From Panorpa germanica (Eukaryota; Arthropoda; Insecta; Mecoptera; Panorpidae), in assembly GCA_963678705.1 (NCBI GenBank), contig OY783203.1, positions 44,268,347 through 44,332,346 of the forward strand: a stretch of 64,000 nucleotides of DNA, in the 5' to 3' direction. The position numbers and the translations under genes were made by a program. Positions 1 to 64,000 of the stretch are shown here, one piece after another (position 1 is the first letter of the stretch; each line of letters opens with the position of its first letter). Below the pieces are notes generated by a model, which saw nothing but the letters and a program-made list of their open reading frames with translations, did not search any database and was not told the origin of the DNA.

Positions 1-418
1 TTTGTATTTCAATCCAAAGTCCAAACTCTGAGATTACTAATAAAACATAATATCTGGCAAATGTCACCGCAATCACGGTTGTATGTTGATAGTTGAAAAA
101 TGGTGCGAAATTTGAAGTTGTTTTATGCGAGTCAGCTTTCGACCCTCTTATGCGAGGTCATCATCAGGTAACGAGGAATAGAAAACATGCAAAATATTTA
201 TTCTTCTTATTTTCATGAAGCATATCAAATAATATTTTTTTCTACATTTATTTTTTATGATGAAAATTACGCACAGTACAACTTTTAATTTACAAGTTTT
301 TTAATATGTAATACTATATAAAATTATACGTAAGTGAAAACATAATCTTTATGACGGTTTAGACTTGTAAAACTGTACGATTACGAGCATTGCTCGCAAG
401 ACTCAGGAATACGGTCCC
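1..418. other. AT-rich non-coding stretch
   Basis: No gene is seen here. The only pattern noticed is a pair of near-identical 11-12 bp words, TATGCGAGTCA at 124 and TATGCGAGGTCA at 149, 25 bp apart. No function is assigned to them. Confidence 0.5.
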
Positions 419-629
419 AGGACCGATCCGAGAGAGATTTATTGGACTTGTGAGACGATAATTCGGCACCACCCTGCTCTTATTTTTTGATTTGCAGTAT
501 TGTTTCTCTCTCCTTTAGAATAGCGTACTCTGAAATCAATTTAGAGTAGCCGCCCTGCTTTTAAGGTTTAGCGCACCTCCTCTTGACCAGCGATAGGACC
601 TCATCTATTGCACATCTCGGATCGGTCCT
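419..629. mobile_element. Short inverted-repeat element (MITE-like)
   Basis: A perfect 15-bp terminal inverted repeat, AGGACCGATCCGAGA, lies at 419-433 and is complemented at 615-629. It encloses about 180 bp that are GC-richer than the surroundings and have no reading frame. The size and structure fit a non-autonomous DNA transposon. No target-site duplication is clear and no second copy was seen in the window, so the family is unknown. Confidence 0.45.
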
Positions 630-877
630 TGTTATATATTTGTATCATACTACATTTACAGTCTATGAAAAAATACTTTAAAATTCTTCTTCATATTTCA
701 GGTTTACTGCAAGTTAAATTCAAATTTATTTACACTAATTAATTATTAATTTATATTAAAACTGTAAAGATTGTAATGAAAACATTATTTTTAATCACTT
801 TATGTGCAATGAACTCCGGTTTTCAGGTAAATTTTAGAATATAGGAAAGCATACATGTTCCCTAATATCGTAATAGA

Positions 878-1085
878 TATGATTATTAATTAATCATTTT
901 CTTTATTAAAAACTACCTTAGACCTATCAAGTGCAGTACACTTAACTGAGTTAATGACGTTGGTATAACATCACTGTTTCGTATAATTAGTGCATGCATT
1001 TGCCTGATACTGACTGACAGCAGTATAATTGATAGGTCTAATGCAGTTTTTAATAAAATGGGTGGATGATTAATTAGTAGTCATA
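878..1085. mobile_element. MITE with long terminal inverted repeats
   Basis: The two ends are inverted copies of about 50-60 bp. The shared inner part reads TTATTAAAAACT followed by TTAGACCTATCAA, and the shared outer part TAATTAATCAT, with termini TATGA at 878 and TCATA at 1085. The core of about 100 bp has no reading frame. This is the structure of a non-autonomous DNA transposon. The outermost bases may be a TA target duplication, which would suit the Tc1/mariner superfamily, but that is inference. Confidence 0.6.
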
Positions 1086-2840
1086 CTTCTTTTTTGTTAA
1101 AGCCATTATATTTTATTCAAATTAGGTATACTCGTATATATACATACCAGCTTTTACCCCGTCTTTCTAATTTTTTTTCGAAAATTTCAACCTTATAGCA
1201 TAATTTTTACCGCACCCATGCCCTCAAATAAAATTTTGATTTTCCTTTTAATTAATTAGATACTCAATTACTACTCAATCGAAAATTTGAACTTCAACCA
1301 AAGTTCCCTACCGGACCTCATACATTTCTCAGCGCTCCTTTTATCAATTTTTGAATTTTGAAATATGATTGCATTAAATAGCGTAATATACATGCAAAAT
1401 TTCAACTTTCTATCTTTTCCGAATAAACAGTTATACAGCAAGAACTGCTTATTTTTTTTTCAAAATTACGGGATTTCAGGATATTCAGTGAGAAATGCAA
1501 GGACGCCAAGAGTCTTAGAATTTTATTCTCAACGAAATAGCAAATTTCAGGAACTTAATAAATTATATTTTTGCATGAGTATTTTGCATATCTATTTACG
1601 AGCATGTATGTATATTGTTATGTTTGTTATGTATACTTTTATAAATGTATTTTTCGGAAATTTATTTTATAAGAAAGAGTTAAATAAAATAGAAAAAGTT
1701 CTGCTATAGAAATAGATTGGTTTATCTTCGGCACTATAAGAATAAATCCAATTGTGACGAGGGTCTATTTTCTATATTCATGAATAATCTAAAAGTTTAG
1801 GTTCAAAATACCATATATAAATAAATATTCGTTTACTATACGGGATTCGATTCTAAAATATCCATTTTTACTATTATTGTCATTATTATTAGATTATTAT
1901 TTTTATGTTCTAATAATGAATATATTTATTGATTACATTCACTACCGGCTAGTTGGCTGAAATAATTTTTGTGATGGAAATGTTAGAAAGTATTATACCT
2001 CTATTAGTGATAGATAACCAAATTTCCCAAAAAATGTATTATTAATTCGGGAAATTAATTTTTTACTGCAACGTTTTACTGGCCCGATTTTGAACTGACT
2101 GTAATTGCCCTTAAGATTGCTTGAGACCCTTTAGGGTTTTGCGCTACATCCCCATTGGGATCCAATGGGATATCCCGGCAAAATCAGCCGCCTCTAATTA
2201 TGCCTATTTTCTTACGATAAATGTACGAACATTACCCAAAAGTATTAACAAGAAAAATATATAAGTTAATTGAAAAGCCTTAATGTACCACTATAGGCTA
2301 TAGATGCAAAATAAACTTCCCGTGGTGAGGTCAATGGAACATAGGTCACTGTGTAAAACCTGGTCTCTTGAGACAGTTTAGTTGGAGTTGATAATATATA
2401 TGTACGAGTATACATAGTATATTATAAACGGTATGCAGATATTTGTTTCTTTTAGTCATTTCTACGTTCCTTTGATGAATTTATTTACTTGCAATATATA
2501 GTATTGAGTATTATTTTCAGACTTATTCTACATTCATTCCTTGTTTGATTTCTTTGAAAGTTCTAAATCGATATGAACGTGTATAAAAATATATAATAGT
2601 ACTAACATTTTCTTAAATTTTGAACGTTATAATAAACTCCATTTTGTACTTATGGAACTGAATTACAAGAGAATACAGAATGCGCTTTGTTATCGAAGAC
2701 AATATCTGAAGTATTAAATTAAATCCAGATGTAAACAGATCTGAACTCGGTAGGAAAAACAATAAAACTATTATCTTATAAACCATGGCATAATAGTTTA
2801 ACATTTAATTCTGCAATATGCAAATGCAAAAACCAGCGTT
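1086..2840. other. AT-rich non-coding stretch
   Basis: No gene is recognised. A 114-codon open frame at 1365-1709 on the plus strand has homopolymer-driven composition (F, Y, N, K) with no domain and no splice context, and is taken as chance. No repeat copy shared with the rest of the window was spotted. Confidence 0.5.
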
Positions 2841-3010
2841 CTATGACCTCATACTTTGTTAGCAGTTTTTATGGTATCGTGGCCTTATTTCTGTACACTA
2901 CACTGTTTCCTACATCAAATTAATTCTGATAACAACCAAACCCAGAAAATATTGCGCTGGTCCAGGGCTCGAACTTGAAGATGGAACAGTCTGGCGTCAT
3001 GCATAAATAT
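2841..3010 (-). mobile_element. SINE copy, degraded
   Basis: This is a minus-orientation copy of the SINE described at 23670-23941. Shared words include AACAACCAAACCCAGAAAAT at about 2932 and the degenerate box-B segment just after it. The 3' end beyond about 2841 and the 5' head are not recognisable. Confidence 0.65.
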
Positions 3011-4930
3011 TCTTAATCGCTGAAGCCTCTCAAAAAATGTGTTATATTTATTATTATATACAATTTATATAATACATATATTATATCACTTAATTAAGAT
3101 AACAATAAATCATTTATTTGTTGTTTTATGTTCAACTTAGCTAATATTTTGAATTATACATTATATGTTACAATAAACAGAGAGAACGAAAATGGGAAAA
3201 TGGAGGGAATAAATATTTTTCTAATTTACAACCACTATGTAATAAAGTAACGCAATATTCCATAAAGTGAAAGTGTTGACAAAAGTCTATTGTTTACTTT
3301 GTAGCAGCCGGAAGCGTAATCTTTGCTTGATGTTTTTATATAAAAAATGTGTATAGGTATTTGATTTCTATATCACAATCGATGGTAGTAAGTTACCTGA
3401 GGGCGTAGGCTGACATGTAATCTTTTATATTATATACCATCTTTTACACCACCGCAAAGCAACGTCTGTTTTGTGTATTCGATGTGAATTCAATAAATAA
3501 TTCGTAGTTTCATTACAATTTTTAAATTAAAATATTTGACTGGAATATAATTACGAACAGGTGTTAAATGTTATAATAATTTTTTATATATAAATAACAT
3601 CTTTTTTTCATTTTGAATATTTATGCGTTATTTGACCAACTTTCTTTTTCAAAGTAATGGATTTTTGTTTCAATTTGTAAATAAGGTACCAAAATTAGGA
3701 TATGTTATAATATTGGATTATTAGCAAAAATTAATGAACTAGGTCAAAAAGAATAAGTTTAATTATAATACTATTTGTAAAATATCGCTGTCTTTGATAT
3801 ATCAGTGTTTGTTCAATTGAAAGTTGATTTGTTGACCCATTGTGATAGATTTTTTTAAAACTGTATCCTTCTATTAAAAATATTGCGATATCTTTTATGC
3901 CAAACTGCAGGTACCGCATGCACATATTCTTAATATATTCCATATGTTTCCTATAACGCGATTTCTTACTACTATAAAAGGGTTTTGTACAAAACTACAA
4001 TTGCAAATGTAAATCATGTTATTAGGTAATAAGTTGTTTTCACACAATTTTGCAATCCTCATAGTGCCTACAGGTTAGGTTTTCTCCTAAAACTGATAAT
4101 AATCAACTGCGCAGTTACGTGCTGTATTTTTCTATAAAAATACAGTTACAAAGTTCGCCGACTATACAAATAACCATCAAGTACTGAATTGCCCCAAAAA
4201 GAAAGCTTCGTTGTAACACTTTTCCATTTCGGATCGGATATCGGATCTAGAAGCAATACTATCACCGGCTATTTCACTTCAGGGAATTCACGAAAGAATT
4301 GTTTTAGTGTTTTTGAATTTATATTATAGTCCAGCTATTTAGATGGTTATTGCAATCCCCTGCTAGCTGCTAGCTGCTGCACGAGTTAAGAGATCTTATT
4401 TGATCTGTTCGAATCTTTACTTTTATTGTTACTTGTGTTGAATACACTTGCTTAAAAAAGTATAAATTGTTTTAAGTGACTTTTATACTAGACAAATATA
4501 AATATCTTGGATGTGGAATGAGAGTTATTAATTAATTAGTTATAAGTTTTTAACATTATTGTAATTATTCTTTAGTTTATTGAAATATGGTTTTACAATT
4601 AGTTATGTATATGAAAATCTATGTTATTTTAAGGATTTATTATTTATTAGTAGGTAATATTTCTAGATAGTTATTTAACAGATTTAAGCAAACATTAAAC
4701 CAAAATTAGAAATACCAGGGTTAGAAACGATTACATATAGAAATAACTATTGGATTTGCAATTGTTTGGAATAAGATTTTATTTCTAATCTAAAATAGTT
4801 ATTAATTTTAACTGAATGTTTTATAGAGTATTTTATAGAATATAAAAACATAGCGATCTTCGATTCGCTCTCTTCTTGTAAGTTTGTCTATTATAAAGGC
4901 GTGAACAAAATTAATGCCACAGTACCTAGA
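3011..4930. other. AT-rich non-coding stretch
   Basis: No gene is seen. A small tandem run of CTGCTAG-like heptamers occurs at 4362-4384. Nothing else stands out. Confidence 0.5.
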
Positions 4931-4935
4931 AAAAC

Positions 4936-5350
4936 AAGGGGGGAAGAAAAAGAAAATGATTGCTAGAGAGGGACAGTAGGTACAGGGGAACAGAACAGAG
5001 AAACGATTCAGGATGTGTGGCAGGCAAGAGCAAACGCTAGAGCATATCAAGAATAGGCATAAGGAGACAGTGGAAAGCGAAAGCGATCTGATGAAAATCT
5101 TAAAATGGAGGCTAAATGGAACAAAATGGATGATAAAGGTAAAATGCAAAGAGAAACGAAAATATAGACTATGTGATAAAAAAATGGATGGAGAAAACAA
5201 GAGTAGGAAAGAGAAGTAGTGGAAGGAAGTGTGGAGAAGACTGGAGAGACTAGTTTAAGCATTGTGTATAACTATAGTTAATTTTAACTTTTAATTATAT
5301 CAGAATAACGTTAAATTAAATGTAATGTAGATTATAAAGCCTAAAGGCAC
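4936..5350 (+). mobile_element. LINE 3' end remnant
   Basis: A purine-rich plus-strand segment reads, from about 4992, as FRMCGRQEQTLEHI at 5004-5045. This resembles the Cys-rich C-terminal motif (C-x-x-CG followed by E-T-x-E-H) found after the reverse transcriptase of jockey- and I-like LINEs. A run of Lys/Glu-rich codons and an AT-rich tail with AATAAATA near 5357 follow. The long minus-strand frames over the same bases reflect purine bias and are not genes. The call rests on one short motif; the element is heavily truncated. Confidence 0.4.
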
Positions 5351-5845
5351 ACAATTAATAAATATACAATACATAAATATGAATGGATCATTTAAATGTT
5401 TACAATTTAACATGTATCTAACTATTAAATCAGTTAAATAAATGAATTAATATTTCAACGGAACAATGGCCGATATGTTTCCAAAATATATTTCATACAC
5501 GTCCTACATTAAATGTTGAACTAACTGTGTAAACAAAATTAAAAAAATATTTCTACTTTTATTGAAGATGAAACGTGCGAAAGTGCATGTCAATCAGTTT
5601 ATTGGCTCGAATGCATGCTCCATTTAGATTGTTGATAAAATTACATACGAGTACAGTATGAGAGAGGCAGCCGTCTATCCTGTCAGATATCTCATTTCCG
5701 GTTCATTATATTATACAACATAGTATACAAGCCTGATATACAAGTATGTACTCAATATCAAACAATGTTATTTTCCAAATATATAAGTTGAACTTCTCAA
5801 TGTTGTTTATTACTTCAACAAAACATTAGTTTTTAGTTTACGCTA
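5351..5845. other. AT-rich non-coding stretch
   Basis: No gene or shared repeat is recognised. Confidence 0.5.
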
Positions 5846-5965
5846 AGGGGTCATCCATAAGTTACGTCACATAAATTTCATGGTTTTTTAACACCTCGCC
5901 CCTCCTCATTGTCACGTCTTGTCACAAATTGTGGACTCCATGCTCCTGTTGTGACGGACACATTT
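5846..5965 (+). repeat. Dispersed repeat DR-A, one end
   Basis: It begins AGGGGTCATCCATAAGTTAC, continues through a TTTCATGGTTTTTTAACACC segment and ends in a C-rich block with repeated TTGTCAC words. An inverted copy with the same order of blocks lies at 55148-55225, and weaker relatives lie at 41845-42185, 43552-44125 and 50049-50203. The clean GGGGTCATCC start suggests the terminus of a non-autonomous DNA transposon. No transposase-like frame is present. Confidence 0.5.
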
Positions 5966-7094
5966 GAAAGAAAACTTTTTATTTTCATGTTTATTTTGTA
6001 TTAGATATGACGTTAAGAAGCTCATGGCTGCACTTGGAAGGAATATACCTTATATTTTCTTTTCATAATTTTATTATGTTATGTCATTTACTAAATATTC
6101 CAATGTATAGATTAAGTTTTAGATATTTAAAAAAATGAAAACTACAATATTTAAATCAAAAAGTTAAAAAAAGACCTTCACTAAGAAATGCCCATTTATA
6201 ACAGTTTTGTAATACAAAGTAAACGTACAATGTACATAATATGGGTAATTGTACAACGAATAAAATTTTTTTTTAACATTTACGTTTTGAATACAGATTC
6301 ATATCTGAATATGATACACAACTGTTTATTATCATATAGTTTTATTATCAACGTAATTTTTATTGTATGATTGTGTCAAATAAAATGCTACAATTGATTC
6401 AATTAAAATATAAATAAAAATGTGATGTTTGCTCTGAAAATTGCTTTTTGTTTTGTACGTTTCTGTTGCAGAACGAATTCCATTAATGCGTGACATGCAC
6501 ATGACTGAATGCAGTGCTTAAATTGAATACTTCAACAACAGAATATAAAGAACAAAACAACAGAATATAAAGAAACAAAATATATAGAATAGTAGATTTT
6601 TACTTCAGTTTTTTACTTGGATAGGAATATCCATATCTGAATTGTAGTTATATCCGTCGATTGAGAACCAAATACAAATAATTTTGTAATTGCATACTGA
6701 TTACTAATTATAAAGGCATTATATACTTTCACCATCACCTAGCTCGTATGAGGTTTCCAAATTTATTCTCATTCGATAAACCACATGATTTAACAGATTT
6801 TCCACTTTTACTGCATGTAGAATGATGTGGTTACAGGGTGTTAAACGAATGTTAATTTTTCGTGTAAATTGAGTTTCATACCGTCATGTAGGCGCAATGA
6901 AGTTGGCATCACAAACTGCTGTAAATGTACATTATGTTTGTTATAACTGTAAATATTGTATGTAAATTTCCAGACGGTAAAAATTTTGTATAATAATTGA
7001 AAATATCTTTATAATTCTAAATAATTCTTCTAATAATGATATTTTTAAATAATTCCTAACAATTTATAATCTATATTATTAAATAGGTATTACC
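5966..7094. other. AT-rich non-coding stretch
   Basis: No gene is seen. TACAGGGTGTTAAACG at about 6834 looks like the outer end of a Tc1-like inverted repeat, but no partner end was found. Confidence 0.45.
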
Positions 7095-7512
7095 AAAATA
7101 GTCGATAAGCGATAGGCGAGGTGGCTGAAGCTGTAGGCATCACATTTTACATGAATATTTGTACATGAAAAATCTATCCGCGATGGGTGGCTACGAACTG
7201 CTATCCCATCCAGCATATTCTCCAGATTTAACCCTCAGCGAATATTTCCTGTTTCCAAACCTGAAGAAATGGCTGGGCGGTAAGAGATTTAGGTCTAACA
7301 AAGAGGTCATCACTGTAACAAACGCCAATTTTCAGGGCTTTGAGAAAAGCTATTATTTGGAAGGAATAAAAAAATTAGAAAACCGCTGGTCTAAAAGTAT
7401 CGAGCTAAAAAGAGGCTATGTTGATAAATAAAAGGTCTTTTTTGTCGAAGAAATATCTTTTATTGAGAAATAAATCGCCCTTTTATAAAAAAAAAAGTCA
7501 CTGAATTATCAA
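7095..7512 (+). mobile_element. mariner element, internally deleted
   Basis: The open frame at 7159-7431 is the C-terminal quarter of a mariner DD34D transposase. It has the HPAYSPDL block holding the third catalytic Asp, then YFLFPNLKKWLGGKRFRS, then SYYLEGIKKLENRWSK. Just upstream at 7114-7140 the DNA still encodes EVAEAVGI, part of the N-terminal helix-turn-helix, so the middle of the gene with the first two catalytic Asp residues is gone. The right terminus, read inward on the other strand, starts TACGAGGGTAGTTTGATAAT at 7512. No matching left terminus was found. It is a dead, non-autonomous copy. Confidence 0.85.
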
Positions 7513-7674
7513 ACTACCCTCGTATTATACAAATATTCAGACACCAAAAAGAATAGAGCTAATTCATTGCAGGACTACAAGGTACAACAAATGTTTTACC
7601 GAGATAAAGCGTCCCATAGCAATCCGCATAGCAGTACGACGTACGAGTACTTTAGGTAAGCCGTTAGGCTGCTG

Positions 7675-7790
7675 TCACATTTGAACCACATACGCGCGTA
7701 TCTTTACCTTACGGCTATGCCCATCGTTTTCTAACATTGTGAGTGCGACATAGCCGGCAATGATTTACGCGTATACGATTCCAATTTGAG
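7675..7790. repeat. Imperfect inverted repeat, possible MITE
   Basis: Arms of about 26 bp at 7675-7700 and 7765-7790 are imperfect inverted copies sharing an ATACGCG core, and are more GC-rich than the flanks. No target duplication or second copy was seen. Confidence 0.3.
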
Positions 7791-9443
7791 AGCAACCTTA
7801 TTCGTACGTTTTCATTATTTGTTTTATTGTTTGATGGTCTCATAAATTTTAAAGGGTTTATCTGACTCAGGTAATCTTGCAGTATAATTTACGACTGAAT
7901 ATAAACCATATGTAGATGGTCATCGTATTAAAATACATTGTTTCTATTAAAACCATCAATGTAACTGATTTTATTTGAAGTTTGTATACAAAAACAACAT
8001 CAACATAGGTTACAGCTCATAGGTTAAGGGAATGGAAATTTATTTTATATCTATCATAAATAAGAAAATGAAAAATATGGATGAATACGGTTAAAATAAG
8101 ATTACAAGAGAATCAAGACGAGATTAATCTCTAAGCTAGTTTTGCGTTGACTTTCTGGAAGAAAATTCAATTTTTGACATATTGTTTTTGCATAGGGTTC
8201 GCTTTAAATTCAATTCTTTCCAGAGTTTGAATTTTCTTTCTTTGGGTGAGGCCTTTTTTTGGTAAAAACTTCTTTTAAATATAACTTTGTTTTGTCCAGC
8301 TACAAATAGCTAAATTTCACATTCATATAAATCAATATTGCTCTCCAAAATATCGGCGTCTTCTGCTTGAGTTTCAGCCTAAGGTTTTATCTGTTATGAA
8401 GATCATTTTTTATAGTTCAGGAGGAGCTGTAAATCATGTTTTAATTTCTCTAAAATGGTATTATATATGCAGTAAGTATTCAAAAAATATTGGGGTCTTA
8501 ACGACCTTCGACTATGTTGACAAAACCAAAAATTAAAACTAAAAACAGTGGGTGATAATGGCTTAACACATTTTTTATAAAATAAACATGAAAAAGTTTG
8601 TAGTAATGATGTAATATGCACTGTTAAAAATGTTCTTTTTTTAGTACAAATTTAATAGACAATGCGTATTAAAATTAAGAAACAAATCTTCAAATTTTGT
8701 TCCAATTTATTAAATAATTTATTAAAATGCACTTATGAAAATTAATATCTGTATTTTTTTTATACCTTGACCTAGAATACGTTTTAAAAATGCTCTAAAA
8801 TTTATAGAGTTTTTTTAAGAGTGTGCATTTTAAGTCATTTTCTGAAAGACAACAATTTTCCATAATTGAAAACACCATACGTACACCATGTACTTAATTC
8901 CAATATTTTATGGAAATATTATATTCATCAGACGTTTATTCGGACATTTAAATACTCCAAATTACAAATAACAAACACATTTCCGTGTAAACAAAGGATT
9001 TCTAAGGAAAGTTTTAACTAATTTTCATTTAAGTTCAAATAAAGGTTGAATGTAGTGTAGATTTGATATGTAAATTTGATAGGAGTGCTGACCCGCATGA
9101 TCTAAACGTTTTACGTAGATTGGTTTACGCAAACATGTTGAGATAAATCGATTTAGTTAGCATTAGAATACAAACCCAAATGCTGATTACAATTCTCAAT
9201 TACTTCTATTACTTATTTTATATAAACTTAAAATAATGAAAATGACACCGTATAATTTATTTTCTCAGTGACAAACAAATTGCATCATTCAACTGAATAA
9301 AAAAGAGAGAGTGTGAGGGAACGAAGTATGGATGGTGAAGGAGTTTAGGTGGAGAGGTGTGGAGAGAGAAAACAAAGGGAACAGGGTTAGAAGAAATAGA
9401 AGAAAAGAAAGACATAATAGTATATGAAGAAGTAGAAGTAGTA
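7791..9443. other. AT-rich non-coding stretch
   Basis: No gene is seen. A strongly purine-biased segment (GA-rich on the plus strand) occupies 9300-9443, next to a SINE. Its composition resembles the LINE scrap at 5 kb, but no motif supports that. Confidence 0.45.
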
Positions 9444-9635
9444 GTTTAATTTATTTAACGATGGCCTATTTTCGATGGTGAGTCCCATCACCGACAACCA
9501 TGTAGATATATCATATATGTGAGATACATCACTGCCATGCAATCATACATATTTAATTAAACCAAACAAAACCCAGAAAATATCACGCTGGTCCGGGTCG
9601 AATGCAAAAACACATCAGTCTAGCGTTAAGTATAA
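9444..9635 (-). mobile_element. SINE copy, internally shortened
   Basis: This minus-orientation copy starts with the tail TTTAATTTATTTAACG and continues with GGCCTATTTTCGATGGTGAG. A deletion removes part of the middle. The box-B region (CTGGTCCGGGTCGAATGC) and the head remain in degraded form. Confidence 0.75.
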
Positions 9636-10039
9636 TGTGCTGTCCTTCTTTTAAAAGGTAATGATTTTACAGATATTATTCATTAATAGTTTTAATTAAT
9701 ATTTTCAGATATTTTATGGCGTATGCATAAAAATGCTGCTCTTTGATCTGCCGGTACACAGGAAGTTGTTTTTATCAATAAAACGCAATAATGATTATTT
9801 AAAAGAACACAATAATTGCTTTACCAATTTAAAAATGATAAAGAAAGTGCAAAACGGGTGCAATATTTTTTATTGAATAAAAAACACCATTAGTAATGTA
9901 GTGAAATGTGTTCTTCTGAGTAATGGTAGTAAAAGGGGCCCTAAAAGAAAACTATTTACTAATTTTCTGTACTATAATTTCAAATTAGTTTTCTTAAGGA
10001 CATTCACAAGAAAATCATTTTTCTAACTAATCATCTTTA

Positions 10040-10043
<4 letters not shown>

Positions 10044-10122
<79 letters not shown>
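10044..10122. repeat. (TA)n microsatellite
   Basis: About 79 bp of uninterrupted TA dinucleotides. Such runs are length-polymorphic and prone to assembly collapse. Confidence 0.97.
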
Positions 10123-10125
<3 letters not shown>

Positions 10126-11139
10126 CTAATGTCGTTTACCTTATGTCCTTGCAGTACTATTTATTGTGAAATTAACCACAACTAATCAAAATTGACACAC
10201 CCAAATCAGAATTAATGACTGAATTTGAAAAACACTGAGTTTACCAAATGAAATTTTAAATGACAGCAAGATACCCATTGTCTGTAAGAAATAAATAATA
10301 CGATGTTCCATCTCATAATTCTTTACATATCCTACCCAATTCATGTTAGTCGATCCCATGCGGCTAGAGCGTGACCGTTCAGATTATTTTTCACAGAAAC
10401 ATGTTCATACACAACAACAGAAATACCACATACTTTTGGGTTACATCGTCTAAAATATTAATAGAGCAAAAAGTCCCTTCGATTCGCTATGCCGCATATA
10501 TGGTAACGTACAATACAACTAAAAAACAACAAAAACCTATATTATTCTACAATAAAAATTCTTTTGTTTACCCAAGTTTAAAAAAAATACGGCATTTGAT
10601 ATACATTAGATTTATTAGAACCCTCGGTAATTTACCCTATAAAAAGTGTTCACTTTAAATTCATATACTCGTATGTTATTATTACATTTGTTTATATTCA
10701 TAACGTCGATTCTAGCCAAGCTGTAAATTGTGTGCTTGCATACTGTTTCCCAAAAAGCGCTTCCCTTTACGTTTAACATAATTCTTCTAATCCATTTAAA
10801 TATAAACTCATATTTAATATTAATACTATGAATCAAATCTTGTTTGTTTGCTTATGTCTTGTGAGCTTGCTAGTACATATTTAGACCTATTAATGTACTA
10901 CTAATATTTAGAGAAATTTGTACTATTTAGTAAAAGTAGTCTCATACAGAATTACTGTACGAACTGTGTAGAGTGAGAATTACATAGAAATTCGCTTGTG
11001 TTATATGCACCGACAACTAGAATAAGATCAGCTAGATATATGATTGTATAGCTGGCTTTTCCATCGAGTTATTACAGTTGTTTTGCTTATATTTTACGAT
11101 TATACTACTAATATTAAAAATGCGGATCTTTTCTACATG
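10123..11139. other. AT-rich non-coding stretch
   Basis: No gene is recognised. Overlapping open frames at 10371-10658 and 10615-10836 have neither domains nor splice context. Confidence 0.5.
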
Positions 11140-11240
11140 GCTGACCACTGTGTCTTCGGGTTCGATTCACGTACAAGAGTTATATTCTGCCAACATAGTT
11201 CGGGATTGTCGGTGATAGAATTCATCATCGGAAATAATTT
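11140..11240 (+). mobile_element. SINE copy with large internal deletion
   Basis: The 5' part, with TGTGTCTTCGGGTTCGATTC carrying box B, is joined directly to the 3' part (TGCCAACATAG, then GTCGGTGATAG and ATCATCGGAAATA). About 120 bp of the middle is missing. Confidence 0.75.
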
Positions 11241-11845
11241 TTAATATTTATGTGAGCTTCTTAAATATTATATTAAAAATTTTATTATGAGCGTATTTTG
11301 TTAAAAAATCTAAAATAAGTTTGTTATACGTTCTTGATTTCCTTGTTTGTTTTTTCTTTTCTTTTCAAAATAATATTTGTACGATTTCTATCACTACCAG
11401 GTTAAATTTTGAATTAATTTCCTTGTTCTTTTCCAAATCATTGTGAGATATAAAAAAAATTAAAATTAAATTAAATTGTTTTTATGAAATTAGTTTTTTC
11501 CTACATGATAAAAGTCTAATGTTGTGTCTCTTTTATCTTTTCCTTCAGTCATTTATACGAGCAGAAAGAACTATTGCAGAAATAAATATTCTATAGCTAT
11601 AAATATTCAATATTTTACTAATGTGAACATGTCAACAAGTCTCAAACAATAAATTAATCAATATTTTTCAATAAATCCACCAGCTTTCTGTCCTAATGTT
11701 GTTCTTTAAACTAAACTGTCAGCGTTTGAGAGAATATTCATAACCAAGTCTGAAAGTTTTGATTATATTTATATTTTATTTGGGAATACACATGTGTTTA
11801 TTTCGAAAACTCTAACGGATGAATAAGATGTATGTCAATAATTAT
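11241..11845. other. AT-rich non-coding stretch
   Basis: No gene or shared repeat was recognised. Confidence 0.5.
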
Positions 11846-12208
11846 CTTTGGTAAAGAAAAGTAATAGTCACTCAACTAAATACGCAGCTAACTGACATTT
11901 TTGTTTTGTTTTTATTTGTTAATTTATTTCATATTTTAATTATTATTTTATAATGTAATTTTATTATACTCTGTTTATGCCAATGCTGTTATTTTTTCTT
12001 GCGCAAGGTAGCCATTTTTGTTTGGTCGCCTTCCGTAGCTAACATCTTTGGCGTTTATGGTACAAAGACGTTCATCGTATTAGAGTCTATTGCTAAGATC
12101 GGTATCGAAAGTCAGTCAGTAATGTTCATTATATACGCTAGCAAATAAATAGAGTACTAAAATAGCCCGAAACGGCATCATCAGCTTTGGCATAGTCTGC
12201 AGATATAC
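11846..12208 (+). repeat. Dispersed repeat DR-B, copy 1
   Basis: This segment matches 45747-46185 in the same orientation. Shared landmarks in order are TTGGTAAAGAAAAGTA, CACTCAACT, the near-identical TTCTTGCGCAAGGTAGCCAT followed by TTTTGTTTGGTCG at about 11995, TAACATCTTTGGCG, CAGTCAGTAAT and CAGCTTTGGCATA. The two copies differ by substitutions and indels, and copy 2 has about 75 bp more. No reading frame and no terminal inverted repeat are seen. The class is unknown. Confidence 0.65.
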
Positions 12209-13342
12209 GACCTTATCCTATGAAATAAAACTAAAATGCAAATACATGCAACAAATGATCATCTAATAAAATATTGTGAATATAAAAAATAATATGTGAT
12301 ATAAACAAGCCAGAGTGTGGTAGTGTTAGTTACAAGAACTAAAGAGAGACGGTTGCCAAAAATCGTTAAATAAATTAAATAAAGTAATCAATTATTTTAA
12401 TTGATTTTAATATTTGATAATGGTATATGGAAACAAAATAAAATTATTGGAGAATAGAAAGAGCAAAAAGCAGAAGATTTGTTTTTAACAAACACAGACG
12501 GTATTCATTTTCCGTTTTAAGTTCCATGGCTTGTTATAAAAGTCAAATCGTATAGATAATTTGTTTTCACAACATATGACATTATGCTTCAATAAATCTA
12601 CGAGCTAACAAATCTACTTAAAATGACTTCCTGCAATATATTTTATCAACACAATAAGTTTGTAAGTTAAAATATCACTCAATATTCCTTCAAATAGAAA
12701 AAACCCTCTTATAAATCCATCATAGGTAATGATGTCGTGCTCAACAATAGAAAAATTGACTTTGAACAGAACTTTATAAGATAAGAAATACGAGTATACG
12801 TGCAGTATGAATATAAAAGTTTATGTCCATAAATGAAGAAAAGATCATACAACTAACTTCCCTGGGATATATTTTATGGGAGACTGAGGTGTTGATCTTG
12901 AAAGTGGTATCATAAAATAAGAAAAACTCAAATGTCAAGATTACCTCAAGTATTCTATTGACACCAGATATTGCTTCTACTTCTTATAAAAAGGTTAAGA
13001 ATATTGTATATGTTTCATTTTTAAATGTACTATAGTCGCTAAACATGTGTTATGTAAACGACACAGTGTAGCACAGTTGACACTGAGAGCGTTGATGCAT
13101 TAAGCCACACACATATATTTTTAGGTTAAATTGCCGCGTCAGCGGTATGTCAAAATTACTGTGATTATATGCGCATAGTCATTAAACCATTGGTAGTTGA
13201 TTTGCCATTACCAGTGCAGTATATTTAGACAAGCGGAACTTTCCGAGAATTTGAACAAAAAAATATGTTGAATTTTAAGTAACTTGCAGTTATGAAATGA
13301 AAAGAAAAATTTTGTGATTAGCACACCAAACATTTTAGAGAT
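12209..13342. other. AT-rich non-coding stretch
   Basis: No gene or shared repeat was recognised. Confidence 0.5.
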
Positions 13343-13425
13343 TACATTTATTTATTTAATGTAGGCCTATTTCTGAAGCTAAGTCCACCGAGGATAGAAG
13401 CATAAATGTTCTCCACCATTGCTTA
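13343..13425 (-). mobile_element. SINE fragment, 3' end only
   Basis: A minus-orientation tail fragment (TTTATTTATTTAATGTAGGC, then AGTCCACCGAGGA). The rest of the element is missing. It lies 118 bp from the full copy at 13543. Confidence 0.55.
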
Positions 13426-13542
13426 TGAAAGGAAGATTAACCAACCTTTTCCAAGCAAAATTTGTTATAAAGTCTTTTGTAAATTTCTCATATGATTAGT
13501 GGTATATATATTATTATATTTTTATTTTTAAAAATTTTTTTT

Positions 13543-13805
13543 TTATTTAATTTATTTAACGTCGGCCTATTTCCGATGCTGAGTCCTATCACCTATGACC
13601 TTCTTCAATGTTGGCACTATTATTGATGTAGTGGCCTCATATATGTGGAACACACCGCTGCCTAATAAGTGTACGATTAGGTATGACCATAATCAATATA
13701 AGCTGATAACAACCACACCCAGAAAATATTTATCTGGTCTCGGGATCGAACCCGAAGACATAGCAGTCAGCGTCAAGCTTCAATACTCTGATCCAGTGTG
13801 TCGTC

Positions 13806-13807
<2 letters not shown>
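13543..13807 (-). mobile_element. SINE, near full length
   Basis: A near-complete minus-orientation copy, with tail TTTAATTTATTTAACG at the left and head at the right. Box B reads CGGGATCGAACCCG in this orientation. The head ends at GTGTGTCGTC and runs directly into a (TA)n tract. It sits in the intron 3' of the mGluR exon, about 250 bp from the splice donor. Confidence 0.85.
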
Positions 13808-14770
<963 letters not shown>

Positions 14771-15128
14771 CAATGTTTACACCGAAAGAGACAGTTCTTA
14801 AAAGATTTTTGTCTTTTGTTGCTGTTTTAGTAAACAAAACACATTCCCATCTGGAGTCGGTAAGATCAAAGGAAAACGCGTTTGTTGTTATTTTTAGTCT
14901 GCTTGGTTTGAACACGCAGTTCTATTTTTTGTTAACATTTGCGCTTGTCTGTTGTTGTTTATCCCGTTTATAATTTTTATGAGATACGCAGAAAAACACT
15001 AAAAACAAAACCAGTGTGAACAGTCTGTTTTCGAAAAACAGAACTGTTTTAAAATAAAACAAAACATGATTTTATTGATTTTAAAAATTGTTTTCAAAAC
15101 TGTTCTCTCTGGTGTGAAACCGTCATTG
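14771..15128. mobile_element. MITE-like element with inverted ends
   Basis: The left end (CAATGTTTACACC, then AGAGACAGTT) and the right end, read inward on the other strand (CAATGACGGTTTCACACC, then AGAGAACAGTT), are imperfect inverted copies of about 35 bp. The centre also carries TGTTTTCG and AACAG palindromic words. The 61- to 66-codon frames inside lie on both strands and look accidental. The superfamily is undetermined. Confidence 0.45.
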
Positions 15129-16573
15129 AAAGACTTAGAAAACAATGAGTTAGCAGAAATATCATAAAAGCAAAAGTATTTTAAATTAGGTACAATTTAG
15201 TCTTTTCATATTGTATAATATATTTGTTTTCACTATTTATCTCTTTTGCAGTCACTTATTTATGGAGGTTATCGACCGCTTACCGATCGAAATATTTGAC
15301 CCCTGTTCTTCACTTACTAGAAGTGACTTACTAGGGTGAGAAGAAATAGGAAAGAAGGGTGATTAGAACCTTTGATAAGAGACAAAGATCAATACTCTAA
15401 AACAAGAAAAGAACATTATTTTGTTTAAATGTCAAAATTGCCGACACCCATTTTGTTATCTTTTAATGTCAGATAAATCATTGAATATGAATTCATATAT
15501 TTTGTTGTTTTATATGACAGATTCTCCCTTTGGGCATTGAAACTGATTATGTGTCACTATCTGGGTTGCAGCCCAGTGGTACGAGTATTAAAACATCGCC
15601 ATTGCCGTCGCCAAACCCGTCGCCGTCGTTTACCAACGAATAACACCACATTGAGCATCGTGATCCCTGGGATTTATGGTTTTCCATTTCATAACCTATT
15701 TTCTATCAATTATCATGACACTTTCAAAATCTGTACTTTACAATATATTACTGATACATTGGTTTGTTTATTTAATAAATAAATATTGTTAAATCAAGAT
15801 TTAATAATTGTTTTTATACGCCTTTTCGGCATTACATTCAATTACATTGAATGGCATTACATTTACAATTTAAATTCTCTACTTCCATATCAAGTTCTTC
15901 TACTCTCTCTTTCTATCCTTCTTCTTATATCCATAAAGCTATATTGTGTAACCAAACTACGCCACTGGATTATCAAAATTTAGTCTAATCGTGGGAGTCC
16001 AGTATGAACACTGTTCCCATCATCCCTTAAACAGAATAATAATAAATAAGAAATATAATTATATTTGTTCTTATAATTATAATTTATTTATCAATTATAC
16101 TTATAATTGATAAACATTAAAATAGAAACTTCCTCTCCCTAAGGTATATCCAGCGTGAAACCACGTTTCCATAGACTATTTAAAAATTTTGTTTATAGGC
16201 TAAGAATAACGTTTACTAATAAATCCCAAAGTTTCAGAGTTTCAGAATAATTAATAACAAAGTTGGTAATTTTCAAGATCACCTGCCATTTGAAGCATGT
16301 CAAACTTCCTATCCGCCCAACTATTTTCTAGTATACATAAAATATATCTCTTTAGAATTTTGAAACAATTTAGGATAGTAAGGAAAAACGTTTTATAAAC
16401 GAATTTAAAAAAAAAATAGCTCTTCATTATTTTTAATTTTTAATATCTATTTGAGTGCATCAACTTTCGATACTTAAAACAATATATACTATTATAAACA
16501 TTTGCAAAACATAATAAACAACTTATAAACACGAGTATGGGTATTCAAAAATCACTTTGTTTCATTGATATAG
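15129..16573. other. AT-rich non-coding stretch
   Basis: No gene is seen. A short GC-rich low-complexity patch of CGTCGCC-like words at 15596-15640 produces an Arg-rich open frame that is taken as accidental. Confidence 0.5.
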
Positions 16574-17005
16574 TCAATAAGATTTTAGACTTTCTCTGCT
16601 TTCAAAAATCTGCTTATAGTTTTCCGACTTATTACAATTTAATCTGTACAATGATCCAAGTGTCATGTTAAATTTCACAACAATTCGATGCTCTATTTTT
16701 ACACTTAACATTTTTCCGACGAAAGAGAAGGCTTCAAAATAAAAAGCTGGCATTTCGCACATACACACTTCTTCTGTAGCAGCGTCAGTCTCGTTATTTA
16801 AAAGCCGCACCTCGTAGTACCTCGAATTACAATAAGGGGAAAAACCAAGGGTACTGACATATTGCACTTCAGTACATAAACAATAAAATGTAAATTGTTT
16901 TATTTTAAATTTGATATCGAGGTCTTTTTCACTACTTGGCTGAATAAAATTGTTGTCGCATAAAATAAATAGAAATTTAAATTTTTTGCACGTGGGGTAC
17001 AACAT
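16574..17005 (-). CDS. Unassigned 143-codon ORF
   Basis: An uninterrupted minus-strand frame from ATG at 17005, unusually long for DNA this AT-rich. The middle is compositionally protein-like: YVSTLGFSPYC, then YYEVRLLNNETDAATEEVCM, then FYFEAFSFVGKMLSVKIEHR, with 9 Cys in all and no signal peptide or membrane span. I do not recognise the family. TATATAAT followed by TTATATAGG on the minus strand at about 17097-17117 could be a TATA box some 100 bp upstream of the ATG. No close AATAAA was found on that strand. If the receptor gene extends upstream, this lies in its intron on the same strand. It may be a small intronless gene, a transposon remnant or a decayed gene. Confidence 0.35.
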   Translation of the reverse strand: MLYPTCKKFKFLFILCDNNFIQPSSEKDLDIKFKIKQFTFYCLCTEVQYVSTLGFSPYCNSRYYEVRLLNNETDAATEEVCMCEMPAFYFEAFSFVGKMLSVKIEHRIVVKFNMTLGSLYRLNCNKSENYKQIFESRESLKSY

Positions 17006-17240
17006 TTATGATGATTTTATCTATTGAAATTGTGAAAAAATCGCATAGCAAAAGAATTGGAAGATATGGGCAATGTGAAAATATAATAAATCGTACCCTA
17101 TATAAGATATTATATAGCAAAATGCTGAATGTTGGTGAAAAGCACAATTTTCTACAAAAATAGAAGTAACTGTGAATTATTAGATCAGCACCGCCAATCG
17201 CAGGTGGTGCGCTCAGGTACATTGCCAAATCAGGTATCAA

Positions 17241-17859
17241 GCATACAGTTTTACCAAATACACAAATCCAAGCTTTTACAGTAATACACTCCTACACATC
17301 TAGCTTACGAATATATGCTACTTATTTACATATATATTTATGTGAATGTGTTAAACAATACACATCCATGTATGAGTAAATATGCTTCCTATATAGTATA
17401 GGAAAACATGCGTGCAAATGTTCATATGTATTTTATCCCTCAACACCATTCTACATCTAAAAACGCCGTGAAGGATCAGGTCAGTATCCTTGGAAGTATA
17501 AGAGGATTGTTTTTGAAACTCTGATTAGGTGGATACCCTTCCCAGTTAACCCCATTCTCAGTCTAACAAAACAAAAGTGTAAAAGATTTCTATAGTCTAC
17601 AGAAAACTTAAAGTGATATGTACTAAGAATAACCCTTAAAACATCTTAAAAAATAGTCAATATATTAAAAGAAAACATTGTCTATCTTTTGAAAGCAAGG
17701 AAAGTCTGAAAAATCTTATAAACTTTATCAATAAAACTAATAGGCTGACATTAAATGAATTAAATAAATAAATACAATAGGTAATTTACGGTTTTATTTA
17801 ATGTACTCCTTTTGTAATTTGTTCAACTGCGGTACTAAAGGTAAGATGAGGTACTAAAA
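17241..17859. other. AT-rich non-coding stretch
   Basis: No gene or shared repeat was recognised. Confidence 0.5.
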
Positions 17860-18200
17860 ATTTAGGCTTGCTACTATGACGAAGTTTTCTTAATTTTTAT
17901 AAGAGCTTTAAGCCCCTGGCGGAAGTTAGCGCCCATTAGAGTAGTCTGACAATTGTGAATGTTTGTTTTTAACTATATTCTGAAAAACATATATAAAAAC
18001 CAACCATCAAACTCTCACGCAGGTGAGTGAGTTTATTACCTTATGTACCATTTGCATCTGGTACGTCTAAAAAGGCCCCACTATTTACATACTACACTAT
18101 TTATTTTCAAAATTATAGCTTTGCTAAAATGACGTAAGTTTTGAGGCTTCGCGATCTTACTCTAAAAGCATAAGTGAGAGTTAGTCTACAACCTAACTAC
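17860..18200 (+). repeat. Dispersed repeat DR-E, long copy
   Basis: It shares with 21985-22165 the order: a GGC...TACTA(T/C)GACG(A/T)AGTTT block, then a TATTTTCAAAAT...CTTTGCTAAAA block, then GGCTTCGCGATCTTACTCTA, which corresponds to GGCTCTGTGATCTTGGACTA there. Shorter relatives of the last block occur at 47255-47385, 51222-51305 and 59212-59300. Divergence is high and the class is unknown. Confidence 0.45.
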
Positions 18201-18600
18201 CTCGGCAACCCAGAAGACAATCCACTTCTTGTCATCGAAGAAAGCAAGTGTTAACTGTATACTCTATAGGTTACACTTTACTTAACACTATCAAGAAATG
18301 TCTTCCAGTTGAAAGCGCACCCCCAGTTTTCGATATTTAGAAACATACTAAATAGACCGTTCACCACAGTGAACGAGTGAACGACAAGACTCAAAAAATG
18401 ATAAAAGATATCAGAGAAATAAAAACGATTGTGTTGTGAAAATTCATGTTCGTTCTATTTAAAAAGGGTGTTAAATACATCATTCTTGAAAATGATGAAG
18501 AAGAAAGTCAAAAGACAAACCGTAGTGTACTGTAACGTTAGAGAAAGAGCGACGGACTGCTGTAGATTCTGCCTGTACCATTATATTTTCAGAATTTGAA
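18201..18600. other. AT-rich non-coding stretch
   Basis: No gene or shared repeat was recognised. Confidence 0.5.
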
Positions 18601-18778
18601 TGTTATTGAGTTTAATTGATTATGTACATTGTACATACATAATCAAAAACTTATTAAGCAGCGGTGTATAGGGCCACATATATAAGGCCACGTCGCAAGA
18701 AAAACTCTCAACATAGGAGATCATCAGCGATAATACTCAGCATCGGAAATAGGTCGAGTCAGATAAATTGAATTTAGA
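18601..18778 (+). mobile_element. SINE copy, 5' truncated
   Basis: The plus-orientation 3' two-thirds of the SINE: TTGATTATGTACATTGTACA, then CTTATTAAGCAGCGGTGTA, GGCCACGTCG and CTCAGCATCGGAAATAGG. The head with box B is absent. 5' truncation is the usual product of retrotransposition by target-primed reverse transcription. Confidence 0.8.
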
Positions 18779-20689
18779 AAATGGAAAACTTTGCAGACCC
18801 GATAAAGTGAATAAACAATAATCAACTTATAATTTCTTTTCAGTTCAGTTTTTGAGAATATATTTTCCAAATTTTTAACCAACTTCAGCTAACTCCTAAC
18901 GGAATTTCAGCAATGTGCTGTTTGAGGTGTGTCGCACTAAAGGGTATATTTTTAAGAGAAATATTTTGTTTCTAATTCAAATTTTGAAATAAGAGTGAAC
19001 TACATGACTGTAATGATGACGTCATACAAAAATTTAATAATGAAACATTATCGTTTTAGTATCAATTGATCAAGCAAAAATGGATTACGTACCACTTTAA
19101 TACAAATTATTTCATTTCTATAAATGCTGGCTATAGCGTACAGTCAGTTTTACTTTTGACCAGCTGTTTGTGTGACGCCAAGACGTCAGCTCCAGCAATC
19201 TGGATATATTGCAGCACGATCTACTACAGATAAGGATGATCAACATGATTATAGATAGTACTAACCTGTATTCAATACGTGTTAAAATTTCATTACATTT
19301 CGACCATTGGTTTACGAGTTACAGTAGTTTTAGCGACGCTACTTTTGTAATTTTCAAAACAATGTAAAAATCTGAATTATGGAAAAAATACCAAGTCCGA
19401 ATAACATTTATCAAGCCATTGCTCTGCTTGAATGGTATTTCTTCCCACCAAACTATCTATTGGTACTATCTAAAAATCATATGAATTTGCCAGTAATGGC
19501 GCCATATATATGTCATCCTACTAACTTATTGACTGGTGTATTAGAATACATAATCATACTAAGTCGAATCGTAACAGATATTTGAAAGGAATTAATTAAT
19601 TTAATTAGTTCTGTAACTCTGTCTATACGAGTTCATCCTCCATACTAAATGGTTCCTAAAAGTTGAACTTAGTAGTCTATACGAAAGTAGTGTTCTTAAT
19701 ATTAAATTTGTTTTCGGTAAGGAGATATTTCCGTTCGCGTGAGAGCTTATCCATAAGTCTTTTAAAGCCCACACTACGAGTATACGGAGATTTTTCGTCC
19801 AAACACATTTGGCAAACACATTTATTTCAAAACAAAGCATTCGATCTTCTTAAGGTTAATTCAGAACTACATAAAAAAAAGGAACCTAAATAAAATAAAA
19901 TAAAAGTAAAAGAAAAGTGAGATAGGTTTTTCTTCAGAGAACTTCTTTAAATATACGTGATCCTATGCATTGAATGTTATGGACCAATCATTGTCTTTAT
20001 ATTTTATTGTCTGTATACTGTTTAAATTTATTTGTTTTTTAACTTTCAAATAAATGGTGTCTTTTTTCAAAGGGTTAAACATGATGATACAAGTGTTAGA
20101 CAGGCTTCTGTAGATTCAAATTTAAAATGAGATGTTGTGCGAAAAACTGGAAAGAAACTTTGGTAGTCTACTTTTCAAGGTTTTATCTGACTTATAGAGA
20201 ACCACTATTTTCTCTATAATGTTTCCTGTTAATTGCAATATAATCTTCGTTAATTTAAATATTTTTTACTTTTTTAGCACCAAGTTGCAAAATATTCTAT
20301 TTACGTATATAGTCAAGCATCAGTTAATCACACTAGCTAAGCTGAGTATCATAATGTGTACTAAAACTAAAGCAAAACATAACCCTGCAACCGGGATGTT
20401 CAGAGCACTGAACTTTAACCACAAACTTAAACGGTATTAGTCTTTTGCATGAACAAACGTGTTGTTTCATAAACCGCTAAACTGTTATACACACATTATA
20501 CGAGTATATGTGTTGCTTAAGTTATGTGATCATTTAATGAGTCATATATATAGGGTTAATATTACAATTGATTAAATTATAATACGTAATAAATAGAATA
20601 GGAAATAGGAATTGAATGAGCATTACGGCACTTTCTGTGGCTGAGGTAGTTAGAACTATGTTCTATACTCAGAATTAATTTATTTATCA
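18779..20689. other. AT-rich non-coding stretch
   Basis: No gene is recognised. Short open frames at 19379-19585, 19601-19893 and 20219-20440 have neither domains nor splice context. Confidence 0.5.
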
Positions 20690-20920
20690 TTTAATTTATT
20701 TAACGTTGGCCTATTTTCGATGCTGAGTCCTTGCACCGAAGATCTACTAATATGATGTCAGTTTTTGTTGTGTCATCACCTCAATATATAAACTACAGCA
20801 CTGCCTAATAAGTTTATGATTATGTATGTACATAATCAATTTATTTTCATAACTACCAATTTCGGCAAATATACCTCTGGTTCAGGGAGCGAACCCGAAG
20901 ACACAGTAGTCAGCGTCAAG
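20690..20920 (-). mobile_element. SINE copy, nearly full length
   Basis: Minus orientation, with tail TTTAATTTATTTAACGTTGG, CGATGCTGAGTCC, a dyad TATGTATGTACATAATC and box B as GAACCCGAAGACACAG. The head beyond CAGCGTCAAG is missing. Confidence 0.82.
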
Positions 20921-21670
20921 TATTACGTACTTCCTTTTTTAAATTTACTGTAAAGTTACAGCATAACTTTACTACATTGCATAAGTAATAATTCAGTTTC
21001 TATTAGCATTAGAAATTGGCCAACGTAAATAGAAGTAATCTTCTAATTTCTAAATAAAATAAAATGTTCATTTCTATGCACCCCACCAAACTGTCAATGA
21101 TGTTGAGGGATGTCAATCAGACATTATAATCCCAATGAAAGCATAGTAAATCTCAAAGTAAGGGTTTTCCCAAAAATAACAGAAACAATCGCTTTAAGTT
21201 TATTTTCGTCTTTGTATTTATCCCCTCAAGTATTCTACATTGGATTGGAACTTTAACGAATTGCTAGTACTCACTGCACAGTTCCAATATATTTTTTATA
21301 TCCATTTACTTTTCTTTTGTTTTTCTTTCAGTAATATATACCAAAGCTCATTATTATTTTAAGAGCAAAGGCTTCTACAATATTCTTTTAAAATAGTTTG
21401 CAAATAATGTTTATTTACAAAGTTTATTTTATATTTATTGAAAGTAAAAGAATTAACTTGTAGAATACTTAATTTTCTTATATAAAACATTTGAAATATT
21501 TCATTCGATTTTTTTTTTAACGATGACTAAACTAACTACGTTTGTTTAAATTAAATAATAATAGTTATATAAACTATTCATTTAACTTCTTTATCGTTAA
21601 TAAAATAAAAACTATTTCGAGAAAGGAACGTGGTAGTCTAGTAATCGAACATTGATAGTCATAGCCACCA
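20921..21670. other. AT-rich non-coding stretch
   Basis: No gene or shared repeat was recognised. Confidence 0.5.
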
Positions 21671-21832
21671 TGCAACTTATTTTCTATGCTGTGTTCTATC
21701 ACCAACAACTTTCAATAATGTTGGCAGTATTTATGACTCCATACATAAAGGATCTAGCGCTATCTTATAGCGCTAAACATACCGTCCATCCGGAGATCCA
21801 ACCTGAAGGCACAGCAGTCTAAAGTCAAGCAT
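21671..21832 (-). mobile_element. SINE copy, degraded
   Basis: A minus-orientation copy with ATGTTGGCAGTATTTATG, a deleted middle, and the box-B and head region (GGAGATCCAACC, GGCACAGCAGTC, GTCAAGCAT). Confidence 0.7.
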
Positions 21833-21984
21833 AAAAGATCTGCGACACTGTGCCAATTAATGTACCTAACACATTGACGTAATGTAGATTATTATCAATC
21901 GTAGATCTCTTACAGCTACGGTGTATGTATCTTATAGATATAGAGTAAAATCCCAGAGCCCCCAGATCTAAGATCTTAAAGTAA

Positions 21985-22165
21985 TACTTTAAGCAACATA
22001 TATAAAATTTAGGCATAGTACTACGACGTAGTTTACCTATTTTCCACTCGCTTCCATTACGCTAGCAAGTACATATTACAGTATTTGTTTTCAAAATTTC
22101 CACTTTGCTAAAAGAACATAGGTCTTGGGGCTCTGTGATCTTGGACTACGAGTATTATATACGAG
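21985..22165 (+). repeat. Dispersed repeat DR-E, copy
   Basis: Counterpart of 17860-18200, with the GTACTACGACGTAGTTTACC and CTTTGCTAAAAGAACATAGG blocks and GGCTCTGTGATCTTGGACTA at the end. It is followed by a cluster of TACGAGTA words. Confidence 0.45.
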
Positions 22166-22825
22166 TATGTATACGAGTTATATACTCGTATTGTTTTATA
22201 TACGATAGCGAAACGAATACGATACTTCACAGAACAGCACATTCACAAGACGAGAACTTATGTCCTATATAATTAGTATTAATAACAAGTGCGTGGATAT
22301 AGTCAATGGGATGAAAGTTACTCAGTATTTTATAAGGGGAAGACTTTGTATTACTTTTATGCTTGATACATTTAGCTAATTTAAATTAAGCATTTATATA
22401 TGAAAAGGAAAGAAAAGGAAGGAAAGGAAGGGAACATTTATATAAGAGGATGTCTTTATTTCATTAATACGTAGATTAAATACAATACAATTATATTTCT
22501 GAGATCAACAACTTGTGCTCGTATTATATATTAACTATACTCTCTTATAAAACTCAATATGTACTTTGGCCTTTTAATGAAGGGTATTATGGTATTCATA
22601 TATTAATTAAATTGAGACATTATGAGATTTAGTGCTATTAGTATAAGATAGTAATTAGAAGGATGGAGTAAATATACGAAGAAGAAGGTATAAGAAGACG
22701 GTTATAAGGTTGTTTATACGCAGTTTCTTATTTATACGCAGTGAACCTATTTACCATTAACGTTTCTAAAACAACATTTTTGTTTTCAAAATATTCAGCA
22801 GAAGGTATTGGATCATATATCGCGT
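22166..22825. other. AT-rich non-coding stretch
   Basis: No gene is seen. A GGAAA/GGAAG-rich purine tract lies at 22402-22434. Confidence 0.5.
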
Positions 22826-22918
22826 TATCCTGTAAGGTAGGCAACTACCCCTGAAAATGGAAGGCGCTGAAGCCTTATGCCGATTCTCAGCCGTTGGTAT
22901 TAGTGAAGTAAAGTAAGT
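22826..22918 (+). repeat. Dispersed repeat DR-F, copy
   Basis: Contains CAACTACCCCTGAAAATGGA, GGCGCTGAAGCCTTATGCC and AGTGAAGTA. The same blocks occur at 27331-27417 (same orientation) and 47848-47938 (inverted). It is about 90 bp long and the class is unknown. Confidence 0.55.
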
Positions 22919-23069
22919 ATAAATTGCATGTAATTATCATAAAGCATCAATAAGTAGGACGGTTGCGGTTGTGTGCGCCGAGGGTACTATCACTTAGAGT
23001 AAAATTCTTTGACATGGGATAAGCCACTTCAGGCGACCCCTGTTGGAATATTATATCTTCTATGAAATA

Positions 23070-23172
23070 TAATTCTCGGCGACTCAACATCTGAAGAGAA
23101 GGAAGGGTAAAGGGAGTGAAGTGTACTCCCTTCACCCTTCCTTCTCTTCAGATGTTGAGTCGCCGAGAATTT
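23070..23172. repeat. Near-perfect 47-bp-stem hairpin
   Basis: The left arm at 23071-23117 and right arm at 23125-23171 are inverted copies with a single mismatch, enclosing a 7-nt loop (GAAGTGT). The outer end reads AATTCTCGGCGACTCAACAT and is complemented by the other side. A transcript of either strand would fold into one uninterrupted stem. Such a high match with so short a loop indicates a very recent inverted duplication, an assembly or library fold-back artefact, or a selected hairpin RNA. No terminal duplication marks it as a transposon. The open frames crossing it on the minus strand are by-products. Confidence 0.9.
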
Positions 23173-23669
23173 TAGTATAGGATAGTAAGCGCTAAGGCAT
23201 TTTCTCAGGTAGACAAACGACTTGCAATTAAAGTTTTTCATTTATTTTCTATCTGGGTAATATCATTGTTTTATTTTAACGAGAATTTTATAGTGTAATG
23301 ACTGCTTCCTAAACTTTCACATATCCTAAATTTTTGGAAACCGAAGACATAATTTTTAAATATTTACTTGTATAAGTCACTAAGGGTGTAATACCCGAAA
23401 GTATCGACAAATCGGGAAATTGTTTTTCTTTGATAAGAAAGTTAACTTTTATATTAAAATATAACAAATAAAACTTATACGAGTATCATGTTGGGTCTCA
23501 GACTCTGTAATGGATTACACAAACGCCTTCTACGTACAAGACAGATCGCTTTAAAGAAAGTAAAACGTCTTGGTATTTTATGGGCAAAAAATACGGATAT
23601 CAGTAGGACAGTAAAAACAAGTACTTTCATAATTATTTTGCTAAGATTGCATAATTTATCAAAACTACA
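23173..23669. other. AT-rich non-coding stretch
   Basis: No gene is recognised. A 116-codon plus-strand frame from 23488 runs into the SINE that follows and is not a gene. Confidence 0.5.
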
Positions 23670-23941
23670 GACGACACAGTGGGCGAGAGCATTGATGCTT
23701 GACGCCGACTGCTGTGTCTTCGGGTTCGATCCCCGGACCAGGTATATATTTTCTGGGTTTGGTTATTATGAACTTATATTGATTATGGTCATACATAATC
23801 GTACACTTATTAGGCAGTGGTGTAGCCCACATATATGAGGCCACGACACCATAAATACTGCCAACATTGAAGGAGGTCGTCGGTGATAGGACTCAGCATC
23901 GGAAATAGGCCGACGTTAAATAAATTAAATAAAAAAAAAAA
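23670..23941 (+). mobile_element. SINE, full-length reference copy
   Basis: The best copy of the window's main family, about 255 bp plus an A-rich tail. The head starts AGACGACACAGTGGGCGAGA and holds a box-A-like TGGGCGAGAGC and, about 40 bp on, a perfect polymerase III box B, GGTTCGATCCC, so it is tRNA-like. GACACAG at 23675 pairs with CTGTGTC at 23714, and GGCG and AGCA/TGCT stems nest inside that. The middle has a CATACATAATCG segment and TTAGGCAGTGGTGTAGCCCA. The 3' end is CATCGGAAATAGGCCGACG followed by TTAAATAAATTAAAT and an A run. It has no coding capacity and would depend on an unidentified LINE. About 21 other copies occur in the window in both orientations, with variable 5' truncation. 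Confidence 0.9.
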
Positions 23942-25254
23942 TCAAAACTACACTGATACGCTTGGCAAACGATTTAACTTCTCTAACTTCAGGGGCGTTA
24001 TCATAGTTTTTATATTAAAATCTGGCCAAAGCAGCAAACATGCTTTTTAGAAACTAAATAAAATATTATATACTTATGCAATATTTCACAAAAAGTTTTA
24101 TCTTTTAAGAATAAATGTAAAGAATATTAAAACATAGTGACTTTATTTAATGTTAGAAAACAGCAAAATCTAGTCTACTTGCAAGAATTTTTTGCTTAAT
24201 AATTTTTTAAGAATTATCAAACTATTCCGAGTCTAAATTTTAGAGCTATCCCGATCCTAAAATGGGTCTTTGCTCCTCTTTTCATCCTAAAAATAGTAAA
24301 GTGAACCTCGTCTCATCCTAAACGTTATTATATGACCCTCGTCTTATCCTAAATGAAATCTATGATCAATCAATAACTCAATCTGTGTGAACCTCATTTG
24401 AATACCCTGGTATTTTTGATTTTTGCAAGATGGCTGAAAAAAACCTAAATAAACTTCTTCTTGAAAGACCCTTAAAATGAGTTCTCCTATTGAAAGACTC
24501 CATATATTCTTCTGCTTTCACAAATAGTTTTGTGTTATGTAATATTCGAAATGAGTCTTCGGTTCGCAGATATTAAAAATGTCTATTATTTAATATAATT
24601 TAGTTTGCTAGCTTAACGTATAGAAAATAAACATAATCATAATGTTAAAGCTAGAGCATACTATAAACGTATAGTATACACTTAAAAAATAACAAGATTA
24701 ATAAGTAATGAAGCTTTAATTACTTTACACAAGGCAGCTATTGCTATACGGTCTCGGTTCTATACTAACAACATGAGCAAAGGCTAGATAAATATAATTA
24801 CATTGTTATGATATAATATCTGCTCTACTAAATAACAAGGTTTAAACTCGTATATCACATTACCCGTTCACTTTATACGGTATCGGACATAAAATATCGA
24901 ATCTTCCGTTTGTTAATGAAATATTGGAAGAGAAACAGCTAATATTAATTAGCTATATTATACACACTCGCCTAATTACCAATATTACTTGAAGGGCCTT
25001 CTCTACACATTCCACAATATTTCTTCATTGTTATATACGAATATTGTATATATACATATATGTAGATAAACAAGATAATTATTTTCGTGTTGGTATATTT
25101 TTAGACTAAAAGTGGTGTACACAATATGTGTGAAAGCAGTATAAGATGTCTTAGTTGAAACCGTCGTTTAAAATATAGCAGTGTTGGATTCTAAGCAGAT
25201 TCGGAGCCCTATGACATAATTAAAACGCCAATTCAATTATCATAGCTATTGTTA
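23942..25254. other. AT-rich stretch with a short imperfect tandem repeat
   Basis: No gene is seen. At 24235-24370 there are four spaced copies of ATCCTAAA; in the last three units CTCCTC, CCTCGTCTC or CCCTCGTCT precedes the word. This is an imperfect tandem array with a period of about 33-40 bp and unknown function. Confidence 0.45.
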
Positions 25255-25440
25255 AGTCTGTAAGGTGGGTGTTTAACAGGTTGTCAGTATAATTTATCAC
25301 GAGTTAGAGCTGCAATATGCAGCCGCGCGTTGTCGTGCAGAAGAAAGACTTTGCAAATCGGTTTACTTGCGTATTGGCATCATCCAGCATAAGATCTTAC
25401 ACGTTCGATTGTCGCAGCCATTTTTAAGTAACACGCTAAA
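25255..25440 (-). mobile_element. mariner transposase fragment
   Basis: The minus strand encodes KVFLLHDNARLHIAALTRDK at about 25304-25363, the block around the second catalytic Asp of mariner transposases (HDNARPH in the family), then after a stop a short stretch leading to HPPY at 25260-25271. It is truncated before the third catalytic Asp. Its 3' part closely matches the second fragment at 32822-32945, so both belong to one subfamily. It is a dead copy. Confidence 0.75.
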
Positions 25441-26521
25441 TTTAATAGTGCTAAATTTAAGATCCACAGAAAAGCCTTTGCGTATATACTAGGCATAACC
25501 AGCAATATGATAGTACTATTTTCAAGTACAGTATTTACATGAAAAATCATTCATCAAAGCTAAATACGTAGAATTGACCGTGAATTTGACACCAACGTTT
25601 GTATCAACTTATATTATATTACATTATTGATGATTGAAACTATTAGAAACATAATACAGTTACAATATCAATGATTTTAGAAGTGCGGTGAAAATTTATT
25701 TATATTCAATCAATTGAGAAAAATGATCATCAAACAATTTTATAAAAAGTTTATATTTTCCTCACATGCTTATTAAATTTTAAAAAAGTTTTCAACAGGA
25801 ATAAATATTTAAGAGTTTAATTTCTTTTATTTATTTATACAGAACCTAAAGCGTTGCGTTTCTTTAATTCCCAAATGAATAAAAACCAATAACTATAATA
25901 TTTATTAAGGAAAGAGTAGCGTCAGCGCTTTACGAAGTATAAACATCACAATACATCACGTTCCTTTAAAACGCTACTCTGACTACAACTCTGACTCCGA
26001 CTCCGACTCCGACTCCGAGCTATCATAAATATTTAATAGCGATATTCCCATTTCCTTTTAACAATACTACATTAATGGTTTATTGAAATAAATTTAAAAT
26101 AAGTTATATGATTTATAAATAACATTTGGTAACCATAGCGCAATAATTGATTAGATATATATAGACTTTTATAGATATATAAATTTCGACCTACGCTTCT
26201 TCAAGACTCTTCCCTTTTTATCAATAAAATCTAAAATATGAACAATAATTAAAATACATATAAATTACAGTAGTGAAATGGCATAGCGTAGAAAACCATT
26301 CTTTTTCACTCAGACTTTAGATAGATGTCACCTATAACAATTCTAACCTATATTCTTTCCCTTTCCAACAAAATACATTTAAATGAAGATATTGTTGTTG
26401 TTTCTTTTACATTTGAAAATATTTATTTAAGTAGAAATAAAACACCAAAATACCATAGAAATTGAAACTAGGTATGTTACACTTTAATGGATTATTTGAA
26501 ACTGGTACGGTAGTGTGGCCA
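25441..26521. other. AT-rich non-coding stretch
   Basis: No gene is seen apart from the short hexamer array listed separately. Confidence 0.5.
25974..26020. repeat. Hexamer microsatellite (GACTCC)n
   Basis: About five tandem GACTCC units flanked by degenerate GACTAC and CTCTGAC units. Confidence 0.9.
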
Positions 26522-26578
26522 AAAAAATCATACGCATCTTCAATATGATGTCAAAGTGACTATAAAATGTTTACTAAA
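26522..26578 (-). repeat. Dispersed repeat DR-C, fragment
   Basis: An inverted partial copy of the repeat at 37914-38151. The matching words are CATACGCATCTTCAATATGA and the complement of GTAAACATTTT. Only the 5' 50 bp or so of the element is present. Confidence 0.7.
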
Positions 26579-26594
26579 TATATAAATATATTAT

Positions 26595-26799
26595 TTTATT
26601 TATTTTACGACGGTTTACTTTCAATTCTGAGTCCTATCACCAAAGACCTCCTATTATGTTTGTAGTTTATGTGGTGTCGATTCAAATTAACTTAATAACA
26701 ATCAAACCCAGAAGACATAATGCTGGTGCGGGGATCAAATCCGAATACAAAGTCGTCTGACATGAAGCGTCTAAGCTCCCGCTAACTGTGTCGTCTATT
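26595..26799 (-). mobile_element. SINE copy, middle deleted
   Basis: Minus orientation: TTATTTATTTTACGACGGTT tail, CTGAGTCCTATCACC, box B degraded to GGGGATCAAATCCG, head CTGTGTCGTCT. About 60 bp of the middle are missing. Confidence 0.78.
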
Positions 26800-26991
26800 A
26801 AAATGATTAAATACGGTATACACTTAAAGAATATCTAAACGGTGTGTCTTTAAAATGGACTCATTTAAACTATAGCATATTTGGATCGTTTTGTTTACTC
26901 AGTCTGACGAAAGCACTGTCTCACGAAAACCAAATACCGAGAGAGTGCTTTTATAAGTCTAGAACAATACTGTAATAGAATCGGAGGATAC

Positions 26992-26995
<4 letters not shown>

Positions 26996-27048
<53 letters not shown>
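26996..27048. repeat. (TA)n microsatellite
   Basis: About 50 bp of TA dinucleotides. Confidence 0.95.
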
Positions 27049-27050
<2 letters not shown>

Positions 27051-27330
27051 TGTACTCGTATGTGTATACGAAATAAATATTTAGAACTTTTACGAAATTT
27101 GTCATCTTCGTTATTTAAGCGCCCCACGCTTTTATTATTCGTAAACTATATGATAAATTATTTTTCATGTCTGTCCAGTATTTATTTTATTTTTAATAAA
27201 TCTCTCGACTCAGCATGGCCATGATAGTAGATTTATTCACTAAAACACTATGTATTCTTCGAGGGTGAGTTGAAATAACAGAGCTACCATATACTCGATA
27301 CGAGACTAGAAAAAAGAATTGACAACGGGT

Positions 27331-27417
27331 TATAGTAGCTCAACTACCTCTGAAAATGGATGGCGCTGATCGTTGTGCCTATACTCCACCGCTGGGGCAA
27401 GTGAAGTATTTATATAA
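27331..27417 (+). repeat. Dispersed repeat DR-F, copy
   Basis: Contains CAACTACCTCTGAAAATGGA, TGGCGCTGA and GGGGCAAGTGAAGTATTTAT, matching 22826-22918 and, inverted, 47848-47938. Confidence 0.6.
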
Positions 27418-28466
27418 CTAACGTTACAATTATTACAAAATCTTAATGACAGGAGTAGAAAGGTCGCGCTGGAGTCACCATCGAAGCAGATCTTGGTGGT
27501 AGTAGGAAATTACGTAGTTGAATAGAACACCAATTTCCATCGAAAAATTAAATTTAATAATATTGGTTGTAGTTCGTACTTGGAAGGGTGACCTAGTTTT
27601 ATGGGAAGAGTAGTGTAGGTGTTACTAAAGTCACTTGATAAGAAACGACGCAAAAAGTTATTCGGATCTAGGAAGCTATATTTAAAAGAAATAAATATAT
27701 ATTCTACTATTTAGTTAAAACTATTTAAGTGTTGTAAATATAATGTATTTTGCGAGGTCGTATGATCTATATGTTAAACTCTTTAACTGTTCTTGCGTGT
27801 AACAATTCATTACTGAAGGGTCAAATACAAAAGATGGTTGCCATGACTATAATGGATCGACCACTTAACAGGTGCTTAATATTAATTTATGTATGCAGTC
27901 ATGTAAATATAAAGTATGTGTTAAGTATTATCTTAATTAGAAATATAAGGTTAGTATACTTATGTATCAAACGTAAAAATTAGTTGCTAGAAATAGAAAA
28001 GTTCATGGTATCCTTTAATAATTAAAAATAAGTAGTGCGGAAAATGGAGCATATTTAAAATAAAATTGCTAATAAATAAAAGGAATTTCTAACTTTGGTT
28101 AGTAGTACTAATGTACTCAAGTAGTATGATGTACTCAATATAATGAAAATATTTAACGGGTCTTATTTTGTAGTCAATGTAAAAGTTCTTAATCCTTCAA
28201 AAGAGAGATTGTAAATTTTATATTCATTAAAATGGTTTTGTGAGTATGCTAATGTTAAAAAAATAGATTTATGCTTCAAATAGTAGCAAGATAGGTTTCA
28301 AAACAATATATATTAGGTAAAATCATTTACGGAATACGTAATTTTTGTTATGTTAAATAAACAGCCTTTCAAGAAGTTATCGGAGGTCAGATTAGCACTG
28401 ACAACAAGTTACGATAAATAATAGCAAAAATTATTTAAATGATTTCACACTTAAGAAAATCTTGTT
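27418..28466. other. AT-rich non-coding stretch
   Basis: No gene or shared repeat was recognised. Confidence 0.5.
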
Positions 28467-28684
28467 GAGACGTGCCGTTGCTTGATACTGACTCGGGTTC
28501 AATCCTGGACTAAAGTTATTTTTTCTGGTTTTAATTGTTACCAAATCGATTTAATTCAGTACATAAATTTGTCAAGCGGCGATTTAGCCCACATATATGA
28601 GATCACGACAATAAAAATTACCAACAAAGTAAGAGGTCGTCGGTGATAGGACTCAGTTTCGGAAATACACAGGTAATAAATTTA
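28467..28684 (+). mobile_element. SINE copy, head truncated
   Basis: Plus orientation, with box B as GGGTTCAATCC, then GCCCACATATATGAG, GGTCGTCGGTGATAGGACTC and CGGAAATA. Confidence 0.8.
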
Positions 28685-29747
28685 AAAAGAAGTCTGGTTC
28701 AATTACTACATTAATAGCATAATTAATAAAACATTTCTACAAGCAATTGTCTATCGAATGATATACATATGTATATCATGATCTTTACATTACATTGCGC
28801 CTAGTATGATGCAATTCCTTTTACACTTTTGTACTTTTCTTTAACAATGTATAGTATAAAAGGTACATTGTGCTAGAACCTTGCGAAACTTCAGGTTATT
28901 TATGTGCAGTACTCAGTTTATAGGATGTGGATTTGGAGCACAATTTACTTTAAAAGCTGACATTTTGCAGTTGGTTGTAGTTTTTATATTACTTAGAACA
29001 TTGAAATATTTTACTACATTTCTTCTAAAAATACAATTTTGTTTTGCAATTGTGCCTATATTACTTTTATTCTGTTACAAGCAGATTTTACATTTACACA
29101 TGCTGGTAATTCGTTTAAAGTAAATGAATTTGTTATCATTTTTTGTTAATATTAGCTACTGTTAGCAACAAACAATATTAGCGTGTGCAAGTGAAATAAC
29201 AACATTATCATACGAGTATGATGAATTCCATTGAACCTTTCTCACGATGCTTTAACAAAATGAAGTAATTATTGAGAAAGCTTAAAATATTATCAAACGA
29301 ATGAAGAACTACAGGAACATAAATATACAGGGTAATAATAAAAATAAAAAAGTAAGCGTGGGTATTTTGCAGCTACTTAAAGTAATGAATTGCTATTAAA
29401 GTGAAACATCTAATGTATAATAAAGCACTAGAAAGTAAAAATAACAATTAATTAAAATAAGTTAAGAAATGCGTTTGAGACGTATAAGTCTAGAAATGGA
29501 TTTTAATGCAAGTTTTGAGAAATTATTTTTGCAATAAATATTAAATACCTTAAAGCTAGTTGTTATTTGGTTTAGTCAAATGCCTTAAGTGACTCTAAAT
29601 TAATAAGCGAGATATTTAAATTTTCAGAAAATGATAAAATGGACTTAAAATTTTATGTAATAATATTATATGATCTATACGTTGCATTGTAATATTCGTA
29701 ACTCTTTTTAGGGTTCTATTTTCATTTTCGATTGATATAAATTTTAA
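28685..29747. other. AT-rich non-coding stretch
   Basis: No gene is recognised. The 80-codon frame at 28881-29123 is F/L/I-rich with neither a start context nor a domain. Confidence 0.5.
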
Positions 29748-29985
29748 AATGTGTATATTGACGTTTTTATTTTTTTAAATATCCAAACGTTGAAGAAGCT
29801 ATAGCAATATCAAATTTAAATTTCAGTTTTGCCGTTTTTCATGTTTAAGGTATGCATAATACGTCACAGAATAAATAAGTATTCGAAATGTTTTTCCTCT
29901 TTCATAACCTTCGGAATTTTATTCTTTTTCAAAAAAATTTATTAAAAAATAATTGGACATTTGAGATTCTAATAGCCAACTTTCT
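29748..29985 (+). repeat. Dispersed repeat DR-D, copy
   Basis: It shares with 52180-52452 and, inverted, with 35440-35700 the order TATTGACGTTTTTAT, AAATATCCAAACGTTGA, TTTTGCCG, a TACGTCACAGAATAAATAAG block and a GAGATTCTAATA block. The outer end with the ATAAAAGAGATGGCAAA word is missing here. Confidence 0.55.
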
Positions 29986-30617
29986 CAATATATAGACCGG
30001 TAGTTTCTTAGGCCTCCAGGTGAACATTTCTATTCCCCTTCGGCTTATATCGCTCTGAGAAAGAAGTGAAAAGTGTTTGAGTAGTTCTAATGGTTTTACA
30101 AAGAAAATTAAGTTCTATTGTGTTAGTTTATTTAGAGTTTGAGACGGTGTATCTCGTTTAACACGCGTCTAACAGGTCTCCCTGTTATAACATACACTTA
30201 TTTACGCCTCTGTCACCGAAAGCTGCTTGTAAGATTTGATTATGTTAAACAGCGACCTATGTTTGATTACGTTGTAAAAGTATTTTCTATCAATAATCAT
30301 CTGACACGTATAGATAATGCTTTTGTGCTTAGTTTAGCTTAATTTATTAATTATATTCTATGAATATTAGTAAATTACTTATTTGACGTTAACGCTATAT
30401 TAAACGTTGTTTACTTCAAGAAACGCCGAGACAATTTAATTTTCATAAATCGTGGATCCCAGTAAACAAATATTTTAAAGTAGTATCGCATTACCCATGA
30501 ACAGTTTTTGTTTCGTCAACAATTCTGAGAAATTAAGATATATTAAAATTTTAAGTTATTTTTACAGCTTTAAAAAAATGTTTTAAATCATAAAAAATAG
30601 TTTATTAATTCTATACA
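29986..30617. other. AT-rich non-coding stretch upstream of the 163-aa gene
   Basis: No coding seen. No convincing TATA box precedes the ORF at 30618; the final 100 bp hold only A/T runs such as ATAAAAAATAG. Confidence 0.45.
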
Positions 30618-31109
30618 ATGCGGGTATACCGAAGAAAATTGAGCTATGGAAAAAGTGTGTGCACCATTAGTAGAAAATCAACGGGAGTTATTAAATATGT
30701 TCCAATACGAACGTATATTATAAGAAGACCAAGGTTATTAAATACGCAGACTAAAAGATATTTTTTAGTAACACCAACTAAATATAAATTTCAACCAAAA
30801 ACTATGCAAGGAAAAGCACGAAATATAAACGATGTGAAAAATGAAACGGAATGTAATCCACGACCAAGAACGCAAATCTTTATGAACGCTATAATTATAC
30901 CTAGACAACCTCCTTACATGTTAACGTGCCAGCCCAGAAACATCAACCAGCCTAATAGAAGCTGTCGTAGAAGATCCAGCACTAGGACTATAAGTTATGT
31001 TTCTGTCAGGAAACAAAATATATACTGCCAGTATTGTCATCGTCATATCCGGCAGAATATACAGAGGACTGTAATGGTACAGACCTTAAGAAAGCAACAG
31101 CCTTTGTAG
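30618..31109 (+). CDS. Arg-rich basic protein, 163 aa, intronless
   Basis: A single uninterrupted frame starting MRVYRRKLSYGKSV. About 24 of 163 residues are Arg and Lys is also frequent, so the protein is strongly basic and probably nucleic-acid- or chromatin-associated (inference). It has no signal peptide or membrane segment. Cys are sparse; notable are MLTCQPRNIN (101-110), an SCRRRSS block (115-121) and a C-x-x-C at 137-140 in NIYCQYCHRH. I do not recognise the family. An AATAAA lies at about 31245, some 135 nt past the stop, which supports expression. A convergent gene on the other strand at 33813-34523 shares several spaced motifs (C-x-P, M-x-x-CQ, RNIN, RR, N-x-x-C or N-x-C leading to C-x-x-C) and may be a diverged paralogue. 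Small intronless Arg-rich genes of this kind are often male-germline proteins in flies, but nothing in the sequence proves that. Confidence 0.6.
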   Translation: MRVYRRKLSYGKSVCTISRKSTGVIKYVPIRTYIIRRPRLLNTQTKRYFLVTPTKYKFQPKTMQGKARNINDVKNETECNPRPRTQIFMNAIIIPRQPPYMLTCQPRNINQPNRSCRRRSSTRTISYVSVRKQNIYCQYCHRHIRQNIQRTVMVQTLRKQQPL

Positions 31110-31574
31110 AAAGATATTGAATGAAACAACTATCTCCGAAGGACAGATTTGATGTGATGTTATGTATATCATCTTGGCAGAAAAGTTCAACACAATTAAA
31201 TATCTGCATTGGTGACAAAGAAACAAGTTTACAAAAAAAAAAATTATAATAAATATTAAATCAAAACCACTCTCTTTAAGATATACTTGTATATGTTCCT
31301 ATCGTAGTATCATAAACGTAACATTTCTGTAACATTTATATTAAGCAAATATGTCAAATAAATTGCTATGATAACGTAAATGCTGTACCATATAATCTGT
31401 TTTAGTGGAAATGACTGTTTTATGATGTATTATTTAGTGCATTAACTAACAAATTACTTCTACATTGGAAATAGGCCATTAATATCATTTACTACAGCTT
31501 TATTTTTTATGCCTTGATATATTTTGAAATAACAATTTCATTTATCTTAAGATCATTTTGTAAGATCGTAAAGA
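31110..31574. other. 3' flank of the 163-aa gene
   Basis: Contains an A-run at 31233 and AATAAA at about 31245, a likely polyadenylation signal. Otherwise empty. Confidence 0.5.
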
Positions 31575-31730
31575 AGCGGCACAGTAGTCAAATCATTGCT
31601 CCTTTACGGCAGACGAACATGTATTAAGGTTCAATCACCGGACCAGTGCAATATTTTTTAAGTTTGGTTGTTATCAAAATTACTATGTTTATGTGACTTA
31701 TAAGACAAGAGATTTGAGGCAGTAATGCCA
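31575..31730 (+). mobile_element. SINE copy, degraded
   Basis: Plus orientation: GCACAGTAGTC head, GGTTCAATCACCGGACCAG with box B, then TTTGGTTGTTATCA. The 3' half is lost. Confidence 0.65.
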
Positions 31731-32821
31731 GGTGTTCGAATTAAGATTCACTTGAAAGGCTCGAAAAAATACATAAAATAAAATTTGTGTAGAATTTTGT
31801 CATTTTTGAAAATGTTATTTTGAGCATAGGAAACAAGATATCTACATAAAACCGATTTCTGTGAACTTTGACCTTTGAAAAGCAAGAGTTGCGTACACGA
31901 GATTTTATGAAACTTTTGAGCTAAGTTATAAAATGTCAAAACACAGATTTATTAAAAATTTTAGCTTATTATAGGAGTATTTCATTCCAAGGTTGAATCC
32001 TTATATAACTACGGCTTATTGCTACAATAAAAGTTTGCTTTGTAAGCATCGTGATATGTAAAAAATTAATATTAAACAGAATGATGTTACTATATTTACA
32101 ACTTTTATTTACAATCTCTAGAAATGTATAAGAAATATACTTTGTATAATTTTCTCAACTGTGCTGCCCTAGTTCGTATTACTTATCAACAGATTTTCTT
32201 TATTAGATGTAACTTTATGTACTAATAAAGTAGTCTTTTAGATGGGAAACGATATTCCAAGTTTTCGCACCCTCCCTTTAACAATCTAACCAGTATATAC
32301 ATAGATGAAGTCAACTGTTTATTCTATACTTCTATTCTTTTCAGAAGATTCTTAACATATATCGATCCTTCCTTGTTGCCACAAGTTTCAATAAACGATT
32401 TAACAAGATTTCTTTTACATAAGATTTTTAAATACTTTGAGTGTTATATATATATAAGTTAAGTATCTGTAATGGTCTTAAAATGTATAGCATGCAAATA
32501 AATTGTCTTTTATTCTGTATTGAGCTCTTTTCTCTAACTAAATTAATAAATTCAATCTTAGTGGATCTTACCTAATACGAGTATCTTTGATGTTGAATGA
32601 TGATGAGTTTTTTACTATACGTCTATACCCTTAGACAAATTATTTATCAATTTTCTTGTTCTTATATTCTTCCTCTCTTCGTAACAAGTATTTCTTGTAT
32701 GGTTAAATATGTTATTACGTGATATGTTTCATACGACGTTCATTCAAATATAAACCTGAATTTTTTAATACAGGTTTATTGGTAGTCAATAGCACACAAT
32801 TTGTTTGACCACAGCGTCGTC
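31731..32821. other. AT-rich non-coding stretch
   Basis: No gene or shared repeat was recognised. Confidence 0.5.
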
Positions 32822-32945
32822 TTAAATTCTTTCTCCTGCTAATACGTCCTTCACTGGACTAAAAATATAGCAGTCACATGGGGGTAAGTATAGATTGTAA
32901 GGTGGGTGTTCAAAAGATTGTTAGTGTAATTTACAGCAGCCTCTC
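32822..32945 (-). mobile_element. mariner transposase fragment
   Basis: The minus strand encodes HPPYNLYLPPCDCYIFSPVK from 32908 downward, then DVLAGERI and a stop at 32822. It aligns with the mariner HPPYSPDLAP block, but the catalytic SPDL has become NLYL, so the third catalytic Asp is lost. Its upstream part matches the fragment at 25255-25440. Confidence 0.72.
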
Positions 32946-33812
32946 ATGGATTGGGAGTAACATGTCTCTCCTCTATTCATTCTCCCGCCGCCGATTTCAC
33001 TGCGCTGCTTACATTATTACATCATTCAAAAAAATCGATTTATATTAAAATGACCTTAGTATATTATAAAATGTATAACTTTCTATATTTTCTAGAATGT
33101 ACATTGGAACACCGCAAGTGGTGGTCTAAAAATGCAATAAGTTTAGCAATTATGACAATTGGAGATCTTAATTTAAGTAATTCTCATTAAAATACATATT
33201 AAAAGTATTGAAACCTGTACGATAAAAACTAAAATAGATAATAGACAAATACAGTATTAAAGCAGTACAGTATTAAAGTATTGGGCAGCCTGCCCAAACA
33301 TCATTGATCTTTTACTGTTGTTCAAAGTACCACAAATAAACAATGCAACCATAACAATGCATTTATATTCTTTTGAAAACCGGTCTAGTTCAAATCTTGT
33401 GACATAAAATAAAATAATACAATTTTTACACTGAATTGAAACCAAAGTCTCTGACCGATTACTTACCAAAAGTCTATCTTGATATTGTTACTTTTAGAGA
33501 TTTATTACCTATTCTATACAGAGCTTTTGGCTTTTTGATAGAGTTTAGCAGCGAAGATTATAGTGAATACGTACTTGGTTTTGTGAATAAGTATTTGCTC
33601 GTTTTTGTGTTTCTTTAGTGTAAACGGTGCTCTAAAAGAATCTTTCTTTTGCTCTTTAATTTAAAGATTTGTATTGTTTATATCAATCAGTTTATATTAT
33701 TGCATCAATGTTACGTTTGTTTATATTACATCAGTAGAGAAGTCAGTATTACATAATGGTTCTATTAAGGAAGTATTTCAATCTTGAATTACAATTGCTA
33801 TTGAACTTAAAA
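32946..33812. other. AT-rich stretch between two convergent genes
   Basis: No coding recognised. On the minus strand past 33813 there are ATATAAA-like words but no canonical AATAAA near the stop. Confidence 0.45.
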
Positions 33813-34523
33813 TTATTTTCCTCCAGTTGGCGGTCTCTTCAAAATTCCTTTAAGAATGGGTTTTTCTTTTCCATCATTAGATCTTCCACTAGTTATTCTT
33901 CTAGATCCCTTATTTTTCAGTATACTTTTTAGAACGGGTTTTCCTAATTGATTACTTCCTACATTATTTCTTCTTGGGATAATCATTCTTTGGGGTATAC
34001 TTCTTCTAAAACCACTGAAGTTAATTGCATCTACATTCCTGTAGTTGGAAGATTGCATTTCATTTTGGTTTGTTTGAGTTTTAGCATCTATCTTAGGATT
34101 CAGTGGATAAGCACAGCGACAAATAGTGCAAAAATTACGGCGTCTAGTCATCGGTACTTCAAATGCTAATCTTCTACCCGTTGCATTTATATTTCTGGAC
34201 CGCGTGCTTATATGTTGACAAGCGATCATTTTCTTAGCTATTTTCGCATTATTAGGAGTGCAGGGAACATCTTGATTAGGACCAACACCTACGCTTCTTT
34301 GGTTTCTAGAATCTAATGCAATTCTTCTTACTATGTTTCTATATTTTCTGCCGACAGACATGCCCCATGATTGATACCCGTTTCCTCCATATTTTGGAAA
34401 ATAATTAATTCTTCTAGGTCTTATATTTGGTCTGGGGCCTAAATTAAAGTGAACTGGTCTTGAAATTGACGTTTTTGGTTTTAAAATAAATCTTCTTTTA
34501 CAATCGTTGCATTGTTCAGACAT
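33813..34523 (-). CDS. Arg-rich protein with PP1-docking-like motifs, 236 aa
   Basis: An intact intronless minus-strand frame, far longer than chance for this composition; about 31 of 236 residues are Arg. Visible parts: CNDCKRRF at 5-12 (one C-x-x-C), SRPVHF with an RVxF-type RPVHF at 22-26, MIACQ at 99-103, RNIN at 110-113, NFCTICRC at 130-137, then two C-terminal repeats, PVLKSILKNK (196-205) and PILKGILKR (222-230). KSILK and KGILK match the [GS]IL[RK] (SILK) motif through which inhibitor-2 and other regulators bind protein phosphatase 1; KGILK is the form found in inhibitor-2. A PP1 regulatory or targeting role is therefore inferred, though such short motifs can arise by chance, and in known partners SILK usually precedes RVxF. 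Its overall family is not recognised. A TCAGT initiator-like word lies about 55-60 nt before the ATG. Confidence 0.65.
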   Translation of the reverse strand: MSEQCNDCKRRFILKPKTSISRPVHFNLGPRPNIRPRRINYFPKYGGNGYQSWGMSVGRKYRNIVRRIALDSRNQRSVGVGPNQDVPCTPNNAKIAKKMIACQHISTRSRNINATGRRLAFEVPMTRRRNFCTICRCAYPLNPKIDAKTQTNQNEMQSSNYRNVDAINFSGFRRSIPQRMIIPRRNNVGSNQLGKPVLKSILKNKGSRRITSGRSNDGKEKPILKGILKRPPTGGK

Positions 34524-34920
34524 TATATTTGAATATGTTGGTACACTATAAATTTATTTTTAATTTTGAGACTGAGATTTGACAAACAAATTTTGAGGTT
34601 GTGTTTGAATGACAGACAATGGCAAACATTATTGTAAGAAAATCATAGCACATACGATTAACAAATGCCAGGTGTGACATTCAATTGGGAGACTTGTTTC
34701 AAATATTTAAATTATTGAATATAGCAATAATAAGTTGAAGGGTCTGGCAATACTAGCACAGAAGTGGTCTTCTCTTATACATTGACAATTTACTTTTGAA
34801 AGATATACCGGCTGTGTAACTATAAACTGTCGATTGAAATGAAATAAAATCTCTGTGTTTATTTGACTTATTTTCTACTTATATTTTCAAATAGAAAATA
34901 TAATATAAAATTGTACTTTA
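34524..34920. other. 5' flank of the 236-aa gene
   Basis: On the minus strand, CTCAGTCTC at about 34568-34576 is an initiator-like sequence upstream of the start codon. No TATA box at the usual distance was seen. Confidence 0.4.
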
Positions 34921-35305
34921 CAGGCGTCCTAAAATTCACGCAAGATTTGAATGTCGCGCCAGTTAAGCTGTAAAGCGTTTGCAACGAAAATTAAGACAAT
35001 GTGATAGCTGACAGCTTACGATTATTAAAAATAGAACACTACACAAAAATAAAGCAACGTGTTTTTATAGTTTACAAGTATAGTTTATAGATATTTACAA
35101 GTAGAAGTTAAAATTTATTGATGAGGCTCATTTTTATCCTGATGGCTTCGTTAAACGTCAAAATTTGAGGTTCAGAAATGCCATCCAGATGAGATTTAAC
35201 GCCATTAGGGGGTTCTTTAGGATTTTTTGAAGTCAGAAAAAAAATTAATCAAAATATTTTGTTTTCCATGAAAATTACTTCATGCGTGAATTTTTAGACA
35301 CCCTG
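34921..35305 (+). mobile_element. Tc1-like element, internally deleted
   Basis: The ends are inverted copies: CAGGCGTCCTAAAATTCACG at 34921 and, read inward from 35305, CAGGGTGTCTAAAAATTCAC. TA flanks both ends (34919-34920 and 35306-35307), the target duplication typical of the Tc1/mariner superfamily. At 35122-35238 the plus strand encodes FIDEAHFYPDGFVKRQNLRF and continues to a stop. This is the DEAHF block of Tc1/Tc3-type transposases, which carries the second catalytic Asp. The DNA-binding half and the rest of the catalytic domain are gone, so the copy is non-autonomous. Confidence 0.8.
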
Positions 35306-35439
35306 TATATTCATAAAGTTAGCCTCCAGAATGTAAAATTATTTTTAAGTGAATCCCTATATTTTGGAAGATATTACCAATTAAAATAATTATTTTGTCT
35401 CTAACTTATAGTAAAAGGGATCCTAAGTTATAGAAATTA

Positions 35440-35700
35440 CCAGGGCTGATTTGCCATCTCTTTTATACAGCAGAATTGTACGAGTGTGTGTGTGATACGT
35501 CATTTACTACTAATAGTTTTGTATTCCCATTTACTACATGAAGTTATTAAATAGAAGATATTACAATACTTATGAAAAGAGAAAACGTCTTATGCAGAGG
35601 TAAAACATGCGGCAAAAGTAAAATTTAAATTTAATATAGTTATAACTTCGTCAACTTTTGGGTATTTTGATAAATAAAAACATCAATATACTTATATTAA
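35440..35700 (-). repeat. Dispersed repeat DR-D, inverted copy
   Basis: Read on the minus strand it follows the same order as 52180-52452: TTTTTATTTATCAAAATACC, CAAAAGTTGACGAAG, TTTTGCCG, then at the far end the complement of TTTGCCATCTCTTTTATAC. About 260 bp, with no frame and no clear terminal inverted repeat. Confidence 0.6.
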
Positions 35701-35929
35701 CTTTTATTTCAATCGAAAATTAAAAAAAACGACCCGTAAGAAATGAGTTCACAAGCCCATTAAAAGTAAATGAGTTTTATCTTCTTGGAACGTACGAACT
35801 AAGTTGCTACTCTATTACGCTTTGTAAAGTCTTCCTGTTTTTTAGAATATGGCGAAATAATACTGTTCAGTACATTACATTTATTTAAAAGAAATAAGAC
35901 TTACAAGAGAAACGCTGCGGATGCCTCTT

Positions 35930-36230
35930 TTAAGAAAGTTTTCTGACTCTTTTTTTATGACTTCCCTTAACTCTAAAACTTATGATAAAGATAGTACAAG
36001 AAGAAGAAAGTACAGATGTTTCAAGTACCATTTCGCATCGGCCATCGAATGAGAAGGGCTCTGGTACCAGTATTCCAACTCCACCAGTAAACAAACTCTG
36101 ATGATACTCGTACTCCTGGTTCCCTGCAACCCTTTCTACAGCGGATGGAGTTTGAGTCGATGCCGCTCTCGGCATGGGGTGGCCTATATGAAGACCTCTG
36201 CATACCAACGACCTCACGCGCTCTCAACGT
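35930..36230 (-). other. GC-richer coding-like island
   Basis: This stretch approaches 50% G+C against under 30% around it. On the minus strand a 95-codon frame contains TPSAVERVAGNQEYEYHQSL then FTGGVGILVPEPFSFDGRCE; a second minus-strand frame is open for 68 codons. No family is recognised and no splice signals were convincing. It could be an exon of an unknown gene or a piece of inserted coding sequence. Confidence 0.3.
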
Positions 36231-36428
36231 AAACCTTGATACGTGGGGTCGCGATTTATCTGGAGAACTAGGTTGTATCCATGATACAATACAGATTTAC
36301 GCATAACTGTGGGACGCATAAAGAGATTTAACAAAACACGTGTTCTGTGTTTTAGAACTTCATATGAAACAAAAATTAAAATAAATTATATATAAACGGC
36401 ATAGAGCATTTATGAATGACCCCAGACT

Positions 36429-36502
36429 TCTATGTCTCCTGGACCAGAGTTTTGTTTTCTGGGTTTGGTATTTATGTACTCTCATAATCATACAACTGAC
36501 AA
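36429..36502 (+). mobile_element. SINE fragment
   Basis: Plus orientation: GGACCAGAGTTTTGTTTTCT, GGGTTTGGTATTTATG, CATAATCATACAAC. It stops exactly where repeat DR-C begins, suggesting that DR-C inserted into this SINE. Confidence 0.65.
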
Positions 36503-36870
36503 CCCAGTAAACATTTTGGAATCACTTTGTCATCATATTGAAGATGCGTACGAATTTTTTGTCATGAAAGAGTTCATTTAGGCTCTCCGCACATGCGGCG
36601 ACTGGTTGCAAACCTTAGCCCCGAACAACACAGTTGCATTCTCATTCGGTTTGGGCAGATTCGGGGCTAAGGTTTTCAACCAGTCGCCTCGTATGCGGAG
36701 ACCCTTACAGTTCAGTCGTTCATATGAAATGTCTATTTTATCGGCTACAAATGGCGAAACCGCTCCATTTGTCGAAATACAAATGAAGATAAAGTTGATG
36801 GGAACTATAATTGAAGTACAATAGTGATAGAAACGTCACAGAACTCAGGACACTTCACCACATAAAGTGT
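36503..36870 (+). repeat. Dispersed repeat DR-C, interrupted copy
   Basis: It starts CCCAGTAAACATTTTGGA and matches 37914-38151 on both sides of an inserted MITE: GAAGATGCGTACG before it, and TTACAGTTCAGTCG, GGCTACAAATGGC, CAAATGAAGATAAAGTTGAT and CAGGACACTTCACCA after it. The right end is eroded. Confidence 0.75.
36581..36704. mobile_element. PIF/Harbinger-like MITE
   Basis: A 124-bp element whose two 45-bp ends are inverted copies (left GGCTCTCCGCACATGCGGCG, right read inward GGGTCTCCGCATACGAGGCG; both continue GACTGGTTG, then ACCTTAGCCCCGAA). It is flanked by TTA at 36578-36580 and 36705-36707. The related DR-C copy has a single TTA at 37969-37971 and no insert, so the empty site is seen directly. 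A 3-bp TTA duplication with ends starting GG is typical of the PIF/Harbinger superfamily. It has no coding capacity. Confidence 0.8.
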
Positions 36871-37199
36871 GCTAATTCGAAACAACTGCAAGACATCCTA
36901 CTAACGAAAGTCGGCGTCGCAAGCAGGCTACTGCAATATCAATATAAACCAATTTAATTAATTATTATTTATAGACAGCTAATAATTAATTATTTCTGTC
37001 GTAATCCAATTAACTTAATTGTTGTTAATAATAATTTAATTTTTAAAATTATAATTACCTAATTCAAAGTTAGGGTTTCAAAAAATTAAATGTCTATTTT
37101 GTTTTTGGGTCACTTTTATTAAATAAAAAGTTTGAAGACCTTGAAATAGGGGTAATGTAAAAGTAAATGACGCACTTGCATTATGCTTTCATTCTAAAT

Positions 37200-37410
37200 T
37201 CCCAAAAGGGACGTCAGTCGTCAGTCGTCACGCCTGACGGATGCCGGAATACACAAGCACAACACGGAAAATATTGATTCCATTAGTAAAGCAATGTGTT
37301 TTGCCACGCTATCATGTTTCCAAGCTGACTGTACGAGTGGGGGATCAATTGGAGGAGGGGAAATGGATTCTGGAGGTAGACAAACGTCTCCGTGGCATCT
37401 CTGTACCATT
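37200..37410. other. GC-richer island, open on both strands
   Basis: Contains a GTCAGTC heptamer tandem (about three units) at 37211-37229 and open frames of 62 codons on each strand, the minus one with HGDVCLPPESISPPPIDPPL. It has better base balance than the neighbours but no recognised domain. Possibly a promoter-proximal or exonic relic; undecided. Confidence 0.25.
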
Positions 37411-37913
37411 CTATTAATATTGAGTGATTCAATTCAAATGAAATGTGTTTATATTTTTCATTGGCATTCTTTTCAAAGGTAGATTACTTAAGTGAGATAT
37501 TTATTATTTATTAATATAAGCTAAAGATAATCCATTTTTTATTTAGGAATACCATCTAGGTGTGAGAGTGCGTATAAAATCAGATGTCTTTATGTGCGTT
37601 AAAATGATAAGAAAGGTAACAAACTAAAAAAGGACGCGCTTAATATACTTTGAATCAAATCCGTTCAAAGTTTATTATAGTTTAGTTTTATTTAGGTTAA
37701 TTTGTTAAACCTACAGGAAGAATGTTTAAAAATATATTTGCGACATGCTCTATTCTATCCAGTTTACATTTGTTTTGCTCATTTGACAATGCATCACTTG
37801 TCTACATTATTTTTCAAATGTAAAGATTAAGTATTGAAGGAATAACCCTTCTTAATTTAAATACAAAATTTAAACATATACTGTGATAATTTTTATGAGA
37901 ATGCGCTAAACAT

Positions 37914-38151
37914 CCCAGTAAACATTTTGAAGTCACTTTGTCATCATATTGAAGATGCGTATGATCATTTACAGTTCAGTTGCTTACAGTCGTTCATATT
38001 AAATGCCTATTTTATTGGCTACAAATGGCACTCCAAAATCACTCCATCTGTCGGAATACAAATGAAGATAAAGTTGATGCGAACTATAATTAAAGGGCAA
38101 TAGTGATAGAAACGTGGCAAAACAGGACACTTCACCAAACCGTTTACTGAG
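37914..38151 (+). repeat. Dispersed repeat DR-C, uninterrupted copy
   Basis: About 238 bp from CCCAGTAAACATTTTGAAG to GTTTACTGAG. The last ten bases complement the first ten with one mismatch, so the element has short inverted ends. It has no reading frame and is the reference for the interrupted copy at 36503 and the fragment at 26522. Probably a non-autonomous DNA transposon. Confidence 0.75.
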
Positions 38152-39639
38152 ATTAAACGTAAATATTATATAACACTTTTGCTTTTAGAAACGTAATAAT
38201 TATATAGTTTTACTTTGTTATATAGTTACTTTGTTTTGTAAGTAAATCATAGCTTGTATAAACAATTTATATACAAGTAAAATGGAAATTTCACATTAAA
38301 TTTCTAATGTAAACAAATATATTTTTGATGTAAAGTTAATATAAAATATATATAATAAAACTATTAAGCATTATTCAAGAGTAAGAATACATAAAGTCAA
38401 CTTTTTATATGTTTTAAGTATTATATTTATAGCAAGAACCTGTCATTTAAAAATTTTGTATTAAACCTTTGTCATACTATAGATATTAAGACGAAATTAA
38501 AAAAATAGCTAATTTAAATAGCGATAATGGCTTTAACCTTAAAGATCAAAAGTCTATATAACTCAGACAATATTTATAGTTATTTTACAAAAGTTATTAA
38601 GCAAATTATTGACTATTATTATTTTTGTTCGAAATCGACTTTCTGAAATCTGATATACATTTGAAAACTATAAACTCTCGTGACCAAAATATGGCTTGTA
38701 CCATAAAGTAAAGTTGTAGTACATATTTAAGTATTCAACTGCGTTAGTATGGTTTTATTAGTTTGCTACTTGCTCGGAAGGTTTTGACATATTTAGACTA
38801 GAGTCAAAATGTAGGTCATCATTACTGAAATACTGGATGCACTAACGATAACCTGAATGATATTTAGCGTATTAGTAGCACAAAATTGAAAAATATTCTT
38901 TTGATGTACTATTGATGTGCTAAATTTATTAAGGTCATCAATTTTGCAACACTAACCTTTCAGTTACAACCTTTGAAACGCTATAGTGTAATTCCTACAA
39001 CAAATAAATCAAATCGACAACTTCTTTCAGTTTGTGTTTGTATGACAGTATTTCAAATTGTCACATCATGTATACAAAGGAGGTAATTGACACCCCACTC
39101 ATTCTTCGAGAGATACTATTCAAAAGTTACCCTAATAGCCGTACAACGTTGGTAGCACTGTTTTTGTGTGAGACATTCCTCTTAATATAAACAATATTGC
39201 TGGTGATGTACGAGTATATTTATGAGTTTCACAATTGCTTCTAACACAACCAACGGTGCCAATATATTCAAATGTATTCTGTTTTTATACAGGTGTGGAA
39301 AATTTTATTATCAATTATGCTTTCTTCAACTATGCAACAAAAGCAACTAAATATATAGAAAGCTAACGTATATAACGTTTCCTTTATATAGAGAATACAT
39401 TATATTTCATACCTTTAATCCAGGGATTGGTAACTAGGTTAATGCGTACTATAAAAATCATAAATATTAAATAATTTCTTATGAAACATGTTTAAAGTTG
39501 TTAACTTAAATTTACGTAGACAATAAAATGCGCTCCAAGATATTGTGAAAGAACTGTAAATCACGAGAAAACAAAGTTCCCGAGAGAACCAGAGATACCA
39601 GAGTGTAAGTTGCTTTAAATATGTGGAAAGTAAAGCTGT
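38152..39639. other. AT-rich non-coding stretch
   Basis: No gene or shared repeat was recognised. Confidence 0.5.
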
Positions 39640-39825
39640 TTAATAGAGTAAGTGAGTTTAGATATCTAGGTTCACTTCCATCTGGTTTAGAAAATATAAG
39701 ACTTGAAATTAAAGCAAGAATTACAGCCGAAAATGTTATTATGCATTAGTGAATTTACTTAGATCTGCCTATGAGAATTGTAATCTAAAAATTCTCATAT
39801 ATGAAAAGTTTTAATAATATAAATC
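39640..39825 (+). mobile_element. LINE reverse transcriptase fragment
   Basis: The plus strand encodes VSEFRYLGSLPSG, then LEIKARITAEN at 39649-39735, and in a shifted frame YYALVNLLRSAYENCNLKIL from about 39737. This is the familiar F-x-YLGS ... EI-x-RI-x-A ... Y-x-L-x-x-L-x-S ... K-x-x-IY order from the C-terminal part of many LINE reverse transcriptases. One frameshift lies near 39733 and the fragment ends in a stop. It is heavily truncated at both ends. Confidence 0.7.
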
Positions 39826-39898
39826 AAAACCCAAGGCCATTCCCTTTTCCGTCCTATCAGCCAGTATATCTTCCGCATTTCTTGTTTATCTTCTGGAT

Positions 39899-39998
39899 AA
39901 CATGATAACAACCAAACACAGGAAAATATAACTGTGTCCGAAGATCGAACCCGAAGACAAAGCAGTCAGCATCAATGCTCTCGCCCACTGTGTCGTCA
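39899..39998 (-). mobile_element. SINE fragment, 5' half
   Basis: Minus orientation: ATGATAACAACCAAACACAG, box B GATCGAACCCG, head TCTCGCCCACTGTGTCGTC. As at 13543-13807, the head runs straight into a (TA)n tract. Confidence 0.8.

Positions 39999-40001
<3 letters not shown>

Positions 40002-40073
<72 letters not shown>
40002..40073. repeat. (TA)n microsatellite
   Basis: About 72 bp of TA dinucleotides abutting a SINE head. A second, broken AT-alternating run lies at 40350-40395. Confidence 0.95.
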
Positions 40074-40078
<5 letters not shown>

Positions 40079-41844
40079 TTCGCATATATTTGTATAATTT
40101 AAAGTCAATAGTCTTTCTTGCTGAGAAAACAGTATGGGATGTCTTTATTAGGGAACAATCAATTATAATTAGGGTTGACGCATACCGAGCATCAGTCAAT
40201 TGATTAAAGCTGAGATAAACAACCGGCGGACCCCAGGGTAGATGTCCGTATACTTCGATCCTTTACGAATTTTAGTCAAATTATTTGGTACTCAACACAA
40301 GCCCCAGAATTAAACTGTTTCATTAAAGTTTATACACAAATATTATTGTATATATAAATATATATATATATACATATACGAATATATTTGTATATATGTA
40401 TTTAAATGTAATTTATAGGGTTTGTTTAATGTTAGGAAAGTTTCCACGTATAAAGTTATGAATTATAGCAGTTATAATGATGTTATTGAGAAATTGGTTT
40501 TCCTGGTTATTGTACAGGAATTTAGAACAGTTTACCATTACTCCAAACCAACGGAAAAGTTGAAGAGCGATAAACATATTACAATAGGAAATGGAATTAT
40601 GTAGCTTCAGATATTTATACTGAAAAAATGAAAATATGAAATATTTATTGCTATATAACCTTTATTATAAGAATATATGTAAAGAAATTATATTTCTTTA
40701 GTTGGTACAAAGTCCGCCTGTCGGTAAAACTGTGACCATATATTCTTGGACTCCATAATTGACGTTGTGAAGAATAACGGCCAACGCAATTAATTTTTGG
40801 AGTCGACAGAACTTACTGTGCGTATTGTTAAGTTATTAAAAATTTGGATAAAAAGGAATTGACAATTTAAATAATAAACTGATTTCTGGTAGAAGAGTGT
40901 AATTTAAGTTAAAGAGTGTAATTATTATAATGTGGTTGTAAATTACTAAAATAAAAGTCTTTGATTTCAGAGCACAGAACACATAAGTTTGATTAAAAAT
41001 TTACAATTCATACTAAAATTGGAGATATTGTCTTATGTATATACATATATGCTACAGTTATATAGGTATCCTTTATATTGTATATAATATAAATAAAAAC
41101 GATCAAAGCATTTGTTTTATAATTAAGTAGCTAAAATGTGGAAACCCAAATAAGTTGACCGCAGGCTACGGTAACTCAGCAACTGAAATTCAACAACTGT
41201 TATTTTAGGCTGGCCTCATAAATTGTCCACAGCGTTTGTAATAATATATCTCTCATTACACAAAAGTTAAACATTAAACAGACTTATTCAAATTCACTTA
41301 TACAATACAAAACAGTGTATCTTATGTTATAATATTATTTTAGGATTAGCTCTTTAATGTTAAAATTGTTTTATATAAGAATAAATAACATTTAATTGAG
41401 ATAAAACAAAATTGTAAAATGAAGTTTAGAAATGTCTATGACAACCACATATGTATAAAATCCTTGTAGCATGTAGCATGAAAGCCCTATACTTATGAGC
41501 TTATTCCATGCTAATGACCGTGTTGTTCAGCATATTTTCCCAATTATCCTTTAATTTAGAGCTAGCTGCTCTTCCCAATAACCAACCCAATTTTATATTA
41601 TTCATGTAATAACACCATTTATAAAGGGGTGTCATGTTAACTCAGTGTCAAGCACATACTAAAAATTAAAATGGTGGAAAATTATGTTTCTCCCATTATC
41701 CTCAGTGAAAGTTTAATGTAATATACTCGTAATTTAGTAAATAATATAACAGATTGCTGCCTTACTCTTCTATATTATTTAACGAAATATATGAGAATTA
41801 AATTTCTATTATATAGAATGCATTAATGTACCTCACAATGTTTC
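40074..41844. other. AT-rich non-coding stretch
   Basis: No gene or shared repeat was recognised apart from the AT-alternating run near 40350. Confidence 0.5.
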
Positions 41845-42185
41845 AGTTTTCCCACTCAGATCTAGGTTTTTTATTGTCATATTTATTTTGTGATAATTTA
41901 TCGAAAAAAATGTCAATTCAGATAAGGAATCATTCATTAACTTGTAATAACTGTCATAAACTTTGCGACTTTAAATGTTATAAATGTGTCATAGCAAGAG
42001 TGAGGTGGTCCGGATAAAAAGCAAATTTTTGTGACGTAATTTATGAATGCCAACCAAGCTGTGAGGCAATTGTGACTAGATTTAAAGGATTTGCGCATGA
42101 GACAAAAAGAAAGGTAAATTTCTGGCCATATGTGGAGAGTGGTTGGTGCTAAGTTTTAAGTTGCAATCTGCGTTTATTAAAAGTT
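41845..42185 (-). repeat. Dispersed repeat DR-A, diverged copy
   Basis: It starts with CCACTCAGATCTAGGTTTTT, also present at 43555. It then has GAGGTGGTCCGG and TTTTTGTGACGTAATTTATG (as in the GGGGTCATCC family, inverted), CAATTGTGACTAGAT (compare 50049-50203), and ends with AAGTTGCAATCTGCGTTTAT, which recurs at 44090. The mix suggests a mosaic or an older, longer member of DR-A. Confidence 0.45.
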
Positions 42186-42973
42186 GGTAAAGGGAATGAG
42201 ATACAACCACTGGCACCTTACACTTGTATTTTATAATTACTCATCAAAACCATAACTTAACATGTAAGAATTGTATTTTTAGAGTTGGGTATCGTAATCA
42301 AATTTGAAATTGAAAAAGATTTACGTATTTGTTCGTTCATACGACTGCCTCTAATCACATCGCATTCCATTTGACTACAGTCGACAGATCAAAGTAAACC
42401 CTTCATTGACACAAGGTGTGTTCATATGCAGAGGTAGTCAGTAAACTACCCGGCAAAACCAATGACTGAAATGGGGCCTCTTCACGAGACAGGTGCCAAT
42501 GATGATAGTATTCCGCTTAATCAATAATCAATATATTAAACTACTCGTTATTTATAATGTAATATTGAAGGATCTTCTAAATGTTGAAGAAACCCATGGA
42601 AAACTGGAACATATGCCTTCTCTCAAAGATGAATGCGTTTGTGAGGGTATGTTTAAGTTATAATAGGATTCCCCGGTTTATCTTAAATATGAATCTCTAT
42701 TCATATGCAGAGATATGTTACAGATAGAGAAAATTTGTTAATGCGTCCTACATCAGCATTCGTATTATTAGTACCTTATAAAGACCGCCACTCTAATTAC
42801 GAATTATTTTATTTATTATGTTAAGACAACCTTAAAAGTACATTAAATTTCATGCAAAACATGTCACTGTTTGATATTGCTACCTCAAGTTTTATGAAGA
42901 ATTATTTCTCACTAATTAAATGGATTGATGCAGTTGTTACACATAAATTAGACAGATATTATAAATTAAAGAT
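42186..42973. other. AT-rich non-coding stretch
   Basis: No gene or shared repeat was recognised. Confidence 0.5.
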
Positions 42974-43168
42974 AGACGACATAGTGGACGAAATCATTAA
43001 AATTTGACGATTACTGTTGTGTCTTCGGATTTGATCCCCGAACCAGAGATTTTCTGGGTTTTCTTGTTATTAAAGTAAATTGATTATATACATACATAAA
43101 AATAAACTCTTCAGTAATAGAAAGTAGCATTGGAAATAGGTTTACGTTTAATAAATTCAATTAAAAAA
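42974..43168 (+). mobile_element. SINE copy with internal deletions
   Basis: Plus orientation: AGACGACATAGTGGACGA head, TTGTGTCTTCGG, box B ATTTGATCCCC, then ATTGATTATATACATACATA, GCATTGGAAATAGG and the TTTAATAAATTCAATT tail. About 60 bp of the 3' half are missing. Confidence 0.8.
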
Positions 43169-43551
43169 ATATATATAGTAAATATATAAAAATAGTAAGG
43201 ATATGTTCAACTATTACTAAGTTAAAAGAAAATATTTTTGTATTTATTTTTTATTTCTACTAGTTTAGTAGAAATTATACAACTTTCTTTGTATTTTCAA
43301 TCTCATACTTTATATAACTTCAATGATTTAGATTTAAAAAACTTCAGAAGAATATTTCTGCTTCGTTTTCTTTTGATGCCCTATGGCACTTAAATTGTAT
43401 CAGGTTCGTGAGTTGCTACGATTCCAAAACGTTGAATTTCTTCAAGTACACTCTACAATTATATTTAAAAAAAAAATCTTTTGTGCACATTTACAGCATT
43501 ACCTTTAAAATAATAAATTACAGAATTAAATAAATGCATGTGCTTCTGGGT

Positions 43552-44125
43552 TTTTCCACTCAGATCTAGGTTTTTTGATTGTCATATATTTTAAAATGAT
43601 TGAATAATTGTATAGTGATTTTTTCAATTAAATTCTTCAATTATACAATTTTTGCAGTATTACTTTTGAGGTGTCAGGAATAAGTAGGATTTACTAATTA
43701 CAAATCATAAGCCTTTTATAATATTGGTACAAAATTATTTAATAATAAATATAGTAACAGTAGATGTAACTCTAATGATTATATGTGTTTTCATATTTGA
43801 GTGCAAGTTACTGAGATTAACCCAGGCTCAAGCAAAGATCGGAGGGTGAAGTGAATTACCCAGGTCTGTGAAACACATAACAGTACCACATGACCAGGGA
43901 ATGAACAGAAAGTCTTGGAAAGAAATGTAAATTCAGATTGGTTGTGACGTAATTGTGTTTAGATATAATTAGTTTTCATGATACCTAAAAAAGAAAAAAA
44001 GGTAATTTAAGATAGGTGAAAGACAGTAGTCTTACACAAATATATAATCATATATGGGGAGTAAAGGGTTCTAGGTTTATTCTGGGTTTATTTAAGTTGC
44101 AATCTGGGTTTATAAAATATTAATT
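43552..44125 (-). repeat. Dispersed repeat DR-A, long copy
   Basis: It begins with CCACTCAGATCTAGGTTTTT, has GTGACGTAAT at 43945, and ends with TATATGGGGAGT and AAGTTGCAATCTGGGTTTAT, the same order as 41845-42185. About 230 bp of unrelated sequence make it longer. It may be two nested elements. Confidence 0.45.
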
Positions 44126-44639
44126 ATATTTAAAACTTCCATTGCAAAGCTACAATTAAATAATAATTAAATATACTTTCTTTCATTCTACAATCAAATA
44201 ATTTTATACAAATAACATTTAAATAAACCCAAATTTAATAAAAAATATAATCTTCAAGTAACCACAAACGAGAATTTAACAGATTATCTTTGAGTTTCTT
44301 ATTTAGTTCTTTCTCTCGACTGAAATCGCTTTGATCTTAACGCGAATTAAACTCAAAAAATCACGGTTAATTTTCTTTTTATTTTATTTTTTCTTTCCTA
44401 TAGACAGTTGTAACAAAAAAGTGATAAAAAGAAATCAGAGATTTCAAAACGTTATAAATTTTACATTTCAGTAACTCTTTAAAACCAATAAACTAGAAAG
44501 ACTCAGTGAAAGGAATAAGCAGTATGAGCTGTCAGGTCACGATCAATCTACACTGTTAATAAATTATTGATAGAATTTGAAATTTATTTACTAAATACTT
44601 ATTATTAGTTTGTATTATATATTATTATTTTCGACTGTT
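44126..44639. other. AT-rich non-coding stretch
   Basis: No gene or shared repeat was recognised. Confidence 0.5.
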
Positions 44640-44785
44640 TATAATTTCTTCCAAATAATTTCGATGCTGGTGGTTCTTATGGTGTCGCAATCTTGAATAT
44701 GTGTATGACTACACCGCTACTTAATAAGCTAATGATTACCCTCATAACTACGTCTTTCTAAAAAAAATAACCAGACCCAAAGAGT
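44640..44785 (-). mobile_element. SINE copy, strongly degraded
   Basis: Minus orientation: ATTTCGATGCTG, TTATGGTGTCG, GACTACACCGCTACTTAATA, then AACCAGACCCA. Both ends are eroded. Confidence 0.6.
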
Positions 44786-45746
44786 AATTTTATATGATTC
44801 TTTATACGGTAATCATCACCCCTTTATACGCTACTGTTCAAAACTTCATTAAAAATGTGATAGAATTAACTTTATTAAAAAAAAAGTTAAATTGTAATGA
44901 AATTGATATAAAAATTTATAGACCAGATTTTAATATCTTGCTGATATATTAAAAAAGAATAGCTACCATCTATGTTCTAATACTAGGTTTATATATTAAG
45001 AAGTGAAAATACTCTTTAAGCCCGCTTCAATTTATTAAGGAAGTTTTATCGTCCTATACTAAAATAACTTCTCCAGTAACACTAAATTAAAACATTTTGT
45101 TTTGTTATAAAAGGGAAGTACGTTGTTTAACCCCCTTCCCTTACCTCCATCTCATTCGTTTAATGTCTGTTTAACAGTTTACCATCGATACACAGGGCCG
45201 ACACCAGCATTTAGGCAAGGTAACGTTTTAGAGCAACCAATGAAGGTTATAATATAAAATTATCACTGACTATAAATGATTTGCGGATTATATACATATA
45301 TGTGGGATTGAATTGAATTCTGGGTGAAAGCAATAATAAAGGAATGTCACTTTCCACAAAAATCATTAGTCTGGTTCTGGTTTTTGTACCGAACCAAAAA
45401 GTTGTGCACGTGCTGGCACTTGTCAATGCTCTTTGAGAATATTGCATAGAAATAATGCTTTATTTATACCACGCTTATTAAAAAGAATCTCATATTTTTC
45501 ATAAAAATTGTGTAAAGCTGATCATTAGACACCCGAAAACTGTTTAATAAGAGCATTAAACATAATCTAGAGATAAAAAAATATACGCACCGGAAGCAAG
45601 AAACACATGGACAAATTTGAACTCGCGAACATTGCACACATGTATAAAATTTGAAATATTGCTGAAATAAGTTATTAATAAAATATTGTTATTTTTATTA
45701 TTTCTTATCCTCATAATAGGAGAATATGATTACATTTGTTAAAAGA
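44786..45746. other. AT-rich non-coding stretch
   Basis: No gene or shared repeat was recognised. Confidence 0.5.
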
Positions 45747-46185
45747 CTTTGGCGTTGGTAAAGAAAAGTAGTCACTCAACTGCATTATGCAGTCTGACAT
45801 TTTTCTTTTATAGTTTTTATGTGTAATTTATTTATTATTTTTGTATTAAGTTTATTTGTTATTCTTTACTATCATGTTTTATAATTATTTTTAATGTTTG
45901 TTTTATGTGGGGTTCTATGCCAACGCTGTCATTTTTTCTTGCGCAAGGTAGCCATTTTTGTTTGGTCGTCCTGTGTAACTAACATCTTTGGCGTCGATAG
46001 CACAAGATACTATCCGTCCAAAAGCCAGTCAGTAATTAAAAGCGCTAGCACTTAAATAGTATACTACAGTAGCCCACAGCAGCAGCATCTTGGTAACATC
46101 TAAAATAGACAGTACAAAGCCAATACGCAAGCCGAACATTAGAATTAGACGACGTCAGCTTTGGCATAACCTGCAGAAATACTAG
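45747..46185 (+). repeat. Dispersed repeat DR-B, copy 2
   Basis: Same orientation and block order as 11846-12208. The core TTCTTGCGCAAGGTAGCCAT is identical. An extra segment near 46090-46150 is absent from copy 1. Confidence 0.65.
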
Positions 46186-47254
46186 TTTTAATTGTAACTG
46201 AGTGAAGCATAATAATCATTTTCATTAATTTGCAATGTTTTCTAAATCCATCATAAAAAGTCTATTCTATCTATTTTTGCACGTAGTTAGAAGAAGACTT
46301 CATGTTCAATGCTTGATCTGATTTTTAAACCCTTCCCCCCAATATGTTCATGATCCTTTGCTCACCGGATTACCAACAACGACTTTCAGGATGATCAATA
46401 TATCCAGGCATATTTGAAATACAGTTCGACTTCAATACATGTTCGACTTTTAAACAACCTCATTTACAAGTCTTTCGTAAGCAAAACACTTCTGCTATTA
46501 TAGCTATTATTTAAAGCGCTGTCTTCAACTTCTCTATGCAAATAACTATAAGGAAGATGTCTTTACTGCACCAATTATAACTTAGTATGCATAACACTTA
46601 CTGCTGACATAAATGAGAATGTCTGCAAGTGCATAAGTACATGTAATTTACACCATACATGACTATGGCACAATATTTATTAGAGTGAGCGTTTAGATGA
46701 AAACTGTAAAACTTTTAAAGGTAGAATAGTTGGAAACATAGTTACAGTTTTGGTATAAGTTCTTGTTGATAAATGTTTTAGTTGAATAAGATATTTTATA
46801 CTTAAACAGTGAAAGCAATTCGAGTTTTAAGTGCTTGAGTTGTTAAGCTACTTTCAAGTTTATCACTTCAGCACTTACTATTATATTCACTATTTTCAAT
46901 AACAAAGTTATGAAATTCTGTTGCTTGTTCTTATTTTATACTCTGATCGATGTTGTATTTAAAGTTACAATATTATAGGTGCTAAATCAAATGTATACAA
47001 TCTTATAACAAAAGGTTTAGCTCATGCACGCTGTTAGTTCATAATCGTAGTACTTTGTAGTTAAATTGATTATTTGATTTACAAGTTTATAATTTTAATA
47101 AAGAAACCATATACTCGTATACATGTAGAGAATTTTAATTATTTTATATTACTTCATTATTTTACTGCTTTATTTGAGAGTCAAGGAGCATAACTAGCAT
47201 AACTTGAGTGCGCATGAGAGTGAGTGAGACATAAGCCTTGATTACCTGATACCT
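46186..47254. other. AT-rich non-coding stretch
   Basis: No gene or shared repeat was recognised. Confidence 0.5.
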
Positions 47255-47385
47255 GGAAAATGGCCGCCTGGTCAAGTTAGCAGGTATACGATCGTTGTAC
47301 ATACTAACACTACTCAATCGAACACATTTTGTTCATCAGAAAATAAGTGATATCTGGCGGTCCTGGGATCTTGGACTATAAGTAG
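47255..47385 (+). repeat. Dispersed repeat DR-E, copy
   Basis: Ends with CCTGGGATCTTGGACTATAA, matching the terminal block of 21985-22165. The upstream part is weakly similar. Confidence 0.35.
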
Positions 47386-47847
47386 ATAAACATTAGAAAG
47401 TAACAGATGATGAAACACCACAATACTTTAATAAATAAAGATTGTATCAATAGACAATGACAATATAACCTTGTACAACTAGATTAACATGTTTCCAAAA
47501 TACCACAGAAGGATAGTACAAAACACTGAAAAAATACCAAAAAATAAACTGAATCTGAAAAGGCAAAACCTAATTAATAAATTCAATTGCGTTTGGATAT
47601 TGATAAACTTAATAACTTAACAGATCAAACATGAAATTGTAAAACGGTTAAAGTATAAAAGAAGATGAATCACGTCCTTTTCTACTCAAAAGAAGGACAC
47701 AGGGCAAAACTTTTGAAGGAAGAAACAGTCCTTCCCAAAAAAGGTGGTTCGTCAAATTTTTAATATAATGAGAAAGTGAGGAGTAGAATTTTTCCACTAC
47801 CAAGATCTGCAGCGATAACGAGACTATAAAATAATTATAACTCAAGT
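47386..47847. other. AT-rich non-coding stretch
   Basis: No gene is recognised. A 65-codon minus-strand frame at 47648-47845 has no domain. Confidence 0.5.
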
Positions 47848-47938
47848 TATAAATATTTTACTTGCCCCAACGGCTAGGTATGGGGTAGGTATAACGCTTC
47901 AGCGCCATCTATTTTCAAGGCTATTCACATATATGTAT
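47848..47938 (-). repeat. Dispersed repeat DR-F, inverted copy
   Basis: Read on the minus strand: TTGAAAATAGATGGCGCTGA, AGCGTTATACC, then CCGTTGGGGCAAGTAAAATA, as in 27331-27417. Confidence 0.6.
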
Positions 47939-48040
47939 ATATATGTGGGCTATATATATTTATACATTTTTTTATGTTAAAAACTTTTTCTATGTGGTGT
48001 GAGTCTTACATGGTGCGATTTATAGAACGCGATTGTAAGA

Positions 48041-48565
48041 GTGTTATCCTTAGCTAACAATGTTTATTATTTAGAAAATAGAAAAAAACAAATCATTTTC
48101 TTTCAAATTATAAAGCAAAGAACTCACACATGTGACATTTATCTTAACCGTGTTTTTGATTCACCCATAAATCGTTTTAACTATATTCGTAGCACTACAA
48201 AACAACGGTATCTCTCTAAAAAGAAGACGCTGCATGGTCCAGATATGATTCGAAAGGTAAAAAGTCATATTCATGAAAATTCAGAGCGAAACGAAAAATA
48301 AAACGGGAAAACAGCCGCAGGTGCTACACTAAAGTACTCGTTAAATACTGAAAACTAAAGTAAAATTCAAACGGAAGCAGATGAAAGTACGAATGGAAAA
48401 TACCAAGAAGCTAGAGCGCTTACACTCGACCTACTCCTACGCCATGGAAACAGCAGTAAACGTGGACATACCCCCACTCTACTCCGAAGCGGCAGAGTGG
48501 AGTTCTGGAAAGTTGCTGTAAGAAATATATGCATTTCCCTATACGGAAAATAAACTTTGAACATT
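48041..48565 (+). other. Coding-like segment ending in AATAAA
   Basis: An 86-codon frame at 48041-48301 (K/R/N/H-rich, with IRSTTKQRYLSKKKTLHGPD) is followed at 48366-48551 by a GC-richer frame reading EARALTLDLLLRHGNSSKRG, then RVEFWKVAVRNICISLYGK, ending just before AATAAA at about 48547. An alternative frame at 48381-48521 gives LERLHSTYSYAMETAVNVDI. The codon composition and the poly(A) signal suggest an expressed small gene or processed copy, but stops separate the parts and I recognise no family. Confidence 0.3.
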
Positions 48566-49953
48566 GATTCTGAAGAAATGTTATGTTTTCTTTATTTATT
48601 TCGTTTAACGATTTATTTCCACACGATTTTTTTTCGCAGTGCGGCCTTAGCCTAAGAAAGCGGCGTCCAAAGTTTTTTTTTCCAACAATTTCTTTACAAT
48701 GTATTTAAATTCTAGGAGTAGTTACAAAAAACTCTAAACTCAAAAGTAATCACGACTCAAGACATGCGGCAATGTTTGAAATATTTCTATTGTTCACGTT
48801 CGTATAGAACTTAGTTCATTAAATTGTTCACCTGCAGCATTGCTGACGTCATCAAGTGACTATCGTATCGTGGTATCGTGGATTCGTGAATCGTACGGCC
48901 CTTAACTTACAAATAAATGTACCAATGTACGAGAACTGCTTTAGGGCATTATGTATCATATTCACGTACTGCTCGCAGCTCGTTTGAATAAAACCAAATA
49001 AAGGTAATTTCATTCTTGAGATTTTAAGGAATGTACTTGAATATATACAAAGATTAATGATTGTAATTAGCTAATTACCTTGCATTAGAGTAAGCAGTTA
49101 AATTTCTTTTTTATAATTAGAATAATTTTTCTTTTAAAATAATAAATTAAATTACATTTCATTTTATATGTAAAACCTTTTTCTAATTACTAATAGAAAT
49201 AGTACAAAAACAAAATTAAATATGAGTACAAAAAGGAATAAAAATTGGGTAAAACAAGTGCTAATTTATTTTTAATTACTATTGAAGATATAGTGGTGTG
49301 TTATCGTATTGGCTAAAAGCACAATTATCCAGGGTTCCCAACAACGGCAGTGTTGCTTACCTATTTCTAACAAATTTACACTGGATAAGGTTGAATCTCT
49401 TTAAAAGTTGTACGGAAAAAAAATGTAATCAGTCACAAATTTACACAGGATATATGGTATTGTAACACCTTTAACATTAAAACATTTATAAATTCAATCA
49501 TTCAAATTTGAATTGTTGGATCCTCAAATTCGCAACAAAGGGACTCTTTTTATGTCAGAAAAATCATTAAGTAGCCAATTATTAATGCAGCAGTTGCCAA
49601 TTATTCAAATAAAGAATTTATTTAAGAAGCTAAAATTTAATTGAATATTTAATCTAATATTGCTTTTAAACAGAAATAAAGAAATGAGAGCAGACACACT
49701 TACTATTTCCGCTTGAGCGTTAAAAAATATCGTCGGGTCGAGGAAATATTTGGAAGTAATATATGAAGAAAACAAATTGTGGGATAATGTTGGGCACCTA
49801 AGAATGCAAAGCTTTTGCAGCTGTACCGCACGGTAATACAACTATACATGAGAACTTATGCAGTAGGTGATTGAAGTGCGAATGTAGCCTAATTATAGGG
49901 AAGCCGCTGATTAATCAGCCCTTGTCAATATAAATTAAGGAAGCATATTTTTA
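48566..49953. other. AT-rich non-coding stretch
   Basis: No gene or shared repeat was recognised. Confidence 0.5.
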
Positions 49954-50346
49954 AAATTTAATTTATATAACGTCAGCCTATCCCCGATGCTGATATCTAT
50001 CACCAACGATCACCTATTATGTTGGCAGTTTTTTCTGCTGTCGTGGCTAGAAGCGTACCGAGTGAATATCGGAGGGGGTGGTCCACCCCATACTTGCCCG
50101 ATGTAGGCTGTAAAAACGGTTCAATTATGACTAGATCCAATTATTTCACATGTAAACTAAGAAAAAGTAATTTCGGATAGTCTGAAATGCAATTGTGACG
50201 TCTACACCGCTGCAGGATAAATATATGATGAATTAATTTACCTCGATACCAACCAAAACCAGAAAATATAGCTCTTGTCCTAGAATCGAAATCGAAGATA
50301 CAGCAGTGTAGCGTCACGTACCAATGCTCTCGCTCATTGTATCTTC
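49954..50346 (-). mobile_element. SINE copy split by an insertion
   Basis: Minus orientation. The 3' half (AATTTAATTTATATAACGTC to CTGTCGTGGC) occupies 49954-50048. The 5' half (CTACACCGCTGCAGGATAAA to CTCGCTCATTGTATCTTC) occupies 50204-50346. About 155 bp of DR-A-like sequence lie between, replacing roughly 14 bp of the SINE. Confidence 0.8.
50049..50203. repeat. DR-A-like insert inside a SINE
   Basis: GGAGGGGGTGGTCCACCCCA at 50070, CAATTATGACTAGATCCAA and a terminal AATTGTGACGT link it to 41845-42185 and the GTGACGTAA words of DR-A. The loss of SINE bases at the junction means it is not a simple cut-and-paste insertion, or that the ends have decayed. Confidence 0.5.
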
Positions 50347-51221
50347 AGGGGAGCATATACATAAATAATTGTTAGAATATTTCTTGCTCAAGGAATCGAG
50401 AGTGCACCTATACAGCCCCACATACAATGATGTTTTATCCCAAAACTCAAACTTTATGAGTGATTAGTTAATTACTAATTGACACTACTGAATATATGGT
50501 ACAACACATTACATATCTAATAAGACCACTTTAATACTCGTAACAAAATATCAAACTAGCAAAATTTAATATCATAAGTGAAAATGAGGTTTTCAGTAAA
50601 TGTTAAGTTTTGTAGTTGACGTAGCAATTTCCAACTCTTGCTAAGCAATCACTATAAGGGTTGGATTTTCAGATTTCCTTTTGTTTAAGCTACTTCCGGA
50701 TTTAACCACTTAAAAGTGACTGGTGTGAAGAGAAAGTTATGTTTAGAGATTAGTTTAGGACTGTGTTTCGTAGAACTAGGCGTATTATGTGTATAATCTA
50801 CAAGTACGAGTAACATCTCATCCCTAAAGTAATTATAAAATAAAATCCCGGCGTTATATTCTGAACTCCATTAAATATTTCTCAGAACCGTGTACGATGG
50901 AACCTGTCATTTTCGTGTCTAATATTCTTGGGATAATAATTTACTTATATCAGTTCCGTGATTATTATAAGTAGATTATATCTCTGAATAATTTATGAAT
51001 ATCAGATTTCATACAATTTTATTTTTAATATCATTAGGATTTAGCTTATTCTGCCTGCATGCCAAAACAATTTATATAATTCTTTTATATAGTCAAATTA
51101 TGACAGTTCGGCTGCGACTCATACTTAAAACAAGTTGTGGGGTATAAACTGCCAATACTACTAAAAAGCACTGACTCACTTATTTTTCAATAATGTATAT
51201 AGAAACGAATAAGATAAAATT
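50347..51221. other. AT-rich non-coding stretch
   Basis: No gene or shared repeat was recognised. Confidence 0.5.
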
Positions 51222-51305
51222 CATTATCGTATTATAGATTTATACTGCTCTTATAACCTCTTTTAGGTATAAGCCGCCGCTGAACCATCGTGATTTGGAC
51301 TATAT
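51222..51305 (+). repeat. Dispersed repeat DR-E, fragment
   Basis: CGTATTATAGATTTATACTG, then GCCGCCGCTGAAC and CGTGATTTGGACTATA. It matches 59212-59300 block for block. Confidence 0.5.
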
Positions 51306-51584
51306 AAATGAATCTATGTTTTCATATACTTGTATATATATATATTGTTAAACACAAAACATTATATTATATTGGATATTATTATGTATTTATTTATTTA
51401 ATGTTTTACCAATTAGCCATTACATTCTTCTGCAACTTAACTAACGTAAATTTCATCTAAAGTTATTCTATTCAATATTGATAAAGTTGGTTACCAAAAT
51501 CTCAAATGTCAAAACAATTAAAAAGGTAATTTTTTTTTTCAACGTTATAGAAAATTCTAATACATGGAACATCACATGAAGGAA

Positions 51585-51720
51585 ATATACCATCTCTTTT
51601 ATACAACAGAGACACTACTAAGTTTACTACTAACAGCTAAACTGAGTATCCCATGAAGTATTATATAACGAAGCTTGCCAAAAATGAAAAATAATCTCGA
51701 TTACTTATTGCTATTTATTT
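51585..51720 (-). repeat. Dispersed repeat DR-D, partial copy
   Basis: CCATCTCTTTTATACAACAG, TTACTACTAACAG, then ATGAAGTATTATATAACG follow the order at 35450-35560. Confidence 0.5.
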
Positions 51721-51882
51721 CTTGTAAAACAAGACCGCAATTAGGCCTCAGTGCTGCCACACATTTATTATTGCACTAGAGTAAGGCTCGAATTCGAGTG
51801 GAAAGAACCGAATTTTGTGGAAAACTTTCTTAATGTAACTAATATACTGTATTTATTTTAAAACCTTTTATATCCTTACCTA

Positions 51883-52077
51883 CTAAACTAAATAAATATA
51901 CTTAGGGTTTGTTTCTTCACCATTTGCTGTTAGTGATATGTTTATAGTAATATGAGACATGCCTATTTCTGTGTGGTTAAAGCGTAATGGTCCCATGTAT
52001 GATTTAAATATTGTTTTCCTAATGTGAGAACAGTTGCCGGCTGTAACAGAATTGATTTTACATAACATTTCTAGCAC
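51883..52077 (-). other. Candidate 3'-terminal exon or ORF remnant
   Basis: The minus strand is open for 64 codons and reads protein-like: INSVTAGNCSHIRKTIFKSY, MGPLRFNHTEIGMSHITINI, ANGEETNPKYIYLV. TTCTGTTACAG, a good acceptor, precedes the GNCSHI part at about 52040, and AATAAA lies about 25-30 nt past the stop on that strand. This would fit a last exon. The family is not recognised and no partner exon was found. Confidence 0.3.
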
Positions 52078-52179
52078 ACTAGTAAGTTGAATCTTGCACG
52101 CTGTCTTACAATTTATATGTTAGCTTATAAACTCACTTTTTACGGATTATTTTCTATTTTTTTATTGAAATATTGATTA

Positions 52180-52452
52180 ATATATCAATACTGGCGTTTC
52201 TATATGTTTAAATATCCAAAAGTTGACAGAAATACAGCTATTTAAAACTTGATGTTTAACTTTGCCGCTTTTGGTAGCTCTGCGTATGACGTCGTAGAAG
52301 AAATAAGTAACCGATATTATATCTTCTTTTCTTTCACAATAATCGTAATATAAAACTTGATGGGATGTGCGACTCAGCTATTAGAAATAAGTGACGTATC
52401 ACACACATATCGTGTAAGTTTCGTTTGTATAAAAGAGATGGCAAACCATCAG
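52180..52452 (+). repeat. Dispersed repeat DR-D, full copy
   Basis: From TCAATACTGGCGTTTCTATA through AAATATCCAAAAGTTGA, TTTGCCGCTTTTGG, TATGACGTCG and GTGACGTATCACACACA to TATAAAAGAGATGGCAAACC. It links 29748-29985 and 35440-35700 as one family. Confidence 0.6.
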
Positions 52453-53457
52453 ATGTGATATTACACGTAGATTTAATTTTTATACCTTTGAATCTCTTTA
52501 ATGACCATAGGGTATTTTATAGTATTACGACTTATTAACAAATAATTGTACACTTCAGGCACTAATCGACAATTTATCAATAGATAGAACAGTTTTATAG
52601 ACATTAAATTATGGTTCACAAGCAAGTTTGAATCTAGCAATACAAAAGCAATTTTCTACATAGAATACGAAAAAGAATTTTTTGAAGTTTAATACAGAGT
52701 ATGAAATATCATTCGTAACATTTTTTGTGTGCATCGAATTGACGAAAGAAAGAAATCTAATCAAAAAATATATTGAACAAATATAAAACTATCATTTATT
52801 CTGCTAATAAATTATATCAATACAAAATGTTAGTATACTTGTGTGTAATAAATGATGTAACAATAATAAATAAAATTGATTAAAAGCTATCATTTATTTG
52901 TTTCTTTTTATCAAAGCTGTCCTAAAAGGTAGATATTAATAGCTATTACAAAAATGTTATATTTCAATATTACTGCTACACTAATATGTTATAAGCAATG
53001 ATCTATTAGTTCAATTAATATAATTGACAGCTTGAAACGACACTGCAGGCTTTTATTATAGACGACAAGTGCGTCAATTAGTGCGACGCCGAGTAGGGTT
53101 GAGAAAGGGGGATATCGAAGAAACCATATACATATATTTTTATTATAAGATAAACTTAAATAATATTAATATAAGTGATTATGAATTTTCGTAGTCTCTG
53201 ACATACCATTCTGCAATTTGTGTTTTTTATGCTACTAGCTAAACCGGCCACGCATCGATGTGGCTCAGTCTGATATGAAATGAAAGGGAAGTAAACAAAA
53301 GATACACACCCACAAACACATACGACGATTAACTGGAAATGAATTCGATTTTCGAAAACACGTATGTTCACGACATCACTCAATGTTTCCAAATGCAGAT
53401 TTTAATTTAAATTTAATTTAAAAAATGGCAAATTCTGTAAGCATATAATTAGTTAAA
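52453..53457. other. AT-rich non-coding stretch
   Basis: No gene is recognised. The 78-codon minus frame at 53156-53392 has neither a domain nor splice context. Confidence 0.5.
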
Positions 53458-53545
53458 CAGGCTTAGAAAATATAGCATTGGTCCAGAAATCGAACTGAAA
53501 TGAATAATAGTTTGCCATCAACCTTTGCCAATATATGAACAAGAA
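53458..53545 (-). mobile_element. SINE fragment
   Basis: Minus orientation: GAAAATATAGCATTGGTCCA, then AGAAATCGAACTG (decayed box B) and TTTGCCATCAACC. Confidence 0.5.
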
Positions 53546-54179
53546 TATGTAAATTACCCACGAAATATAAATCTATCGCAGCTACGTATATTTTGGCTTT
53601 ACTGAACGATTATTACCAGTAAAATTACAATTTCCTTCAATTGAAATCGAGTCGATAAAGTTTTATCGTTAACAATACTAAAGACATTTTGGAATGATCT
53701 TTTTCACATGAACCCATTCATGCTAACAACTTCGTGAAGAGCAGCTATTTATAAACATTGGGGTCGTCTGGTCGCGATATTATTTCAGCAGTTTTTCTTT
53801 TCCTTTCCTTGAATGTTGTTTACGACTTTAGGGGTTTAACATACTCGTACATTCATTTGGTTCACGCGCTTGCTTCTTAATGTACGAGTATACATGCAGC
53901 GAGTAACAGTATATGGTGTAGCAATTTATTCTCACAAGTATTTAAGTAGAACAAATGCTTCCAATGTTTTTGTTTTATTCTTTTTCTATTTGTAAAAACA
54001 TTCTCTGTTTAAAAAGTTGTATTTTTCAACCTTATTTAGTTTATGAAATATACTATGTTAAGTTTAGTACATTTGTGTGGCTAAATTTACAATATAGTTA
54101 ATATTTATAATTTATCTAATAATAGCTACTTGCTTTTATCTAAAACATTACAAAACATAAACACTTGTTACTGCAGTAT
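53546..54179. other. AT-rich non-coding stretch
   Basis: No gene or shared repeat was recognised. Confidence 0.5.
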
Positions 54180-54385
54180 AACTACTTATGTTAGCAATAT
54201 TTATGGTGTCTTGACTTCATTGGTGTGAACTGCACTGTTTCCCAATTAGTTTTTTATAATTGAACACAATTTTTATAAATGAACACATAATCAATTTAAC
54301 TTTAGTAACAACAAAACCTAGAAAATATAGCGCTGATAGCGGGGATCGAACTCGTCAGGAATAACTGACGGTCACTGTACCGTCG
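54180..54385 (-). mobile_element. SINE copy
   Basis: Minus orientation: TTAGCAATATTTATGGTGTC, CTGCACTGTTTCCCAATTAG, ACATAATCAATTTAAC, AACAACAAAACCTAGAAAAT and box B GGGGATCGAACTCG. The 3' end and head are eroded. Confidence 0.72.
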
Positions 54386-55147
54386 AAGCGTTTCATTGTT
54401 TTACAGATTAGTATGTAAATTATGATATTAAAAATTTCCTTTTTTAATAATTTGTGTTATTTACATCGTTACACGAATTGTATCGAAACTCAAGAGTATG
54501 TACAAATGTCTACGAAGCATCCTCCAGTATGTATGTTTACTTAAGTTGTTAATTTCCTCCCTTGCAGCTAAACTATTGATCCTATAGACCTAATTTAAGT
54601 TTACTTATTTTTCTTTGAAAGACCTATTCAAAACAAATGTTATAAATTTTATAACAACAGGAAAAAGTCAATACACTATACACACAAAAACATGATCAAA
54701 CAGCAAACACAAAAGTTCTACAATAATATGAGAATACGTGATAACACACTTCTAAGACATTTAGGTCAATACACACATGAGTCTTCCATTTAAAGTCAAA
54801 AACACACTCCAAGGACAACATATTGTTAGAGTTAGACTACCCCAAAAGAACTCCTGCTTACACAGTAACCTGTTCCTTTTTAATATCATAGCAAGTAGGG
54901 AATTTTACAACATGTTTGTCGTATACAATATACTCGTACTTGACAGTTATATGGATTTAGGCTCAGGCTAGGTGCCACGTAGCAAAAAATACGACGTCTT
55001 ATTCTCATGAAGAAATTCAATTGTAATGTAGGAGAAATTTCTTTAATTTAAAATTCAATTTAAGTACATTTTATTATAAAGATATTTCTTATATCATAAA
55101 GAAACCTACGAAGAATAACAAAAGTAAAATATGTAAGTGCATAAATA
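54386..55147. other. AT-rich non-coding stretch
   Basis: No gene or shared repeat was recognised. Confidence 0.5.
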
Positions 55148-55225
55148 GTGGGGAGGTGCGATGAATTGTACGGGAGGTTGAAAAACCTTGAAATTTGTGT
55201 GGCGTAATTTATGGATGGATGATTT
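55148..55225 (-). repeat. Dispersed repeat DR-A, end copy
   Basis: The inverse of 5846-5925: GAAATTTGTGTGGCGTAATT, then TATGGATGGATGA at the terminus, preceded by GGTTGAAAAACCTTG. Confidence 0.55.
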
Positions 55226-55667
55226 ATGATAATAGGCCTTGCTATGTGTAGGTTTTCAATAGAGATTCAATTCTTTGTAGTGATATATTTGACAGCTGTC
55301 ATACTGAATGCACTGGCATTTCGAGATTAATGGCGGACCTGAGGCGGTACTCAATATTGAATCCTTCTTTTAGCCACGCGATATTCATTGTTTTTATTTA
55401 CTAGTTAATTAGCTAATATTACACTTATTTTTAGCTTCCACGTAAAATAAATTTTATCTACTCATAATTGAACCTCAAATAATTGAATTTTCTAGAAATA
55501 ATCTGGATTGCTTTTAAACATAGGACACAGGCATATGCCATAAAATTATTTTAGAATTAATAATATTGTGTTTTTGGATAGAAAAAATTTTTATGTTTTT
55601 GAAATTACCTTACTTTTAACCTCTTATAGATTTTTGAGAACAGGTAAATTTACTTTTTTTTGTATCT
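55226..55667. other. AT-rich non-coding stretch
   Basis: No gene or shared repeat was recognised. Confidence 0.5.
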
Positions 55668-55704
55668 ATTACGTGTTGCTAAATAAATTTTAGCAACACG
55701 TAAT
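55668..55704. repeat. Perfect 16-bp palindrome with 5-nt loop
   Basis: ATTACGTGTTGCTAAA at 55668-55683 is perfectly complemented at 55689-55704. It could form a small hairpin. A following T-run is absent, so it is not read as a terminator. Confidence 0.85.
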
Positions 55705-55808
55705 AAAATAAATTAAAAAATAAGTCAAATTTAACTAAACTCAAAGTAATCTACCTTTTACTTAAACGAAAATAATTAATAAGGATATATTAATCCTTGA
55801 TCATTGTA

Positions 55809-55925
55809 GAATATTGTCTTGTAGTGCAGTTTTGCATTTGCTAGTTTGCCATAAAATAATTTCAAGATTCATTTTTTGCTTCTCATATAGGAAATTGTCT
55901 TGCAGTGCAGTTTCACACATGCGAG
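55809..55925 (+). repeat. Diverged direct duplication of about 36 bp
   Basis: Units at 55809-55843 and 55890-55925 share ATTGTCTTG(T/C)AGTGCAGTTT and end in CTAG or CGAG. The spacing from start to start is about 81 bp. Confidence 0.7.
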
Positions 55926-56535
55926 CCTACTACAACTTATTTAAAGTGTTAAATTTTCTACCTGTAAAAACATCGCTCTTATAGCTTTTGTATTATATTG
56001 ACTGCATCAATGTCACAAATTCTATTTTATTCAGTATAACAAATCTCGTAATCCAGTCTATCAAAATTACCATAGAATCTATTTTATCCTGTATCAATAT
56101 ATTTTCAGTCTTCAATTCATAAATGAAACAACTTTTAATATATTACCCTTTTTATTTAGTATTTTGAGGTTAACACAAAAATGCTCTTATTTAACATATA
56201 CTATTTTACAATAACAAATTTCCACCCTTATCTACAGGGTAGCCGAAGTAGTTATACCTTAATTTCCAGCTTCCTCAAGCACATGCAGATGCAATTTCTG
56301 CACAATCTTCGCAAGTTTGTGGTCTATAAAGACTAGCATCGCACACCTCTAAGAGTAGAGGGAAATCAAATCATGATTTACTCCACACGGTGTAGTGTAT
56401 AACTCTTACTCTATAATAATCTACGAGTATAATACACAAATCTACAAAACATATAATTATTATATGAAAATTGATGCGAGATATAACCTAGCTGTTAAAA
56501 TCGCAGTAATATAATAAATAAGAATTTCTAACCAA
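55926..56535. other. AT-rich non-coding stretch
   Basis: No gene or shared repeat was recognised. Confidence 0.5.
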
Positions 56536-56770
56536 CTAGTTTAAATAAAAACTAAATTGTATGGGAGTGTAATAATTATATTTATCCATGCATCCGCATG
56601 GTAGAAAATTGCACCGTTTGAATACACTCGTACCAGCACCATGTAATTTAGAAGCACTTGTGCTAACTTTTTGCTTTGATAAACAAGAGAGCATGTTAAC
56701 AATTGTTGCCAATGGCAATGAAAGAACATTTGACATTTCCAATTCAACATTAGTTGCTGAGTTTTCATAG
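56536..56770. other. Coding-like island, strand undecided
   Basis: Three frames are open together for 60-75 codons: plus 56588-56770 (LVPAPCNLEALVLTFCFDKQ), minus 56536-56742 (ASKLHGAGTSVFKRCNFLPC) and minus 56541-56768. The base composition is more balanced than the flanks. No family is recognised and no splice pair is convincing. Probably a relic of inserted coding DNA. Confidence 0.25.
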
Positions 56771-57032
56771 TTTCCTAACTAAGCAACTTGCATACTGTTA
56801 TTTTGAGCTGTATTTGGCACTACAGTTACTTGTTCTTTTTGAGTGCTCAACTTTTTTGTAATATACTTCATTGTCTCACTGAAACGTGACTATAGGAGTT
56901 TTCATACTACAATACAATATGTAGTATGTACATGCGAGAACACAACAATCAATGAATACTTTTTAAAAACATTGCATCTAGAAAAACTCTTTTAAGGATA
57001 GTATTTTAATGTATGTTTTGTTAATGTATTTA
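56771..57032. other. AT-rich non-coding stretch
   Basis: Nothing recognised. Confidence 0.45.
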
Positions 57033-57080
57033 AATTATTTAATGTCGGCTTATTTCCGATGCTAAGTTCTCCGACTTTTT
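57033..57080 (-). mobile_element. SINE fragment, 3' end only
   Basis: Minus orientation: ATTTAATGTCGGCTTATTTC, CGATGCTAAGTTCTCCGAC. It is cut off after about 45 bp. Confidence 0.65.
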
Positions 57081-57218
57081 TAGCAGTATTCATCATCGGG
57101 TACCGAAATAAACATTTTATAAAAACACAAAAAAAAAAACGATCGCTAGGTCCTAGTCACCTAGTCAGTAGTGCCTGCAAGTTACTGGCAAAATAGCAAT
57201 ATTTAGAAATGTATATAC

Positions 57219-57256
57219 GAGTATATATACATATATATATATATATATGTATATAT
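57219..57256. repeat. TA-alternating tract
   Basis: A TACGAGTA word at its left edge leads into TATATA(CATATATATA)n with a TATGTATATATA end. Confidence 0.85.
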
Positions 57257-57570
57257 AAAATTATATAACTGCCCCTATTTCTTCTTAAATTAGAATAACA
57301 AACGTAACTGAAAATATTTTTGGACATATCCTTTAAAAGGGGCCAGGCCTATGTTTATTTTTAATTCATTTTAACCGACAACGAAATGTTTGAACCCTTT
57401 GTTTTTATTTTGAAGTGTAATATTCAACTTTGCGAAGCACTGAATATAAAATGAAAATTGTTATAAAGTTGAAAACCTTTTCTTTGTTTCTATATGGGCA
57501 CGATATATGGGTGCCCAACTAATATATTAATTTAATACGAAATATTATAAAATCTTGTATAAAAAACTAA

Positions 57571-57783
57571 TTTGACACAGTGGGCGACAGCATTCTTGCT
57601 TGATGCTGAGTGTTGTGTCTTTAGGTTCGATCCCAGGATAGAGTTATATTTAAATTGATTATGTACATACATAAGCCATAAACGTATTAGGCAGCGAACT
57701 TGTCTACATAAATCAGGCCACGACACCACAAAAACTGTCAACATAGTAGTCGTCAATGATAGGACTCAGCATTGGAAATAAAA
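57571..57783 (+). mobile_element. SINE copy, nearly full length
   Basis: Plus orientation: GACACAGTGGGCGACAGCAT head, TTGTGTCTTTAGGTTCGATC with box B, ATTGATTATGTACATACATA, GCCACGACACCAC, ATAGGACTCAGCATTGGAAA and an A-rich end. The 7-bp head stem is kept, with one G-U pair. Confidence 0.87.
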
Positions 57784-58844
57784 AAAATATCAAAAAACTA
57801 TACCATTAAATATTAATATAATATGTAAACTTTTTTAATGAATGTATTGACGGCTTTTCATCCATGACTGACTAGGTGCTAAATTTCTTCCACTTTGAAC
57901 TATTTTCAAGAAAATAACAATTTAAAATAAACATTTGTTAGTGAAAGAATGCAGTGATATCAGTGGTATAACATGAACGTGTAAATGTTGTCGCTTGTTT
58001 ACAGAAACATTGGATAAATATAACTTCTATAAATAATGATAATAAATATAAAAATAAACATAAATATTTTATTAAAGATTGGAATGTAATAATGCAATAA
58101 TTTATTATAAATACATGGCCTTTACTATTTTTATCGTATATAGATCGTAACTCAGAATAAATACCTATTTTATTGTTTAAACTTAATAATATTTTTAAAT
58201 TAAGCTGAAAGCAATGTCTCAAAAATGTACGAGATAAATAAACTGTGATAATAGGTGTTATAAGTGTATTTATAGCCAAGGTTATATTTCTAGATTCTTG
58301 AATTATTTTCAAAAAGAATGCTCTTTTTCAATAAAGCAATTAAGTACGAGCTCCAATTTTGGCCTCTTTGGAAGAACTCCCCCGCATAGCCTAGTAGCTT
58401 TGCATCCAACGTAGTTCTTTTCATCATCATAATAATGTTTTTGGTGTTCCCAAACAAAAATATCCAATAAAAAAATTTTTTGATGGCCCTTCCATAAAAG
58501 GAAGTTTTGCAGTCATAAAAACAGTTATTTCAAATCAAGGTAATGAAGATAATTACGTAGCTTCACTCCAACTGCTGAATAAACTTAAATTAACATTTTA
58601 AGAAATTTATTCAAACCAGCAAAAAAATGTAAATAATAATTTCCGTGCGACTTTTAGTGTATGTACTTTTATAAGATTCAGTGTATTAAAGAAATATGGA
58701 TTTATTTTTTACTGTGTAGGTCACAATCGGATGCAAAAGTATAGTCAAATATTTTGATAAAAACGTTACGTACTCCAAGTAGAATAGTATTTTTTTAAGA
58801 CTGTACACAATCAGTTTCCGTAGAATAGTGGTTTTACTAGTCAG
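57784..58844. other. AT-rich non-coding stretch
   Basis: No gene is recognised. The 124-codon minus frame at 57938-58312 is I/L/F/Y-rich and taken as chance. Confidence 0.45.
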
Positions 58845-58910
58845 GGCAGCCTTAGGGGTGGCAAGCAGGGCAATCTCCCGGGGCCTCGCGCACTCGCACA
58901 ACAACCCAAG
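58845..58910 (+). mobile_element. hAT-like terminus, fragment
   Basis: CAGGGCAGCCTTAGGGGTGG, then CAAGCAGGGCAATCTCCCGG and GGCCTCGCGC. GC-rich CAGGG... ends of this type with a GGCAA(T)...CCC core occur on hAT-family MITEs in insects. The partner end was not found, so it is a fragment and the call is tentative. Confidence 0.35.
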
Positions 58911-59211
58911 TAGAAAAAATCATTCAAATATAAAATTTTAGGATTGTAAATTTGTAACTTTTGCATGTCTCGTCAATCATCATCAAAAATACTTACTTTC
59001 AATTTAGATAAATTACACAAAGAACAAATGTCTTGCAAAGATTTGCCGCTCCGGGAACTCGCAATGGCAAAGACACACGCTGTTACTAGATAATTAACTA
59101 TAGTTCAAATTACGAGAGTTCAGCGGTGATTAATGGTTAAAAGAATTGTAGAAGTCCACGATACGATGGTGAACTTTATCTTATCTCTATAGAAAAAGGA
59201 GTGCTTTTTCA

Positions 59212-59300
59212 TTGTATTATAGATTTATACGGCTCAACTTATTTTAAGCATGAATCACCGCCGAACTCTCATGATTTGAACTATACCTTTACCATTACGT
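59212..59300 (+). repeat. Dispersed repeat DR-E, fragment
   Basis: TTGTATTATAGATTTATACG, then TCACCGCCGAAC and CATGATTTGAACTATA. Counterpart of 51222-51305. Confidence 0.5.
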
Positions 59301-60882
59301 GAATAACAAAACAACAGAAAATTATCTCTAAAATATGTATTACAATTCTTTATAGTAAAATATAAATATTACTCATAATGATATTAAAACAAGTAATAAG
59401 GAAATAGTTTTAAAACCATTCAAGATTACACACCGTATAGCTATTTCTTCCTGCCAATATTAGAAACATATTTAAAATATGCAAAAACATATAAGGTGCA
59501 AAACAGAAACAAGTGTTATCTTATAAATGCTGGAACAATAATTATTTATTATCTATTTTTGTTATTATTGTAATTCGATAGCATTACTCAATGTTACATA
59601 GGAGTGGAGCCAAAGATCATTTCATAATTTTTAATCAAAATAAATAATTATGTCATAGTTACTTAGTACTTATACTTTTGACTAAATTCGAATACTGCAT
59701 GGCAGTATAAAATATTATATATACTGTTATATTTTTAGATCAATCTTGTATATAATGTGTATAAGTTATATAAAATAAGGCTAATTTTAGACTAATTAAT
59801 TTTAATTTTATTAAAACTATTCGTTACAACACGCAATGTTATTTCTAAGTATTAAGGTAATCACGTCAAATATTAGCAGCAGGGGTGTAGCAATAAATTT
59901 CGTGAAGCTAAATTTTTTTAAAAAACTTTTAAATGATTAGACCTATGCACAGATAGAAAATAAATATTAGAATTAGCTTGTATCAAAGACAATTTTTTAC
60001 CATCTAAAGTGAAACTTATAGTCTAAAATTGGTAATATTGTAAAATTATTGTTTTTGAATTTTTTATATGAATTCAAATTTATTTATATGTAGTTAAATT
60101 TAAATAATTGAGAAAGGGTAATACTTTTGAGTTATTAAATATTATCCTTTGTTTTACCTGTATTATATTTGGTTAGAGTAATTAAGTTGACACTGCTGAG
60201 ATTACGGTTAGTTTTGTTAAAATTTAAATCTTAATATATTAAATAATAATTTATTGTATATTAGTTTTCTGTTACTAATGTAAAATTTCTACATGCACAG
60301 TATATTTTATCATTAATTACAATACAATTTGCATTTAAAACTATTATATAAATGTCTACGAATTACTTTTTTTAGGTCTTACGCGCGAAATCCGATTATA
60401 TCTATTTATAATTGCGTCCTAGCCTAATTGAAATTATGTTTCTTTCGATACTAAAAAATACCAGATAATGACATATTTTCATCAAAAAGACTTATCGATG
60501 CAGATGACAATCAAAAAACATAGATCTGTGTGAAAAGTGCAAAATCACAATAAGATATTACATAAAATATAACTATTCATTTATGCAAATAATACATTAC
60601 GTGCTCCTAGACATTTTAATAACATTTAAACTTTTTAAACTGAGTTTACATGTATTTTGAAATTGGGTTATAATTAATGAAATGTCTGTTATTATTTTTC
60701 ATTGTAACATCAATTTAAATGAATATCTGAATGTTGGAAAAGAAAACAAAGCAGAAACAAATTTAAAAATAAAAATAAAATTATAAACACAAGTGGAGTT
60801 GATTACGACCCTGTGAAGATATTTTAAATAATAATAATAATAAATATTAACACTGTTACATTTGCATCCATTTTTAGACAGT
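59301..60882. other. AT-rich stretch upstream of the peritrophin gene
   Basis: No gene or shared repeat was recognised. A short (AAT)n run lies at 60830-60845. Confidence 0.5.
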
Positions 60883-60917
60883 TATATAAAGAGTTTTAGG
60901 TTCAAAATCTTCAGTCT
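60883..60917 (+). promoter_or_regulatory. TATA box plus initiator of the chitin-binding gene
   Basis: TATATAAA at 60883-60890 and TCAGT at 60911-60915, the arthropod initiator word, are spaced so that the initiator A (60913) falls 30 bp after the first base of the TATA box. This is the canonical layout and predicts a start at about 60913 and an 18-nt leader before the ATG at 60931. Confidence 0.8.
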
Positions 60918-60930
60918 GAAAAATACATCT

Positions 60931-62713
60931 ATGCAGAACAAAGCTCACAAAATGCTTAAAATCTGTGCTTGGCTATCTACATTGGTAATTCTAGTATATT
61001 ATGTAAATGTGAGTTATCCTAGATAATGTGTATCTAATTTATTTTAATCCTTTCCAGCTAGTGACTAGTTATGCTGCAGGACTACCTGAATTTATTCAAG
61101 GGACTCCAATTACTACTCCAGAACCCGATGAGTTGTACTGTAACGCCCCCAGTATTTTGGAGTGTCACAGCTGCAAACATATTAGGGTAAGTTCAAAATT
61201 GTTCACTCAAAATTTTGCAATGAACTAATAATTACTTTTTTTATTTTTGAACGTTTTCAAGATCTGTCTTCTTCAGATTCTCGGTTTCTAACTACTATCG
61301 TTTAATATTATCATTGAATGTTTATATACTCTAATAAAACTGATATCTTATTATTATACTATAGATATGTGATTCGAAAAGCAAAATTGCGGCTATCAGA
61401 CGATGCGCCGACGCAACACCGTTCTGCAACAATAAGAAATGCTCCCCCACTCCTGATAGAAATCTTTGCAAAAGCGATGCTCTCTGCCCTAAACCAAATA
61501 AATACTTCCAAAGTAAGTATGAAATATATTTCATTTTATAATACCATATCCGAGAAGTACTTTGTGCTTGACACCCGATTGCTGTCTTGGGTTTTGATCC
61601 CTGAAGTAGCTCAATATTATCTAGGTTTGGTTATTTCGATTTTCAATAAGACTTAGTATCGGTCGACTTTAATTAAAATAAGTAAAATGTAAAAAGTAAT
61701 TTAGAAAATACAGTTGTCATATAGAAAAATATAGTTGATAATACTCCTCTAGCTAGCGTATCTTGCTAAACGTAAATTTATGTAATATTTAATGTAATAT
61801 TCTTGTCTATTGTTACTTTTTATGAGTGTCGCAAACATGAAAATACATGTAAAATACACATTATATGATGTTAAATAAAAAAAATGAATTTTATTAACAA
61901 AACATAAATGGATTTTACAAGTAATTTTGTTTTGATGTAATTTGATATTACATTAAACTTAATAAATGTTATGTAAAGGGTAAAAGTATTTATGTCAACT
62001 AAACCTTGAATACTAACGGTTTAATTCTTATTGCAGATCCAACAAACTGCAAAGAATATCACTATTGTGACTCTATGAAGATGGCAATCAGATATCAGTG
62101 TCCTCCAAAGTACGTGTACGACCAGAAAACATCAAACTGCAAATTGGCAACATTTAACCGTACTTGCTCAGAAATCGACTGTAAATTGCCCACAAACCAA
62201 GAACAACTGATTCCCTATCCAGGAGAAAATTCTATCTACACATACTGCGACGTTACTGATGGCAGAACAATCATATTTGCGTGCGACGAAGGCGAACACT
62301 TCGAAGTTGAAACCTTGTCATGCGAATTTGCTTGTCAAGCGGAAGGTCATTTTGTGTACAAACACAACTGCAGAAAATATAATGCATGTTACTCAAATTC
62401 CAACAACACATTTACTAAGGTTTTAACTGATTGTCCACCAGGAATGATATTTAATTCTGAAAAAAAAGTATGTGATCTTAACCTGAAGGAATGTCCTCCG
62501 AAACCATCGAAGAAACGAATAATCTCTAACACTTCTAAGAAAAATATTCCAGCAATTTCAGAAGCACCGATTAAAAAACGAAGAGTCATAAGATCAAAAA
62601 GTAGGTTGAATACTGATCCTATCTCCGCGCAAAAAATTATTCCTCAAAAGAAAGCAAAAATAATATATTCCCCAGTAACCGGAATTTTTACAATAGAACC
62701 AAACCAAAAATAA
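60931..62713 (+). CDS. Secreted peritrophin-like chitin-binding protein, four exons
   Basis: Coding exons are 60931-61008, 61058-61186, 61365-61512 and 62037-62713 with GT-AG introns (donors GTGAGT, GTAAGT, GTAAGT; phases 0, 0, 1), giving 343 aa. Residues 1-26 hold a hydrophobic signal segment (ICAWLSTLVILVYYV); Met8 is an alternative start. Residues 54-104 are a Cys-rich N-terminal region unlike CBM14. Then come three peritrophin-A (CBM14) type units: 110-162 (C110, C123, C129, C140, C153, C162, with NPTNCKEYHYCD), 167-214, and 218-271 (C218, C230, C236, C251, C264, C271). Unit 2 lacks the second and sixth Cys. A Lys/Arg-rich tail (272-343) follows. Such proteins bind chitin in the gut peritrophic matrix or cuticle; the tissue is unknown here. 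A SINE fragment sits in intron 3. The exact orthologue is not named. Confidence 0.88.
61553..61680 (+). mobile_element. SINE copy, degraded, in intron 3
   Basis: Plus orientation: GTGCTTGACACCCGATTGCT, TGGGTTTTGATCCC (box B), TAGGTTTGGTTATT, then TAGTATCGG. It lies just after the intron 3 donor of the chitin-binding gene. The middle is deleted. Confidence 0.68.
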
Positions 62714-64000
62714 TTCTTTTTTGATATTCTTTATTTTTTTTATTATGCATATCTTTTTAATAATATATAATGTTATATTGCAACGTTTTACTTAAACGAA
62801 ACCTAATAATATTAATCTAAATTTAAAAGGTGAACTAATTTTTCTTTTATTTAATATTTAAAAAGGACTGCTAAAAATTTTATAATTTCTGAAAAGAAGA
62901 TGTTATAATTTCATTGAAACGAAAAAAAAAATTGACGATCATAATGTCAATTAAATTTGTTACAGAGTGTTACCAATTAGATTACATTTTGCACATAAAT
63001 TGAAACTTGTTATGTAAAATAGATCTTAATGCCGAACTAACCGTGTTTAGCAAGTATATAGTTAAGCAATCAATTTAATGTAACATACAAAATATACACT
63101 TACCTATTTACCAATTTTAAATATTTGTAATGTTCATATTATAAGTTCATGGTACCAAATTCAATATAAACTTTATGATAACTCCAAAAAGAAGAATTAT
63201 TATTATTTGAATCAAAAATACCATATTATCTATATAGTAAAAACTAAATTAGAGATAACACACATTAGTAAATAAATTCAATTTACTTTGATACATTTCT
63301 AATCTCTAGAAAAACAACAAGTAGTTTTAAGTTAGGAGTAAATAGTAATAGGAAATAAACTGGTTTTTATCAGAGTGGTTAACAAAGGAATTATTTGCAT
63401 GTGAAATGTGTACTGCTTATATTTTGAGGTAAATTGTTAATTGAGATATAATTTTTTTTAATATAGTAAATACTTAATTATATATAATAATAATAAATAT
63501 ATAATAATTATTCACACATTTTGTTATATATTGTTTATTACTACTATATTTGTTTTATTAAAAGTAAATATTGCAATAATATAATCTTTGTTCTATATTT
63601 AGTTGGATCGAAATCAATTGCGTTATTATTTCGAGTTTAGGCTTGCTCAATTAAAAATATCATAATTTTAAGATAGGTTTTTAATTTTAAAGGAAAAAAA
63701 ACATTTGACAGCATTATAATTAAAGGAATATTTAGACTCTGTTTTCTAAAAGAATTAAATAAGTTCCGTAATAGAAACTAGATATTTTTGGTTTTAGTCC
63801 AGTCAATGTACCAATAATCTTTTCTTTTATCCAATAATCTTTATTTTACAAAAATATATAAACGAGATCTTTACCTCTAAAACTTATTGTTTAATATAAG
63901 GAAATAACGATATCACTCACAATAAGGATTTGTGTTCCTTTCTTTTGCTTTACGTATAACAATATACCCGTACAGTACATGGTTGACCGAAGCTACGCAA
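62714..64000. other. 3' flank of the chitin-binding gene, AT-rich
   Basis: No further gene is seen. AATATATAATG about 45 nt after the stop may act as a non-canonical poly(A) signal; canonical AATAAA words occur only from about 63270. Confidence 0.45.

Follow-up and report, generated by a model that had tools for sequence, protein, structure and literature searches.

A very basic protein with a paired SILK-like tail is encoded within a metabotropic glutamate receptor intron of Panorpa germanica

Among the systems closest to the locus described here are proteins that carry SILK and RVxF motifs for docking to the phosphatase PP1. According to the available text of PMC3792071, SILK always lies N-terminal of RVxF, for which two stricter consensuses are given, both excluding Pro at the second position, and the C-terminal SILK of LAP1B has no role in binding. 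The accessible part of PMC3410773, in turn, places the motifs in the order RVxF-SILK in Rif1 of multicellular organisms, which is itself contradicted by an excerpt of PMC5437018, where mouse Rif1 has SILK at residues 2128-2131 and RVSF at 2150-2153. In I-3, SILK contributes once RVxF is deleted, as far as the available portion of PMC10066265 goes. The second group for comparison is that of insect sperm nuclear basic proteins, which, following the part of PMC12216123 at hand, vary greatly from one insect to another: canonical Arg-rich protamines occur in some, and a few have proteins that are only protamine-like.

The gene considered here lies in the window, i.e. the whole stretch of 64,000 nucleotides that was analysed, together with the following features:

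33813 to 34523, minus strand: single-exon ORF of 236 aa; pI 11.5, Arg 13.1%, Lys 8.1%, seven Cys, one full match in the genome.
30618 to 31109, plus strand: basic single-exon ORF of 163 aa (pI 11.4, Arg 14.7%), convergent with the former and 2.7 kb away.
14057 to 14242, minus strand: exon of the metabotropic glutamate receptor gene, lying downstream of the nested ORFs; by eye, acceptor ...TTTTTCAG/ATACCGCA and donor ...GAAAAG/GTAAAT (slash, exon boundary).
34923 to 35302, no strand assigned: short MITE-like element, 400 nt upstream of the ATG, whose two ends form inverted repeats of 23 nt that are 83% complementary.

The 236-aa ORF reads from the ATG at 34523 to 33813 in a frame open from 34553, and the plus strand at 33813-34523 contains stops throughout. 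Its GC content by codon position is 0.36/0.47/0.22, and the spread of 0.249 was not reached by any of 4000 stretches of 711 nt drawn at random elsewhere in the window (maximum 0.186). The open frame of 246 codons surpassed the longest frame of every one of 60 windows simulated with a third-order Markov model (mean 131), and AGA accounts for 26 of the 31 Arg codons. On the basis of base periodicity, frame length and AGA bias, this is a real single-exon gene, and the Arg-rich intronless gene of the original prediction was thus confirmed.

Receptor exons were located on the minus strand at L003:7781-7915, at 14057-14242 of the window and at L012:5766-5936 and 27-191, with a receptor probe; Pfam and PDB sequences gave independent confirmation of the window exon, and the L003 exon alone gave no Pfam match. 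The junction of the L003 and window exons reads CTGTTTAAG/GTAAGA ... TTTTTCAG/ATACCGCA, and therefore one intron of ~57.5 kb, bounded by L003:7781 and window position 14242, encloses the 236-aa gene, the 163-aa ORF and a chitin-binding ORF. The 236-aa gene is consequently nested, on the same strand, within an intron of the metabotropic glutamate receptor gene.

The coding case for the 163-aa ORF is weaker, its periodicity being suggestive only (6.4% of 4000 random stretches were as periodic). It was tried as a paralogue of the 236-aa gene and rejected: the best alignment was equalled by 744 of 2000 shuffles and BLASTP returned E 29. By eye, MxxCQ...RNIN...CxxC is common to both ORFs, and in an eye-picked region 216 of 2000 shuffles reached the alignment score. 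The chitin-binding ORF, at 62006-62713 on the plus strand, has three CBM_14 stretches (E 2.2e-19). Between receptor exons, at L012:3229-5322 (plus), an open frame of 698 aa contains leucine-rich repeats (LRR_6, E 2.9e-11) and presumably resembles CEP78. Repeats were also observed in the window: a 46-nt inverted repeat (36580-36705; 89% complementary, arms separated by 34 nt) adjoins a repeat common to 36713-36860 and 37987-38137 (86% identical), and an interspersed family with 77-89% identity occupies 13535-13809, 20679-20923 and 23666-23940. An open frame at 7129-7431 (plus), with Pfam DDE_3 at E 0.073, below the cut-off, is what we take to be a mariner transposase fragment.

The protein has no relatives in the libraries searched, which agrees with the original prediction that it matches no familiar family. 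Searches of the 236 aa against Pfam, NCBIfam and PHROGs gave zero matches; at E 10 neither the whole protein nor its 47-aa tail matched any Pfam family, and Rfam (gathering scores) and a tRNA scan were equally empty. Against PDB sequences there was no match below E 0.5 for the whole protein and none for the tail alone; CCDC12, at E 0.51, was taken as a chance match. No relative was confirmed among viral and prokaryote contigs. When the 464-Mb assembly was searched, two candidates were scored, the gene's own locus and one at E 3.1 (L002). The latter is surrounded by short open frames, which we read as a transposon, and it was discarded as chance.

The motifs in the protein are as follows:

33915 to 33929, minus strand: KSILK, residues 199-203, inside KPVLKSILKNKGS.
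33837 to 33851, minus strand: KGILK, residues 225-229, inside KPILKGILKRPP.
34479 to 34487, minus strand: ILK, residues 13-15, near the N terminus in the context RRFILKPK.
34446 to 34460, minus strand: RPVHF, residues 22-26, matching the loosest RVxF pattern only.

Both cores were found exactly where they had been predicted, the tetrapeptides SILK and GILK occupying residues 200-203 and 226-229. Two or more [GS]IL[RK] occurred in 0.03% of 20,000 composition shuffles (0.032% of 300,000), and two or more K[GS]IL[RK] in a single one of 300,000, so that the predicted duplication of SILK in parallel contexts stands far above composition chance; these odds are nevertheless too favourable because the ORF and the motif were chosen after looking. 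Across the 44,187 aa of window ORFs of at least 30 aa there were seven matches, two in the 236-aa ORF and five outside it.

The units GKPVLKSILK and EKPILKGILK differ at 8 of 30 bases, and half of these changes are silent. When one half was shuffled 5000 times, 9 shuffles reached their alignment score; when the whole protein was shuffled 500 times, 3 reached its best 10-residue self-match. These scores fit an internal duplication. Conservation between the cores was considered as a sign of selection and rejected as not significant, since at least 7 of 10 residues were kept in 5-10% of simulations; a lower value obtained for the seven residues that the cores share was set aside as circular. Moreover, the protein contains four ILK and one VLK (starting at residues 13, 197, 201, 223 and 227), and four ILK were reached in none of 200,000 shuffles. 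These five ΦLK are preceded by F, P, S, P and G, respectively, so only two of them fit SILK. Judged from these residues, [VI]LK-[SG]ILK present twice is the better description of the tail, and xΦLK, not SILK, may be the repeated unit.

RPVHF is indeed present as an RVxF-type motif, as had been proposed, but it is not above chance, a loose RVxF being found in 31% of 20,000 shuffles. It fails both stricter consensuses, and the protein has no strict RVxF. Concerning the proposed unusual order of the motifs, the available portions of the literature are divided: PMC3792071 would support it, and the RVxF-SILK order given for Rif1 in PMC3410773, contradicted by PMC5437018, speaks against.

With its pI, a charge of ~+40 and K+R of 21%, and placed as a whole among disordered proteins by a charge-hydropathy plot, the product is probably a basic nuclear protein, probably of the germline. 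Nowhere does it have four basic residues or more in a row, and 13% Arg leaves it far from a canonical protamine. The region upstream of the ATG holds two further features:

34588 to 34597, minus strand: exact TCE match CTCAAAATTT, -74 to -65 from the ATG.
34561 to 34570, minus strand: TCE-like site with one mismatch, CTCAAAATTA, -47 to -38 from the ATG.

In the available text of PMC3439415, CTCAAAATTT placed in a TCE-mutant Drosophila reporter raised transcription ~2-fold, and the TCE was present in 85 of 190 core promoters from Drosophila testis versus 79 of 765 from embryos. The same text gives a conservation of ~25% outside the melanogaster subgroup, and because of this poor conservation the match here may be due to chance. 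Both sites lie on the sense strand, their starts separated by 27 nt, and among 20 neighbouring same-strand pairs theirs is the closest (the next, 29519/29627, being 108 nt apart); no TCE occurs within 200 nt upstream of the 163-aa or chitin-binding ORFs. The exact 10-mer was observed twice in the window versus 0.63 expected (11 of 100 shuffles reached two) and the one-mismatch pattern 22 times versus 20.5. The germline assignment of the original prediction hence gains a weak hint of male-germline expression from two matches 38-74 nt upstream, a pair chosen after looking, while window-wide counts are not clearly above chance.

Our preferred reading, to which we give a probability of about 0.45, is that the product of this intron-nested gene is a very basic nuclear protein of the male germline, probably disordered, that binds nucleic acid; tissue, site and binding are what we infer. 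The protein would bind nucleic acid in male-germline nuclei via dispersed Arg/Lys clusters, in a manner that may be likened to protamine-like or transition proteins. The duplicated C-terminal [VI]LK[SG]ILK unit would then either repeat that surface as a basic-hydrophobic element or serve as a secondary dock for PP1.

The alternative closest to the original prediction is that of a PP1 adaptor, in which the basic body would anchor the protein to chromatin or RNA and the tail, with its duplicated inhibitor-2-type SILK, would recruit PP1, with RPVHF uninvolved; we consider it possible but doubtful. Apart from the paired K[GS]IL[RK], it draws on the first core, which resembles inhibitor-2 (PDB 2o8a_I, against which the sequence letters were verified) beyond the tetrapeptide, KPVLKSILKNKGS versus RPI-KGILKNKTS, a score reached by 36 of 20,000 shuffles at gap -6 and 111 at gap -11. 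At the latter cost another six-frame segment tied with it, and the second core is less like inhibitor-2 (494 and 1572 of 20,000 at the two gap costs). Within the literature available, the KGILK region of inhibitor-2 contributes to PP1 binding, and basic residues adjacent to SILK in I-3 are suggested to aid it (PMC10066265). Against such an adaptor speak the absence of a valid RVxF under the stricter patterns, the xΦLK nature of the repeat (x being F, P, S, P or G), and the non-significant constraint between cores. The accessible parts of published work on SILK point the same way: changing Rif1 SILK to SAAA costs ~20-fold and RVSA leaves <0.1% of the affinity (PMC5437018), which makes SILK the lesser site there because the RVSA mutation costs far more; LAP1B does not bind through its C-terminal SILK (PMC3792071); binding of Scribble is unaffected by a SILK point mutation (PMC8569552); and SILK of I-3 adds little beside other motifs (PMC10066265). 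What had been called a PP1-binding protein keeps its duplicated SILK without an RVxF of the stricter kind, and docking by the tail is a reasonable hypothesis, though we lean against it.

Combining both lines, the product could be a new lineage-restricted sperm-chromatin protein whose two SILK motifs, on a disordered tail, would bring PP1 to condensing chromatin without RVxF, which we regard as improbable. Should the tail bind PP1 via SILK alone, a duplicated SILK can suffice, and turnover of sperm chromatin proteins would be linked to phosphatase recruitment; should it not, the case would urge caution, as a tandem xΦLK repeat mimics SILK. Genes of this orphan, intron-nested, basic type are seldom assigned a mechanism.

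Less probable still is a domesticated basic ORF of transposon or viral origin, such as a capsid or core nucleic-acid-binding protein. A single exon, the basic composition, the failure to find relatives and the MITE-like element 400 nt upstream would agree with such an origin, but the genome match is single, no repeat of LTR length exists in 30000-37500, the 250 nt upstream and 800 nt downstream have no common word of at least 10 bases, no A-run of at least 6 occurs within 600 nt on either side, and no relative was found on viral contigs; retrocopy marks (A-tract, target-site repeats) were likewise absent from the flanks scanned. A chance or decayed frame without function is very improbable, for although the null model's longest frame hit 236 codons in one of 60 windows, GC is 0.22 at third versus 0.47 at second positions, no random stretch was equally periodic and AGA dominates the Arg codons.

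In comparison with known systems, the preferred reading of a basic germline nuclear protein can be set beside four of them. Inhibitor-2 (PPP1R2) resembles the first core in its KGILK and the flanks, the two together reading [KR]P[IV]-K[GS]ILKNK-S; its KGILK, however, is N-terminal and followed by KSQKW and an inhibitory helix, so far as the available sources describe it, whereas the present protein is basic throughout, carries two copies in its C-terminal tail with an additional residue (L), lacks the KSQKW and HYNE motifs, and does not match the inhibitor-2 profile (PF04979), either whole or with its 47-aa tail (Pfam at E 10). Rif1, a chromatin PP1 adaptor, is also nuclear and in animals has SILK and RVxF in its C-terminal region, according to the portions available, but it is large and has HEAT repeats, while the 236-aa protein has neither a Pfam match nor a strict RVxF. 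LAP1B, as described in the accessible text of PMC3792071, shares an N-terminal RVxF-type motif with a SILK C-terminal of it, and differs in being a membrane protein whose SILK plays no part in PP1 binding. Insect sperm nuclear basic proteins, finally, are basic, contain Cys in some species and show strong lineage differences (PMC12216123, available part); the 236-aa protein has only 13% Arg and no long Arg clusters of the protamine type, and resembles them in its high Arg/Lys content and basic pI.
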